Positions 1 to 53,462 of a stretch of 53,462 bases of DNA are shown in pieces. The notes beneath the pieces are model-generated. The model saw only the letters and a program-made list of their open reading frames with translations, searched no databases and had not been told where the DNA came from. The stretch is from Lutibacter sp. (GTDB lineage: Bacteria; Bacteroidota; Bacteroidia; Flavobacteriales; Flavobacteriaceae): positions 1-53,462 of the forward strand of contig JAUYUA010000044.1 of the NCBI GenBank assembly GCA_030694935.1, given 5' to 3'. How positions within the stretch are numbered: the first letter of the stretch is position 1; the number at the start of each line of letters is the position of its first letter. The translations under genes were made by a program, and so were the position numbers.

Positions 1-165
1 AGCTTTTTTAGTCCCAGAGGGACGACCTGTCTGTAGAAAATAGATTTTCAAAAAAACAAGCCCCATCGGGGCGACCTGTTTGTTAAGGCCGATTAAGATT
101 GGGATTGTTAAATTGCAATGAATTTTTACCGGACAACAATGATTAAAAATTTAACTTTTATAAAT
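1..165. repeat. Interspersed hairpin-module repeat, copy A (cut by window start)
   Basis: Two small hairpin modules at about 10-40 and 59-84 each have a 5-bp stem, a 3-nt loop and the tail GACCTGTYTGTWRAAAA or a part of it. The stems differ by paired changes (GTCCC/GGGAC and GCCCC/GGGGC). The segment near 137-165 (ACCGGACAACAATGATTA) recurs with one change near 14160-14178, beside copy B, so a larger unit is shared. No coding potential is seen. This is probably a non-autonomous interspersed repeat of the REP or MITE kind. Confidence 0.7.
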
Positions 166-223
166 TATAAATACTGGATGCCAAAGACTAAATTATTGAA
201 AATTAAAATATTAATAATATATA

Positions 224-1051
224 ATGAAACGCATAATTTTAACCTGTCCCGACAAATACTCTATAGTTAAAATCGACAAGGGCGAATTGGTGAGTTTTTT
301 AAAAAACAAGGAGGAACTGATTCACCAAAAAGGGCAACCCGGATGGCGGAATTCTGATACTGAAATGTTTCCGGTTATCGGTCCGACCGAAGCAACTGAT
401 TTTATGGTTTCAACGCCGAAAGGCAATGCGATTCAAGATCAGCACGGACTTTTAAGGGAATTAACCTACAATTTAACGCAAAGCGATGAGAATTGTGCCG
501 TTTTCCAAAAAGTGTATACCGCAAACACCATCGTAAAAAATTCAAAATTTCCGAAAAAATCTTCCAAGGAAAAATTGTCTTGGCCTTATGATTTCAGGTT
601 TGCAAAATCATATGAATTGTCTAACGAATCCCTGAAAATTACTTTTGAAATTGAGGCCGAAAAAGGAATGCCTTTTATGCTGGGTTACCATCCGGCGTTC
701 AAATTATCGGGCGACAAAACCGAAATTTGCAAATCAAAAACACAGGAAGTTGGCATTCAAAAAATAATGGATGGCGGCTCAACCGCTTACCCTGTTTTAA
801 ATACCCAAGAAATTATATTGCTTAAAAATACTGGTTTTAACATCTCCATCAAAACAAAAGGTTTCAACAATTTTATGTTGTGGACAGAAGTTCCCAATAT
901 GCTTTGCATTGAACCAATTACCGCCTATCCTTACACAGAAGGAGAACCGCCGCTTTCTCAAAAATTATTTTGTATTTCAAACGGAAGAGATTCTTTTGAG
1001 GCAGTGATTGCCCCGTTTAAAGATTCTTTAATTAAGATCGTTTATTTATGA
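224..1051 (+). CDS. Aldose 1-epimerase / galactose mutarotase-like protein
   Basis: The 275-residue protein resembles the galactose mutarotase-like superfamily, a beta-sandwich fold that interconverts anomers of aldoses or hexose phosphates. Conserved-looking stretches are QDQHGLLREL (about residues 70-79), GYHPAF (about 154-159) and CIEPITAYPY (about 228-237). They carry the His, His and Glu expected for the active site in this order. There is no signal peptide, so it should be cytoplasmic. The ATG follows an AT-rich leader and no better upstream start is seen. Family assignment is good; the sugar substrate cannot be read from sequence. Confidence 0.85.
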   Translation: MKRIILTCPDKYSIVKIDKGELVSFLKNKEELIHQKGQPGWRNSDTEMFPVIGPTEATDFMVSTPKGNAIQDQHGLLRELTYNLTQSDENCAVFQKVYTANTIVKNSKFPKKSSKEKLSWPYDFRFAKSYELSNESLKITFEIEAEKGMPFMLGYHPAFKLSGDKTEICKSKTQEVGIQKIMDGGSTAYPVLNTQEIILLKNTGFNISIKTKGFNNFMLWTEVPNMLCIEPITAYPYTEGEPPLSQKLFCISNGRDSFEAVIAPFKDSLIKIVYL

Positions 1052-1120
1052 TTAACAGATTAATAGACGCATTAGGCTGTTCGACTAACGCTCAGTGCAG
1101 GCATTTCGTTAGTTTACAAC

Positions 1121-1163
1121 TTCCGTTTTCGGTCTTCGGACATTTAACATTTAACATTTAACC
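1121..1163. repeat. Heptad word array (6 units)
   Basis: Six 7-nt words in perfect phase: CTTCCGT at 1121, TTTCGGT at 1128, CTTCGGA at 1135, then CATTTAA three times from 1142 to 1162. Related words appear near 39864 and 50889. Here the T-rich strand is the plus strand, opposite to the usual orientation after a plus-strand gene, and the array does not touch the stop codon. Confidence 0.75.
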
Positions 1164-1288
1164 TATACACTCCTTGATAATTTGTAAATTCTTTTGGTAA
1201 GTTTGCAAAAAAATCAACCTTTTTGCAATTAAAACCAAACCACAATGATTGTTAATAATTAATTATCTTAGTCCTTCAATTTAGCAAT

Positions 1289-2020
1289 ATGGAAAAAATA
1301 CTTATCATAACTGGCGGCAGCAAGGGTTTAGGACTTGGCTTGGCAAAAGAATATCACAAAAATGGCTACAGGGTCATTTCAATTTCAAGAAGCAAAGCAG
1401 AAAAATTATATTTTGAAGAGCAATACCAATGCGATTTGAGCAAAAGCGAAACCATTGAAAGTACCTTGGATGAAATTTTCTCGCATCTCGACAAAAATAA
1501 CACAAAACAGTTGACACTTATCAACAATGCAGGCGAATTAGGAACCGTCAATACGATTGAAAATCTGACCCCGTCTGAAATAAACCATACCATTCAGGTA
1601 AATTTAACTGCGCCTTTGATTTTAAGTTCCTTGTTTATTAAATTATCAAAAGACTGGAATTGCAAAAAACAAATTTTCAATATTTCATCGGGCGCCGCTG
1701 TAAATCCGTATGAAAGCTGGGTGATGTATTGCGCTTCAAAAGCCGGATTGGATATGATGACCAAGGTGGTTTCAAAAGAACAAAAAGACTTGACAAACGG
1801 CGTTTCCATCGTTTCCATTTATCCCGGAATTGTTGCTACCGATATGCAGGAAAAAATTAGAAACACCCCAAAAGAAAACTTTAAAGCCGTGCAACGTTTC
1901 ATCGATTTCTATGAACATGGCGATTTATTTTCACCAGAACAAGTTGCCAGAAAAATATATCAGCTGGATTTTGACGGTGAATTAAAAAACGGGCATATTT
2001 TAGATGTCAGGAATGTATAA
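1289..2020 (+). CDS. Short-chain dehydrogenase/reductase, benzil-reductase-like
   Basis: This 243-residue SDR is expected to be a cytoplasmic NADP(H)-dependent oxidoreductase. The N-terminal TGGSKGLG fits the TGxxxGxG Rossmann motif. LINNAG lies near residue 80, and Ser (ISSGAA), Tyr (WVMYCASKAG) and Lys form the catalytic set near 134-151. The C-terminal pattern PGIVATDMQEKIR followed by a FIDFYEHGDLFSPE-like stretch resembles (S)-benzoin-forming benzil reductases and sepiapterin-reductase relatives. The true substrate is unknown. The gene is monocistronic and ends directly at a palindromic terminator shared with lon. Confidence 0.88.
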   Translation: MEKILIITGGSKGLGLGLAKEYHKNGYRVISISRSKAEKLYFEEQYQCDLSKSETIESTLDEIFSHLDKNNTKQLTLINNAGELGTVNTIENLTPSEINHTIQVNLTAPLILSSLFIKLSKDWNCKKQIFNISSGAAVNPYESWVMYCASKAGLDMMTKVVSKEQKDLTNGVSIVSIYPGIVATDMQEKIRNTPKENFKAVQRFIDFYEHGDLFSPEQVARKIYQLDFDGELKNGHILDVRNV

Positions 2021-2057
2021 AAAAAAGGCTGTCATAAATTTATGACAGCCTTTTTTT
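2021..2057. terminator. Bidirectional intrinsic terminator between SDR gene and lon
   Basis: A 24-bp perfect palindrome (2027-2050, beginning GGCTGTCATAAA) is flanked by six A on the left and seven T on the right. It can therefore end transcription from both convergent genes. It starts immediately after the SDR stop codon and lies about 20 nt from the lon stop. Confidence 0.93.
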
Positions 2058-2078
2058 GATGGTATAATTTGCAAAAAT

Positions 2079-4562
2079 TTAGGTGGTTGGTTTAACAATC
2101 GGTGTGATTGTTAAATTTTTTGCATTCTTAACTTTCTCGTTGGTTAACGCAATGTCAATCACTTCTTTCATGGTGTTTACATAATGAAATTTCAAGCCTT
2201 TTAAATACGATTCCTTAATTTCCTCAATATCCTTTTTGTTTTCTATACAAAGCACAATTTCTTTGATATTGGCACGTTTTGCCGCCAATATTTTTTCTTT
2301 GATTCCGCCAACAGGCAACACTTTTCCGCGTAACGTAATTTCACCCGTCATTGCCAAATTCGCCTTCATTTTACGTTGCGTAAATACGGAAACAATAGAA
2401 GTCAGCAAAGAAACTCCGGCACTTGGACCGTCTTTTGGCGTTGCGCCTTCCGGCACGTGAATATGAATTTTATATTCATCAAGCAATTTAGGATCGATCC
2501 CAAAATCGCTGGCATTTGCCCTGATATATTCCATCGCAATGGTTGCAGATTCTTTCATAACATCACCCAACATTCCGGTAATGGTAAGTCCTTTTCCTTT
2601 TGAAATAATGGATTCAATAAATAAAATATCGCCTCCAACACTGGTCCAAGCCAATCCGGTTACAACGCCCGCAATATCGTTACTTTCATATTTACTGCGC
2701 TCCAGATGAGAAGGCCCTAATACTTTTTCAATAATTTCTGTGGTAATTTTTACCACATATTCTTCTTCCATGGCGATGGATTTCGCAGCATATCGCACAA
2801 CTTTAGCGATTTGCTTTTCCAATCCCCTTACGCCCGATTCACGCGTATAAGCTTCCACAATTTTTTCTAATTGTTTCTTGCCAATTTGCAAATGCACACT
2901 TGTCAATCCGTGTTCTTTTAATTGTTTCGGCAATAAATGACGTTTTGCAATTTCTATTTTTTCTTCGGTCGTATAGCCAGAAACATTGATAATTTCCATT
3001 CGGTCGCGCAATGCCCAAGGAATGGTCGACAAACTGTTTGCTGTGGCAATAAACAATACTTTGGAAAGATCATAATCCAGCTCCAAATAATTATCGTAAA
3101 ACGCAGTGTTTTGTTCAGGATCCAAGACTTCTAACATCGCAGAAGACGGATCACCGTTATGACTTGACGAACCCATTTTATCGATTTCATCCAGCACAAA
3201 AACCGGATTTGAAGTGCCCGCCTTTTTCATATCTTTAATGATACGGCCTGGCATAGCGCCAATATATGTTTTTCTGTGGCCTCTAATTTCTGCTTCATCG
3301 CGCAAACCGCCCAAAGACATACGAACATATTTTCTTCCAAGCGCTTCGGCAACAGATTTTCCCAAGGAAGTTTTACCAACGCCCGGAGGTCCGTACAAAC
3401 AAATGATCGGAGATTTCATATCGCCTCTCAATTTTAACACCGCCAAATGCTCAATAATGCGTTCTTTCACCTTTTCCAGTCCGAAATGATCTCGGTCCAA
3501 TATTCTTTGCGCACGTTTTAAGTCGAATTTATCTTCAGAAAATTCATTCCAAGGCAAGTCCAACAACAGATCCAAATAATTGCGCTGCACGGAATATTCT
3601 GCCACTTGCGGATTCATGCGTTGCAAACGTCCCAATTCTTTCTCAAAAGCTTCTTTTACTTCCTCATTCCATTTCTTCGCTTTCGCCCTTTCGCGCATTT
3701 CTTCCAATTCTTCATCGTACGAAACGCCGCCCAATTCTTCCTGAATGGTTTTTAACTGCTGGTTTAAATAATATTCACGTTGTTGCTGATCCATATCAGA
3801 ACGAGTTTTCGACTGAATATCGTTGCGTAAAGCCAATCGCTGCAATTCAATATCCATCTTTTTTAAGGTCAGCAATGCCCTTTCTTTCAAGTTATCCGAT
3901 TGCAATAATTCTTGCTTCTCATCCACTTTCAAATTCATATTTGAAGAAACAAAGTTGATTAAAAACGGATTGCTTTCAATATTTTTTATGGCAAAGGTGG
4001 CTTCTGAAGGCAAATTCGGATTCTCTTTAATGATGCGAATTGCCATTTCCTTGATGGAATCAATAATAGCTTCAAATTCAGGCTCTTTTTCTTCGGAACG
4101 ATCTTCAATTCGTTCTTTGGTGGTCGCCTGCATATAAGGTTTTTCCTGCACAAAACTGTCAATTTCAAAACGCTTTTTGCCTTGAATAATAACCGTTGTA
4201 TTTCCGTCGGGCATTTTCAGCATCCGCAAAATGCGCGCAACAGTGCCCACTTTATATATATCGTTGGTGGTTGGGTCTTCAATGCTTTCGTCTTTTTGCG
4301 CAACAACGCCAATGATTTTGTTTCCTTTATAGGCTTCTTCAATTAAACGAATCGATTTATCGCGCCCGGCGGTAATTGGAATTACGACACCAGGAAACAA
4401 CACCGTATTTCGCAAAGGCAATATTGGCAAAACAGACGGAATGTCTTCATTATTAATTTCTTCTTCATCTTCTGGAGTCATCAACGGTATCAAATCAGCA
4501 TCCTCATCTAACATATGTTGTAATGACATATTGTCAAGTTTAAAAAATTTCGATTTACTCAT
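2079..4562 (-). CDS. lon: ATP-dependent protease La (Lon)
   Basis: Lon degrades misfolded and regulatory proteins in the cytoplasm. The 827-residue protein has the N-terminal LON substrate domain (about 45-250), a coiled-coil middle, an AAA+ module with Walker A GPPGVGKT (about 390) and Walker B FVLDEIDK (about 452), and the C-terminal protease domain. The catalytic Ser is in PKDGPSAG (about 710) and the Lys in [13 protein letters not shown] (about 754). Length is normal for Bacteroidota Lon. A clear promoter lies about 60 nt upstream. The gene is convergent with the SDR gene and stands alone. Confidence 0.98.
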
Positions 4563-4620
4563 AGTATTTTATTGGGTCATTTTGTCATTAATAATTTCTT
4601 GACTTAAAAAATGATTTATG

Positions 4621-4649
4621 CAAAATTAATTTATTTTTCTGGTTATCAA
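4621..4649 (-). promoter_or_regulatory. Predicted lon promoter (Bacteroidota type)
   Basis: On the minus strand, TTG (4649-4647), 18 nt and TAATTTTG (4628-4621) match the Bacteroidota -33/-7 consensus TTTG-N19-TAnnTTTG. The leader to the lon ATG is about 55 nt. Confidence 0.65.
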
Positions 4650-4776
4650 TAATTTATATAGATCACAATGGTACTATCCCTTAATAAATTTCAATTGTTA
4701 TGCCAAAAAACCCATTAAACCTGATTATTTTTTTAGTAATTTTAAATATACATTATTGTCTGGTTAAATTTTCGGC

Positions 4777-5059
4777 TTAATTTTAATAGGTACAGTAATT
4801 TGTATCCAGTTATTTTTGGCCTGCCTGCATTTGCGTAAGGGATTGCCCTTCGACCCGATAGCTATCGGGTCCACTCAGGGTAAACAAATCCTTTTTTGAT
4901 TCGCCTTCTGGCGAAGAAAAAAAGATTACTTCACCACAATTTTATTTTAATAGGAGTTCAGTGAACCATGTTTGTAGCGAAAAGCCAGACCTGCCTGCCG
5001 GCAAGCCTGCCAGCTGGAGGGTAACGCCAAAATAGAAATTACTGTATTATTAAAATTAA
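4777..5059. mobile_element. MITE-like element with about 24-bp inverted ends
   Basis: The left end (4777-4801) and the right end (5036-5059) are inverted copies that include a perfect 11-bp core, TACAGTAATTT. Inside are the perfect palindrome ACCCGATAGCTATCGGGT (4853-4870), a GCCTGCC-rich segment, and a block (about 4951-5033) ending GGGTAACGCCAA. Parts recur inverted at 21551-21704. No transposase is encoded. This element fills most of the 579-base gap between lon and the next gene. Confidence 0.65.
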
Positions 5060-5141
5060 ACCAATGATTTTAATTTTATAACTGTTTATGGTCTTGGCTT
5101 TTAAAAAAATTATTTAACTTTAAAAAATTAAAACACTACTG

Positions 5142-6317
5142 ATGAAAAAATTAGAACTTTTTGTAATTGTCCTGCTCATTACAAGTGCGCTCTATTCACA
5201 AAATACCCAATTGAAAAAATTCAGCTCAAGAGAATTGAATGACGATCGATTTCTTAAAATTTATGTTCCGCCGGGATATGCAGACGATAAAACAAAATTG
5301 TATCCGCTAACCATTGTGCTGGATGCCGAATATTTATTTGATGTTTATGTGGGAAATTCCATCCTTTTTTCATCAAAGGAAAAAGCGCCGGAACAAATTA
5401 TTGTCGGCATCAACCAAAATCAGTTCAATGAACGCGCTAAAGATTGTGAATATTCAAAAGAAAATAGTTTGCCCACGAAAGACAGCGAGGCATTTTACCG
5501 ATTTATAAGAAGTGAATTGATGGATTATTTAGAGGAAACTTACAGGTTGTCGCCTTTTAAAACCATCGTTGGCAACACATTGACAGCCAATTTTATCAAT
5601 TATTTTTTAATAGAAGATGACCCCGGTTTTAATGCATTTGTGGCCATAAATCCGTATTATGCGCCAGATATGCCGGCGCTGATGCATCAAAAAATACCGA
5701 CTTTAAAAAATGAAAACCGATTTTATTATTTGTCCGGAGGAAACTACCTTTCTGAGAACTGGAAAACGGCAATTAATGGAACCAATGAACTTTTAAAAAC
5801 AGCCAACAATCCAAAATTTAAATATCAATACGAATTCTTCGAAAAAAGCAATGCCGTGGCGTCCATCGGACAAAGCATTCCGAGTGCTTTTGCCTTTATT
5901 TTTGATTTGTATTCGGCGATTTCAAAAGAAGAGTTTGATAAAAATATCAAAGATCTTTCGCCTGCTGATGCCATTGCATATCTGGAAAATAAATATGTTG
6001 AAATTGACTATTTATTCGGAAGCAATCTAAAAATAAGGGAAAGCGATATTTTCGCCATTGAATCCATTATTTTGGACAAAGAAAATGGGGATTATTTAAA
6101 GAATTTTGGAGAAATGATCAACAGACTTTATAAGGAATCACCGATTGGCGATTATTATATAGGACGCTATTATGAAACCGGAGGCAAATTTAAACAAGCC
6201 TTGGAGTATTACAAAAGCGGTTATATGAAATTGCCGGAAGGCGACCCCAATGCCGATGGCTATTATGAAAATATTGAAAGGGTTCTTAAAAAACGTGACG
6301 GAACTTATAAAGAATAA
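5142..6317 (+). CDS. Secreted esterase-fold protein, probably catalytically inactive
   Basis: The 391-residue protein begins with a signal peptide (LELFVIVLLITSALYSQ) and has the alpha/beta-hydrolase layout of the putative esterase (Fes/IroE-like) family: YPLTIVLDAEYLF near 57-69 and IIVGINQN near 86-93. Where the nucleophile elbow GxSxG should be, the sequence is GNTLTANF (about 144-151), with no serine. The region where the catalytic His normally sits reads SNAVASIGQSIP, with no histidine. The C-terminus has a TPR-like repeat (YYIGRYYETGGKFKQALEYYKSGY). It is probably periplasmic and may bind a ligand or partner rather than hydrolyse. Function unknown. Confidence 0.75.
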   Translation: MKKLELFVIVLLITSALYSQNTQLKKFSSRELNDDRFLKIYVPPGYADDKTKLYPLTIVLDAEYLFDVYVGNSILFSSKEKAPEQIIVGINQNQFNERAKDCEYSKENSLPTKDSEAFYRFIRSELMDYLEETYRLSPFKTIVGNTLTANFINYFLIEDDPGFNAFVAINPYYAPDMPALMHQKIPTLKNENRFYYLSGGNYLSENWKTAINGTNELLKTANNPKFKYQYEFFEKSNAVASIGQSIPSAFAFIFDLYSAISKEEFDKNIKDLSPADAIAYLENKYVEIDYLFGSNLKIRESDIFAIESIILDKENGDYLKNFGEMINRLYKESPIGDYYIGRYYETGGKFKQALEYYKSGYMKLPEGDPNADGYYENIERVLKKRDGTYKE

Positions 6318-6417
6318 TGTTAAATGTTAAATGTTAACTGTTATATGTTATAAGTTATTGGTTAGGAACCATAATTAACTTTCAGCTTTCAGCTTTTAAC
6401 TTTTAACATATAACTTA
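6318..6417. repeat. Inverted heptad word arrays between convergent genes
   Basis: After the plus-strand stop codon come seven in-phase words (TGTTAAA at 6318 and 6325, then variants to 6366). From 6374 the mirror set runs to about 6415 (TTCAGCT, TTTAACT, TTTAACA, TATAACT). The two arms are largely complementary and could fold together. The minus-strand stop codon of the CvfB-like gene (6415-6417) overlaps the array's end. Confidence 0.8.
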
Positions 6418-6867
6418 TTCCAATAAACTGTCTTTTTGTATAATTGACCAATCAGCTAATTTGATTCCTTCATCGGAAATGGTGATTAATTTTTGTCGGA
6501 ACAATCCGCCAACAGCATTTTTAAAGGCTTTTTTACTCATTCCCAACTGGTATTTTATTTCTTCCGGAGCCGTTTTATCGTTCAATGGCAAAAAACCTTT
6601 GTTTTCTTTGAGCGCCTTCAGCAGTGTAATTTCATAGCTAACAATCGTTTGTTTAAAACCTATGGGCTGCAAACTCACGTCGAGCTTTTCATCTTCCCTA
6701 ATTTTTTTAATGTAACCGGTTAATTGCTGTCCTTCATGGATTTTTTGAAAAAGCTCACTTTTATATAGCAATCCTTCAAATTCGTGATTTACCATCACCG
6801 TAAAACCCAATGTTGTGGACTTCACAACCAACAAATCTACCTTATCCCCTATCTTTAATTCTTCCAT
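6415..6867 (-). CDS. Short CvfB-like S1 / winged-helix protein
   Basis: The 150 residues match only the C-terminal half of CvfB-type RNA-binding regulators. There is one S1-like domain (about 1-70; GYIKKIREDEKLDVSLQ is highly typical) and then a winged-helix domain (about 80-145; SKKAFKNAVGGLFRQKLI). Full CvfB proteins have about 280 residues with more S1 domains at the N-terminus. The upstream neighbour menD ends 3 nt before the ATG, so the missing part is not there and this is a natural short form in the men operon. It probably binds RNA or DNA in the cytoplasm; the role is not known. Confidence 0.8.
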   Translation of the reverse strand: MEELKIGDKVDLLVVKSTTLGFTVMVNHEFEGLLYKSELFQKIHEGQQLTGYIKKIREDEKLDVSLQPIGFKQTIVSYEITLLKALKENKGFLPLNDKTAPEEIKYQLGMSKKAFKNAVGGLFRQKLITISDEGIKLADWSIIQKDSLLE

Positions 6868-6870
6868 TTT

Positions 6871-8559
6871 TTAAGCTTTTAAATTGTTGAAATATGCTTT
6901 TAATATCTGGTCATTTTCTAACCTTGGCGTGAAGATTTCCAACACCTTAGGAAGGCTTGAATCTTCATAAAAATTAGATAGCTGTAACTGTAATTCCGTT
7001 TCATCTTTTGCGGTGCTGTATTCAAAATGATACATTTTACACAAATGTTGGGCAGTTAAGTTGTGTGGCGTTTCAAAATAATCCAATGATCCTGATTGTT
7101 TCGGACCCGGAATAAATCTGAAAATACCGCCTCCGCCATTGTTAATTATCATAATTCTGAAATTGTTTGGAATATAGTTGCTCCACAACGCATTGCTGTC
7201 GTACACAAAACTGATATCTCCAGTAATAAACAAGGTGTTTTCTTTAACTGCGTAAGCCGCACCAATGGCGGTGCTTGTGCAGCCGTCTATTCCGCTTGTG
7301 CCTCGGTTACAAAAAATTCGCCAGGTTTTGTTGCTCTCAAATAACTGTGCATAACGAATAACGGAACTGTTGCCCAACTGCAATTGGGTATGCTTTGGAA
7401 TGGTTGCCAAAATAATATCAAACACTTTTAAATCGGAAAACGCACAGGTTTCCATAAATTCCTGGTGTTTTTGCAATCGGAATTCCTTTTTATGCAGCCA
7501 AAATTGCTGGTAATTGCTTTCTTTTGATTTTGTTAAAAAGAAAAACTGGCTAAAAAACAGTTGCGGAGATACCTTAAAATGATGCTCTAAACAATGAAAA
7601 GTATTGTATGCCCTTAAAGCATCTGCGTGCCAATGGTGTTTAGGTTTGTAATTTCGAAGTTGTTCCTTTATTTTTTTTGAAACAATCATGCCCCCAACAG
7701 TCAGTAAAATATCGGGTTTAAATTCTACCAGTTCATCTTCCACAAAAGGAAAAATCAATTTATCGATGCTGTTGATGAATTTCGGATGTGAAACATTGGC
7801 GGTATTTTCGACTAGCACCAATACAGAAGGATCTTTTGCCAAATATTCCAATTGGATTTGAAGCAATTCATCGGGAAAATGTTCGCCCACCAACACCATC
7901 TTTTTTGTTGAAGCATTCCAAATATCGGCAAATTTTTGAAGTTCGTCAACGTCCAGCGGAATTTCCTTCAGCAAAGATTTTTCTTCAATTTTAACAATTT
8001 TCGATTTTAATTTTTCAACCTCAGCCTCAATATTTTCTGTCGTTATTATTTCGTACAAAGGATCCTCAAAAGGCACATTGATATGCACCGGGCCTTTTTC
8101 GTTAATCGCTGTATGCAGTGCTTTTTCTATGAGCTCACTGTCATTTCCGTACCCTAAATTTGCGCTGAATAAAATGTGATTTTCAAACACGTTTTCCTGG
8201 CGAATTGTTTGTCCGTCCCCAACATCAATCAAATTTGCCGGCCTGTCTGCCGAAATGATTACCAAAGGAATATTGCTGTAAAAAGCTTCTGAAATTGCAG
8301 GGTAATAATTTAACAATGCCGAGCCGGAAGTACATACCAAAGCAACCGGTTTTCTGGTTTGCTGTGCAATTCCCAAAGCAAAAAAAGCGGCACTGCGCTC
8401 ATCAACCACCGATTCAATTTTAATCTTTTTAGCTACATTAAAACCAATAATTAACGGTGCATTTCGCGAACCGGGCGAAATAACAATATGTTCGATCTCA
8501 TTTACAATGCAAGAAGCTATAACAAGTTGCGCTAATTCTTTTGTTGGATATTTTGGCAT
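6871..8559 (-). CDS. menD: SEPHCHC synthase (MenD)
   Basis: MenD is the thiamine-diphosphate enzyme that joins 2-oxoglutarate to isochorismate in menaquinone synthesis. The 562-residue protein has the N-terminal VISPGSRNAPL motif (about 26-36), the TPP-domain signature with GTSGIDGCTSTAIGAA and FITGDISFVYDSNALW (about 430-465), and ends close to the family length. A TAAATTTG promoter box lies about 22 nt before the ATG. It is the second men gene here, after menF, and is followed at 3 nt by the CvfB-like gene. Confidence 0.96.
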   Translation of the reverse strand: MPKYPTKELAQLVIASCIVNEIEHIVISPGSRNAPLIIGFNVAKKIKIESVVDERSAAFFALGIAQQTRKPVALVCTSGSALLNYYPAISEAFYSNIPLVIISADRPANLIDVGDGQTIRQENVFENHILFSANLGYGNDSELIEKALHTAINEKGPVHINVPFEDPLYEIITTENIEAEVEKLKSKIVKIEEKSLLKEIPLDVDELQKFADIWNASTKKMVLVGEHFPDELLQIQLEYLAKDPSVLVLVENTANVSHPKFINSIDKLIFPFVEDELVEFKPDILLTVGGMIVSKKIKEQLRNYKPKHHWHADALRAYNTFHCLEHHFKVSPQLFFSQFFFLTKSKESNYQQFWLHKKEFRLQKHQEFMETCAFSDLKVFDIILATIPKHTQLQLGNSSVIRYAQLFESNKTWRIFCNRGTSGIDGCTSTAIGAAYAVKENTLFITGDISFVYDSNALWSNYIPNNFRIMIINNGGGGIFRFIPGPKQSGSLDYFETPHNLTAQHLCKMYHFEYSTAKDETELQLQLSNFYEDSSLPKVLEIFTPRLENDQILKAYFNNLKA

Positions 8560-8580
8560 TCAATTGCTAAATTAAAGATG

Positions 8581-8588
8581 CAAATTTA
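8581..8588 (-). promoter_or_regulatory. Predicted -7 box upstream of menD
   Basis: The minus strand reads TAAATTTG (TAnnTTTG consensus) about 22 nt before the menD start. No good TTG partner is seen. It suggests that menD and the CvfB-like gene may have their own transcript, because 159 nt separate menF from menD. Confidence 0.45.
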
Positions 8589-8718
8589 AGGAAAGTTATT
8601 TCAGTAATTCGTGAATTAATGCATCATTTACATCCTTAAAACAGGATTTAAACAAATTTTTATAAAAGACAATAATTTGACTAAACATTTTATTGAGTTT
8701 AGGTGATTAAACGCAATT

Positions 8719-9804
8719 TTAAAACAACACTTTTTTCATCACCTGTGTTTTTGATACGGTTTCTTCCCACTCATTTTCAGGAATGCTGTCCGCCGTAATT
8801 CCGCCGCCCACATAAATAGACACCAAGCTGTTTTTCAATTGCATGCAACGTAAATTCACGAATAAATTAGTGGCATTATGGATATTCAGTTCTCCTAAAA
8901 AACCCGTATAAAAAGATCTGTCATAGCCTTCGTTCTGCAAAATAAAAGCAGCGGAAACGGCTTTTGGCAAACCACAAACTGCTGGAGTTGGATGAAGGGA
9001 ATTTATAAGTTTTTCAAGCGAATCGTCACACTTCAATTTACCTGAAATATCGGTTCTTAAATGTACCAAATTGCCGGCCTGGACCGAAAATGGTTCAGAT
9101 ACTTCCAGATTTTCAATAGCTGTTTTTAAATTTTCCAGCATAAAATCAGTAACATACTGTTGTTCCTGTTTTTCTTTATTTTGCCATACCACATTTGTTG
9201 TTCCGTTGTATTTTTGTGTTCCTGCCAAAGCCATGGTTTTAAAGTTGCCTTTTTCAACAGTGAGTAATTTTTCAGGCGTTGCGCCCATCCACAATCCCAC
9301 TTCAGGATGAAACCATAAATACACAAAAGCATTTTTATAAGCCAATAACATTTTTTTAAAAGTGTTAAGCACATTTAAATTGGGCTGTTCAAGTGTTTCC
9401 TTTCGAGACAACACAATTTTTTGGGCATTTTTATTTTTGATGAAATCAACGGCTTTTTGAACTATTGCGATGTGTTTTTCTATAAAATCATTTGACTCTT
9501 CAATATTTTCAAATGCCGATTTTTCTGAATGAATTTCAATAATTTCAGGCAACTTAATAGCTGGAATCGATGCACAAAACGATTCGCATTCATCAAAAGG
9601 AAACAATATTTTTTTCTCTTGTGAGTTAAAAGGCGCAAACACAAAACCCGATTCATCGTAAGATTTTAATTGATGCAATTCTTGCGTTCGCTGCACAAAA
9701 GCTGTCACCAAATCCTCATCCGGTTTTCTGAAGACGACAAATGGTGCTTTTGATTGAAAAACACGTTCTAATTCAATAAAAAAATTTGTTGTTTCTTCTG
9801 ACAA
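8719..9804 (-). CDS. menF: Isochorismate synthase (MenF/EntC family), TTG start
   Basis: The enzyme converts chorismate to isochorismate, the first committed step toward menaquinone. The 361-residue protein carries the chorismate-utilising domain motifs: KNKNAQKIVLSRKE (about 124-137), WMGATPEKLL, LVHLRTDISGKL, HPTPAVCGLPK and the C-terminal YVGGGITADSIPENEWEET. The only usable start is TTG at 9804: a TAG stop lies two codons upstream in frame and no ATG is near. It sits between a hotdog thioesterase (40 nt upstream) and menD, which favours MenF over EntC or salicylate enzymes. Confidence 0.92.
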   Translation of the reverse strand: MSEETTNFFIELERVFQSKAPFVVFRKPDEDLVTAFVQRTQELHQLKSYDESGFVFAPFNSQEKKILFPFDECESFCASIPAIKLPEIIEIHSEKSAFENIEESNDFIEKHIAIVQKAVDFIKNKNAQKIVLSRKETLEQPNLNVLNTFKKMLLAYKNAFVYLWFHPEVGLWMGATPEKLLTVEKGNFKTMALAGTQKYNGTTNVVWQNKEKQEQQYVTDFMLENLKTAIENLEVSEPFSVQAGNLVHLRTDISGKLKCDDSLEKLINSLHPTPAVCGLPKAVSAAFILQNEGYDRSFYTGFLGELNIHNATNLFVNLRCMQLKNSLVSIYVGGGITADSIPENEWEETVSKTQVMKKVLF

Positions 9805-9844
9805 TGGCTACAAATTAAATAATTAAAAATCAGTATACTAAATG

Positions 9845-10261
9845 TTATTTCGGTAAAATAATATTGGTGAGCCTGCACGTAGAAATTAATTTTCCCAAGT
9901 CATCTTCTACCCTGATATCTATTAAATGTGTGGTTCTGCCTTTATGAATAAACTTTGCCGTAGCAATAACATTTCCGCTTTTGGCGCTTCCTAAATGATT
10001 GGCTGAAAATGCAATGCCACGCACCATAAATTTATCATTATCTATTGCCAACATGGAAACCGGACTGCCGACACTTTCGGCCAAAGCCATGGTAGCACCG
10101 CCGTTTAAAACACCGTCGGGCTGAAAAACTCTTGTGTTTACGGGCATTTTAGCCACCAAATAATCATCGCCAACATCAGTATAAGTGATACCCAATGTTT
10201 CCATCAGGGTATTTTTGCATAAAGAGTTTAATGTTTTTAATGTTTTTTCTTTTTGATCCAT
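9845..10261 (-). CDS. Hotdog-fold thioesterase, probable DHNA-CoA thioesterase (MenI)
   Basis: This 138-residue single hotdog protein of the PaaI/YdiI group has the core GVLNGGATMALAESVGS (about residues 48-64) with the catalytic Glu in AES. The usual HGG reads NGG. GDDYLVAKMPVNTRVFQP is very close in style to YdiI/MenI enzymes that hydrolyse 1,4-dihydroxy-2-naphthoyl-CoA. Its place 40 nt upstream of menF and ahead of menD supports a menaquinone role. A general acyl-CoA thioesterase remains possible. Confidence 0.82.
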   Translation of the reverse strand: MDQKEKTLKTLNSLCKNTLMETLGITYTDVGDDYLVAKMPVNTRVFQPDGVLNGGATMALAESVGSPVSMLAIDNDKFMVRGIAFSANHLGSAKSGNVIATAKFIHKGRTTHLIDIRVEDDLGKLISTCRLTNIILPK

Positions 10262-10306
10262 ATAAAAATTGTCTGTCGGTAAAAATAAGAATTAAAACTT
10301 AAATAG

Positions 10307-10314
10307 TACCTTTG
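10307..10314 (+). promoter_or_regulatory. Predicted -7 box for pRiA4b ORF-3-like gene
   Basis: TACCTTTG (TAnnTTTG) lies 22 nt before the ATG at 10337 in the divergent gap shared with the thioesterase gene. Confidence 0.45.
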
Positions 10315-10336
10315 TATTTTAAAATCAGTAGAGAAA

Positions 10337-10834
10337 ATGGCTTACAAAATTAGGGTAGTATTGGACGTTGAAAAAGACGTAATCAGGGATATTCTTGTTA
10401 ATGAAACCATTAATTTGGAAGATTTACATTTTATTATTGCGAAATCGTTTGGTTTTCAAGGACTTGAAATGGCTTCTTTTTACAGAACCAATGAAGATTG
10501 GGAACAAGGTGAAGAAATTCCGCTTTTTGATATGTCAGATGATGGAACCGCGTTGTGCATGAGAAATTCTTTATTGAAAAATGTTTTAACGAAAGAAGGT
10601 GATAACCTGATTTATGTGTACGATTTTCTTTCCATGTGGACATTTTTTGTTGAATTATCCAAAATTGAGGCTATTGATAAAAAGGATCTGCCAAAAGTCA
10701 TGTTGTCTATAGGGGAAAAACCCGATAAAGCACCCGAAAAAGAATTTACCGCAGAGGCAGAATTTGATGATTTTGACAGCCTCGACGATGACGATTTTGA
10801 AAATTTAGATGAATTTGACTACGATAATTATTAA
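10337..10834 (+). CDS. Plasmid pRiA4b ORF-3-like protein
   Basis: The 165-residue protein starts with the pattern typical of the pRiA4b ORF-3 / IS1096 TnpR-like family: RVVLDVEKDVIRDILVNET, then LEDLHFIIAKSFGF, and FYRTNEDWEQGEEIPL. A strongly acidic tail (about 130-165; FDDFDSLDDDDFENLDEF) follows. Biochemical function is not established for this family. It is monocistronic, with its own promoter box, and ends at an inverted repeat array facing the next, convergent gene. Confidence 0.8.
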   Translation: MAYKIRVVLDVEKDVIRDILVNETINLEDLHFIIAKSFGFQGLEMASFYRTNEDWEQGEEIPLFDMSDDGTALCMRNSLLKNVLTKEGDNLIYVYDFLSMWTFFVELSKIEAIDKKDLPKVMLSIGEKPDKAPEKEFTAEAEFDDFDSLDDDDFENLDEFDYDNY

Positions 10835-10842
10835 ATGACAAT

Positions 10843-10976
10843 AAGTACTTAAAGTGCCTAAAGTTTGGAGTACTTAAAGTTAAAAAATAGAAAAAACCTG
10901 AAATCTTATTTCATATTTAAATTTAATAATATTGAACTTAAGGTACTCTTGGCAATCCACACTTTAGGCAGTTGTT
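10843..10976. repeat. AGTGCCTAAAGTT word repeat, copy 1 (45-nt identity with 44974)
   Basis: Positions 10843-10887 are identical over 45 nt to 44974-45018. The block is built of AGT-centred words spaced 9 or 7 nt apart. A partly complementary arm follows at about 10935-10976 (CTTAAGGTACTCTTGG and ACTTTAGGCAG), so the region between these convergent genes can fold. Confidence 0.85.
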
Positions 10977-10979
10977 ATT

Positions 10980-12044
10980 TTAGCGGATAATATAAGTATT
11001 CACATTTTCGTAATTCCGCACCACAAAATCGAAACCAACTTTTAATATATCGCCCATCGTTTTACATTTCTTGAAATTTTTATCATTGGTATATTTTACC
11101 AAATCCATTTTTAATTGATTTACTTTTTCAGGGGTTGAGATGGCGTCATTGGACATACAATCCAACAAACTGTTTATCCTTGTATGGGCACCTCTAAATC
11201 TTCTGGCGATGGCAGAACGCTCTTCTTTTTTGTATTGCTCCACAGATTCTTTCTGCAGATTGTCAGAAACCATTTTAACAAAAGGATAATTCTCCTTGAA
11301 ATATTGGGGAAAATAGACTTTTAAATTGCCCTCATAACTTTGCTGGTCAAAATCCATCGCACGAATTCTATATTCAACCTGGTCAAAATCGTATGAAGCG
11401 ACAATCACGTAGTTGTAAGCCCGCATATCACCCAACAAACGAATTACACAGCGTTCATTGAATTTCACAAACTCTTTGGAAAGCCTTTTTTTACCGCTGG
11501 CCGACATATATTTAAGATTTTCATCTATAAAACTATCGCCGGGAACACCTAAAACGTGCTCTTCAATCAGCGTGTCTTTATAAACCAAAAAATTGATGTT
11601 GTTGGGCGACAGAATATGCTCTAATTCTAATCCGTAAACCCTTGAAGCATCTGCCTTTTTAATATAAATATAGGTGTGATTGTCATTTAAAATATTCCTG
11701 ATTTTTACCCTAAAAGGTTTTGAATTTCCAAAAGTGCAATAATCAATGGCATCAACATTCAAAAAAGAAATGGATTCTTCGCTTCCGTCGCCGTGCAAAA
11801 TAATATACATACGTTTTAGGCTTAAATCAATTTCATCGCGCTCGTGGTCTGAATAATACACACGAATCCACAATGAGTCTTCTCCATTTTTATCATAAAC
11901 CGCTATGCCGCCGGCAAAGCGCAGCAAATCGTCATAAAAAATCGGAATTTTAATATTTCGATTGTATTCTGTTAAATACGCATACAACTGATTGTTAATG
12001 GGATAACTCGGTTTTTTTCGCGACATTAATTTTTCTTCCTCCAT
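10980..12044 (-). CDS. Conserved protein of unknown function, 354 aa
   Basis: I do not recognise a named family. The sequence is hydrophilic, with no signal peptide or membrane segment, so it is probably cytoplasmic. Notable stretches are FYDDLLRFAG, a charged central part, CVIRLLGDMRAYNYVIVASYD and RIRAMDFDQQSYEG (about 206-240), then KEERSAIARRFRGAHTRINSLLD. The DMRxxNY and MDFDQ arrangement loosely recalls a kinase-fold catalytic Asp and metal-binding Asp, but this is only a resemblance. The start could instead be the ATG six codons in (MSRKKP). A TAAATTTG box at 12071-12064 precedes it. Confidence 0.7.
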   Translation of the reverse strand: MEEEKLMSRKKPSYPINNQLYAYLTEYNRNIKIPIFYDDLLRFAGGIAVYDKNGEDSLWIRVYYSDHERDEIDLSLKRMYIILHGDGSEESISFLNVDAIDYCTFGNSKPFRVKIRNILNDNHTYIYIKKADASRVYGLELEHILSPNNINFLVYKDTLIEEHVLGVPGDSFIDENLKYMSASGKKRLSKEFVKFNERCVIRLLGDMRAYNYVIVASYDFDQVEYRIRAMDFDQQSYEGNLKVYFPQYFKENYPFVKMVSDNLQKESVEQYKKEERSAIARRFRGAHTRINSLLDCMSNDAISTPEKVNQLKMDLVKYTNDKNFKKCKTMGDILKVGFDFVVRNYENVNTYIIR

Positions 12045-12132
12045 AAAAATATTTGATAAAGTCCAAATTTAGTATATTGCCGTAACAATTATTGTTAATA
12101 AACGTCTAATTTTCATACTAAACAACAAAATT

Positions 12133-13032
12133 TTGGAAACCATTCTCTCCTTAAAAAACCTTCATAAAAAATTTGGCGCCATTCACGCGGTAAACGATTT
12201 GTCTTTTGACATTAAAAAAGGCAATGTTTATGGCATTCTTGGACCAAACGGCAGCGGAAAATCGACCACGCTGGGCATCATTTTAAATGTGGTGAATAAA
12301 ACTTCGGGAAGTTTTAGCTGGTACGACGGCAATTTAACAACGCATCAGGCACTTAAAAAAGTAGGCGCCATTATTGAGCGGCCAAATTTTTATCCGTATA
12401 TGACCGCCATTCAAAATTTAGAATTGGTATGTAAAATAAAAGGTGTTCCATTCACCAAAATTGAAGAAAAGCTTAAGATTGTCAATTTATATGATCGAAG
12501 AAAAAGTAAATTTTCGACTTTTTCCTTAGGAATGAAGCAGCGTTTGGCCATTGCTTCCGCCTTATTGAACGACCCGGAAATATTGATTTTGGATGAACCC
12601 ACCAACGGATTGGATCCGCAGGGAATTCACGAAATTAGGGTGCTCATTAAAGAAATTGCCCAAACTGGCACCACTATTTTATTGGCCTCGCATTTATTGG
12701 ATGAAGTTGAAAAAGTGTGTTCGCATGTGGTGGTTATTCGCGAAGGCATTAAATTATATTCCGGAACTGTTGATGAAATGGTGGCTTCGCACGGACTTTT
12801 TGAACTTAAAGTCGATGCTGAAAGTGAGAAATTAATCGAATTGCTTACCAAATTTGAAGGAATTGCCTCCATCAAAAAAGAAGACGATAAAATAATCGCC
12901 ACGTTGAATAAACCAGTTTCAGCATCAGAAATAAACAGTTACCTATTCCAAAATGGCATTGTTTTGACACATTTGGTGAAACGAAAACCAAGCTTAGAAC
13001 AACAATTTTTAACGTTAACCAACAAAAATTAA
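12133..13032 (+). CDS. ABC transporter ATPase (ABC-2 exporter type), TTG start
   Basis: The 299-residue ATPase has Walker A GPNGSGKST (about 39-47), the signature FSLGMKQRLAIASALL (about 133-148), Walker B LILDEPTNGLDPQG, and an H-loop LLASHLLDEVEK. The C-terminal extension is typical of BcrA/CcmA-like drug or lantibiotic exporters. The start is TTG; no in-frame ATG gives a complete Walker domain. The permease gene begins 3 nt after the stop, so the two form one transporter in the inner membrane. The substrate is unknown. Confidence 0.92.
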   Translation: METILSLKNLHKKFGAIHAVNDLSFDIKKGNVYGILGPNGSGKSTTLGIILNVVNKTSGSFSWYDGNLTTHQALKKVGAIIERPNFYPYMTAIQNLELVCKIKGVPFTKIEEKLKIVNLYDRRKSKFSTFSLGMKQRLAIASALLNDPEILILDEPTNGLDPQGIHEIRVLIKEIAQTGTTILLASHLLDEVEKVCSHVVVIREGIKLYSGTVDEMVASHGLFELKVDAESEKLIELLTKFEGIASIKKEDDKIIATLNKPVSASEINSYLFQNGIVLTHLVKRKPSLEQQFLTLTNKN

Positions 13033-13035
13033 GCT

Positions 13036-13863
13036 ATGCTACGATTGTTAAACATAGAAATCCATAAGTTAAAACACAACAGAGCCAGCAGGGTTTTGGT
13101 TTTCATTTATTTTGTATTGCTTACTTCCATCGCTTTAATTGCAGCCATAAAATTCGATATCGGTCCGGTGAAATTTCATTTGGCGGATCAGGGAATTTTT
13201 AATTTCCCGTATATCTGGCATTTCAACACTTATATTGCGGCCATTTTAAAATTTTTCCTTTTGCTGGTCATTGTTTCTATGATGGCCAATGAATACAGCA
13301 ACAAAACCTTAAAGCAAAATTTAATTGACGGATTAAGCAAAAAAGAGTTTGTGCTTTCCAAATTTTATACGGTTATTTTACTTGCTTTAATTTCAACCAT
13401 ATTTGTGTTTTTTGTTTCGTTAATTCTTGGTTACAGCTATTCCGATTTTAATGAATTATCCATCGTCACCACTGATTTGGAATATCTGATTGCCTTTTTT
13501 GTGAAACTCGTCGCTTTTTTCTCCTTCGGATTGTTCTTGGGAATTTTGGTAAAAAGATCTGCTTTCGCAGTAGGCGCGATGTTGGTTTGGTTTTGGATAG
13601 AAAGTTTTACCAAAGGAATGCTTTACTGGAAATTTGATGCCATGGTTGCCAATGTGATGCAATTTTTCCCTTTGGAAGCGATGAGCAATTTGATCAAAGA
13701 ACCTTTTACCCGTTTGGGAGCCGTTAAAACAGTGGCGAAACAAGTGGGCGAAGATTTGTCAAAAGATTTTTCGGTACAGCCAAAAGACATTGTTATTGTG
13801 TTGGTTTGGACAGCAATATTTATTTATGCTTCTTATGTGTTGCTTAAAAAGCGAGATTTGTAA
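13036..13863 (+). CDS. ABC-2 family transporter permease
   Basis: The 275-residue membrane protein has about six hydrophobic segments: near 19-38, 70-86, 110-133, 150-168, 175-190 and 253-270 (IVIVLVWTAIFIYASYVLL). N-terminal RLLNIEIHKLKHNRASR is typical of ABC-2 permeases. It follows its ATPase after 3 nt. The gene ends at a CAGTTTT-type heptad array. Confidence 0.9.
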   Translation: MLRLLNIEIHKLKHNRASRVLVFIYFVLLTSIALIAAIKFDIGPVKFHLADQGIFNFPYIWHFNTYIAAILKFFLLLVIVSMMANEYSNKTLKQNLIDGLSKKEFVLSKFYTVILLALISTIFVFFVSLILGYSYSDFNELSIVTTDLEYLIAFFVKLVAFFSFGLFLGILVKRSAFAVGAMLVWFWIESFTKGMLYWKFDAMVANVMQFFPLEAMSNLIKEPFTRLGAVKTVAKQVGEDLSKDFSVQPKDIVIVLVWTAIFIYASYVLLKKRDL

Positions 13864-13871
13864 GAGGAAAT

Positions 13872-13905
13872 GAGTTCTCAGTTTTCAGTTGCAGTAAACA
13901 GTTTT
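13872..13905. repeat. Heptad word array after the permease gene
   Basis: Starting 8 nt after the stop codon, five words follow in phase (7, 7, 6, 7, 7): GAGTTCT, CAGTTTT, CAGTTG, CAGTAAA, CAGTTTT. A T-rich tail and AACTTTTAAC then follow. The same words, including the 6-nt CAGTTG variant, follow uvrB at 19713. Confidence 0.75.
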
Positions 13906-13997
13906 TTTTGAACTTTTAACTTCTTATATTTAATATTATTATCCGATAAAAATTCAAAAAGATGATTTATCTCAATCAAAAAGGGACTTAATAAACA

Positions 13998-14180
13998 GTT
14001 CGCCCCTAAGGGGCTTGTTTTCCGGGAAAACCTATTTTCTACAAACAGGTCGTCCCGATGGGACTACAAAAGCTCCGTAGGAGCGAAATGTTTGTAGAAT
14101 ATTGTGAAAAATCATATTATTAAAGCCCCTTAGGGGCGACCTGTTTGTTTTTAAAAATTTAACCGCACAACAATGATTTA
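13998..14180. repeat. Interspersed hairpin-module repeat, copy B (four modules)
   Basis: Four modules of the type seen at 10-84: two inverted (about 13998-14015 and 14035-14065) and two direct (14071-14100 and 14124-14150). Each has a 5-bp stem and a 3-nt loop (GCCCC/GGGGC, GTCCC/GGGAC, GCTCC/GGAGC), most with a GACCTGTTTGTAGAA-like tail. The unit ends with ACCGCACAACAATGATT, shared with copy A. It fills most of the 383-base gap before the T9SS gene. Confidence 0.8.
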
Positions 14181-14191
14181 GTATCCAATAT

Positions 14192-14224
14192 TTTGAACTC
14201 TAACTTATAACTTTCATATATTTG
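14192..14224 (+). promoter_or_regulatory. Predicted promoter of the T9SS cargo gene
   Basis: TTTG (14192-14195), 21 nt and TATATTTG (14217-14224) match the Bacteroidota consensus. The leader to the ATG at 14247 is about 16 nt. Confidence 0.65.
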
Positions 14225-14246
14225 GAGATTAAACCAAATTCTTCAA

Positions 14247-17200
14247 ATGAAAAATTTCACAACCATCCTTTTGCTTTTTTGCACATTAACTATTTTTGCG
14301 CAAGGCGAAGCAAACTTTTGGTTTTTTGGACAAAATGCAGGTATCAACTTTAATTCAGGAAATCCTGTTTCAATTTCAGGAAGTTTAAACACTTATGAAG
14401 GCTGTGCTTCGTTTTCAGATAAAGATGGAAATCTGCTATTTTATTCGGATGGGACAACTGTTTGGGATAAAAATAATACGCCTATGCCAAATGGAAATGG
14501 CAGCTTAAAAGGTCATTCATCTAGTACACAATCTGCCATCATTGTTCCTTACCCTGAAGATACCAATCGATTTTACATTTTCACGGTTGGAGCGGTTGTT
14601 AACAATATTGGTGAATTTGGCCTTCATTGTTATACTGTTGATATGACAAGAAATAATGGTTTAGGTGACATTGTTGGTACCTCAATTGACTTATCAGATG
14701 GAAGAAACCAAGATTGGTCTGAAAAAGTGGCCTCAGTAAAAGGAAATTCCTGCAATACATTTTGGATAATTTCATTGGTTCAAAATACATTTTATAGTTA
14801 TAAAGTTGACAATAATGGACTTAATCCATTCCCAATAAAGTCAGTAGTTGATTATGTTTCAGAAGACAGAAGAGGTTATTTAAAAGTTTCTCCTGATGGC
14901 AAAAAACTGGCAAGCGCTACTTTTACTCAGTATTACGACAATCAAAATAATGTTAATGTATTGGGAAATGGCAAGTTACATCTATACAGTTTCGATGATG
15001 TGACGGGCATAGTTAAAAATGACGGATTGGATTTAATGACCAATATACAAAATGATGGTGTTCCTTACGGAGTAGAATTTTCTCCAAACTCATCAAAATT
15101 ATACACTTCAACGTTTGATGGCAGCACTAATAAATTATTTCAATTTGACCTTGAAAACATAAATATTGCATTTTCAAAATCACTTATAAATTCACAAATT
15201 GGTTACAGGGGCGCTTTGCAGTTGGCGCCTAATGGAAAAATTTATGCCACGGTTCCCCCAAATTATTTTAATGGAACTCGCTATTTAAACGCCATAAATT
15301 TTCCTGATGAATTGGGCGCAAATTGCAGTTATCAGGCAAACGCTATGGACTTGGGTTCAGGCAGGGCTATGCAGGGTTTACCACCATTTATCGCCTCTAT
15401 TTTGCTTCCTGTTGAAATTACCGATGGACTTACCACACAAAATTTGAACAATACCACCGCAAAACGTTGTTTGGGAGAAAACTACCAATTAACGCCCATT
15501 AATATTTCAGGAACCTCAACATATAAATGGACTTTTAACGGAATTCCATTTGGCACTAATCCCTCACTCACCTTAAATGATCTTTCCTTTTCAGATGCAG
15601 GGATTTATATATTGGAAGTTGTAAACATTGATTTATGCGGATTTAGGATTGTTTATAAAGGCGAAGTTAAACTCGAAGTTTACACGCCGCCAACGATCAC
15701 AAAACCAACCAATATTTTACAATGTGATGACAACAACGACGGATTATTTGCATTTAATTTACACAGTTTAAAGGATGCTGAAATTCTGGGAACACAAAGC
15801 CCAACCGTATTTGAATTGGTATATTTTAAAACTCAGCTTGATGCAGATGCCGGCACAAATCCAATTTTAAATCTTTACATCAATTTATCAACATATAGCA
15901 CGGACACTTTGATTGCCCGAATCCAAAATATCCAAAATCCGATTTGCTATGAAACGGAAAGTTTTAAAGTTCAGGTATTTGAATCACCAAATCCACCGGC
16001 AACCATTTCAAATTTATCTTTGTGCGATTCGAATCTAACTGGCACAGATAAGGATGGTATCGAAAAGTTTAATTTAAAAAGCAAAGAAACAGAAATTTTA
16101 AACGGACAATCGGCCACAAAATTTACGATTACCTATTTTAGGGATCCCGCTTTATCCAGCCAAATTACCAATCTGGCTTCTTTTCAAAATACAACGGCCA
16201 ATATACAGCCCATTTATGTCAAAATAGTGAATAACAGCAATCCGGCTTGCGTGGTTACAAAATCATTCAATCTTGAAGTTTTCACCTTACCTGTAATAAA
16301 TTCAACTTTTACTTTTAAACAATGCGACGAAGATGGCCTTGCTGATGGTTTTACCGATTATAACCTAAATGAAGCAAATGCTTATTTAACATTGGGAGAT
16401 AATTCTTTGACTGTCACTTATCATTTAAGCCTTTCCGATGCAACTTCAGGAGGAAATTCGATTACTGCGAGTCCGTTTTCAAACGCAACCCAAACCACTG
16501 TTTTCGCCAGAATTAAAAATACCAATGGCTGTTTCAGGGTTGCCACAGTAAATTTGTTGGTTTCTTCGACCTCTTTTGATGTGAACTATCTAAAAACAAT
16601 GAATGCTTGCGACAACGATGGTGAAATTGATGGATTTAGACTGTTTAATTTATCGGAAAATTCAAATGCAATTAAGGCACAATTTCCTACTGGCCAAAAT
16701 TTAAGCGTTTCTTATTACCGAAATTTAACGGATGCGCAATTGGAAGAAAATGAAATCATCCAAAGTCAGCCTTACAGAAATGAAACTGCCTTTGAACAAA
16801 CACTTTTTGTTCGCGTTGAAAGCGACGATAACGGCGAATGTTTCGGATTTGGACCGCATTTAAAATTGGTGGTGGAAGCGCGGCCAGATTTTGAGCTGGA
16901 TGAAAGCGTTATTTATTGCCTGAACTTACCTCCAATCACGGTTTCAACCTTTAATCCAAAAGGAAATTACACCTATCAATGGAAAAATGAAAACGGGATT
17001 GTGGTAGGCAACAATTCTTTTTTGGAAATTTCCGCTGCCGGGAACTACAGTGTTATCGCAACATCTATTGAAGGATGCGAATCCTTTTCAAAAACCATCA
17101 AAGCAATTCCGTCCAAAATTGCCACCATCACCCAAAATGACATCACTGTTATTGATGATTCAGAAAACAATTCCATCACAATCAATACCAGCAATTTGGG

Positions 17201-17624
17201 CATTGGAGATTATGAATTTTCATACAATGATCCTTATGATGATTACCAGAATGAACCATATTTTCAAAATATAACACCGGGAATCCACACTATTTATGTA
17301 CGGGATAAAAACAGTTGCGGTATCGCTCCAATTGAGGTTTCGGTGATTGGGTATCCGAAATTCTTTACGCCAAATGGTGACGGACATAATGACACTTGGA
17401 ATGTTACTGGTATTAGCGAAAACTTTTTCCAAAGCGCAACTGTTTATATTTTTAACAGGTTTGGAAAACTCGTTACAGAAATTGATTTATACAGCAATGG
17501 CTGGAACGGAACGTTCAACGGAAATCATTTACCCGCAACAGATTATTGGTTTTCGGTTGAATTGGTTGATTTTAAAGGAAATATCAGGGTTAAAAAAGGG
17601 CATTTTAGTTTAATAAGAAGGTAG
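14247..17624 (+). CDS. Large secreted protein with T9SS type B sorting domain
   Basis: The 1125-residue protein has a signal peptide (FTTILLLFCTLTIFAQG). A region of about 360 residues with propeller-like strands follows (NFWFFGQNAGINF, VSPDGKKLAS, FSPNSSKLY, LAPNGKIYA). Next is an Ig-like domain with the pattern TYKWTFNGIPFG (about 425-470). Four roughly 100-residue repeats follow, each opening with a Cys-Asp motif and a later FNL or YNL (near 490, 590, 691 and 786). A second Ig-like unit (about 905-950) precedes the C-terminal type B sorting domain: FFTPNGDGHNDTWNV, IFNRFGKLV, GWNGTFNG, YWFSVELVD (about 1033-1120). It is exported by the type IX system and anchored or released at the cell surface; it may act in adhesion. 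Confidence 0.92.
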   Translation: MKNFTTILLLFCTLTIFAQGEANFWFFGQNAGINFNSGNPVSISGSLNTYEGCASFSDKDGNLLFYSDGTTVWDKNNTPMPNGNGSLKGHSSSTQSAIIVPYPEDTNRFYIFTVGAVVNNIGEFGLHCYTVDMTRNNGLGDIVGTSIDLSDGRNQDWSEKVASVKGNSCNTFWIISLVQNTFYSYKVDNNGLNPFPIKSVVDYVSEDRRGYLKVSPDGKKLASATFTQYYDNQNNVNVLGNGKLHLYSFDDVTGIVKNDGLDLMTNIQNDGVPYGVEFSPNSSKLYTSTFDGSTNKLFQFDLENINIAFSKSLINSQIGYRGALQLAPNGKIYATVPPNYFNGTRYLNAINFPDELGANCSYQANAMDLGSGRAMQGLPPFIASILLPVEITDGLTTQNLNNTTAKRCLGENYQLTPINISGTSTYKWTFNGIPFGTNPSLTLNDLSFSDAGIYILEVVNIDLCGFRIVYKGEVKLEVYTPPTITKPTNILQCDDNNDGLFAFNLHSLKDAEILGTQSPTVFELVYFKTQLDADAGTNPILNLYINLSTYSTDTLIARIQNIQNPICYETESFKVQVFESPNPPATISNLSLCDSNLTGTDKDGIEKFNLKSKETEILNGQSATKFTITYFRDPALSSQITNLASFQNTTANIQPIYVKIVNNSNPACVVTKSFNLEVFTLPVINSTFTFKQCDEDGLADGFTDYNLNEANAYLTLGDNSLTVTYHLSLSDATSGGNSITASPFSNATQTTVFARIKNTNGCFRVATVNLLVSSTSFDVNYLKTMNACDNDGEIDGFRLFNLSENSNAIKAQFPTGQNLSVSYYRNLTDAQLEENEIIQSQPYRNETAFEQTLFVRVESDDNGECFGFGPHLKLVVEARPDFELDESVIYCLNLPPITVSTFNPKGNYTYQWKNENGIVVGNNSFLEISAAGNYSVIATSIEGCESFSKTIKAIPSKIATITQNDITVIDDSENNSITINTSNLGIGDYEFSYNDPYDDYQNEPYFQNITPGIHTIYVRDKNSCGIAPIEVSVIGYPKFFTPNGDGHNDTWNVTGISENFFQSATVYIFNRFGKLVTEIDLYSNGWNGTFNGNHLPATDYWFSVELVDFKGNIRVKKGHFSLIRR

Positions 17625-17707
17625 TTTCTCTTTTTCTAAATTAACTTTTCAAAATATTTAAAGATTTGTTAAATATGCTGCAGTCTTAAAAACTAGAGAA
17701 TTTAGTT

Positions 17708-17715
17708 TATTTTTG
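17708..17715 (+). promoter_or_regulatory. Predicted -7 box directly before uvrB
   Basis: TATTTTTG matches TAnnTTTG. It ends only 4 nt before the ATG at 17720, so a start site at the usual distance would fall on or next to the start codon. No good -33 TTG is seen at 18-22 nt. Confidence 0.5.
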
Positions 17716-17719
17716 CAAA

Positions 17720-19708
17720 ATGCTATTTAAGTTAGAATCGAATTTCAAACCTACCGGCGATCAGCCCGAAGCAATCAAGCAATTGGTTGAGGGATTAAAT
17801 TCTCATGAAAAATTCCAAACTTTGCTGGGTGTTACGGGTTCAGGTAAAACATTTACGGTGGCAAATGTGATTCAGCAAGTGCAAAAACCAACCTTGGTTT
17901 TGGCGCATAACAAAACATTGGCGGCACAGCTTTATTCAGAATTTAAGCAGTTTTTTCCCAGCAACAGCGTCGAATATTTTGTTTCCTATTACGATTATTA
18001 TCAGCCTGAAGCGTATCTTCCGACAACCGGAACTTTTATCGAAAAAGATTTATCCATCAACGAAGACATTGAAAAGCTGCGAATCAGTGCCTCTTCTGCC
18101 CTGCTTTCGGGACGAAGAGACGTTATTATTGTGGCTTCTGTTTCGTGTATTTACGGCATTGGGAATCCGGTCGAATTCAAGAAAAACATCATTTATGTTG
18201 AAGTTGGACAGGCCATTTCCCGTACCAAATTTCTGCATTTATTGGTGGCAAGTCTGTATTCCAGAACAGAAGCCGAAATCAGCAGCGGAACCTTTAAAGT
18301 AAAAGGCGATACTATTACCGTTTACCCATCTTATGGTGAACACGCCTTCAGAATTCACTTTTTTGGCGATGAAATTGAAGAAATTGAAAGTTTCGACGTG
18401 ACCAACAATCTGGTAGTGGAAAAATTTGAACAAATCACCATTTATCCGGCAAATTTGTTCGTGACTTCTCCCGATGTTCTGCAAAATGCCATCCATCATA
18501 TTCAGGAGGATTTAATGAAGCAATTTGAGTATTTCAAAGAAATCGGCAAACATTTGGAAGCAAAACGTTTGAAAGAACGCACGGAATTTGATCTGGAAAT
18601 GATTCGCGAACTGGGTTATTGCAGCGGCATCGAAAATTATTCCCGATATCTCGACGGAAGGGAAGCCGGAACGCGCCCTTTCTGTTTGCTCGACTATTTT
18701 CCCGAAGATTATTTGATGGTGATTGATGAAAGCCACGTCACCATTCCGCAAGTTCATGCGATGTACGGCGGCGACCGGTCACGAAAGGTAAATTTGGTGG
18801 AATACGGATTCCGTTTGCCCGCGGCGATGGACAACCGTCCACTGAAATTCGGCGAATTTGAGGAAATCCAGAATCAGGTTATTTTTGTAAGTGCCACGCC
18901 AGCCGATTATGAATTGCAAAAAACAGAAGGCGTTTTTGTGGAACAGGTCATTCGGCCAACGGGTTTATTGGATCCTGAAATTCAGGTAAGGCCTAGCATC
19001 AACCAAATAGACGATCTGATTGAAGAAATTCAGTTAAGGGTTGAAAAAGATGAACGCACATTGGTCACCACGTTAACCAAAAGAATGGCTGAAGAATTGA
19101 CAAAATATTTAAGCAGAATACAAATTCGCTGCCGTTACATTCACTCTGACGTAGATACTTTAGAGCGGGTTGAAATTATGCGCGATTTGCGTTTGGGCAT
19201 TTTTGATGTGCTTATTGGCGTGAATCTTTTAAGGGAAGGACTCGATTTGCCCGAAGTTTCATTGGTGGCGATTTTGGATGCCGACAAAGAGGGTTTTTTG
19301 CGTTCGCACCGCTCTTTAACGCAAACCATTGGCCGCGCCGCAAGAAATATCAACGGAATTGCCATAATGTATGCCGACAAAATGACCAACAGCATGCAGC
19401 TTACCATCGACGAAACAAACCGTCGCCGCGAAAAACAAATTGCCTACAATACCGAAAATAACATCACGCCTACCCAAATCATAAAGAGCATCGAAAATAT
19501 TATGGGGCAAAACACGGCTTCAACCTATAATTTTGAAAATTTGGCGAATATTGCCGCCGAAGAAAAAATGGATTATATGACGAAGGCCGAACTGGAAAAC
19601 AGCATTCGCGAAAAACGCAAACAAATGGAAGAGGCCGCCAAAGCACTCGACTTTATCGCTGCCGCAAAATTGCGCGATACCATTAAGAAGTTGAAAGAAC
19701 GGATTTAG
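17720..19708 (+). CDS. uvrB: Excinuclease ABC subunit B
   Basis: UvrB is the damage-verifying helicase-like subunit of nucleotide excision repair. The 662-residue protein has Walker A GVTGSGKT (about 36-43), the beta-hairpin region YYDYYQPEAYLPTTGTFIEKD (about 90-110), motif II IDESH, motifs V and VI LLREGLDLPE and QTIGRAARN, and a C-terminal UVR motif that binds UvrC (about 625-660). Its length is typical. It ends in a CAGTTTT-type heptad array facing the transaldolase gene. Confidence 0.98.
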   Translation: MLFKLESNFKPTGDQPEAIKQLVEGLNSHEKFQTLLGVTGSGKTFTVANVIQQVQKPTLVLAHNKTLAAQLYSEFKQFFPSNSVEYFVSYYDYYQPEAYLPTTGTFIEKDLSINEDIEKLRISASSALLSGRRDVIIVASVSCIYGIGNPVEFKKNIIYVEVGQAISRTKFLHLLVASLYSRTEAEISSGTFKVKGDTITVYPSYGEHAFRIHFFGDEIEEIESFDVTNNLVVEKFEQITIYPANLFVTSPDVLQNAIHHIQEDLMKQFEYFKEIGKHLEAKRLKERTEFDLEMIRELGYCSGIENYSRYLDGREAGTRPFCLLDYFPEDYLMVIDESHVTIPQVHAMYGGDRSRKVNLVEYGFRLPAAMDNRPLKFGEFEEIQNQVIFVSATPADYELQKTEGVFVEQVIRPTGLLDPEIQVRPSINQIDDLIEEIQLRVEKDERTLVTTLTKRMAEELTKYLSRIQIRCRYIHSDVDTLERVEIMRDLRLGIFDVLIGVNLLREGLDLPEVSLVAILDADKEGFLRSHRSLTQTIGRAARNINGIAIMYADKMTNSMQLTIDETNRRREKQIAYNTENNITPTQIIKSIENIMGQNTASTYNFENLANIAAEEKMDYMTKAELENSIREKRKQMEEAAKALDFIAAAKLRDTIKKLKERI

Positions 19709-19712
19709 TAAG

Positions 19713-19818
19713 CAGTTGGCAGTTGCAGTCTTCAGTTTTTGTTTTCAATACCTATTAACTTTTGAACTTTTTAATTTTTTACTGCCAACTGAAAACTGCT
19801 ACTGCAAACTAAAAACTA
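19713..19818. repeat. Inverted heptad word arrays between uvrB and fsa
   Basis: Left arm 19713-19739 on the plus strand: CAGTTGG, CAGTTG, CAGTCTT, CAGTTTT. Right arm 19781-19818: ACTGCCA, ACTGAAA, ACTGCT, ACTGCAA, ACTAAAA, ACTAG. The fsa stop codon (19816-19818) lies in the last unit. The arms are complementary in many words, so a long hairpin between the convergent genes is possible. Confidence 0.8.
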
Positions 19819-20469
19819 GTTTCCTTTTTTATAATCTGCCAAAAACTGCGCCAAGCCAATATCGGTTAACGGGTGTTTCAACAATCCCATAATGGCGGAT
19901 AAAGGTCCGGTCATCACATCAGCGCCTAATTTTGCGCAATCGATAATATGCATGGTGTGGCGCACTGAAGCTGCCAAAATTTCTGTTTCGTAGCCATAAT
20001 TGTCGTAAATAAGTCTGATTTCAGAAATCAAATTTAATCCGTCTGTAGAAATATCATCCAACCTGCCAATAAAAGGAGACACATAAGTTGCACCTGCTTT
20101 AGCTGCCAACAAAGCTTGTCCGGCCGAAAAAACCAAGGTCATATTCACCCTGATTCCTTTATCGGTAAAGTATTTACAAGCTTTAATTCCATCGGCAATC
20201 ATCGGTAATTTAACCACAATTTGTGGGTGCAAATCGGCCAATGCTTCTCCTTCTCTCACCATCCCTTCAAAATCAGTTGCAATCACTTCGGCACTTACAT
20301 CACCGTCCACAATATTGCAAATTGCCACATAATGTTTTAAAATATTGTCTTTTCCCGTAATGCCTTCTTTAGCCATTAAGGAAGGATTTGTGGTTACACC
20401 ATCCAAAACACCCAATGCTTGTGCTTCTTTAATTTGCTCGAGGTTCGCTGTATCAATAAAAAATTTCAT
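19816..20469 (-). CDS. fsa: Fructose-6-phosphate aldolase / transaldolase (small type)
   Basis: The 217-residue protein belongs to the short transaldolase group (TalC/FSA). It starts with MKFFIDTANLEQI and has DGVTTNPSLMAKEG (about 24-37), the Schiff-base Lys in IVVKLPM (about residue 86), NMTLVFSAGQALLAAKAGATYVSPF and a C-terminal LAQFLADYKK. These enzymes act in sugar-phosphate interconversion in the cytoplasm. The sequence alone does not separate transaldolase from aldolase activity. A TATCTTTG box lies about 30 nt upstream. Confidence 0.93.
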   Translation of the reverse strand: MKFFIDTANLEQIKEAQALGVLDGVTTNPSLMAKEGITGKDNILKHYVAICNIVDGDVSAEVIATDFEGMVREGEALADLHPQIVVKLPMIADGIKACKYFTDKGIRVNMTLVFSAGQALLAAKAGATYVSPFIGRLDDISTDGLNLISEIRLIYDNYGYETEILAASVRHTMHIIDCAKLGADVMTGPLSAIMGLLKHPLTDIGLAQFLADYKKGN

Positions 20470-20498
20470 AATATATGGTAGGTTATATTTTTATGGTA

Positions 20499-20506
20499 CA
20501 AAGATA
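20499..20506 (-). promoter_or_regulatory. Predicted -7 box of fsa
   Basis: The minus strand reads TATCTTTG (TAnnTTTG) about 30 nt before the ATG. No TTG partner was found at the right distance. Confidence 0.45.
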
Positions 20507-20605
20507 GGATTTTAATTATAAATTTTTTAAAATGTTATGTCGTTTAATCATTGATAAGTTGAGATGTTATTATAAACTTTAATTTTCATTTCATAGAAAA
20601 ACACA

Positions 20606-20717
20606 CCCCTAACCCTCCCGTTCTAAAAACGGGACAGGCTTCTCGAGAGGGGAATTTAACACCTTCAATTTTTAACTTGACTGCCAACTTCTGACTTTTA
20701 ATATTTAACTTTTAACT
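20606..20717. repeat. GC-rich hairpin plus heptad array after the SDR gene
   Basis: The left part (20606-20653) is a CCCCTAACCCTCCCG hairpin segment with an inner CCCGTT/AACGGG stem. From 20671 a mostly in-phase heptad array follows (TTTAACT at 20671, 20704 and 20711, with TCTGACT and TTTAATA between). The SDR stop codon (20705-20707) lies inside a TTTAACT unit. Confidence 0.7.
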
Positions 20718-21523
20718 TTTATTTTGAAGTGATTCATCAACATCTTTTCATAAACTTTATCAGGCAATATTCTTTTCAAAATAATAGAAAATTTTTGCAT
20801 AAAATCGCCCACTTTATAATGAATTTTCGGTTTTGGCGTGTTTATAATTTTAAAAATAGCTTCAGCCATCTGGATCGGATTGCTGCCGCTGTCGACATGA
20901 ACATTCATTAAATCCAGATTTTTCTGATAGTTTTCTTTGTAGGGAGAATTTTCAAAAACCGGCGTATGGTAACGGCCAGATGCTATGTTTGTGGCAAAAT
21001 CGCCCGGCGCCACGTTGGTCACTTCAATGCCAAAACCTTTAACTTCCATCCTAATGGCTTCTGTCACAATCTCCAAAGCGCCTTTTGTTGCCGAATAAAT
21101 GCCCCTGAACGGCAAACCCATATAACCTGCAATGGAAGTCACGTTAATAATCAGTCCGCTTTGTTGTTGGCGCATTTGGGGCAAAACGGCTTTCATCATT
21201 TCTATAGGCCCGAAAAAATTGGTTTCAAAAACCTTTCGCATTTCATCGGTTGGCGTTTCCTCAATGGCTCCGGTAATGCCCATTCCTGCATTGTTAATCA
21301 AAATGTCGATTTGGCCTTCCGCAGTGATAATATCATCAACAGCTTTTAGAATGGTTTCCCTATCATTAACGTCCAAGGCAATTAAGCGAAAAGGGTGATT
21401 GGTGATATTATTCGGATTTCTGCTGGTTCCGTAAACAATAAATCCCTTTTTGGTTAAAAATTCACCTACAGATTTCCCTATTCCCGAAGAACCTCCTGTA
21501 ATTAAAACGACTTTATTTCTCAT
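20705..21523 (-). CDS. Short-chain dehydrogenase/reductase
   Basis: This classical SDR of 272 residues is probably cytoplasmic and NADP-dependent. TGGSSGIGKSVG (about 8-19) is the cofactor site; DVND, ILINNAGMG (about 76-84), INVTSIAG with the catalytic Ser, and YSATKGALE with Tyr and Lys (about 148-156) follow. PGDFATNIASGR lies in the substrate loop. The long C-terminus (KVGDFMQKFSIILKRILPDKVYEKM) resembles SDRs annotated as oxidoreductases of lipid or retinol type. No substrate can be assigned. Confidence 0.9.
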   Translation of the reverse strand: MRNKVVLITGGSSGIGKSVGEFLTKKGFIVYGTSRNPNNITNHPFRLIALDVNDRETILKAVDDIITAEGQIDILINNAGMGITGAIEETPTDEMRKVFETNFFGPIEMMKAVLPQMRQQQSGLIINVTSIAGYMGLPFRGIYSATKGALEIVTEAIRMEVKGFGIEVTNVAPGDFATNIASGRYHTPVFENSPYKENYQKNLDLMNVHVDSGSNPIQMAEAIFKIINTPKPKIHYKVGDFMQKFSIILKRILPDKVYEKMLMNHFKIKVKS

Positions 21524-21550
21524 TGAAAAATTAAAATATTAAATAATTGG

Positions 21551-21704
21551 ACCTGCCTGCCTTTTTGGTGGGCGTTACCCGCCAGCCTGCCTGCCGGCAG
21601 GCAGGCTGGCGGGTCGGGCTATGCGCTTCAATCTTTTTTACCCTGAGCGGAGCCGAAGGGCAATCCCTAACGCAAAATGATTTACGTCCCGATAGCTATC
21701 GGGA
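21551..21704. repeat. GC-rich REP-like composite
   Basis: This holds nested palindromes of CCTGCCTGCCGGCAGGCAGG type (about 21587-21615), then a segment complementary to 4834-4886 (GGGATTGCCCTTCG and CTCAGGGTAAA in inverse orientation), and the perfect palindrome TCCCGATAGCTATCGGGA at 21687-21704. It is the inverted relative of the inside of the element at 4777-5059. The rest of the 732-base gap holds AT-rich sequence and the SRP RNA. Confidence 0.7.
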
Positions 21705-21989
21705 TTACGATTTTTGATTTACGAAAAAATAACGTAATCAAATGTTAACCAAAAAAAAATTGCGCACTTTGCGTTTTTTTTCTTGCTTTCCTTGCGGTTA
21801 AATGCAAATTTCGTTTGAATTGATTTTTTTAATTTTTTAATTGTTTTTATTATAGAATACGCAAAATACTTTACTAATTGGCATTCAGCCAAAAATTGCA
21901 ATCTCATTAAGAAATCAAAAGTAAGTTATTTATGGAGATTTAAAAAGTCCTTTCCTTAGGAAGGTATTTAGGATAGGATAAAAGAAAAA

Positions 21990-22085
21990 GGGCAAGCGAC
22001 CTACATCACACCGCTACAACCTAATACCTTTGCTGCGTTCCCGCCCTGGAGGGTTCAAAGGGAGCTGGTTGTGTAGGACTTGCCC
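21990..22085 (-). ncRNA. ffs: Signal recognition particle RNA, small bacterial type
   Basis: The minus-strand transcript folds end to end (GGGCAAG with CTTGCCC). Its apical part is the SRP domain IV: CAGG, a GCG stem, the GGAA tetraloop, CGC, then AGCA (plus-strand 22031-22048). This is the Ffh-binding site. The length of about 96 nt fits the 4.5S class. A TAAATTCG box (22097-22090) just upstream resembles a -7 element, and a T-rich run follows the 3' end. It works with Ffh in co-translational membrane targeting. Confidence 0.94.
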
Positions 22086-22255
22086 GGCGCGAATTTACAA
22101 TCATTTTTTTAATTTTACCACTATTTTTTTTCAAATTTTATTGTAACAAAATTAAATGAGTGTTTACTAATAACTTAGTATTATTGTTGGTATTTTAACG
22201 CCAATTGTAATAAGGTATTTAGTATATTTGTTCAACCAAAAATCAATCAATTATT

Positions 22256-22792
22256 ATGGAAAATCAAGAAATCTCGCCAAAACAAATCATGTTAAACCAC
22301 GGTTTAATGTTAGGGCTTGCATCAGTTTTAATCAGTGTTGTATTATACGCTATGGGAAAAACGTATGAACCTCATTGGTCTGTAGGCGTCATCAGCACAA
22401 TAATTACCGCTGCAGTCATCATTTTGGGCATCAAGAAAATTAAAGAAATCAACAACGGATTTTTATCATTGTCCGAAGCTTTAAAAACCGGATTGGGTAT
22501 TGCGCTTATCTCCGGATTGGTGCTTGTTGTTTATAATTTAATCTTCGTCACTTTTATTGAGCCTGAATACTTTTCAAGAATGATGGAAGTGCAACAACAA
22601 AAAATGATTGAATCTTACCCTAATTTTTCTGATGAGCAATTGGAAGCATCTATGGAAATGGCTAAAAAAATGTCGGGACCTATGATTAATTCAGCAATTA
22701 TCATTATTGGGAGTCTGTTTCTTGGATTTATCATTTCTCTGATTGGCGGATTGATTTTGAAAAAAACCGACGAAGAAATCACCAGTATTTAA
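22256..22792 (+). CDS. DUF4199 membrane protein
   Basis: The 178-residue protein has four hydrophobic segments (about 15-33, 41-60, 79-101 and 146-168) and a hydrophilic loop between the third and fourth. Layout and sequence fit DUF4199, a Bacteroidota family of unknown function. TATATTTG at 22223-22230 is a likely -7 box. The stop is 17 nt before a GT2 glycosyltransferase gene, so the two probably form an operon, pointing to an envelope role. Confidence 0.85.
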   Translation: MENQEISPKQIMLNHGLMLGLASVLISVVLYAMGKTYEPHWSVGVISTIITAAVIILGIKKIKEINNGFLSLSEALKTGLGIALISGLVLVVYNLIFVTFIEPEYFSRMMEVQQQKMIESYPNFSDEQLEASMEMAKKMSGPMINSAIIIIGSLFLGFIISLIGGLILKKTDEEITSI

Positions 22793-22809
22793 TAAAATCA
22801 ACATTTTAA

Positions 22810-23757
22810 ATGGATATATCCATAGTCATTCCGCTGCTTAATGAAGATGAATCTTTAAATGAATTACACGATTGGATTGTAAAAGTGATGCAATCCAATC
22901 GTTATTCTTATGAATTGCTTTTTATTGATGACGGCAGCACCGACGATTCCTGGAAAGTTATCAAGTCGCTGTCCGAAAAAAATCCAAACGTAAAAGGACT
23001 CCGATTCCAAAAAAATTACGGAAAATCCCAGGCCTTAAATGCCGGATTTAAAGTTGTGACCGGTGATGTTGTAATCACCATGGACGCCGATTTACAAGAC
23101 AGTCCGGATGAAATTCCAGAACTTTATAATTTGATAAAAAGCGGAGATTTCGATTTGGTTTCTGGCTGGAAGAAAAAACGCTTCGATTCAAAAATCAGAA
23201 AAAATATTCCTTCAAAATTATTCAACGCAGCTGCAAGAAAAACTTCGGGCTTGAAATTGCACGATTTTAATTGCGGATTGAAAGCTTACAAAAATGAAGT
23301 GATCAAAAATATTGATGTGAACGGCGAAATGCACCGTTACATTCCGGTACTCGCCAAAAATGCGGGTTTCAATAAAATTACCGAAAAAGTGGTGGCTCAC
23401 CAAGCCAGAAAATATGGCGTAACCAAATTTGGCATGGAACGTTTCATCAACGGATTTTTGGACTTGATTACCATTTGGTTCCTGTCGAAATTCGGAAAAA
23501 GACCGATGCATTTGTTCGGATTGCTGGGAACACTTACGTTTTTCATCGGATTTTGTTTTGCCTTTTACTTGGGTATTGACAAACTCTTTTTTAATCCGAC
23601 TGGCCGTTTGATTACTGCCAAACCCCAATTTTATTTGGCGATAGTGGCTATGATTATTGGTACACAACTATTTTTGGCCGGGTTTTTAGGCGAACTTATT
23701 TTGCGCACGAAATCAGACACAAAACGTTACACCATCTCAGATAAAATCAACAGTTGA
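22810..23757 (+). CDS. GT2 glycosyltransferase, polyprenyl-phosphate type, with membrane anchor
   Basis: The 315-residue protein has the GT-A core: ISIVIPLLNEDESL, FIDDGSTDDSW (about 39-49) and TMDADLQDSPDE (about 93-104) with the metal-binding DxD. Two C-terminal membrane helices (about 236-257 and 275-300) follow. This layout is that of dolichyl/undecaprenyl-phosphate sugar transferases (DPM1/GtrB-like). It probably loads a sugar on a lipid carrier at the inner membrane. It is co-transcribed with the DUF4199 gene. Confidence 0.92.
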   Translation: MDISIVIPLLNEDESLNELHDWIVKVMQSNRYSYELLFIDDGSTDDSWKVIKSLSEKNPNVKGLRFQKNYGKSQALNAGFKVVTGDVVITMDADLQDSPDEIPELYNLIKSGDFDLVSGWKKKRFDSKIRKNIPSKLFNAAARKTSGLKLHDFNCGLKAYKNEVIKNIDVNGEMHRYIPVLAKNAGFNKITEKVVAHQARKYGVTKFGMERFINGFLDLITIWFLSKFGKRPMHLFGLLGTLTFFIGFCFAFYLGIDKLFFNPTGRLITAKPQFYLAIVAMIIGTQLFLAGFLGELILRTKSDTKRYTISDKINS

Positions 23758-23786
23758 TCTTTTTTAACATAATTGCACTATTTTTG
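23754..23786 (+). promoter_or_regulatory. Predicted promoter of phosphohexomutase gene
   Basis: TTG (23754-23756), 22 nt and TATTTTTG (23779-23786) lie upstream of the ATG at 23807. The TTG overlaps the end of the GT2 gene. Confidence 0.55.
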
Positions 23787-23806
23787 CACTATTAAAATCT
23801 TACCAC

Positions 23807-25522
23807 ATGACCACAATCTTAAACAAAGCCCAACTTTGGCTGACCGATACTTTTGACAAAAATACTCAGGAGGAAGTGCAACAATTAATTGCAGGAAATC
23901 CAACACAATTGACAGAGCATTTTTATCAGGATTTAGAATTTGGCACCGGAGGAATGCGTGGCATTATGGGCGCCGGAACCAATAGAGTCAATAAATATAC
24001 GTTAGGCAGGGCAACCCAAGGTTTGTCAAATTACCTGAACAAAACTTTTCAAAATAAACCTTTGAAAGCCGTAATTGCTTATGATTGCCGACATAACAGC
24101 AAGGAATTTGCAAAAATTGTGGCCGATGTATTTTCCGCGAACAATATTAAAGTGTACTTATTTGAAGATTTGCGTCCGACCCCAGAACTTTCTTTTGCCG
24201 TAAGACATTTGGGCTGCGATGCCGGAATTGTATTAACCGCTTCCCACAATCCGCCAGAATATAATGGATATAAAGTATATTGGAATGATGGCGGACAAAT
24301 AGTTCCGCCGCAGGACAATGATATAATTGCTGAAGTGAACCGTTTGGATTTTTCCCAAATTAACTTTAAAGCCAATGAAAACTTAATCGAAACTATCGGC
24401 AAAGAAGTCGATGAAGCTTTTATAAATGCCTCTGTTAAAAACGGCACCTTCAACACAAAAGGGAAAGAAAATCTAAAAATAGTTTTCACTTCCATCCACG
24501 GAACTTCCATTACTTCCATACCGGAAACATTTAAAAGAGCCGGCTATACCGATGTTCATATTGTTGAAGAACAACGTATCCCAAACGGAAATTTCCCAAC
24601 GGTTAAATCTCCAAATCCCGAAGAACCGGATGCCTTGAAAATGGCCACTGATCTGGCTGAAAAAATCCAGGCAGACATCGTAATAGGAACAGACCCTGAT
24701 GGTGACCGATTGGGCATTGCCGTAAGAAATTTGGAAGGAAAAATGACCTTGTTAAACGGAAATCAGACCATGTGTTTAATGACCGATTTTTTAATCAAAA
24801 AATGGAAAGAAGCGGGTAAATTAAACGGCAAACAATTTGTGGGTTCCACCATTGTTTCCACCAATTTGGTGAACGAGATTGCCACCCGATACGGCGTTGA
24901 AACCAAAGTTGGACTGACAGGATTTAAATGGATTGCCAAAATGGTTCGCGAGGCCGAAGGCAAACAAGAATTTATTGGCGGCGGCGAGGAAAGTTTCGGT
25001 TATATGATTGGCGATTTTGTGCGCGATAAAGATGCGACTACCGCTACCCTTTTGGCCTGTGAAATTGCGGCAAATGCAAAAGCAAACGGAAGTTCTATGT
25101 ACCGGGAATTGCTGCAAATTTATGCCGACAATCATTTTTACAAGGAACATTTAATCTCCATTGTAAAAAAAGGAATGGACGGCGCCGACCAGATTAAACA
25201 AATGATGGTTGATTTACGCGAGAATCCTTTTACGATAATAGACGGTTCAAAAGTCAATTATTTATTTGATTATCAGGCTTCAACCAGAAAAAATTTACTG
25301 ACCGGAGAAGTTAAAAATATCGACATTCCTAAATCCAATGTGTTGATTTATCATACCGAAGACGGCACAAAAATAGCCGCAAGACCAAGCGGAACCGAAC
25401 CAAAAATTAAATTCTATTTCAGCGTGAAAGGAAAATTGGATGTTATTGAAAATGCAAAAAAAGTTGAAACAGAACTGGATGCCAAAATTCAACGCATTAT
25501 TGCTGAGCTAAAGTTGAGTTAG
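23807..25522 (+). CDS. Phosphoglucomutase / phosphomannomutase family protein
   Basis: This alpha-D-phosphohexomutase of 571 residues moves phosphate between C1 and C6 of hexoses in the cytoplasm. It has the active Ser in LTASHNPPEYNGYK (about 143-156), the metal loop GTDPDGDRLG (about 292-301), the sugar loop GGGEESFGY (about 394-402) and the phosphate-binding loop RPSGTEPKIKFY (about 525-536). The length fits the long PgcA type that includes bacterial phosphoglucomutases. It likely supplies sugar-1-phosphate for envelope glycans. Confidence 0.95.
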   Translation: MTTILNKAQLWLTDTFDKNTQEEVQQLIAGNPTQLTEHFYQDLEFGTGGMRGIMGAGTNRVNKYTLGRATQGLSNYLNKTFQNKPLKAVIAYDCRHNSKEFAKIVADVFSANNIKVYLFEDLRPTPELSFAVRHLGCDAGIVLTASHNPPEYNGYKVYWNDGGQIVPPQDNDIIAEVNRLDFSQINFKANENLIETIGKEVDEAFINASVKNGTFNTKGKENLKIVFTSIHGTSITSIPETFKRAGYTDVHIVEEQRIPNGNFPTVKSPNPEEPDALKMATDLAEKIQADIVIGTDPDGDRLGIAVRNLEGKMTLLNGNQTMCLMTDFLIKKWKEAGKLNGKQFVGSTIVSTNLVNEIATRYGVETKVGLTGFKWIAKMVREAEGKQEFIGGGEESFGYMIGDFVRDKDATTATLLACEIAANAKANGSSMYRELLQIYADNHFYKEHLISIVKKGMDGADQIKQMMVDLRENPFTIIDGSKVNYLFDYQASTRKNLLTGEVKNIDIPKSNVLIYHTEDGTKIAARPSGTEPKIKFYFSVKGKLDVIENAKKVETELDAKIQRIIAELKLS

Positions 25523-25755
25523 GCCCCCTAACCCCCGAAGGGGGGACGAAGCGTAAAAAAACAGCTGGTAGCTGTTTTAGCGGTAGGGCCAGCCAGCGCG
25601 TTGGCAGTTAAGAAATTGTTCTGTGAACATTTTCAGTGACCGAGCCAGCCGGCGAGTTTGGCTCTGAAATATAATAGTTTATTGCAGTAAAACAACTAAT
25701 GATCCAAAATTCAGCTCCCTTTCCTTGGGAAAGGGCGGGGGGATAGGATAAAAAC
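25523..25755. repeat. Intergenic GC-rich hairpins (CCCCCTAACCCCC and CCCTTTCC types)
   Basis: The gap opens with a CCCCCTAACCCCCGAAGGGGGG hairpin directly after the stop codon. Later it has the CTCCCTTTCC/TTGG/GAAAGGG palindrome (about 25711-25736), followed by GGGGGATAGGATA. The latter family recurs at 21950, 39694, 39790 and 40690. The first hairpin may serve as terminator. Confidence 0.65.
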
Positions 25756-25768
25756 AACAACAAAATTA

Positions 25769-27592
25769 ATGAAGTACTTCAGACAAATATTGGTTTATGC
25801 CATACCTTATAAAATATATGGTGTTTTAAACATTATCAGCAATATTTTTTATGCTTTGTTTGGAACATTGGCGTTCGTTTCTCTAATGCCAATGCTTAAA
25901 GTACTGTTTAAAACTGCGGAACCCATCACCGAAAAACCTTTATATGAAAGCATTTCAAAATTGGGTGATTATATTGAAAATTCCATCAATTACTTCATTA
26001 CTGTCAAAGTAAATACCGAAGGCGAAATGAAGGCTTTACTGTTTATGATTATCATTGTGATCAGTACTTTTTTGCTTAAAAACATTTTTGGCTATTTGGC
26101 GATGTACTTTATCACCTTTTTACGAAATGGGGTTTTAAAGGATGTTCGGAATGATTTGTATGAAAAAACGGTCGATTTGCCGCTGGCCTATTTTTCTGAA
26201 AAAAGAAAAGGTGATATTATTGCGAGAATTTCAACTGATGTGCTGGAAATCCAACATTCATTTTTATCAATCTTAGAACTGATTGTCAGAGAACCTTTAA
26301 TGATTTTGTTTACCATAATCGCAATGCTGGCTTTAAGTCCGCAATTGACTTTATTTGTTTTCATTTTTATTCCGATAGCGGGAATCGTTATTTCTTTGGT
26401 AGGAAAGAAATTAAAAAGACAATCAGATAAAGTTCAAAAAGAGCAGGGTTTATTTTTATCGATTTTAGAAGAAACGTTGGGCGGATTAAGGGTCATCAAA
26501 GGATTTAATGCCGAAGGTTATTTCAATTCGAAATTCAGGGAATCCACTTCCCGATTTTACAGATTTTCCAATTCGTTGCTGAACAGACAAAATTTGGCTT
26601 CGCCCTTGAGCGAATTTTTGGGAATCGGCGTTATTGCCGTATTACTTTGGTATGGAGGCTCTTTGGTTTTGGTGTCAAAAACATTGGCTCCCGATGCTTT
26701 TATTGTTTTTATGGGATTGGCTTACAACATTTTAACTCCGGCAAAAGCCATTTCAAAAGCGGCTTATGGCGTTAAAAAAGGCGATGCCGCTGCGGAACGC
26801 GTGCTTGAAATTTTGCATACCACTTCGCCATTGGCCGACAAGCCGAATGCGTTGGTGAAAGATGATTTTAATTCGGCCATCAGCATTGAGAATATTTCAT
26901 TTAAATATGAAGATGAATATGTGCTTAAAGATTTCTCGTTGGAAATTCCCAAAGGAAAAACAGTGGCTTTTGTTGGACAATCGGGAAGCGGAAAATCGAC
27001 CATCGCCAATTTACTGACCCGTTTTTATGACGTCAATGAAGGCAGCATTAAAATTGACGGCATCGACATTCGTGACATCACAAAAAAATCATTACGCAGT
27101 CTGCAAGGACTTGTTTCCCAAGATTCTATTTTGTTTAACGACAGCATCAAAAACAATATATTATTGGGCATCGAAAATAAAACGGAAGCGGAAATTATGG
27201 ATGCCGCCAAAATTGCGAATGCTCACGAATTTATTGATGAGATGCCAAATGGCTACGATTCCAATATTGGCGACAGCGGAAACAAGCTTTCGGGCGGACA
27301 AAAACAGCGGTTGAGCATTGCGCGTGCGGTATTGAAAAATCCACCAATTATGATTTTGGATGAAGCCACATCTGCTTTAGACACAGAAAGCGAACGTTTG
27401 GTGCAGGATGCGTTGGAAAAAATGATGAAAAACAGAACTTCCGTGGTGATTGCACACCGACTTTCAACGGTTCAAAAAGCGGATATTATTGTGGTATTGC
27501 TGAAAGGAAAAATCATTGAGCAAGGAAATCACGAGGAATTGATCGCTAAAAATGGCGTTTATACCAAGTTGGTGGAAATGCAGACGCTGTAG
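25769..27592 (+). CDS. MsbA-like lipid or drug ABC exporter (fused TM and ATPase)
   Basis: This half-transporter of 607 residues has an N-terminal six-helix domain (about 20-330) and a C-terminal ATPase. The ATPase has Walker A GQSGSGKST (about 402-410), Q-loop LVSQDSILFNDS, signature LSGGQKQRLSIARA, Walker B MILDEATSALD (about 527-537) and H-loop VIAHRLSTV. It works as a homodimer in the inner membrane. MsbA-type lipid A flipping is the usual annotation in this phylum, but drug export cannot be excluded. Confidence 0.93.
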   Translation: MKYFRQILVYAIPYKIYGVLNIISNIFYALFGTLAFVSLMPMLKVLFKTAEPITEKPLYESISKLGDYIENSINYFITVKVNTEGEMKALLFMIIIVISTFLLKNIFGYLAMYFITFLRNGVLKDVRNDLYEKTVDLPLAYFSEKRKGDIIARISTDVLEIQHSFLSILELIVREPLMILFTIIAMLALSPQLTLFVFIFIPIAGIVISLVGKKLKRQSDKVQKEQGLFLSILEETLGGLRVIKGFNAEGYFNSKFRESTSRFYRFSNSLLNRQNLASPLSEFLGIGVIAVLLWYGGSLVLVSKTLAPDAFIVFMGLAYNILTPAKAISKAAYGVKKGDAAAERVLEILHTTSPLADKPNALVKDDFNSAISIENISFKYEDEYVLKDFSLEIPKGKTVAFVGQSGSGKSTIANLLTRFYDVNEGSIKIDGIDIRDITKKSLRSLQGLVSQDSILFNDSIKNNILLGIENKTEAEIMDAAKIANAHEFIDEMPNGYDSNIGDSGNKLSGGQKQRLSIARAVLKNPPIMILDEATSALDTESERLVQDALEKMMKNRTSVVIAHRLSTVQKADIIVVLLKGKIIEQGNHEELIAKNGVYTKLVEMQTL

Positions 27593-27598
27593 AAAAGC

Positions 27599-27734
27599 GT
27601 TATTTGTTATTTGTTATTCGTTGATTTGTTGCTTCGTTACCAAATCGGATACTTGATTAATTCACTAATTTTTCCATTCAAAATATTAATTCCCCCTTCG
27701 GGCCTGCCTGCCGGCGAGGCAGGGGTTAGGGGGC
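27599..27734. repeat. GTTATTT heptad array and GC-rich hairpin
   Basis: Six nt after the exporter stop, GTTATTT (27599 and 27606), GTTATTC, and then two 8-nt variants run to about 27641. At 27692-27734 a CCCCCTTCGGGCCTGCC-type hairpin of the CTAACCCC family sits just before the convergent CCA-adding enzyme gene. Confidence 0.7.
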
Positions 27735-27740
27735 TTTCTA

Positions 27741-29165
27741 TTAACTTTTAACAAGACCCAACTTCTCCCCCTTTTTCAGCATAAAATCGTAGGCTTCCTG
27801 ATAATCATTGGCGATTTCGCCTTCTAAAATGGCTTCTTTGATGGCTTCTTTTAAAACGCCAATTTCTCGGCAGGGTTTTAAATTAAAGGTTTTCATAATC
27901 AATTCTCCGGAAATTGGCGGCTGAAAATTGCGCACGTGGTCGCGTTCTTCCACTTCCTTTATTTTTTGGCGCACCAATTCAAAATTTTGATGGTATTTTT
28001 TAAATTTCGTCGGATTTTTAGTCGTGATATCTGCTTCACACAAAGTCATCAAGCTTTCAATGTCATCACCGGCATCAAAAACCAAACGGCGCACGGCTGA
28101 ATCGGTCACTTCGGTTGCGAGCACAATCGGACGGGAACTTAACAACACCATTTTTTGAACAAATTTCATTTTTTCGTTCATCGGCATTTTTAGGCGTTTA
28201 AAAAGTTTGTACACCATTTTTGATCCCACATATTCGTGCCCGTGAAAAGTCCAGCCCAATGTTTTATGGAATTTTTTGGTAGGCGCTTTTCCTATATCGT
28301 GCAACAAAGCGGCCCAGCGCAACCATAAATTATCGGTATTATTTGAAATATTGTCCAACACTTCCAACGTGTGGTAAAAATTGTCCTTGTGTTTTTGTCC
28401 ATCCACTTCCTCAACCCCTTCCAAATTGGTCAGTTCCGGCAAAAAACGGCTTAATAATTGTGCTTTGTGCAATAAAATAAATCCGACAGAAGGTACCGGC
28501 GAACTCATTATTTTGTTGAGTTCTTCCACAATTCTCTCTCGCGTAATAATATCCAACCGCTCGGCATTTTTGGCAATAGCGTCAAAAGATTTCTTTTCAA
28601 TGGTAAAATTCAACTGTGCGGCAAAACGAATGGCGCGCATCATACGCAAAGGATCGTCAGAATAGGTAATATCCGGACTTAAAGGTGTTCTGATAATTTT
28701 GGATTCCAAATCTTGCAATCCGCTAAAAGGATCCAACAAGTTGCCAAAATCAGCTTTATTTAAACTCAACGCCAAAGCATTTATGGTAAAATCGCGACGG
28801 TTTTGGTCGTCTTCAAGCGTTCCGTCTTCCACAACCGGATTCCGGCTCTCTTCATTGTAAGATTCTTTGCGGGCGCCCACAAATTCAACTTCAACATCTT
28901 TATACCTTAACATCGCCGTTCCGTAGGTTTTAAAAATCTGCACTTTGGGTTTGTTGGGCAATAATTTGGCAACCGCCTGCGCCAGTTCAATACCGCTTCC
29001 AACGGCCACAATGTCAATATCTTGCTGCTTGTTTCTTTTTAAAAAGTAATCGCGCACAAAACCGCCGATGACGTAGGTTTCCAATCCCAAATCAGCTGAA
29101 GCCTGAGAAATATATTCAAAAATTGAATGCGATAAAGCATCCGTATAAAAAGTTTTTTTAGTCAT
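27741..29165 (-). CDS. cca: CCA tRNA nucleotidyltransferase with HD domain
   Basis: The enzyme adds or repairs the 3'-CCA end of tRNAs. The 474-residue protein has a class II nucleotidyltransferase head: [14 protein letters not shown] (about 31-44), [10 protein letters not shown] with the catalytic Asp pair, and [12 protein letters not shown] (about 121-132). It continues with [11 protein letters not shown], then [16 protein letters not shown], and an HD phosphohydrolase domain ([15 protein letters not shown], near 285). A poly(A) polymerase role is possible within this family. The gene follows tsaC by 3 nt on the same strand. Confidence 0.94.
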
Positions 29166-29168
29166 TTT

Positions 29169-29729
29169 TTAGTTGCGAAGCACGGTTATTGTCCCTTTTT
29201 CATCGATCTTCAAAATGGTTGAAGATTTTTCATTCACGTCTTCGCGCTGCAAATTTACAACATAGTCAACGCTATCCAAAATGGACGGTTCAATTTCTTT
29301 GAAACTTTTTGGCGTTGGGTTGCCGCTGATATTTGCCGAAGTGGAAACAATTGGTTTTTTGAATTGATTGATTAAGCGTCTGCAAAACTCATTTTGAACA
29401 ATCCTAATTGCCACTGTATTGTCCGCCGCCACCACGTTTTTGGCCAGGCCAACCGGATTGTCGTAAATAATGGTAGTTGGGTTTGTTGTTTTCGAAAGCA
29501 ATTCTAAAACTGCTTCAGATACTTTGGGAATGTATTTTTTAAGCATTTCAAAACTGTCCACCAAAATAACCAAACTCTTGCTCTCTGAGCGTTGTTTGAT
29601 TTCAAAAATTTTGGCAACCGCTTCTTCTGAAGTGGCGTCACAGCCAATTCCCCATACCGTATCGGTAGGGTATAAAATTACCTGTTTGTTTTTTAGAAAT
29701 TCCAATGATAAATAAATCTCAGATTTCAT
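29169..29729 (-). CDS. tsaC: L-threonylcarbamoyladenylate synthase (TsaC/Sua5/YrdC family)
   Basis: This 186-residue YrdC-domain protein makes threonylcarbamoyl-AMP for the t6A modification of tRNA. It shows YPTDTVWGIGCDA (about 20-32), IKQRSESKSLVILV, PTTIIY, VAIRIVQNEFCRRLI and the closing STSANISGNPTP (about 131-142). It has no C-terminal Sua5 domain. It is joined in an operon with the CCA-adding enzyme, a logical pair of tRNA maturation genes. Confidence 0.93.
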   Translation of the reverse strand: MKSEIYLSLEFLKNKQVILYPTDTVWGIGCDATSEEAVAKIFEIKQRSESKSLVILVDSFEMLKKYIPKVSEAVLELLSKTTNPTTIIYDNPVGLAKNVVAADNTVAIRIVQNEFCRRLINQFKKPIVSTSANISGNPTPKSFKEIEPSILDSVDYVVNLQREDVNEKSSTILKIDEKGTITVLRN

Positions 29730-29891
29730 TATTAAAGTATCTTTTAATTTAACTTTTTAATCAAAATCATTTTTGCCAAAAAAATTTTAATCAAATCTAT
29801 ATTCGTATATTTTAAGCTTTTTTACCATAATTGGCAGAAAATCAATTCACTTTATTTTTTTATGATTTATAGTAAGCTAGGTAGGTTTATT

Positions 29892-30854
29892 TTATAAATC
29901 AAATACTTTTTCCACCCAACTCTTTAAAGTATATTTATTATATAAATCTTTATTTATGTCCTGATATTCCGTTTCAAAAAATTCTTTAGTTATGTTTGAC
30001 ACTTCTTTATTAACAACTAATATATTATTTGGATTGTAAAAATCATAGTTTAAAACATCTGCATTACTTGTTATTAATTTTTTTCTATACATCATACTTT
30101 CAAAAACTCTGAAGGATAATCCAGACTGATCATTTCTGCGAACGACGTCTAACATTACATTAGATTTCATTATTAAAGATTGCACTTCTTCAACAGGCAT
30201 ATACAAAGTCGTATGTTCTAAATTATGAATTTTATTTTTTCTAAATTTATTGCTTCCGACTACAATAATTCTATTAGGGATCTTTAATTGATTTAATGAT
30301 TTTGAAATTTTCTCCAAAATATCAACTCTGCTATCTAGTCTACTCACATTAAACACTTGCCATTTAATTTCTGTGTTTGAATCTTTTATATATGGTTCTT
30401 TAATATAACTGTAATTTGTTATAAAGTTAAACCCATACCTATCAACATCGTTTTTTTGAAAAGAAAAAACTTTATCAAAATAAGGAGCTACTTTTTTTAT
30501 TCGGGGAAATTTCTCTGTATGGTCATTAAAATTTGCTAAAATATTTTTTGTGTATTTTTTAATTTTAATAACAGTTGATATATTTAATAAATCAGCTCTT
30601 ATTACCAAAATATGATCTTGAATCTCCAATTTTTCCAATCTTTGAATTAGATGTTTTTCAATATGGACTCTTTTCAAATTATAATTAAAAAAAAATTTCA
30701 AAAAAAAGTTAAGCGCTTTATATAAAATGTTTGGATATTTATAACGGTTATTATAAAGTTTAATGTAAGTAACTTCAATATTCTTTTTTTTTAATTCTTC
30801 AGGGATAAAATCATTATACCCAAGATTATCCAAAGCTATAATAGTAATCTTCAT
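29892..30854 (-). CDS. Putative LPS-type glycosyltransferase
   Basis: The 320-residue protein resembles LPS or capsule glycosyltransferases with a GT-B-like C-terminal half. FDKVFSFQKNDVDRYGF (about 126-142), IIVVGSNKFRKNKI, TLYMPVEEVQSLIMKSNVMLDVVRRNDQ and QSGLSFRVFESMMYRKKLIT (about 243-262) match the donor-binding region style of that group. The gene is much more AT-rich than its neighbours and Asn/Lys/Ile-rich. It is the last of three same-strand genes (DUF4254, GT9, this gene). The acceptor and donor sugars are unknown. Confidence 0.75.
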   Translation of the reverse strand: MKITIIALDNLGYNDFIPEELKKKNIEVTYIKLYNNRYKYPNILYKALNFFLKFFFNYNLKRVHIEKHLIQRLEKLEIQDHILVIRADLLNISTVIKIKKYTKNILANFNDHTEKFPRIKKVAPYFDKVFSFQKNDVDRYGFNFITNYSYIKEPYIKDSNTEIKWQVFNVSRLDSRVDILEKISKSLNQLKIPNRIIVVGSNKFRKNKIHNLEHTTLYMPVEEVQSLIMKSNVMLDVVRRNDQSGLSFRVFESMMYRKKLITSNADVLNYDFYNPNNILVVNKEVSNITKEFFETEYQDINKDLYNKYTLKSWVEKVFDL

Positions 30855-30951
30855 TTCAATTTAATTATAATATTTCTAGATAAATTCAATTTTTAATAAT
30901 AGACACCCGAGACAGAACCTCTGGAAATTCTATTGATTAAAGCAATTATTT

Positions 30952-32019
30952 TTAATTTAATAGTTTTAAATGTATTAAGAACTTATCTAATGATTTTTTA
31001 ATAAAATCGGGTTCAAATTTTTGATACAATAATAAGCTCTTTTTTTTTTTCTTTTTTTCCTCTAGATTATCAGCAAATAAATCGGGCCTAAAATCTTTTA
31101 AGTGCACCGATATATTATTTTCTGAACTAAACAGATCCCAATTATCTTTTGAAATTTGGGGTGCGAAAATACTGTACGTTGGTATGCCTATTGCTTTTGC
31201 CATATTTACGGTTCCTCCCTCATTTCCAATAAGGGCTTCACAAAAAGACAATAAAACTATAAAATCTCGCAAGGATTTTGCATAAATATCAAATCTGATT
31301 TTTTTTCTCGCGAATTCAGAACATAGATGCAAAAGTTCTTCAGCTTCCTTGAGCTGTGATGGCATATAATTAAAAAGGATAATATCAATCTTACTTTCTG
31401 CAATATTATTTATTACTTCAGCCATAAATGGTAATGGAAGTGTTTTATTTTCACTACTTCCCAGTATACTAATCATAACAATTTTTTCAGCAACAGTAAT
31501 CTTATTTTCTTCTAAAAAAAATTTTCCTTTTTTAATCTCTTCCTCTAATAAATAAATTTTTGGTGTAACGATTGGATTTGCATCGATTGGCAAAATAGAT
31601 TTTAACAATTCCAGTCTATCATCAATAGCAAAACCATATTTACGTATTTTACCTCTTTCAATAGTCTTAGAATACAAAAACTGTGTATACCATTTTTTAT
31701 AGGATATTTTAGTTTTACTAAAAGAAAAAAGTGACATTAACAAGCTTTCTAATTTTCCATACGCATCAATGACTATGTCGTATTTTTGATGTTTAATATC
31801 TATCAGAAACGCTAAAAACGCACGTTTACTTTGCCGATACTCAGGGCTGAAAAAGATAAAATTATCAATAGTTGGATTGTTTTTTACAACTGGCAGCGTA
31901 TGTGAATTAATAACATAATCTACTGTTGATTCTGGAAAATATTTTTTTAAATTTTCACAAATAATTGAACTTGTAAGAACATCTCCAATCATTTTTTGTT
32001 GAATTACCAGTATTTTCAT
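30952..32019 (-). CDS. GT9 family glycosyltransferase (heptosyltransferase-like)
   Basis: The 355 residues show the GT9 start KILVIQQKMIGDVLTSSIICENLKKYFP, an interdomain core with MISILGSSENKTLPLPF (about 177-193), and the nucleotide-sugar site CEALIGNEGGTVNMAKAIGIPTYSIFAP (about 262-289). GT9 enzymes add heptose or related sugars to LPS inner core on the cytoplasmic face. The gene sits between DUF4254 and another glycosyltransferase in an AT-rich block. The exact sugar is not predictable. Confidence 0.9.
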   Translation of the reverse strand: MKILVIQQKMIGDVLTSSIICENLKKYFPESTVDYVINSHTLPVVKNNPTIDNFIFFSPEYRQSKRAFLAFLIDIKHQKYDIVIDAYGKLESLLMSLFSFSKTKISYKKWYTQFLYSKTIERGKIRKYGFAIDDRLELLKSILPIDANPIVTPKIYLLEEEIKKGKFFLEENKITVAEKIVMISILGSSENKTLPLPFMAEVINNIAESKIDIILFNYMPSQLKEAEELLHLCSEFARKKIRFDIYAKSLRDFIVLLSFCEALIGNEGGTVNMAKAIGIPTYSIFAPQISKDNWDLFSSENNISVHLKDFRPDLFADNLEEKKKKKKSLLLYQKFEPDFIKKSLDKFLIHLKLLN

Positions 32020-32084
32020 TAATAATATTTCTTTACATTTAAAATAATTATATATTAAGCTTCTGAATGAAAATCACACAATAA

Positions 32085-32684
32085 TTATTTTTTATAAAGC
32101 ATTGGGTTCGTGTCCTCATCATTATACATTTTCATTTGTTTATACACTTTCATAAACTTATTGCCATTTTCTATATCTGCTATAAGCTGGTCAATAGCCA
32201 AAGATAAATCGACTCTTTGTTCCAAAAGGATGTCTCTTTTTATTTTACACTTAGCTCTGTGGTCATAAGAAGCATCTTCACGGATTGCTTCTTCATTCAT
32301 ATGATAAATTTTAAGCGCTAAAATAGAAAGTCTGTCAATTGCCCATGCAGGTGTTTCAGTATTGACTCTTGCATCTTCTTTTAATGAAATATCTTTAAAC
32401 TTATTTAAGAAAAAACTATCAATAAACTCTACCATATCAGTTCTATCCTGATTTGAAGCATCAATTTTCCTTTTTAATGTAATAGCTTCTAATGGATCTA
32501 TGTTTGGTAAACGTATAATGTCCTCATAATGCCATTGAACTGTATCAATCCAACATTTCCGATATATTAAATGTTCAAATGAATTTTTATCATATGGATT
32601 TTTAAAGGCTTGATTTACATCATCAATGATATGATAATTACTTATAACTTCATCAAATATTTCATTAAACTCTTTTGTCTTCAT
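32085..32684 (-). CDS. DUF4254 protein
   Basis: The 199-residue protein fits DUF4254: EVISNYHIIDDVNQAFKNPY, WIDTVQWHYEDIIRLPNIDP (about 47-66), then LKRKIDASNQDRTDMVEFID, and AWAIDRLSILALKIYHM. This family is common in Bacteroidota next to LPS glycosyltransferases, as here, but its biochemistry is not established. It contains no signal or membrane segment. It is probably the first gene of the three-gene envelope operon. Confidence 0.85.
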   Translation of the reverse strand: MKTKEFNEIFDEVISNYHIIDDVNQAFKNPYDKNSFEHLIYRKCWIDTVQWHYEDIIRLPNIDPLEAITLKRKIDASNQDRTDMVEFIDSFFLNKFKDISLKEDARVNTETPAWAIDRLSILALKIYHMNEEAIREDASYDHRAKCKIKRDILLEQRVDLSLAIDQLIADIENGNKFMKVYKQMKMYNDEDTNPMLYKK

Positions 32685-32909
32685 AATTCTTATCCTAAAA
32701 CATTGCTACCAACATATAGTATGTCGCAGTAATTTTGTTTATATAAATGTCTTTAAAATTTACAGCTGCTTCAATGACAAAAATAATCCTTTTTAATTTA
32801 GCATTCCTAAAATCTGTTTATTTTGAATAATAATATTAAATTATGCTACTTTAAAACCAAAAAATGCCGCTAGACAGCGACACTTTTTATTTAATAATAT
32901 TTTTTTGAC

Positions 32910-33725
32910 TTATACCGCCACATCATTTTCACGAAGCGCATCATTCAAAGAGGTTTTTTTGTCGGTGCTTTCTTTGCGTTGCCCAATAATTAACGCACAA
33001 GGAACCTGGTAATCACCTGCAGGGAATTTTTTGGTGTAACTTCCGGGAATTACAACAGATCGCGCCGGAACATAACCTTTAATTATTTTAGGCTCGCTTC
33101 CCGTAACATCAATTATTTTAGTGGAACCTGTAAGCACCACATTGGCGCCTAAAACAGCTTCTTTTTCCACGCGAATTCCTTCCACCACAATACAGCGTGA
33201 ACCCACAAAAACATTGTCTTCTATAATTACTGGAGCCGCCTGTAATGGCTCCAGCACGCCGCCAATACCAACGCCGCCGCTTAAATGCACATTTTTGCCA
33301 ATTTGCGCACAACTTCCAACGGTTGCCCAAGTATCTACCATAGTGCCTTCATCTATATAAGCACCAATATTTACGTAACTTGGCATTAAAATAGTTCCTG
33401 CAGAAATGTAGGATCCATAACGTGCAACTGCATGCGGCACCACTCGAATTCCCTTTTCTTTATAACCTTTTTTTAAAGGTATTTTATCGTGATATTCAAA
33501 AATTCCCACTTCAAAAGTTTCCATTTTCTGAATCGGAAAATACAATACCACTGCTTTTTTTATCCATTCATTTACCTGCCATCCATTTTCAGTTGGTTCT
33601 GCAACGCGTAAAACGCCTTTGTCTAACAAATCTACAACTTCGCGAATAGCGTTTTGGGTAATTTCTTCTTTTAACAATTCCCTGTTTTCCCAAGCTTGCG
33701 CTATAATTTCTTTAAGTGCGTTCAT
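32910..33725 (-). CDS. dapD: Tetrahydrodipicolinate N-succinyltransferase
   Basis: DapD transfers succinyl from succinyl-CoA in the lysine/diaminopimelate pathway. The 271-residue protein has an N-terminal helical domain and a left-handed beta-helix of hexapeptide repeats from about 95 to 230 (SYVNIGAYIDEGTMVDTWATVGSCAQIGKNVHLSGGVGIGG region). VPCALIIGQR marks the C-terminal end. Its promoter faces that of ruvX. Confidence 0.97.
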   Translation of the reverse strand: MNALKEIIAQAWENRELLKEEITQNAIREVVDLLDKGVLRVAEPTENGWQVNEWIKKAVVLYFPIQKMETFEVGIFEYHDKIPLKKGYKEKGIRVVPHAVARYGSYISAGTILMPSYVNIGAYIDEGTMVDTWATVGSCAQIGKNVHLSGGVGIGGVLEPLQAAPVIIEDNVFVGSRCIVVEGIRVEKEAVLGANVVLTGSTKIIDVTGSEPKIIKGYVPARSVVIPGSYTKKFPAGDYQVPCALIIGQRKESTDKKTSLNDALRENDVAV

Positions 33726-33747
33726 TCCTTAATATTTCTGTTTGGCA

Positions 33748-33796
33748 CAAATATATTGCTTTAAAAAAAAATTACCGTCCAAAATACCTAAATTTG
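33748..33796. promoter_or_regulatory. Divergent -7 boxes of dapD and ruvX
   Basis: On the minus strand TATATTTG (33755-33748) lies 22 nt before the dapD ATG. On the plus strand TAAATTTG (33789-33796) lies 27 nt before the proposed ruvX TTG start at 33824. The boxes are back to back within 49 nt, and the ruvX box rules out the far-upstream ATG at 33716 as the main start. Confidence 0.6.
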
Positions 33797-33823
33797 CACA
33801 ACTTTATAAATTATGTTAACATT

Positions 33824-34234
33824 TTGGCGCGAATTTTAGCTTTAGATTACGGTGAAAAAAGAACGGGAATTGCCATCACGGACGAGTTGCAAATTATTGC
33901 TTCTGGCTTAACCACTGTTGAAACCAAAAATATTTTTTCGTTTTTGACCGCGTATTTACAAAAAGAAAAAGTCGAGTTGTTCTTGGTGGGCGAACCCAAA
34001 CAGATGAACAATACCGAAAGCGAAAGCGAGCAATTTATAAAACCATTTGTCGAAAAATTAAGCCAGACTTTCCCTAAAATTCCCATAAAAAGGGTCGATG
34101 AACGGTTTACTTCAAAAATGGCTTTTCAAGCTATGATTGACGGTGGCTTGAAGAAAAAGCAACGCCAAAATAAAGCTTTGGTTGATGAAATTAGTGCAAC
34201 CATCATATTGCAGTCTTATCTTTATCAGAAATAG
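33824..34234 (+). CDS. ruvX: Holliday junction resolvase-like YqgF/RuvX, TTG start
   Basis: The frame is open from 33716, but homology starts at TTG 33824, giving (M)ARILALDYGEKRTGIAITD and 136 residues, the usual size of this family. RNase H-like motifs are visible: LALDYGEKRTGIA with the first Asp, LFLVGEPKQMN, IKRVDERFTSKMA and the C-terminal KALVDEISATIILQSYL with the last Asp. YqgF proteins act in 16S rRNA 5'-end maturation. A promoter box at 33789-33796 lies downstream of the more distal ATG. Confidence 0.88.
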   Translation: MARILALDYGEKRTGIAITDELQIIASGLTTVETKNIFSFLTAYLQKEKVELFLVGEPKQMNNTESESEQFIKPFVEKLSQTFPKIPIKRVDERFTSKMAFQAMIDGGLKKKQRQNKALVDEISATIILQSYLYQK

Positions 34235-34271
34235 TGAACACTAAAGATTTTATTATTCCTTAAATCTTTTG

Positions 34272-34279
34272 TATTTTTG
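34272..34279 (+). promoter_or_regulatory. Predicted -7 box of def
   Basis: TATTTTTG (TAnnTTTG) lies 17 nt before the def ATG, in the 62-nt gap after ruvX. Confidence 0.5.
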
Positions 34280-34296
34280 CGAACCAAAAAAAGAGT

Positions 34297-34884
34297 ATGA
34301 TTTTACCTATTATTGCTTATGGCGATCCTGTTTTGAGAAAAATGGGCGTTGATATTGACAAAGATTTCCCAAATTTGGGAGAACTTATTGAAAATATGAA
34401 AGAAACCATGATAAACGCACGTGGTGTTGGATTGGCGGCACCACAAATAGGCCAAGCAATCAGGCTTTTTATTGTGGATACTTCGCCTTTTGGGGATGAT
34501 GAGGATTTAAATGAAAAAGAGTCCGAATATTTAACAAATTTCAAAAAAGTATTTATCAATGCCAAAATCCTTAAAGAAGAAGGCGATGAATGGGCTTTTA
34601 ATGAAGGATGTTTAAGCATTCCAAGCATTACTGAAGATGTTTTCAGACATGAAAAAATTACCCTTGAATATTTCGATGAAAATTTTGAAAAACATATTGA
34701 AGTGATTGACGGGATGGCTGCAAGAGTAATTCAACACGAATACGATCACATTGAAGGCGTTTTATTCATTGATAAAATCGCCTCTCTCACAAAACGACTG
34801 ATAAAAAAGAAATTAGAAAATATTTCAAAAGGGCTTGTAAGCACCGATTACAAAATGAAATTTTATACCGCAAAAAAAAGGTAA
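34297..34884 (+). CDS. def: Peptide deformylase
   Basis: Def removes the formyl group from new proteins. The 195-residue protein has the three metal-site motifs: GVGLAAPQIG (about 43-52), EGCLSIPS (about 103-110, Cys ligand) and QHEYDHIEGVLF (about 147-158, two His ligands and the catalytic Glu). An insert-like acidic stretch (GDDEDLNEKESEY) near 69-81 is usual in Bacteroidota. It is followed by the DUF5606 and mazG genes on the same strand. Confidence 0.97.
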   Translation: MILPIIAYGDPVLRKMGVDIDKDFPNLGELIENMKETMINARGVGLAAPQIGQAIRLFIVDTSPFGDDEDLNEKESEYLTNFKKVFINAKILKEEGDEWAFNEGCLSIPSITEDVFRHEKITLEYFDENFEKHIEVIDGMAARVIQHEYDHIEGVLFIDKIASLTKRLIKKKLENISKGLVSTDYKMKFYTAKKR

Positions 34885-34992
34885 AAGGTTAAGTTCATTA
34901 AAAGAATAAACAGATTGCCACAGTTTTTTTCCAAAAAACTTCGCAATGACGAAACAAATAATCGATTAAACAATTAAACAGTTAAAAAATAA

Positions 34993-35415
34993 ATGGAATT
35001 AAAAGACATTGTAGCCATCAACGGAAAACCAGGATTGTATGAGATTAAAGCACAATCTAAAGGAGGAATCATCGTGGAATCATTAATCGACTCAAAAAGA
35101 ATTCCCATCACCGTAACACACAATATTAGTGCTTTAAATGAAATTGCCATTTACACCTATGAAGAAGAAATTCCGTTACGTATTGTTTTAAAATCAATTG
35201 GCGAAAAAGAAAACGGAAAAGAAGCGTTGAGCCATAAAGAAAATGATAAAGTATTGACTTCCTATTTCAGGGAAGTGTTGCCAAATTTCGACGAAGAACG
35301 CGTTTATACTTCAAACATTAAAAAAATAGTGCAGTGGTATAATTTATTGGCTTCAAAAAATTTCGATTTCGCTTCCATAAAAGAAGTGCAAGAAGAAACT
35401 ACCGAACAAGCCTAA
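34993..35415 (+). CDS. DUF5606 protein
   Basis: The 140-residue protein begins MELKDIVAINGKPGLYEI and has an SH3-like N-terminal part (GGIIVESLIDSKRIPITVT), then a helical part (VLTSYFREVLPNFDEERVYTSNIKKIVQWYNLL). This matches DUF5606, a Bacteroidota-specific small protein of unknown function commonly seen between def and mazG. The mazG gene starts 3 nt after its stop. It is probably cytoplasmic. Confidence 0.85.
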   Translation: MELKDIVAINGKPGLYEIKAQSKGGIIVESLIDSKRIPITVTHNISALNEIAIYTYEEEIPLRIVLKSIGEKENGKEALSHKENDKVLTSYFREVLPNFDEERVYTSNIKKIVQWYNLLASKNFDFASIKEVQEETTEQA

Positions 35416-35418
35416 AAT

Positions 35419-36198
35419 ATGAACACCCGGGAACAACAACTTCAAGCATTTGGCCGATTATTGGACATTATGGATGAGTTGCGCTTAAAATGCCCGTGGG
35501 ACAAAAAACAAACCTTCGAATCGCTTCGGCATCTGACCATTGAGGAAACTTACGAATTGGGTGATGCTATTTTGGATAATGACCTTCAAGAAATTAAAAA
35601 GGAATTGGGTGATTTAATGCTTCATCTTGTTTTTTATGCTAAAATTGGTTCTGAAACAGGAGATTTTGACATTGCAGATGTTGCGAATTCAATTTCTGAA
35701 AAACTGATTTACCGTCATCCGCATATTTATGGAGATGTGGTGGTAAAAGACGAGGAAGAAGTAAAACAGAACTGGGAAAACCTAAAGCTGAAAGAAGGAA
35801 AATCTTCTGTTTTGGAAGGCGTTCCAAAAGCGCTTCCTGCGATGGTAAAAGCCAGCAGAATTCAGGAAAAAGTTGCAGGCGTTGGATTTGACTGGGAAAA
35901 ACCCGAACAAGTTTGGGAAAAAGTTCAGGAAGAAATGAATGAATTAAATGCCGAACTTGTTAAAGGAAATACAGACGCCATAGAATCCGAATTTGGAGAT
36001 GTTTTGTTTTCGCTGATTAATTATGCGCGATTTATCAAAGTAAATCCGGAAAATGCGCTTGAACGCACCAATAAAAAATTTATCGGCCGCTTTCAGTTTT
36101 TAGAAAGTGAAGCCAAAAAACGCAACAAATCATTGCACGATATGTCACTTACTGAAATGGACATATTTTGGAATGAAGCGAAGAAATTTGAGAAATAA
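35419..36198 (+). CDS. mazG: Nucleoside triphosphate pyrophosphohydrolase MazG
   Basis: MazG hydrolyses NTPs and dNTPs to monophosphates, clearing damaged nucleotides. The 259-residue protein has two MazG-type helical domains. The first has CPWDKKQTFESLRHLTIEETYEL (about 24-46) and ELGDLMLHLVFYA with the metal-binding EExxE/ExxD pattern; the second has EMNELNAEL and EFGDVLFSLINYARF (about 193-207). Length fits the full family. It is the last gene of the def-DUF5606-mazG run. Confidence 0.96.
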   Translation: MNTREQQLQAFGRLLDIMDELRLKCPWDKKQTFESLRHLTIEETYELGDAILDNDLQEIKKELGDLMLHLVFYAKIGSETGDFDIADVANSISEKLIYRHPHIYGDVVVKDEEEVKQNWENLKLKEGKSSVLEGVPKALPAMVKASRIQEKVAGVGFDWEKPEQVWEKVQEEMNELNAELVKGNTDAIESEFGDVLFSLINYARFIKVNPENALERTNKKFIGRFQFLESEAKKRNKSLHDMSLTEMDIFWNEAKKFEK

Positions 36199-36223
36199 TT
36201 TTGTTGATTTGTTTCCCCTATCC

Positions 36224-37615
36224 CTATATCTTAATAATCAATTTTTCCAATTCCGAATCCAATTTTTTGGAATCTAAATTGATAAATGCATTTTTAACCA
36301 TTCCCAAATGGTCTATTAAAATGGTGCGGGGATATTTACTGCTTAAATAGCGATGAGCATCACTGTCTGGTGGCAACAAATATTGATGGTTGATGTTGCG
36401 CAATTTAACGCTGTAATCCAAGTTTAAATCTTGTGGCGAAGTTTGCATATTGATGCCAATAAACAGCAAATCGGGATATTTTTTCTCCAGGAATTTTATG
36501 CGGCTCACCAAATAATCGGCAGACATATATGCTGCAGACCAAAAATAAACCACCGCATTTTTATTTTTAATGAGCTCATTTATGGTTGAAGGTACATTGG
36601 CATAAGTAACAATGTTGAAATCTTGAAAAAGTTCATTTGTAGCTATATAATTGCAGTCCTTCACCAAATTGTTCACCAGTTCAACATCATCTTTATTGGT
36701 GCAGTTCGCCAAAAACAGCTGCAGCGCCTCTTCATTGATGCGGCAAGCCGATTCACTTTTTAAGAAATCGTTGATCAAGATTCTTTTCAATAGCAAATTT
36801 TTAAATGATTCCGCTTTTATATGTTCCTTAATTGCGTTTAACATGTTCAATGTCAGGTCGTTTTTGGTGCTGTCTTTTTGTTTAAGCTGATAACTGATGT
36901 TGTATAAATAGCTCACCACATAGTTTTGGTAAGGATAAAACGAAACCAAATTTTCTTCATTTAAACTTAATTTATTTCTAAAATCATAAAAAGTATCTGA
37001 AACTTCGGGAAATTCTTCCAAATTGTAAACACCTTTATAAAAAATGGGGTAAATTTCTTTCAACCTATACAAAGGAAAATGTATTGCTGTAGTTGCCAAT
37101 TTTTTAAACCCTTTTGAAACCTGGCCTTCATTGGCGAAAAAATCATTGTAAATGGCAGATCTATCTTTTGAAAGTGAATCAATTTTAGCGTGAAAATCTT
37201 GTTCATTTAAATCAAAATTTTGGTACATCATATTTTCCTCCTTTTCATTTTGCAAAAACAAATTGATTAAAAATTCATTTTTGGCACTTCCTTTACCGCT
37301 AAACACCAGTGATTGGTCAAAATCCCACGTATTCAACCGCACCAAAACACTGTCTGATGGCGCTAAATAAACATATTGAAATTCATTTCCGTGCTTAAAG
37401 GTGTACAAACCTTCCTGCAGTGAGGGAATTTTCTTTAAAAATCGGTTGTTTTCATCAAGCAATAAAGTATCTAAAACCTTTTCATCTTTTAAAAACAGCA
37501 CATAATTGGTTTCCGGATTGATAATTTGTCCGCCAAAATAAGTAACGCCCTGCTCTTGGATCTTTTTACAACCCATCGTTAAAAATACCAATATGCCAAC
37601 TATTATGTATTTCAT
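36224..37615 (-). CDS. Thioredoxin-fold lipoprotein without redox cysteines
   Basis: The 463-residue protein has a lipoprotein signal (IIVGILVFLTMGCKK, Cys at about 16). Its layout is typical of Bacteroidota TlpA/DUF4369-type proteins: a beta-rich N-terminal domain (about 25-110), a helical middle and a C-terminal thioredoxin-like domain (about 345-463). In the last part NAVVYFWSAAYMSADYLV replaces the usual FWxxWCxxC, so both redox cysteines are absent. The cis-Pro region is KYPRTILID. It is probably anchored in the periplasm or outer membrane as a binding protein; function unknown. Confidence 0.78.
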   Translation of the reverse strand: MKYIIVGILVFLTMGCKKIQEQGVTYFGGQIINPETNYVLFLKDEKVLDTLLLDENNRFLKKIPSLQEGLYTFKHGNEFQYVYLAPSDSVLVRLNTWDFDQSLVFSGKGSAKNEFLINLFLQNEKEENMMYQNFDLNEQDFHAKIDSLSKDRSAIYNDFFANEGQVSKGFKKLATTAIHFPLYRLKEIYPIFYKGVYNLEEFPEVSDTFYDFRNKLSLNEENLVSFYPYQNYVVSYLYNISYQLKQKDSTKNDLTLNMLNAIKEHIKAESFKNLLLKRILINDFLKSESACRINEEALQLFLANCTNKDDVELVNNLVKDCNYIATNELFQDFNIVTYANVPSTINELIKNKNAVVYFWSAAYMSADYLVSRIKFLEKKYPDLLFIGINMQTSPQDLNLDYSVKLRNINHQYLLPPDSDAHRYLSSKYPRTILIDHLGMVKNAFINLDSKKLDSELEKLIIKI

Positions 37616-37784
37616 GCGTTAATTATTTCTTTTTAAGGTTATTTCTGTCTTTAAGCAGGCTGGTGAAATTCGCTTATCATCATTCATATTTGTGACGAAT
37701 GCCCATTAAACTCATTTTATAAAAGTTTAATTGAAACAAAAATACGCACATCTAAAAGCCTAGTTAGTTAATGAGTTGTTAAAT

Positions 37785-37892
37785 ATGGCCGTAAAGCAAC
37801 AGCGGCGCAAAAATTAACTTTTGGTTTGCTATTTTTTCCAAGAACTCTTCTTGACTTTTTCTAATTGGCTTTAATCCCGATAGATATCGGGA
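37785..37892. repeat. Repeat-like segment with palindrome in the gap before the ABC-F gene
   Basis: The 449-base gap 37616-38064 has no gene. It holds a GGCCGTAAAGCAACAGCGGCGC stretch and the palindrome TCCCGATAGATATCGGGA (37875-37892). The latter belongs to the same family as 4853, 21687, 39817 and 40608. Confidence 0.55.
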
Positions 37893-38019
37893 GTCTTTTT
37901 GCCCCATATTTCACCTTTTTCTTACTCCGTAGCTAAGGCTATGCAGCACAAAAAAGGCTATATCTGAGACAAAAATCCCTATTTTTCGCTTCAATCAAAA
38001 AATTCAAGATGAGTTCTAA

Positions 38020-39690
<1,671 letters not shown>

Positions 39691-39693
39691 TCC

Positions 39694-39919
39694 TATCCCC
39701 AACCCTTTCCGAAGGAAAGGGAGTTTGATTGAAATAAGAAATTGAGCTTTCAGCTTTGAACTTTGAGCTTTCAGCTTTAAATATTTAACTTCTAACCCTA
39801 TCCCCGGCCCTTTCCCTCCCGATAGATCGGGAGAAAGGGGGTTTGATTTGGTTTAAAAAAAACTTCAGTCTTCGGTCTTCGGTCTTCCAGCCTTTAACTT
39901 TTAACTTCTAATATTTATT
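39694..39919. repeat. CCCTTTCC hairpins and two heptad arrays before the ParE-like gene
   Basis: This reads in order: a CCTATCCCC/CCCTTTCC-GGAAAGGG hairpin (39694-39722), TTGATTGAAATAAGA, eight in-phase words (39742-39797, TTNANCT type), a second hairpin with CTCCCGATAGATCGGGAG (39808-39841), then eight more in-phase words (39864-39919; TTCGGTC twice, TTTTAAC, TTCTAAT). The arrays read AGNTNAA in the sense of the minus-strand gene that ends at 39942. Confidence 0.8.
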
Positions 39920-39941
39920 ATGAGGAGTTGTGTGTAGTTTT

Positions 39942-40241
39942 TTATTCTGATATTCTTCTCTTTAAATCCATTCTCTCGTGAAGAATCCTCGTGATTTCCA
40001 CATAGTTTTCATTTAGAATTCTATAAAAAATAATATGACGATTCATTTTCATTCCGAATAGGCTTTGCGTAATTGCATCATAGTTTTTTCCTAAGTCTGG
40101 ATGGTCTGCAATTTCTTGACAAGTTGAAATTAGCATCTCATAATATTTGTCAGCTTGATTTTCAGACCAAACTTCGAAAGTGTAATCCCAAATTTTCGAT
40201 AAATCCTCAACTGCTTTATTGGTCAATTTAAATTCAGCCAT
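39942..40241 (-). CDS. ParE/RelE-type toxin
   Basis: The 99-residue protein fits the ParE branch of the RelE/ParE superfamily: FKLTNKAVEDLSKIWDYTFEVWSENQADKYYEML (about 4-37), HPDLGKNYDAI, and RHIIFYRILNENYVEITRILHERMDLKRRI (about 68-97) with the Arg-rich strand and RILHERMD ending. ParE toxins attack gyrase. The start overlaps the end of the ParD-like gene by 8 nt, so translation is probably coupled. Confidence 0.92.
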   Translation of the reverse strand: MAEFKLTNKAVEDLSKIWDYTFEVWSENQADKYYEMLISTCQEIADHPDLGKNYDAITQSLFGMKMNRHIIFYRILNENYVEITRILHERMDLKRRISE

Positions 40242-40485
40242 TTGAGTGTTTTTTCGCTTTTAGAGATTCAAGATGCTTTTTTGGATCAAAATCTTGAGCA
40301 ATTCCGCTATCAATCCCTTCTTGAATTGCGTTTTTCAATGCAATTACTTTACTTTCTTCCTCTTCTAAAAGTCTTAACCCTGCTCGAATAACTTCGCTAA
40401 CATTTTTAAATCGACCTTCTCTTATTCGACTTTGAACGAATTGGTCAAAATAACTTCCTAATGATATTGATGTGTTTTTGTTCAT
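40234..40485 (-). CDS. ParD-type antitoxin
   Basis: The 83-residue protein has the ribbon-helix-helix start typical of ParD/CC2985: NTSISLGSYFDQFVQSRIREGRFKNVSEVIRAGLRLLEEEE (about 3-43). The acidic and helical C-terminus (about 44-80) binds the toxin. It likely represses its own promoter through the inverted repeat at 40507-40525. It forms an operon with the ParE gene. Confidence 0.93.
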   Translation of the reverse strand: MNKNTSISLGSYFDQFVQSRIREGRFKNVSEVIRAGLRLLEEEESKVIALKNAIQEGIDSGIAQDFDPKKHLESLKAKKHSNG

Positions 40486-40502
40486 TTTTAGACTATTTTA
40501 TT

Positions 40503-40534
40503 CAAATATACCAATAATTGGTATAATATCCAAA
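40503..40534 (-). promoter_or_regulatory. ParDE promoter with inverted-repeat operator
   Basis: On the minus strand TTTG (40534-40531), 20 nt and TATATTTG (40510-40503) form a near-ideal promoter. Between and overlapping the -7 box lies TATACCAA-TAA-TTGGTATA (40507-40525), a perfect 8-bp inverted repeat with a 3-nt spacer. It fits a ribbon-helix-helix repressor dimer site. The ATG at 40485 follows the -7 box by 17 nt. Confidence 0.78.
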
Positions 40535-40607
40535 TTTCAAATTACACACAACTTCTAATATCTAACATTTAATATTCTACCCATCTACGGCAGTGAAGTA
40601 AACTTTT

Positions 40608-40863
40608 TCTCCCGATAGGAGCTATCGGGAGAAAGGGAGCTTGATTGAAATAAGAATTGAGCTTTCAGCTTTGAGCTTTGAGCTTTTAAATCCTATCCCC
40701 AGCCCCTACCGCGGCAGGTAAACTTTCCCAAGGAAAGGTGGGTTTATTGAAATAAGAGTTGAGCTTTGAGCTTTCACCTTTGAGCTTTGAGCTTTGAACT
40801 TTCAGCTTTGAACTTTCACCTTTCACCTTTGAGCTTTTAGCTTTTAGCATTAAATATCTAACT
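40608..40863. repeat. Palindrome plus heptad arrays up to the wzc stop codon
   Basis: This reads: a 25-bp palindromic segment with CCCGATAG/CTATCGGG (40608-40632), GAAAGGGAGCTTGATTGAAA, four in-phase words (40657-40684), another CCTATCCCC hairpin (about 40690-40740), then fifteen consecutive 7-nt words of the form TTNANCT or close variants from 40759 to 40863. There is no slip in phase. The wzc stop codon (40858-40860) lies in the last word. Together with the ParD promoter this fills the 372-base gap. Confidence 0.87.
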
Positions 40864-43320
40864 TCTCTTTTTTCTCTTAAAAATATTTTTCACAAATGAT
40901 TTGGTGGCAACTTCTTCGCCTCCATATCCATTGGCATATTTTCCGTAGCCATAGCCGTAACCGTAGCCGTTTCCATAACCGCCATAACGCAATTTCATGG
41001 TAAAATCGTTCAGGATAATGCTGATGTTTGTAATTTCTTCTTTGATATATTTTTCGTTGATCATTTTAAGCATACCTGTCTGGGAATAATTTTGTCGGAC
41101 GATATACAGCGTGGAATCGGCATATTTCAGCAATTCAACCGCATCACTCACCAATCCGATTGGCGGCGTGTCTAAAATGATATAATCGTAATTTTCTTTT
41201 AAACTGCTCAATAATTCTTCCGTTGCGGAGCTGATTAACAATTCTGAAGGATTTGGCGGCACCGGACCGGCAATGATGACATCCAAATTGGGGATTTTTG
41301 TTTTTTGGATAATCGCCTCTATATTTTCCTCGCCTATTAAATAATTCACCACACCTTTTTCATTGGAAACCTCAAAATTTTCAAATATTTTCGGTTTGCG
41401 CAGATCCAATCCGACCAAAATTGTTTTTTTGCCGCCCAAAGCAAAAACCGTAGCCATATTCATGGAAACAAATGTTTTGCCTTCTCCGCTTACGGATGAT
41501 GTCACAATAATGGTTTTACACTTGTCTTTGGTGCTTCGGGTAAACAAAAATTGGATGTTTGAACGCAGCGCCCTAAATGATTCGGCGACACCCGATTTCG
41601 GTTTGGTAAATACCGCCAAATTGCTGTCAGTACCATTGTTTCCCACCACTCCTAAAACTGGGATGGGCGAAATTTTTTCAATATCTTCGGTCGAGTGAAT
41701 TCGGGTATCCAGCAATTCTTTGGCAATAATCAAAAAGAGCGGCAAAATGGTTCCCAAAAGCAACGCCACCATATAGTTAAACTCTTTTCTCGGCAAAATA
41801 GACCCTTGTCCGGTATCTTTTGCGGTATCCAATACCGAAATATCCGAAACCGTTGAGGCAATCGCAATATCGGCTTCGTACCGCTTCTGCATCAGGAAAA
41901 CATAATTTGATTCGGTCATACTGTATTTTCGTTGAAAATTCAGTAATTTCTGTTCTTTGCTCGGAAGCTTATTCAGCTCAGCATTGTAACCGCTTAAGCG
42001 ATTTCTGCTGTTGTTCAGTGTAATTCTGGTTTCCTTTTTTAAGGATGAAAGGTTTTCAAGCAACACATTGCGGGTGGTTTCAACTTCTTGCTCAACCGCA
42101 ATTAGCGAGGGGTGATTTGCGGTGACTTCTTTCGCTAACTTGTCCTTTTTGATGGAAAGTTCCGTTAATTTCCCCACCATGCCCGAAATAGAGCCATCTT
42201 CAATATTGATGATTGCCGGCGCAGGAATGTTGGTGAAATTTGTATGGGTTTTGATGTAGTTTTCCAGATTGTTGAAATACGCGATCCGGTCGCCCAGCTG
42301 CTCTTGCATTTTATCCAGACTCAGGGTTTGGGAAAATATTTCACCGCCTTCGGCCGATAATTCGTAGATGGCATTTTCCTGTTTAAACTTTCCGATGTTG
42401 TCTTCAATCAATCGTAAACTGTCGGAAGTATTTTTAAACTGCGCGTCAATAAATTCTTTGGTGCTTCGGGCATAATTTGTTTTTTCTTCCAATTCAAGTT
42501 CGGCCAAAACAATCACCGTTTCATTCAAATAATCAACCAGCCTGTTTTTATTAGGGCCCGACAAGCTTAATTCAATCAAAGAAGTGCCTGTAAGTCCGGC
42601 CGCCCTCACATTCTGATATTCGCCGGCTACCTGATCGATCGTCCTCATCTGAATATAATAGGATTGGCCTTTTAAGTTTTTTGCATCCTCTTTTCTTTCA
42701 ATCTGCGCTTTTAAAAACGGCAGATTGATATATTCATCAATGGAAAATACTTTTAAAAAACGTTTTTTATTGCCTTCAAGATCTATTTGTGATTCGTCTT
42801 TGTAATTGATTAATTTGTATGTTCCTTTTTCATTAAAATCAACCGAAAGTTCAAAACGATTATTGTCTAAAAAATCTATTTTGATGAAGGTGTTCAGCAG
42901 TTGGTGTTGGTTGGGCTGCAAAATAACGGTAAACGGCACTTCGCCATAAGCATCTTCTGTTCTGAAACGGCCGTCTTTTAAATAATCAATATAAAAATTG
43001 AGCCTGTTGATCACTTTTTCATTGTGAGATCTTGAAGTCAGCGCTTTTCTGATGGATTCAACTTTGTCGCTCACGCCACCCCAGTTAAAAGCAATGTTGG
43101 TTCCCGATGAAAATAGCGGATTTTGTTTTTCGTTTACGGCAATGGTGGTTTTCAGTCCGTAAACCCTTTGGGTGGAAATATTGATATAATAGGCCACTGC
43201 CAATGCAATGCCAATGGTGGCCACAAACCATTTCCAATTGGCTAAAATTCGAAATAAATAATCTTTAATGTTTGAGATTTGCTCACTTGGATTTTCAATA
43301 AATTTGAATTTATGATCCAT
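40858..43320 (-). CDS. Wzc-like polysaccharide co-polymerase and BY-kinase
   Basis: The 820-residue inner-membrane protein controls capsule or exopolysaccharide chain synthesis. It has an N-terminal Wzz domain with a membrane helix (about 30-50), a long periplasmic coiled-coil part (about 270-480), a second helix (about 510-528) and a cytoplasmic kinase domain. The kinase shows Walker A SSVSGEGKT (about 606-614), Walker A' VGLDLRKPK and Walker B IILDTPPIG (about 712-720). The C-terminal tail has eight tyrosines in a Gly-rich stretch (about 775-800), the expected autophosphorylation cluster. The Wza-like gene lies 6 nt upstream. Confidence 0.94.
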   Translation of the reverse strand: MDHKFKFIENPSEQISNIKDYLFRILANWKWFVATIGIALAVAYYINISTQRVYGLKTTIAVNEKQNPLFSSGTNIAFNWGGVSDKVESIRKALTSRSHNEKVINRLNFYIDYLKDGRFRTEDAYGEVPFTVILQPNQHQLLNTFIKIDFLDNNRFELSVDFNEKGTYKLINYKDESQIDLEGNKKRFLKVFSIDEYINLPFLKAQIERKEDAKNLKGQSYYIQMRTIDQVAGEYQNVRAAGLTGTSLIELSLSGPNKNRLVDYLNETVIVLAELELEEKTNYARSTKEFIDAQFKNTSDSLRLIEDNIGKFKQENAIYELSAEGGEIFSQTLSLDKMQEQLGDRIAYFNNLENYIKTHTNFTNIPAPAIINIEDGSISGMVGKLTELSIKKDKLAKEVTANHPSLIAVEQEVETTRNVLLENLSSLKKETRITLNNSRNRLSGYNAELNKLPSKEQKLLNFQRKYSMTESNYVFLMQKRYEADIAIASTVSDISVLDTAKDTGQGSILPRKEFNYMVALLLGTILPLFLIIAKELLDTRIHSTEDIEKISPIPVLGVVGNNGTDSNLAVFTKPKSGVAESFRALRSNIQFLFTRSTKDKCKTIIVTSSVSGEGKTFVSMNMATVFALGGKKTILVGLDLRKPKIFENFEVSNEKGVVNYLIGEENIEAIIQKTKIPNLDVIIAGPVPPNPSELLISSATEELLSSLKENYDYIILDTPPIGLVSDAVELLKYADSTLYIVRQNYSQTGMLKMINEKYIKEEITNISIILNDFTMKLRYGGYGNGYGYGYGYGKYANGYGGEEVATKSFVKNIFKRKKRS

Positions 43321-43326
43321 AAAATA

Positions 43327-44097
43327 TTATAAATTTTTAACTAACAATACTGAAGTTACCACAAAAGACAATAACGAAACAACGGTGGTGAATGCTTGCA
43401 ATCCCGTAGTTCCAATTCCCCAGGACTTTTGTTTCAACGGCGCTACATAAATAATGTCGTTGGGTTGAATATAGAAATTCTCCGATTCAAATATGGCCAT
43501 TTCATTCATGTTTATCTTGTATTTTTTTACCCCGTCGAGCGATTTTCTGATAATCAATACATTTTCACGATCTCCATAGGTTGAAATCTCCCCTGAATTG
43601 GCGATGGCATCAATAATGGAAACCTGATTTTGCGCCAAGTTTTTTGTTCCTGGCGAACCCACTTCACCGGTGACAATAAAGTTTACGCCACCCAATTTTA
43701 CCGTCACAAAAACAGTTTCAGGATTCTTTAAAAACTTGCCCAGTTCCACTTCCAATTTTTCCCTGGTTTCTTTTTCGGTATAGCCCAAAACATTCACTTC
43801 CCCAATATAAGGAATTCTGATATTTCCGTGACTGTCAATCGTGTAACCGCTAAAATAAAGTCCGCCCGCTCCCCCGCCGCCTGATGCGCTGTTTTTAAAA
43901 AGCGTCACCAATTCCTGGTTTTCGGCTTTAATATCGATGTATAAAATGTCATTTACCTGCAAACGATACGGTACGCTGTTTAGTTTGGTGATTTCCGATT
44001 TGCTGATCGGTTCTCCTTGAAATGAAGTCACTTGCTTCGTTGAAATACAGGACGATAGCAGACTTAAAACTGCCGCGTATAAAAAAAATTTCTTCAT
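43327..44097 (-). CDS. Wza-like polysaccharide export lipoprotein
   Basis: The 256-residue protein has a lipoprotein signal with lipobox LSSC (Cys about 17), then a polysaccharide export domain (PYRLQVNDILYIDI, about 43-56; GNIRIPYIGEVNVLGYTEKETREKLE, about 91-116) and an SLBB-type domain (FIVTGEVGSPGTKNL, ISIIDAIANSGEI). A C-terminal hydrophobic helix (about 233-253) ends it. It probably forms the outer-membrane export channel that works with the Wzc-like protein encoded 6 nt downstream. Confidence 0.93.
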   Translation of the reverse strand: MKKFFLYAAVLSLLSSCISTKQVTSFQGEPISKSEITKLNSVPYRLQVNDILYIDIKAENQELVTLFKNSASGGGGAGGLYFSGYTIDSHGNIRIPYIGEVNVLGYTEKETREKLEVELGKFLKNPETVFVTVKLGGVNFIVTGEVGSPGTKNLAQNQVSIIDAIANSGEISTYGDRENVLIIRKSLDGVKKYKINMNEMAIFESENFYIQPNDIIYVAPLKQKSWGIGTTGLQAFTTVVSLLSFVVTSVLLVKNL

Positions 44098-44185
44098 AAA
44101 TATTTAGTCAGGCTATGACAAATATAATTTTAAATAGCGTATTAAAATAATTTTTCAACTATTTTCGCATTAAAATTGAATTGTT

Positions 44186-44965
44186 ATGGTTTGGTTTAAA
44201 ATTAGGTCATTTTTCTTATTTTTATGGGCTTCAACAAATAAGCACGGCGTGCACTCCCCATTTGTTTATGATTTGGTGACCAATTGTTTTAATGCGCCAA
44301 TAAATCCTTCGAAAACAGCAACATTTAAAAAAATTCAAAAGTTGTTATTTTCAAATCAAAACAGCATAAATATTACCGATTATGGCAAAGGATCATCGGT
44401 TTTTAAAAGTAACGTACGAAAAGTGTCGGATATTGCAAAAATAGCGGGCATCACCCAAAAAAAAGCAGCACTTCTGCTTCGGATGGCTGATTATTTCAAT
44501 CCGAATCATATTTTAGAAATAGGAACTTCCGTCGGATTGGGAACCTCCGTATTAAGCATCGGAAACCCTGACGCACAAATTGTGACTCTTGAAGGCTGCA
44601 AAAACACTGCGGAAGTGGCTAAAGCAGTATTCAGCCAAAATCATTTAAACAATATTGAACTGGTTGTTGGAAATTTCAATGAAACGCTTGCTGATGTTTT
44701 AAAGCATCAACCATTCGATTTGATTTATTTCGATGGCAATCACCAAAAGGAAGCTACGCTCAACTATTTCAATCAATGCCTTGAAGCGGCGCATAACAAT
44801 TCCGTTTTTATTTTTGACGACATTCAATGGTCACCGGATATGCAACTGGCTTGGGAAGAAATAAAAATGCATCCAAAAGTAAGCATCACCATCGACACCT
44901 ATTTTTGGGGAATGGTTTTTTTTAGAAAAGAACAGGGAAAACAACATTTCACGATCAGAGTTTGA
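44186..44965 (+). CDS. Class I SAM-dependent methyltransferase
   Basis: The 259-residue protein has an N-terminal HGVHSPFVYDLVTNCF motif (about 23-38), usual in a Bacteroidota methyltransferase group. A Rossmann-type SAM domain follows: ILEIGTSVGLGTSVL (about 112-126), IVTLEGC (motif II acidic residue), FDLIYFDGNH and SVFIFDDIQW (about 205-214). Layout fits O-methyltransferase-like enzymes. The substrate is unknown. It is divergent from the wza/wzc operon. Confidence 0.88.
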   Translation: MVWFKIRSFFLFLWASTNKHGVHSPFVYDLVTNCFNAPINPSKTATFKKIQKLLFSNQNSINITDYGKGSSVFKSNVRKVSDIAKIAGITQKKAALLLRMADYFNPNHILEIGTSVGLGTSVLSIGNPDAQIVTLEGCKNTAEVAKAVFSQNHLNNIELVVGNFNETLADVLKHQPFDLIYFDGNHQKEATLNYFNQCLEAAHNNSVFIFDDIQWSPDMQLAWEEIKMHPKVSITIDTYFWGMVFFRKEQGKQHFTIRV

Positions 44966-44973
44966 TTAAAAAA

Positions 44974-45122
44974 AAGTACTTAAAGTGCCTAAAGTTTGGA
45001 GTACTTAAAGTTAAAAAAGAGCCGTTTTTGAAAAATTTAAAAAATGAATTGATGGAATATTTTGTTAACTTAAAACCAATTAACTTTAGGCACTCTAGGC
45101 ACTCTAAACTTTAGGCACTAAA
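44974..45122. repeat. AGTGCCTAAAGTT word repeat, copy 2
   Basis: Positions 44974-45018 are identical to 10843-10887. About 60 nt later the complementary arm runs from about 45080 to 45122 with three AGGCACT words, two of them 9 nt apart. The two arms can pair. It starts 8 nt after the methyltransferase stop codon. The rest of the 314-base gap (45123-45279) has no gene that I can support. Confidence 0.85.
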
Positions 45123-45279
45123 TTAACAATTGCCTATTTATTTCACATAAAAATTAGTTAATTTGCAGTATGAAACGAGCCATAACAAATTTTGATACAC
45201 AAAGGAATGACTCATAGCGAATTTACCTGCCGGGAGGCAGGCAGCAATTTGTTACCGCTAAAAAATACAAAATAAACGG

Positions 45280-45855
45280 ATGAAAATATATACAAAAACC
45301 GGAGATACAGGCAAAACTTCTCTTTTTGGGGGAACAAGGGTACCAAAATATCATTTAAGAATCGAGGCCTATGGCACTGTAGATGAGTTAAATTCGCATA
45401 TCGGATTGATTCGTGACCAAAAAATTGACGCGCATTCCACTGAAATTCTGCTAAAAATTCAAAATGAATTGTTTACGTTGGGGTCTATGCTGGCAACGCC
45501 ACCAGAAAAGGAAATCTTAAAAAGCGGTAAAGAACGCTTAAATATCAATAAAGTTTCAGAAGAATCGGTAGCGCTTTTGGAACAGGAAATTGACTTTATG
45601 AACGAGTCCTTGCCGGAAATGACGCACTTTATTTTGCCGGGCGGACACAGTACCGTGTCATTTTGTCATATCGCACGCTGCATTTGCAGAAGAGCCGAGC
45701 GAATCACCACACAATTAAGTGACGAAAGCACTATTAATCCGAAAATTTTAGTATATTTAAACAGGCTTTCCGACTATCTTTTTGTGCTGGCACGGAAGTT
45801 GACTATTGACAATCAGGCCCAAGAAATTCCTTGGATTCCTGAGAAACTGAAATAA
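45280..45855 (+). CDS. pduO: Cob(I)alamin adenosyltransferase, PduO type
   Basis: The enzyme makes adenosylcobalamin from cob(I)alamin and ATP. The 191-residue protein begins MKIYTKTGDTGKTSLFGGTRVPK (ATP-binding), followed by YGTVDELNSHIGL (about 33-45) and the C-terminal signature HFILPGGHSTVSFCHIARCICRRAER (about 120-145). Both hallmark segments are intact, and the length fits the five-helix family. It stands alone on the plus strand. Confidence 0.95.
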   Translation: MKIYTKTGDTGKTSLFGGTRVPKYHLRIEAYGTVDELNSHIGLIRDQKIDAHSTEILLKIQNELFTLGSMLATPPEKEILKSGKERLNINKVSEESVALLEQEIDFMNESLPEMTHFILPGGHSTVSFCHIARCICRRAERITTQLSDESTINPKILVYLNRLSDYLFVLARKLTIDNQAQEIPWIPEKLK

Positions 45856-45890
45856 GTTCTTTTTTATTTTGAAATAAAAGGATAAATAGC

Positions 45891-45920
45891 TTGCCCAGTT
45901 GAGTAAAAAATTTATTTTTG
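45891..45920 (+). promoter_or_regulatory. Predicted promoter of the DUF2795 gene
   Basis: TTG (45891-45893), 19 nt and TATTTTTG (45913-45920) fit the Bacteroidota consensus exactly. The ATG follows 23 nt after the -7 box. Confidence 0.7.
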
Positions 45921-45943
45921 CAAAAATTTAATACGAAGAAGTT

Positions 45944-46165
45944 ATGTATTGGACACTAGAATTAGCATCATATTTGGCGGATGCGCCTTGGCCTGCAACA
46001 AAAGATGAATTGATTGATTATGCGATTAGAACTGGAGCGCCTTTAGAAGTTGTTGAAAACCTTCAAGAGATTGAAGATGAGGAAGAAAATTTCGAATCTA
46101 TCGTCGAAATTTGGCCCGATTACCCTTCAGAAGAAGATTATCTTTGGAACGAAGATGAATATTAA
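45944..46165 (+). CDS. DUF2795 small acidic protein
   Basis: The 73-residue protein matches DUF2795: LELASYLADAPWPATKDELIDYAIRTGAPLEVVENLQEI (about 4-42), then an acidic tail ending DYLWNEDEY. This very conserved small protein in Bacteroidota has no settled function. It has its own strong promoter upstream and a hairpin terminator right after, so it is a single-gene unit that may be highly expressed. It sits just before secA. Confidence 0.93.
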   Translation: MYWTLELASYLADAPWPATKDELIDYAIRTGAPLEVVENLQEIEDEEENFESIVEIWPDYPSEEDYLWNEDEY

Positions 46166-46180
46166 AAAATACCATTGCTA

Positions 46181-46207
46181 AAAAGTCTCTAACGAGACTT
46201 TTTTTTT
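46181..46207 (+). terminator. Intrinsic terminator after the DUF2795 gene
   Basis: The stem AAGTCTC (46183-46189) and GAGACTT (46194-46200) with loop TAAC is extended by A/T pairs and followed by a T run to 46207. It lies 15 nt after the stop codon. Confidence 0.92.
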
Positions 46208-46338
46208 GCTTAGTCTGTTATAATTTAAGACAGAATTAAAACAATTTAAATTAAAAAAATTAACTTTACCGGTTATTAAATTACAATGTAAAATACAGAA
46301 GTTTTACATATCATTATAAAAAATTTGACACCTATATT

Positions 46339-49300
46339 ATGAGTATCATAAATTCAGTTCTTAAAATTTTTGTTGGAGATAAAAACAAAAGAGATTTGGC
46401 GTTGCTGCAACCGATTGTTGCCAAAGTGAATGCTTTTGAAAAAGAGATCACCAACCTTACAAACGATCAATTACGAGAAAAAACAGCTTACTTTAAGCAA
46501 ATAATAGCGGATGATACCAAGGAATATTCTTCAAAAATCAATAAATTAAAAGAAGAAGTCGTTGATGCCAATATAGACCGTAAAGAAGAAATTTACGGTG
46601 AAATTGACAATCTGGAAGATGATTTATACCGCGCTTCAGAAAAAACATTGAATGAAATTATGCCCGAAGCCTTTGCTGTTGTTAAAGAAACTGCCAAGCG
46701 CTTTACCCAAAATAAATTTATTGAAGTTACGGCAACACCGTTTGACCGTGAACTTTCAGCCACACGCGACAATATTGTCCTTGAAAACGACAAAGCCATT
46801 TGGGCCAATAAATGGGATGCCCAAGGAAAAGAAGTGACCTGGGATATGATTCACTACGATGTGCAACTTATTGGAGGATCGGTATTGCATCAGGGAAAAA
46901 TTGCCGAAATGATGACGGGTGAAGGAAAAACCTTGGTTTCTACCTTGCCGGTGTATTTAAATGCACTTACCGGAAAAGGCGTGCATTTGGTGACCGTAAA
47001 CGATTATTTGGCAAAACGTGATGCTGCCTGGATGGGACCAATTTATGAATTCCACGGATTGAGGGTTGATTGCATTGACCACCATGAACCAAATTCAGAC
47101 GCGCGAAGAAAAGCCTACAATGCCGACATAACTTACGGCACAAACAACGAGTTTGGTTTTGATTATTTGCGTGATAATATGGCACATTCGCCAAATGATT
47201 TGGTGCAACGTCCGGCCAATTACGCCATTGTGGATGAGGTCGATTCTGTTTTAATTGATGATGCACGTACGCCTTTAATTATTTCCGGCGCAACAGCCAA
47301 TGCCGACCGTCACGAATTTAACGAGTTAAAACCGAGTGTGGACAGGATTGTTTCTATCCAAAGAAATTATTTAACCGCTGTTTTGGCCGAAGCAAAAAAA
47401 TTAATCAGTGAAGGCGACACCAAGGAAGGCGGATTTTTATTGCTTCGCGTTTTTAGGGGATTGCCAAAAAGCAAGGCTTTAATCAAATTTTTAAGTCAGG
47501 AAGGCAACAAACAACTCTTGCAAAAAACGGAAAACCATTATATGCAGGATAACAACCGTGAAATGCCTAAAATTGATGAAGCGCTGTATTTTGTGATTGA
47601 TGAAAAAAACAATTCCATTGAGTTAACAGATAAAGGAATTACCTTTTTGTCGGGTGATGACGGCGATGAAAATTTCTTCATTTTACCCGATTTAAGCACG
47701 GAAATAGCACAGCTTGAACGCGAAAACGACGTTCCTGAAGTTTTAACTGCGAAAAAAGAAGCATTGTACAGAGATTTCAGCATCAAAAGCGAGCGCATTC
47801 ACACCATGAATCAATTGCTTAAAGCATACACTTTATTTGAAAAAGATATTGAGTATGTAATTATGGAAGATAAAATTAAAATTGTTGATGAACAAACCGG
47901 CCGTATTATGGAAGGCCGCCGTTATTCAGACGGATTGCATCAGGCCATTGAAGCTAAAGAAAACGTAAAAATTGAAGCTGCCACGCAAACTTATGCTACG
48001 GTTACACTTCAAAATTACTTTCGAATGTACCGAAAATTGGCGGGTATGACAGGAACTGCTGTTACGGAAGCCGGGGAATTCTGGGAAATTTACAAATTGG
48101 ATGTGATTGAGGTTCCGAGCAACCGAAAATTGGTTCGGGATGACCGTGAAGATTTGGTTTTCAAAACCAAACGTGAAAAATACAATGCCGTTATTGAAGA
48201 AATTGAAAACTTGGTGAATTTGGGCCGACCAGTTTTGGTGGGAACAACATCCGTAGAAATTTCCGAATTGCTGGGCCGAATGCTGACCATCAGAAAAATA
48301 AAACACAACGTATTAAACGCGAAACTTCATAAAAGGGAAGCGGACATTGTTGCTGAAGCAGGAAACTCGGGCGTGGTAACCATTGCCACCAACATGGCGG
48401 GTCGTGGAACGGACATCAAACTTTCCGATGAAGTTAAAAAAGCAGGTGGTTTGGCCATTGTGGGTACTGAGCGACACGATTCTCGTCGTGTAGACAGACA
48501 GTTGCGAGGTAGAGCAGGCCGTCAAGGAGATCCGGGTTCTTCGCAATTTTATGTATCATTGGAAGACAATTTAATGCGATTGTTCGGATCTGAGCGTATT
48601 GCAAAAATGATGGACAGAATGGGACTGCAGGAAGGTGAAGTGATTCAACACTCCATGATTTCAAAATCCATCGAACGCGCGCAACGCAAAGTGGAAGAAA
48701 ACAACTTTGGGGTTCGTAAACGTTTGCTGGAATATGATGATGTGATGAATTCACAAAGAGAAGTTGTTTACAAACGCCGTCGCCACGCACTTTATGGCGA
48801 CCGTTTGCAGGTAGATATCGTCAATATGATTTATGATACCTGTAACTTATTGATCAGGGAAAATAAACCAACCAATGATTATCAGAATTTCGAATTTGAA
48901 TTGGTTCGTTTTTCTTCAACTACGGCTCCTTTCAAAGAATTAGAATTTAAATCGGGTACGGAACAAGAATTGACCGATCAGCTTTTTGATGTGGTTTACA
49001 AACATTACAAAGAAAAACTGGAACGAAATGCCAAAGCTGCTTTTCCGGTCATTAAAGATGTTTATGAAAATCACGGCGAAAAATATGAACGCATTGTGGT
49101 TCCTTTTACCGATGGAACAAAAGAATTAAAAGTAATCACCAATTTAAAAACAGCCTATGAAACCGGCGGTAAAGAGTTGGTGACCGATTTTGAAAAAAAT
49201 ATCACGCTTGCCATTATTGATGATACCTGGAAAGATCATTTACGACAAATGGATGAGCTGAAACAGTCGGTTCAAAATGCCACTTACGAGCAAAAAGATC

Positions 49301-49674
49301 CGCTGTTAATTTACAAATTCGAATCCTTTGAACTGTTTAACGGGATGCTCGACAAAGTGAATAAAGAAGTATTGTCGTTTTTGTTTAAAGGCGAATTGCC
49401 TTCGCAAGATTCAACGCGCGTTTTACCGGCAAGAGAACAGAAACGTGAAAAAGTGCAATTGAGCAAGGAAGAATATGGCGGTGGTGCTACTAGTCCACAA
49501 ACTGGTTTAACGCAGCAGCCAAGAATAGTGGAGACGATTGTGCGCACGGAGAGAAAAATTGGGCGAAATGAACAAGTGACCATTAAGCACGTCATGTCCG
49601 GTGAAAACAAATCTGTAAAATACAAACAGGCCATTCCTTTAATTGACAAAGGCGATTGGGTTTTGGTGGAGTAA
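46339..49674 (+). CDS. secA: Preprotein translocase ATPase SecA
   Basis: SecA drives export through SecYEG at the inner membrane. The 1111-residue protein is longer than the E. coli form, as is usual in Bacteroidota, with an extra segment near 55-120 and another near 340-440. Walker A MMTGEGKT (about 191-198), [20 protein letters not shown] (Walker B), [33 protein letters not shown] and [14 protein letters not shown] are all intact. The C-terminus lacks the cysteine-rich zinc-binding motif. The gene ends in a GTTATAC-type heptad array. Confidence 0.98.
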
Positions 49675-49694
49675 TTTTAAACGATTTAATGAAT

Positions 49695-49728
49695 GTTAAT
49701 GTTATACGTTAAATGTTATACGTTGGCA
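49695..49728. repeat. GTTATAC/GTTAAAT heptad array after secA
   Basis: Five GTT words at 49695, 49701, 49708, 49715 and 49722 (spacing 6, 7, 7, 7) begin 21 nt after the secA stop. The last one is part of GTTGGCAAC (49722-49730), the left flank of the toxin-antitoxin cassette. Confidence 0.7.
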
Positions 49729-49784
49729 ACAAGCGGATTTGAGATCCTAAGATAAATTTAACACTAAATTTAAAATAGATTTTG

Positions 49785-49792
49785 TATTTTTG
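49785..49792 (+). promoter_or_regulatory. Predicted -7 box of the second toxin-antitoxin pair
   Basis: TATTTTTG (TAnnTTTG) lies 22 nt before the antitoxin ATG at 49815. Confidence 0.5.
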
Positions 49793-49814
49793 ATTAAAAG
49801 TTATTAATGTATGT

Positions 49815-50048
49815 ATGAATTTAGAAACTAGAAAATTATCATTTATTCAAGAAATTCTTAGAATACAAAGTGAGAAAACCATTTCCCGACTTGAAACTAT
49901 TCTGAGAAAAGAAAAAAATACTTCCAAAGAGCGAATATTTGAGCCAATGACTCAAAATGAGTTGGATAAACGAATTGACAAATCGGAATCTGATTTTAAA
50001 AACAATCTATTTAAAAGTAGTTCTGAACTTTTAACCAAATACGATTAA
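49815..50048 (+). CDS. Antitoxin of a RelE/ParE-type pair
   Basis: This 77-residue charged, helical protein (MNLETRKLSFIQEILRIQ at the start; MTQNELDKRIDKSESDF later) has the layout of small Bacteroidota addiction-module antitoxins that lack a clear DNA-binding fold. Its ends and middle align loosely with the orphan protein at 50539-50772. The stop codon TAA overlaps the toxin ATG by 1 nt (TAATG), so translation is coupled. Confidence 0.82.
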   Translation: MNLETRKLSFIQEILRIQSEKTISRLETILRKEKNTSKERIFEPMTQNELDKRIDKSESDFKNNLFKSSSELLTKYD

Positions 50049-50365
50049 TGACATCGAAAATTATTTGGTCTGAATTTGCAGAAACTCAACTTGACGAAAT
50101 CTATAAATATTACGAAAAGGAAGCGGGTTCAAGAATTGCCAAGAAACTTTTGAAAGGAATTATCAACGAGCCAAAAAAGTTGATAAAAACACCGCACATT
50201 GGACAAGAAGAAGAATTGTTAAAACGGAGAAAAATTGAATATAGATATTTAGTTTTCAAAAACTACAAACTGATTTATTCTGTCGACACGGAAAATGGAT
50301 TTATAAAAATTGCAGATGTTTTCGACACTCGACAAAATCCACCGAAACTGGAAAGAACGGAATAA
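50048..50365 (+). CDS. RelE/ParE family toxin
   Basis: The 105-residue protein fits the RelE/ParE toxin superfamily: IIWSEFAETQLDEIYKYYEKEAGSRIAKKLLKGII (about 5-39), PHIGQEEELL, and EYRYLVFKNYKLIYSVDTENGFIKIADVFDTRQNP (about 62-96) with the ending DVFDTRQNP common to these toxins. The pair is flanked by GTTGGCAAC (49722) and GTTGCCAAC (50371). Target (mRNA or gyrase) cannot be told from the sequence. Confidence 0.9.
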   Translation: MTSKIIWSEFAETQLDEIYKYYEKEAGSRIAKKLLKGIINEPKKLIKTPHIGQEEELLKRRKIEYRYLVFKNYKLIYSVDTENGFIKIADVFDTRQNPPKLERTE

Positions 50366-50538
50366 AGCTAGTTGCCAACACCTAATAAAATTTATGCTAA
50401 CATTTGAACTAGCAGAAACTGTACGTTAAATGTTCGCTTAAAACTAATGAATAAAAAATGGTTTATTGGACAACGTTTTATGCTTGAATCAATAATTTTA
50501 ATAATTTTTCCGGATTTTGTCCGTTAGTCCAAAAATAG

Positions 50539-50772
50539 TTAATTCAGCCATTTAGAGCCTGATTCATCTAATTCCGACTCAGAAATGAGATTCCCGGTTT
50601 CAATATCTTTTTCACTCATTAAAAGCATTTCGATTTGCTCCGATGATAAAGAAACCATCTCATCCGTCTGAGTAGATTCAAAAATATTGCTAATTGCTTG
50701 AAGTAATTTTTCATTTCTCGTAGCTAAAATTCGGTCTATCAAATTATTTTTTATAGTTTCAATTCCTGTCAT
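50539..50772 (-). CDS. Orphan antitoxin-like protein
   Basis: The 77 residues start at ATG 50772 (MTGIETIKNNLIDRILATRN); the frame extends upstream to a TTG at 50829, but those residues look non-coding. It has the same size and layout as the antitoxin at 49815: a helical N-terminus with LxxIxxxxxE, then an acidic C-terminus (MLLMSEKDIETGNLISESELDES). No toxin gene follows. The only trace is an overlapping ATG at 50549 giving 17 codons that begin Met-Ala-Glu-Leu. I infer a broken toxin-antitoxin pair that kept the antitoxin. Confidence 0.7.
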   Translation of the reverse strand: MTGIETIKNNLIDRILATRNEKLLQAISNIFESTQTDEMVSLSSEQIEMLLMSEKDIETGNLISESELDESGSKWLN

Positions 50773-50881
50773 AACTTTATATTTTAGGTAAATGCGGTTA
50801 TTTTTTCTTTTTTTCCAAATGTTGTACAACGGGATAAAGTGAGTTTAATTGAAATTAAAATAGCTTTTACAAGAAAAAACT

Positions 50882-50941
50882 TATAACTTCCGTCTTCCGT
50901 CTTGAACATACCTTATAACTTCTAATATTTAAAATTTAACC
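50882..50941. repeat. Heptad array ending in the DUF2461 stop codon
   Basis: Words of 7 nt occur at 50882 (TATAACT), 50889 and 50896 (TCCGTCT), then, after an 11-nt gap, at 50914 (TATAACT), 50921, 50928 and 50935 (TTTAACC). The stop codon of the minus-strand gene (50936-50938) lies inside the last one. Confidence 0.75.
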
Positions 50942-51610
50942 AACCAATGATTCGCCGTTTAAATCGGTGGTCAGCACATCGCTCATATAATCCAAATACG
51001 GCCTCATGGCCACAAAAGAAGCAACAACTTCTGTCAAAAAGTTTGGCGCCAACACTTCATCATCGGTAAATTCACGCGACACAATAAATTGCTTTAGCCT
51101 TATTAAATCGATGTTCGGGTGGTTCTTGTCAAACCCTCTCGGTGCCGATTTTACGGCATCACCCTGTAATTTTCCGAAATGTTTTTTAAAATCAGCCGTG
51201 TTGACAATCGCACGAATTTCCGTGGCGTCTTCTTCAAATTCTTTTCTGATGCGCGCCAAATCTTCCTTATTCGGTTCCCAAAATCCGCCAGCCAAAAAAC
51301 TTTCTCCCGGACTGATATGCAAATAGTATCCGCCGCGCAATTTATTCGTTGCCCGGGTAAACTGTCCGCCAAAATGCGATTTAAAAGGCAGCTTGTCTTT
51401 TGAAAATCGCACATCCCTATAAATTCTGAATATTTTTACGCTTTCAATAAGGTCGGTAACTTTTAAACGCTCCATTACTGCATTATAAAAAGTTTTAACC
51501 TTTTTTTGTTCCGCGTCAAACGTTGTTTTATTTGCATTAAACCACTCACGATTGTTATTGGCTTTCAGCGATATTAAAAAATCTAAGGTCGATTTTGAAA
51601 TTGTGTTCAT
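50936..51610 (-). CDS. DUF2461 family protein
   Basis: The 224-residue protein matches DUF2461 (TIGR02453): TLDFLISLKANNNREWFNANKTTFDAEQKKVKTFYNAVM (about 8-46), FRIYRDVRFSKDKLPFKSHFGGQFTRA (about 61-87), YYLHISPGESFLAGGFWEP and the C-terminal RGFDKNHPNIDLIRLKQFIVSREFTDDE. The biochemical role of this family is not known. It is probably cytoplasmic. It follows hisIE on the same strand with a gap of 77 nt. Confidence 0.92.
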   Translation of the reverse strand: MNTISKSTLDFLISLKANNNREWFNANKTTFDAEQKKVKTFYNAVMERLKVTDLIESVKIFRIYRDVRFSKDKLPFKSHFGGQFTRATNKLRGGYYLHISPGESFLAGGFWEPNKEDLARIRKEFEEDATEIRAIVNTADFKKHFGKLQGDAVKSAPRGFDKNHPNIDLIRLKQFIVSREFTDDEVLAPNFLTEVVASFVAMRPYLDYMSDVLTTDLNGESLVG

Positions 51611-51654
51611 TTTATTTTAGTGTTGAGTAATAAGAAATTGTTTGATTATTTTTA

Positions 51655-51690
51655 AAAAATCGTAAATCGTATATCAAAAATCTAAAATCA
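51655..51690. repeat. ATC-ended heptad array containing the hisIE stop codon
   Basis: Five words of 7 nt, AAAAATC (51655 and 51676), GTAAATC, GTATATC and TAAAATC, run in perfect phase to 51689. The hisIE stop codon (51688-51690) covers the last two bases and the next one. In the gene's sense the array reads GATTTNN from the TGA stop onward. Confidence 0.8.
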
Positions 51691-52287
51691 TTCATGTCTT
51701 TCTTCCAAAATCTTCACCACATCTTTCAATGCAAACCCTTTTGCCTGCAACAAAATTAGGTAATGAAAAAGCAAATCGGCACTTTCGTTTATGAATAAAT
51801 CATCATTGTCATCTTTTGCTTCAATCACCACTTCTATGGCCTCCTCGCCTACTTTTTGGGCTATTTTGTTGATGCCTTTCTCAAACAAGGAAGCCACATA
51901 ACTTTTTTCTGAATTGCCTGCTTCTCGCCTGCTTTTAATCACTTTTTCCAGTTCAGACAGAAACCCGAAAGTTGTTTCGTTTTGTTCTCCCCAACACGTA
52001 TCCGTTCCTTTATGGCAGGTTGGGCCAACGGGATTTACCAGAATGAGCAAGGTATCTAGGTCGCAATCGTTTTGTACGGAAACCACGTTTAAAAAATTGC
52101 TACTTTCCTCCCCTTTTGTCCACAACCTGTTTTTGGTTCTGCTGAAAAAAGTCACCTGACTCGTTTCAATTGTTTTGTCAAAAGCCTCCTGATTCATATA
52201 ACCCAGCATCAACACATTTTTTGTGATTGCGTCTTGAATGATAGCGGGAATTAATCCGTCGTTATTTTTGTTGAAATTTATGTTCAT
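51688..52287 (-). CDS. hisIE: Bifunctional HisI/HisE (PRA-CH / PRA-PH)
   Basis: This bifunctional enzyme performs the second and third steps of histidine synthesis. The N-terminal HisI part (about 1-105) shows LIPAIIQDAITKNVLMLGYMNQEAF, FFSRTKNRLWTKGEESSNFL and the metal site CDLDTLLILV with HKGTDTCWG (about 91-99). The HisE part (about 110-199) has SYVASLFEKGINKIAQKVGEEAIEVVIEA and the ending ESADLLFHYLILL. It follows hisF by 47 nt on the minus strand, fitting the end of a his operon. Confidence 0.97.
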   Translation of the reverse strand: MNINFNKNNDGLIPAIIQDAITKNVLMLGYMNQEAFDKTIETSQVTFFSRTKNRLWTKGEESSNFLNVVSVQNDCDLDTLLILVNPVGPTCHKGTDTCWGEQNETTFGFLSELEKVIKSRREAGNSEKSYVASLFEKGINKIAQKVGEEAIEVVIEAKDDNDDLFINESADLLFHYLILLQAKGFALKDVVKILEERHE

Positions 52288-52334
52288 CTTATTTTAATTG
52301 AAAGTTTTAAAGTCGGAAATTGCAAAGTTCATTA

Positions 52335-53090
52335 CTAAATTCTCACTTCAATATTGTTATTTTTAAGTTCTTGTTTTAAATCCATAATATCGATTTCCTT
52401 GAAATGAAATACGCTTGCCGCCAAAGCTGCATCTGCTTTTCCATCGATAAAAGTATCCACAAAATGCTGCATATTTCCTGCGCCTCCTGATGCTATGATG
52501 GGAATATTCACCAAAGATCCCAACCTGGCCAAAGCTTCATTGGCAAATCCGTTTTTTGTGCCGTCGTGATCCATCGAAGTAAACAGAATTTCTCCTGCGC
52601 CGCGTTGTTCCACTTCTTTTGCCCAATCAAATAATTTAATGTCTGTTGGCACTTTTCCGCCGACCAAATGCACCATCCATTCACCGTCAATTTGTTTTGC
52701 GTCAATGGCAACAACAATGCACTGGCTTCCAAATTTTGCTGCCAATTCATTGATTAATAGCGGATTTTTAACTGCGGAAGAGTTGATGGAAACCTTATCG
52801 GCACCCGAATTCAACAACAATTCCACGTCTTCAACCGACGAAATTCCACCACCGACCGTAAACGGAATGTTTATTTTTTGGGCAACGCGCATCACCAGTT
52901 CAGCCAATGTTTTTCGCTTTTCTTCAGTTGCCGAAATATCTAAAAAAACCAATTCATCGGCGCCGTTTTGTGCGTAAAACTCTGCCAATTCCACCGGATC
53001 TCCGGCATCGCGCAAATCGACAAAATTAATGCCTTTTACGGTTCTTCCGTTTTTTATGTCTAAGCAGGGTATGATTCTTTTTGTTAACAT
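52335..53090 (-). CDS. hisF: Imidazole glycerol phosphate synthase, cyclase subunit HisF
   Basis: HisF is the TIM-barrel half of IGP synthase and works with HisH. The 251-residue protein starts [20 protein letters not shown] with catalytic Asp11, and has [15 protein letters not shown] (about 75-89), [11 protein letters not shown] with the second catalytic Asp (about 130), [31 protein letters not shown] and the final [10 protein letters not shown]. The length is right. It is transcribed toward hisIE. Confidence 0.98.
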
Positions 53091-53250
53091 CTGGCAAAGT
53101 TAAATATTAGAAGTATTGATTATGTTATTTTTTTTATAAAGGCAGCTTTTCAAATTAAAAATATTAAATATTAGAAGTACAATATTAAAAGTATTGGTTG
53201 TTTCGTTTTTCATTTCAATAAAGGATAAATTTTTAGTGCTTAAATAAAAA

Positions 53251-53340
53251 AATATCTAATATCTAATATCTAATATCTAATATCTAATATCTAATATCTA
53301 ATATCTAATATCTAATATCTAATATCTAATATCTAATATT
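53251..53340. repeat. (AATATCT)12 heptanucleotide satellite
   Basis: Twelve exact copies of AATATCT from 53251 to 53334 are followed by a partial copy that ends in AATATT. Related words (AATATTAGAAGT) occur at about 53104 and 53166. The 372-base stretch 53091-53462 otherwise holds only AT-rich sequence and no gene that can be supported. This is the most regular member of the 7-nt word family in the window. Confidence 0.97.
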
Positions 53341-53462
53341 GAGTCCACTATGAAAAGTGCATTTTAAGTGAAACGATATTTTTTGATCATTTTAAAAGGG
53401 CGCAATTCCTTTTGGAATTTGCCAGGTACAATAATCACGATTTGATTCCCTAAGTGAGCTAT

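Follow-up and report, generated by a model that had tools for sequence, protein, structure and literature searches.

Heptanucleotide arrays at ORF edges of a Lutibacter genome: phase, orientation, shared words and turnover

The window, i.e., the whole 53,462-nt stretch analyzed here (contig C58 of genome G000, a 3.22 Mb draft in 107 contigs), carries intergenic arrays of tandem 7-nt words, which are probably fast-turnover heptanucleotide repeats of the STRR or long simple-sequence-repeat kind that arise by slippage and template switching. The arrays keep a 7-nt phase, occupy ORF edges in a preferred orientation, draw on a dictionary of words used across the genus, are nearly absent from coding DNA and turn over site by site; one of the gaps that hold them appears to be inverted. 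They had been noticed in an initial annotation made from the letters of the window, whose observation proved real, non-random and right for the most part.

To assess abundance, the window was combined with twenty 20-kb stretches of the same genome (453,462 bp subset) and then with twenty further stretches (812,624 bp). All 40 stretches came from contigs with at least one pattern match and were picked irrespective of the position of the match; genes were predicted with a simple purpose-made caller, the start positions of which are uncertain. The larger set contains 54 period-7 arrays, of which a single one lies deep within a called gene. In the 278 intergenic regions of at least 40 nt of the subset (65,618 bp), 28 lag-7 segments reached a score of 12, against a mean of 0.36 and a maximum of 2 in 50 dinucleotide shuffles. 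The control lags 4, 5, 6, 8, 9, 10, 11, 12 and 13 yielded 11, 0, 0, 8, 2, 1, 0, 0 and 1 segments in the same intergenic set, while lags 14 and 21, multiples of seven, yielded 22 and 8. Coding DNA (386,789 bp) contributed two lag-7 segments at this threshold. Three consecutive TTNANCT words occur 207 times genome-wide, and the reversed control occurs seven times. A tandem 7-nt unit is present above chance and mainly between genes, as is characteristic of heptanucleotide simple repeats of the STRR or LSSR kind.

The main array of the window (40759..40851, minus strand, lag-7 score 48.5) reads as purine-rich AGNTNAA in the minus-strand sense and begins 6 nt past the stop of gene 40858-43320, which is encoded on the same strand. 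It had been described as fifteen TTNANCT words at 40759-40863; words 1-12 are exact and in a single phase, and words 13-15 (TTTAGCA TTAAATA TCTAACT) do not fit TTNANCT, so the array consists of twelve words and a decayed tail. A second TTNANCT array lies in the same gap (40657..40686, minus, score 18), 171 nt from either gene. A third (39742..39778, minus, score 17.5) is located between the ABC-F gene ending at 39690 and ParE ending at 39942, at distances of 51 and 163 nt, and is followed by a CTTCNGT array, AAGNCNG in sense (39863..39887, minus, score 15.5), with TTTAACT words next to it toward ParE. Several arrays begin at or close to stop codons: TGTTAAA/TATGTTA at the stop of gene 5142-6317 (6316..6364, plus, score 27), AGTTAAA/AGCTGAA at the stop of gene 6415-6867 (6379..6418, minus, score 20.5), AGTTAAA overlapping the stop and the codons preceding it in gene 20705-21523 (20697..20721, minus, score 13), GTTATTT 6 nt past the stop of gene 25769-27592 (27599..27622, plus, score 14.5), and a short CTTCCGT array 32 nt past the stop of gene 50936-51610 (50887..50903, minus, score 10). 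Four entries were given no strand: a mixed CTTCGGT/AACATTT array 69 nt past a stop, an exception to the edge rule described below (1121..1162, score 17.5); AAATCGT/AAATCTA at the stop of gene 51688-52287, oriented contrary to that rule (51657..51689, score 13.5); weak CAGTTNN words past both convergent genes 17720-19708 and 19816-20469 (19712..19798, scores 7 and 6); and an AATATCT array of 12.7 perfect copies (53251..53339, TRF score 178). Among the 13 other sites of the initial annotation, nine reach a lag-7 score of 10 (1121, 6318, 6374, 20671, 27599, 39742, 39864, 50882 and 51655); the remaining four (13872, 19713, 19781 and 49695) score 6 to 8.5 and are individually not above chance. For the last of these low-scoring sites, TRF reports a perfect 14-nt repeat at 49698-49724.

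Array density per kb of gap is 1.27 between convergent genes, 0.48 and 0.40 in the two tandem arrangements, and 0.11 between divergent genes. For the edge analysis every array was read on its pyrimidine-rich strand, an edge being a stop or start within 15 nt; 51 of the 54 arrays were used, one being inside a gene and two having no two flanking genes. On their 3′ side 19 of the 51 abut a stop and one a start, on their 5′ side three and one; random placement and orientation gave means of 5.6, 2.6, 5.6 and 2.6, with at most 14 in the first class in 2000 trials. The enrichment at gene 3′ ends claimed from the letters is hence borne out (19 against 5.6). Among the matches listed for genus relatives, 31 distinct runs abut a stop in 11 cases and a start in four, always with their 3′ side (mean for stops under random placement 3.5, maximum 11). 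Raw counts for 31 arrays from other genera of the family, one additional array inside a called gene having been dropped, are 13 stops and five starts against 0. A set drawn from named genomes of many phyla (at least 120 arrays found, 108 listed outside called ORFs), which supplies examples rather than frequencies and relies on crude ORFs chosen by length, gave 27 stops and 12 starts against nine and six in the opposite orientation (binomial p 0.0015).

The purine-rich strand thus mostly reads outward from the ORF at either edge, stop or start. The AGTTNNN or AGNTNAA sense relative to the gene, as initially proposed, applies to the majority of arrays; it fails for GATTTAC/AAATCGT arrays, and the array at 1121 lies 69 nt from its stop. 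Arrays of the AAATCGT family depart from the edge rule in G000 at 51657, L043:1425 and L058:2382. As orientation follows the ORF edge at stops and starts alike, the strand that would be transcribed is not the same in the two positions, and since the orientation holds at starts as well as at stops, a cause at the level of DNA is more probable than a signal in RNA.

In array-free flanks of G000 the orientation of the arrays is weakly echoed at both edges: AGT/ACT counts are 328/251 after stops and 250/388 before starts, so that AGT is the commoner of the two at each edge in the outward reading. The general purine content of 3′ flanks was rejected as the cause of the orientation, array-free flanks being only 0.51-0.52 purine after stops. 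Stop codons inside the arrays were likewise rejected, because the difference between the two strands in frames containing a stop (1.78 vs 1.35 of 3) is too small for 19 vs 3. The possibility that convergent gene ends form inverted repeats of a common vocabulary is striking at 6318-6414 and does not generalize (mean 8.02 vs 7.22, sd 2.82, n = 41). A palindromic tetramer with a 3-nt loop does not account for the 7-nt unit either, being found in 21 of 54 units vs 24.5 by letter shuffling.

The units fall into several families: AAAAGTT/AAAGCTC-like words (TTNANCT on the other strand), AAGACCG/AAGTCGG, AAATCGT, AATATCT, AACATAT and others, and different families join in phase inside one array. Word statistics were taken from 42 TTNANCT runs with 213 words at 25 loci, including stretches fetched because of matches. 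Ten of the 16 possible words are in use, seven of which make up 205 of the 213, and positions 3 and 5 are mutually dependent (0.67 bit). Read from the word list, the seven commonest words are linked as a chain of single changes. Words do recur between distant loci, in agreement with the shared vocabulary suggested at the outset, and those of G000 are also present in its congeners G311, G315, G319, G329 and G330 (among the matches listed), whereas G023, from another genus, uses TTTACCT and TTTATCT.

Neighbouring words are identical at a frequency of 0.275 vs 0.303 after shuffling (sd 0.023), i.e., without excess, while second-next words are identical at 0.388 vs 0.295 (sd 0.03), the pattern expected after 14-nt duplications. 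Shared word order is weak at best: in a comparison that also uses stretches fetched because of matches, 3-word strings are shared by 33 locus pairs vs 25.4 (sd 5.0) and 4-word strings by eight vs 3.5 (sd 2.0) when words are shuffled inside arrays. Long copies of word order between loci were therefore rejected, the string counts giving only this weak signal. The AT content of words is 0.77 beside the gene and declines outward to about 0.5 (permutation p = 0.004), with 19 arrays contributing at the first word and four left at the tenth.

The three-word TTNANCT pattern is present in 87 of 299 genomes of the family and in 17 of 38 genomes of the genus, with 0 to 258 matches per genome. The closely related G330 has 92-96% DNA identity to G000 over the greater part of the stretch compared. 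Eighteen gaps containing a gene 3′ end could be compared between the two: the six with an array (score at least 9 in either genome) have an identity of 0.49-0.62, against 0.58-0.99 in the 12 array-free gaps, 11 of which are at 0.82 or more (p = 0.002). In 109 relative-gap cells, 12 reach a score of 12 at lag 7 vs two at the highest-scoring of five other lags; when the threshold is 9, lag 7 barely differs from other lags (15 vs 13).

Conservation of array position in related genomes, which the initial annotation had named as decisive for its claim, is partial: two gaps recur within the close clade, and other gaps never do. In the convergent gap 6318-6414, arrays score at least 12 in five of seven close genomes (G000, G330, G329, G315 and G327), and the proteins on either side of it are about 98% identical in G330 and G329. 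The gap 19709-19815, weak in the window, reaches a score of 12 in five of the seven, excluding G000 and G327, with relatives scoring 8-17 overall and those above the threshold 12-17; the gap 20470-20704 has arrays at a score of 12 in two of the seven. At the gaps 8560, 9352 and 17625, no mapped close genome scores 9 at lag 7. The more distant congeners G047 and G269 lack visible arrays at the matching gene ends (13 were inspected by eye, one of them unmatched in G047), and no lag-7 score reaches 9 in their mappable gaps.

The gap 6318-6414 illustrates how the content of a retained site changes. The words differ from those of G000 in G330 (GTTTCAA-type) and in G327 (AAGCTGA/AAGATCA-type), while GTTATAT-type words are common to G000, G329 and G315, but are arranged differently. 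Local alignment scores against G000 are higher in the reversed than in the forward direction for G329 (58/35), G330 (26/18) and G315 (34/22), and these three aligned among themselves have higher forward scores (28/23, 28/12 and 32/25). Judged from these alignment scores, the gap appears to have been inverted in G000.

We hypothesize that replication slippage in 7-nt steps would create and lengthen the arrays, and that point mutation would diversify their words, consistent with the chain of single changes linking the seven commonest. Template switching or recombination through the bases common to all words (CTTT) may mix the arrays; mixing of this kind would leave the phase intact and disperse words but not their order. 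Selection would exclude arrays from genes and promoters, leading to their accumulation at 3′ ends. The finding that adjacent words are no more alike than shuffled ones (0.275 vs 0.303) counts against simple duplication of single units. The dictionary common to loci exceeds what independent slippage predicts, which suggests a copying step, although copies of several words are weakly represented. The fall in AT content with distance from the edge (p = 0.004) is unexplained by slippage and template switching.

A broader interpretation is tentative, and we consider it distinctly less probable than not: the outward rule would be a general DNA-level property of bacteria, valid for any phylum and word and independent of G-quadruplexes, and would be combined with a genus dictionary exchanged in phase, implying an unrecognised in-phase template switching. 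If general, the edge rule suggests that replication or repair at gene edges is involved, which is now testable.

That the arrays are functional 3′ UTR elements of RNA, acting in 3′-end formation, stability or protein binding via repeated AGU-type words, is unlikely. In favour of such a role are the 19 of 51 arrays beginning at stop codons in the sense of the gene and the lack of terminator hairpins beside arrays in tandem gaps of 80-300 nt (0/7 vs 60/166 without arrays) and in tandem genes when 220 nt are searched (0/15 vs 86/233). However, the arrays are unstructured (mean z −0.41 on one strand and −0.40 on the other, for 52 arrays of at least 24 nt), and convergent gaps are less folded with arrays (−1.66, n = 8) than without (−3.26, n = 43). 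When whole gaps are searched, terminators of tandem genes occur in 5/15 cases beside arrays vs 97/224 without (p = 0.59), and in convergent gaps in 6/13 vs 50/89. A small effect of arrays on terminator frequency may exist, given the 0/7 vs 60/166 in gaps of 80-300 nt. We do not claim a replacement of terminators by arrays, as 0/15 at 220 nt becomes 5/15 over whole gaps; z values of about −0.4 also rule out folded RNA and do not conform to intrinsic terminators, which need a hairpin followed by a T tract. Words and sites are, moreover, not retained in congeners. The role in RNA 3′-end formation or stability that the annotation had offered is weakened mainly because the arrays have the same DNA orientation at starts, where it corresponds to the opposite RNA sense.

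A slightly less probable alternative is that a mobile-element or exchange system, together with CCTATCCCC, CCTGCCTGCCGGCAGGCAGG and GCCCCCTAACCCCCGAAGGGGG, targets gene 3′ ends and mobilizes, e.g., ParDE, the arrays being its passengers or its sites. Gaps with arrays do also gain or lose CCTATCCCC, CCTGCCTGCCGGCAGGCAGG and GCCCCCTAACCCCCGAAGGGGG elements between species. The ParDE pair (39942-40485, Pfam) is 90% identical to a copy located elsewhere in the congener G047, and it is flanked by arrays on both sides here and by one short array there; contig C43 of G000 is rich in arrays and small genes. On the other hand, eight G023 loci share words but have, by eye, unlike flanks, and many arrays adjoin ordinary genes such as uvrB. 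Many copies of CCTATCCCC have no adjoining array (by eye), and arrays as a fixed component of this element were rejected for the same reason.

We regard as improbable that the arrays are putative binding sites of a repeat-reading DNA- or RNA-binding protein whose specificity sets the dictionary. The restricted use of words (10 of 16) and the dependence between positions 3 and 5 (0.67 bit) would suit such a protein, but the dictionary varies by genus (TTTACCT/TTTATCT in G023), several unrelated word families join in phase within one genome, and ten or so congeners otherwise alike in proteins are array-free (21 of 38 have no match). Phase-variation SSRs in promoters or early coding regions of contingency genes are discounted by the density of 0.11 per kb in divergent gaps, by the single array of 54 inside a gene, and by neighbours such as uvrB and a secA-like gene.

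The arrays have counterparts among repeats already described. The STRR repeats of heterocystous cyanobacteria are degenerate heptanucleotide tandem repeats comprising several families. The comparison with them made in the initial annotation is justified insofar as the arrays are a real heptanucleotide class, enriched at 3′ ends and with a common vocabulary; they differ from STRRs in belonging to another phylum and probably in using other words. TTNANCT arrays of at least five words, mostly uniform, do appear in Richelia, Rivularia, Calothrix and Scytonema records among the matches listed.

Rehm et al. (2015) described G-rich heptamers, GGGAATC and GGGGA(C/T)T, in Xanthomonas and Nostoc and discussed G-quadruplexes; the purine-rich strand is the coding one up to 50 bp past stops, or the non-coding one up to 50 bp ahead of starts (PMC4692102). 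The present arrays resemble these heptamers, as that report describes them, in having an intergenic 7-nt unit that is rare in divergent gaps and in differing between close species at the same genes, and they follow the same outward purine-strand rule at starts and stops (PMC4692102). In contrast, their words lack GGG and have no G-quadruplex capacity, and several word families share one genome; gene neighbourhoods are stable around the Xanthomonas and Nostoc heptamers, whereas here the array gaps are the variable gaps (PMC4692102). With words lacking GGG, the edge rule needs a cause other than G-quadruplexes.

MacGregor (2015) reported direct repeats of TAACTGA in Beggiatoaceae, some cyanobacteria and Bacteroidetes, suggested a role in rearrangement, and listed heptamer repeats, TAACTGA among them, in Gramella, Aequorivita, Elizabethkingia and others (PMC4679880). 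The initial statement that no named equivalent exists in Bacteroidota is therefore not quite right. As described there, TAACTGA repeats are likewise intergenic tandem heptamers, occur in Bacteroidetes too, and are missing from the same gap in close relatives; they differ in consisting of one fixed word placed mostly directly before starts in Beggiatoaceae, where related heptamers are rarely repeated (PMC4679880). Identity with TAACTGA repeats was rejected: this word is absent from our units, and 19 of 51 arrays lie at stops and two of 51 at starts.

In most of the genomes examined, heptamers outnumber all other classes of long simple repeat (PMC4679880, citing Mrazek 2007); Mrazek et al. (2007), as cited, proposed slippage linked to a 7-nt polymerase contact (PMC4679880, PMC4692102). 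The arrays share the heptamer class with those long simple sequence repeats; the account as cited contains no degenerate common dictionaries (PMC4679880, PMC4692102). Degenerate heptanucleotide repeats with copy-number variation also occur in the Nostoc tRNA-Leu intron (P6b stem), but these pair into an RNA hairpin, unlike the arrays here, which do not fold (PMC3488679). Heptanucleotide elements are mentioned in Geobacter as well (PMC2700814). In the literature covered, mostly outside subscription journals, neither a degenerate common dictionary nor site-wise replacement of arrays is described for Flavobacteriaceae. The arrays are of a known kind; new are the edge rule with words lacking G-quadruplex capacity, for which another cause is needed, and the genus-wide word dictionary. 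The length, place and role of heptamer repeats are left open in the literature (PMC4679880), and the genus, with 0 to 258 pattern matches per genome, provides a natural series for tracing arrays at known sites between close relatives.

Further repeats and elements were noted. A CCTATCCCCAGCCCTTTCC hairpin element occurs at window positions 39692, 39797, 40692 and elsewhere, with 39 genome matches vs 0 for the reversed control; some copies are seemingly in coding sequence (L040:16675 and L041:9613, by eye). A dispersed repeat of about 240 bp (13925-14179) is matched dozens of times in G330 and further congeners, in several cases at contig ends. Directly past a stop codon, a repeat of about 48 bp reading AGTACTTAAAGTGCCTAAAGTTTGG (10840-10889) has many copies in G311 and some in G319, and a 30-60 bp repeat (50360-50421) has many matches in G047 and G269. 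The Bacteroidales small SRP RNA is encoded on the minus strand at 21986-22092; this match assigns the genome to Bacteroidota, and Flavobacteriaceae is the probable family. By eye, stretch L031, from contig C43, carries very many TTNANCT arrays broken up by GCCTGCCTCCGGCAGG palindromes and many small ORFs resembling toxin-antitoxin genes. Viral contigs also carry the pattern, in at least 120 stretches. Finally, ATTAAACAATTAAACAGTT, a 9-nt-type repeat at 34885-34992, is longer in G330 (control-lag score 32 vs 12.5 in the window), a difference that likely reflects slippage at another period.
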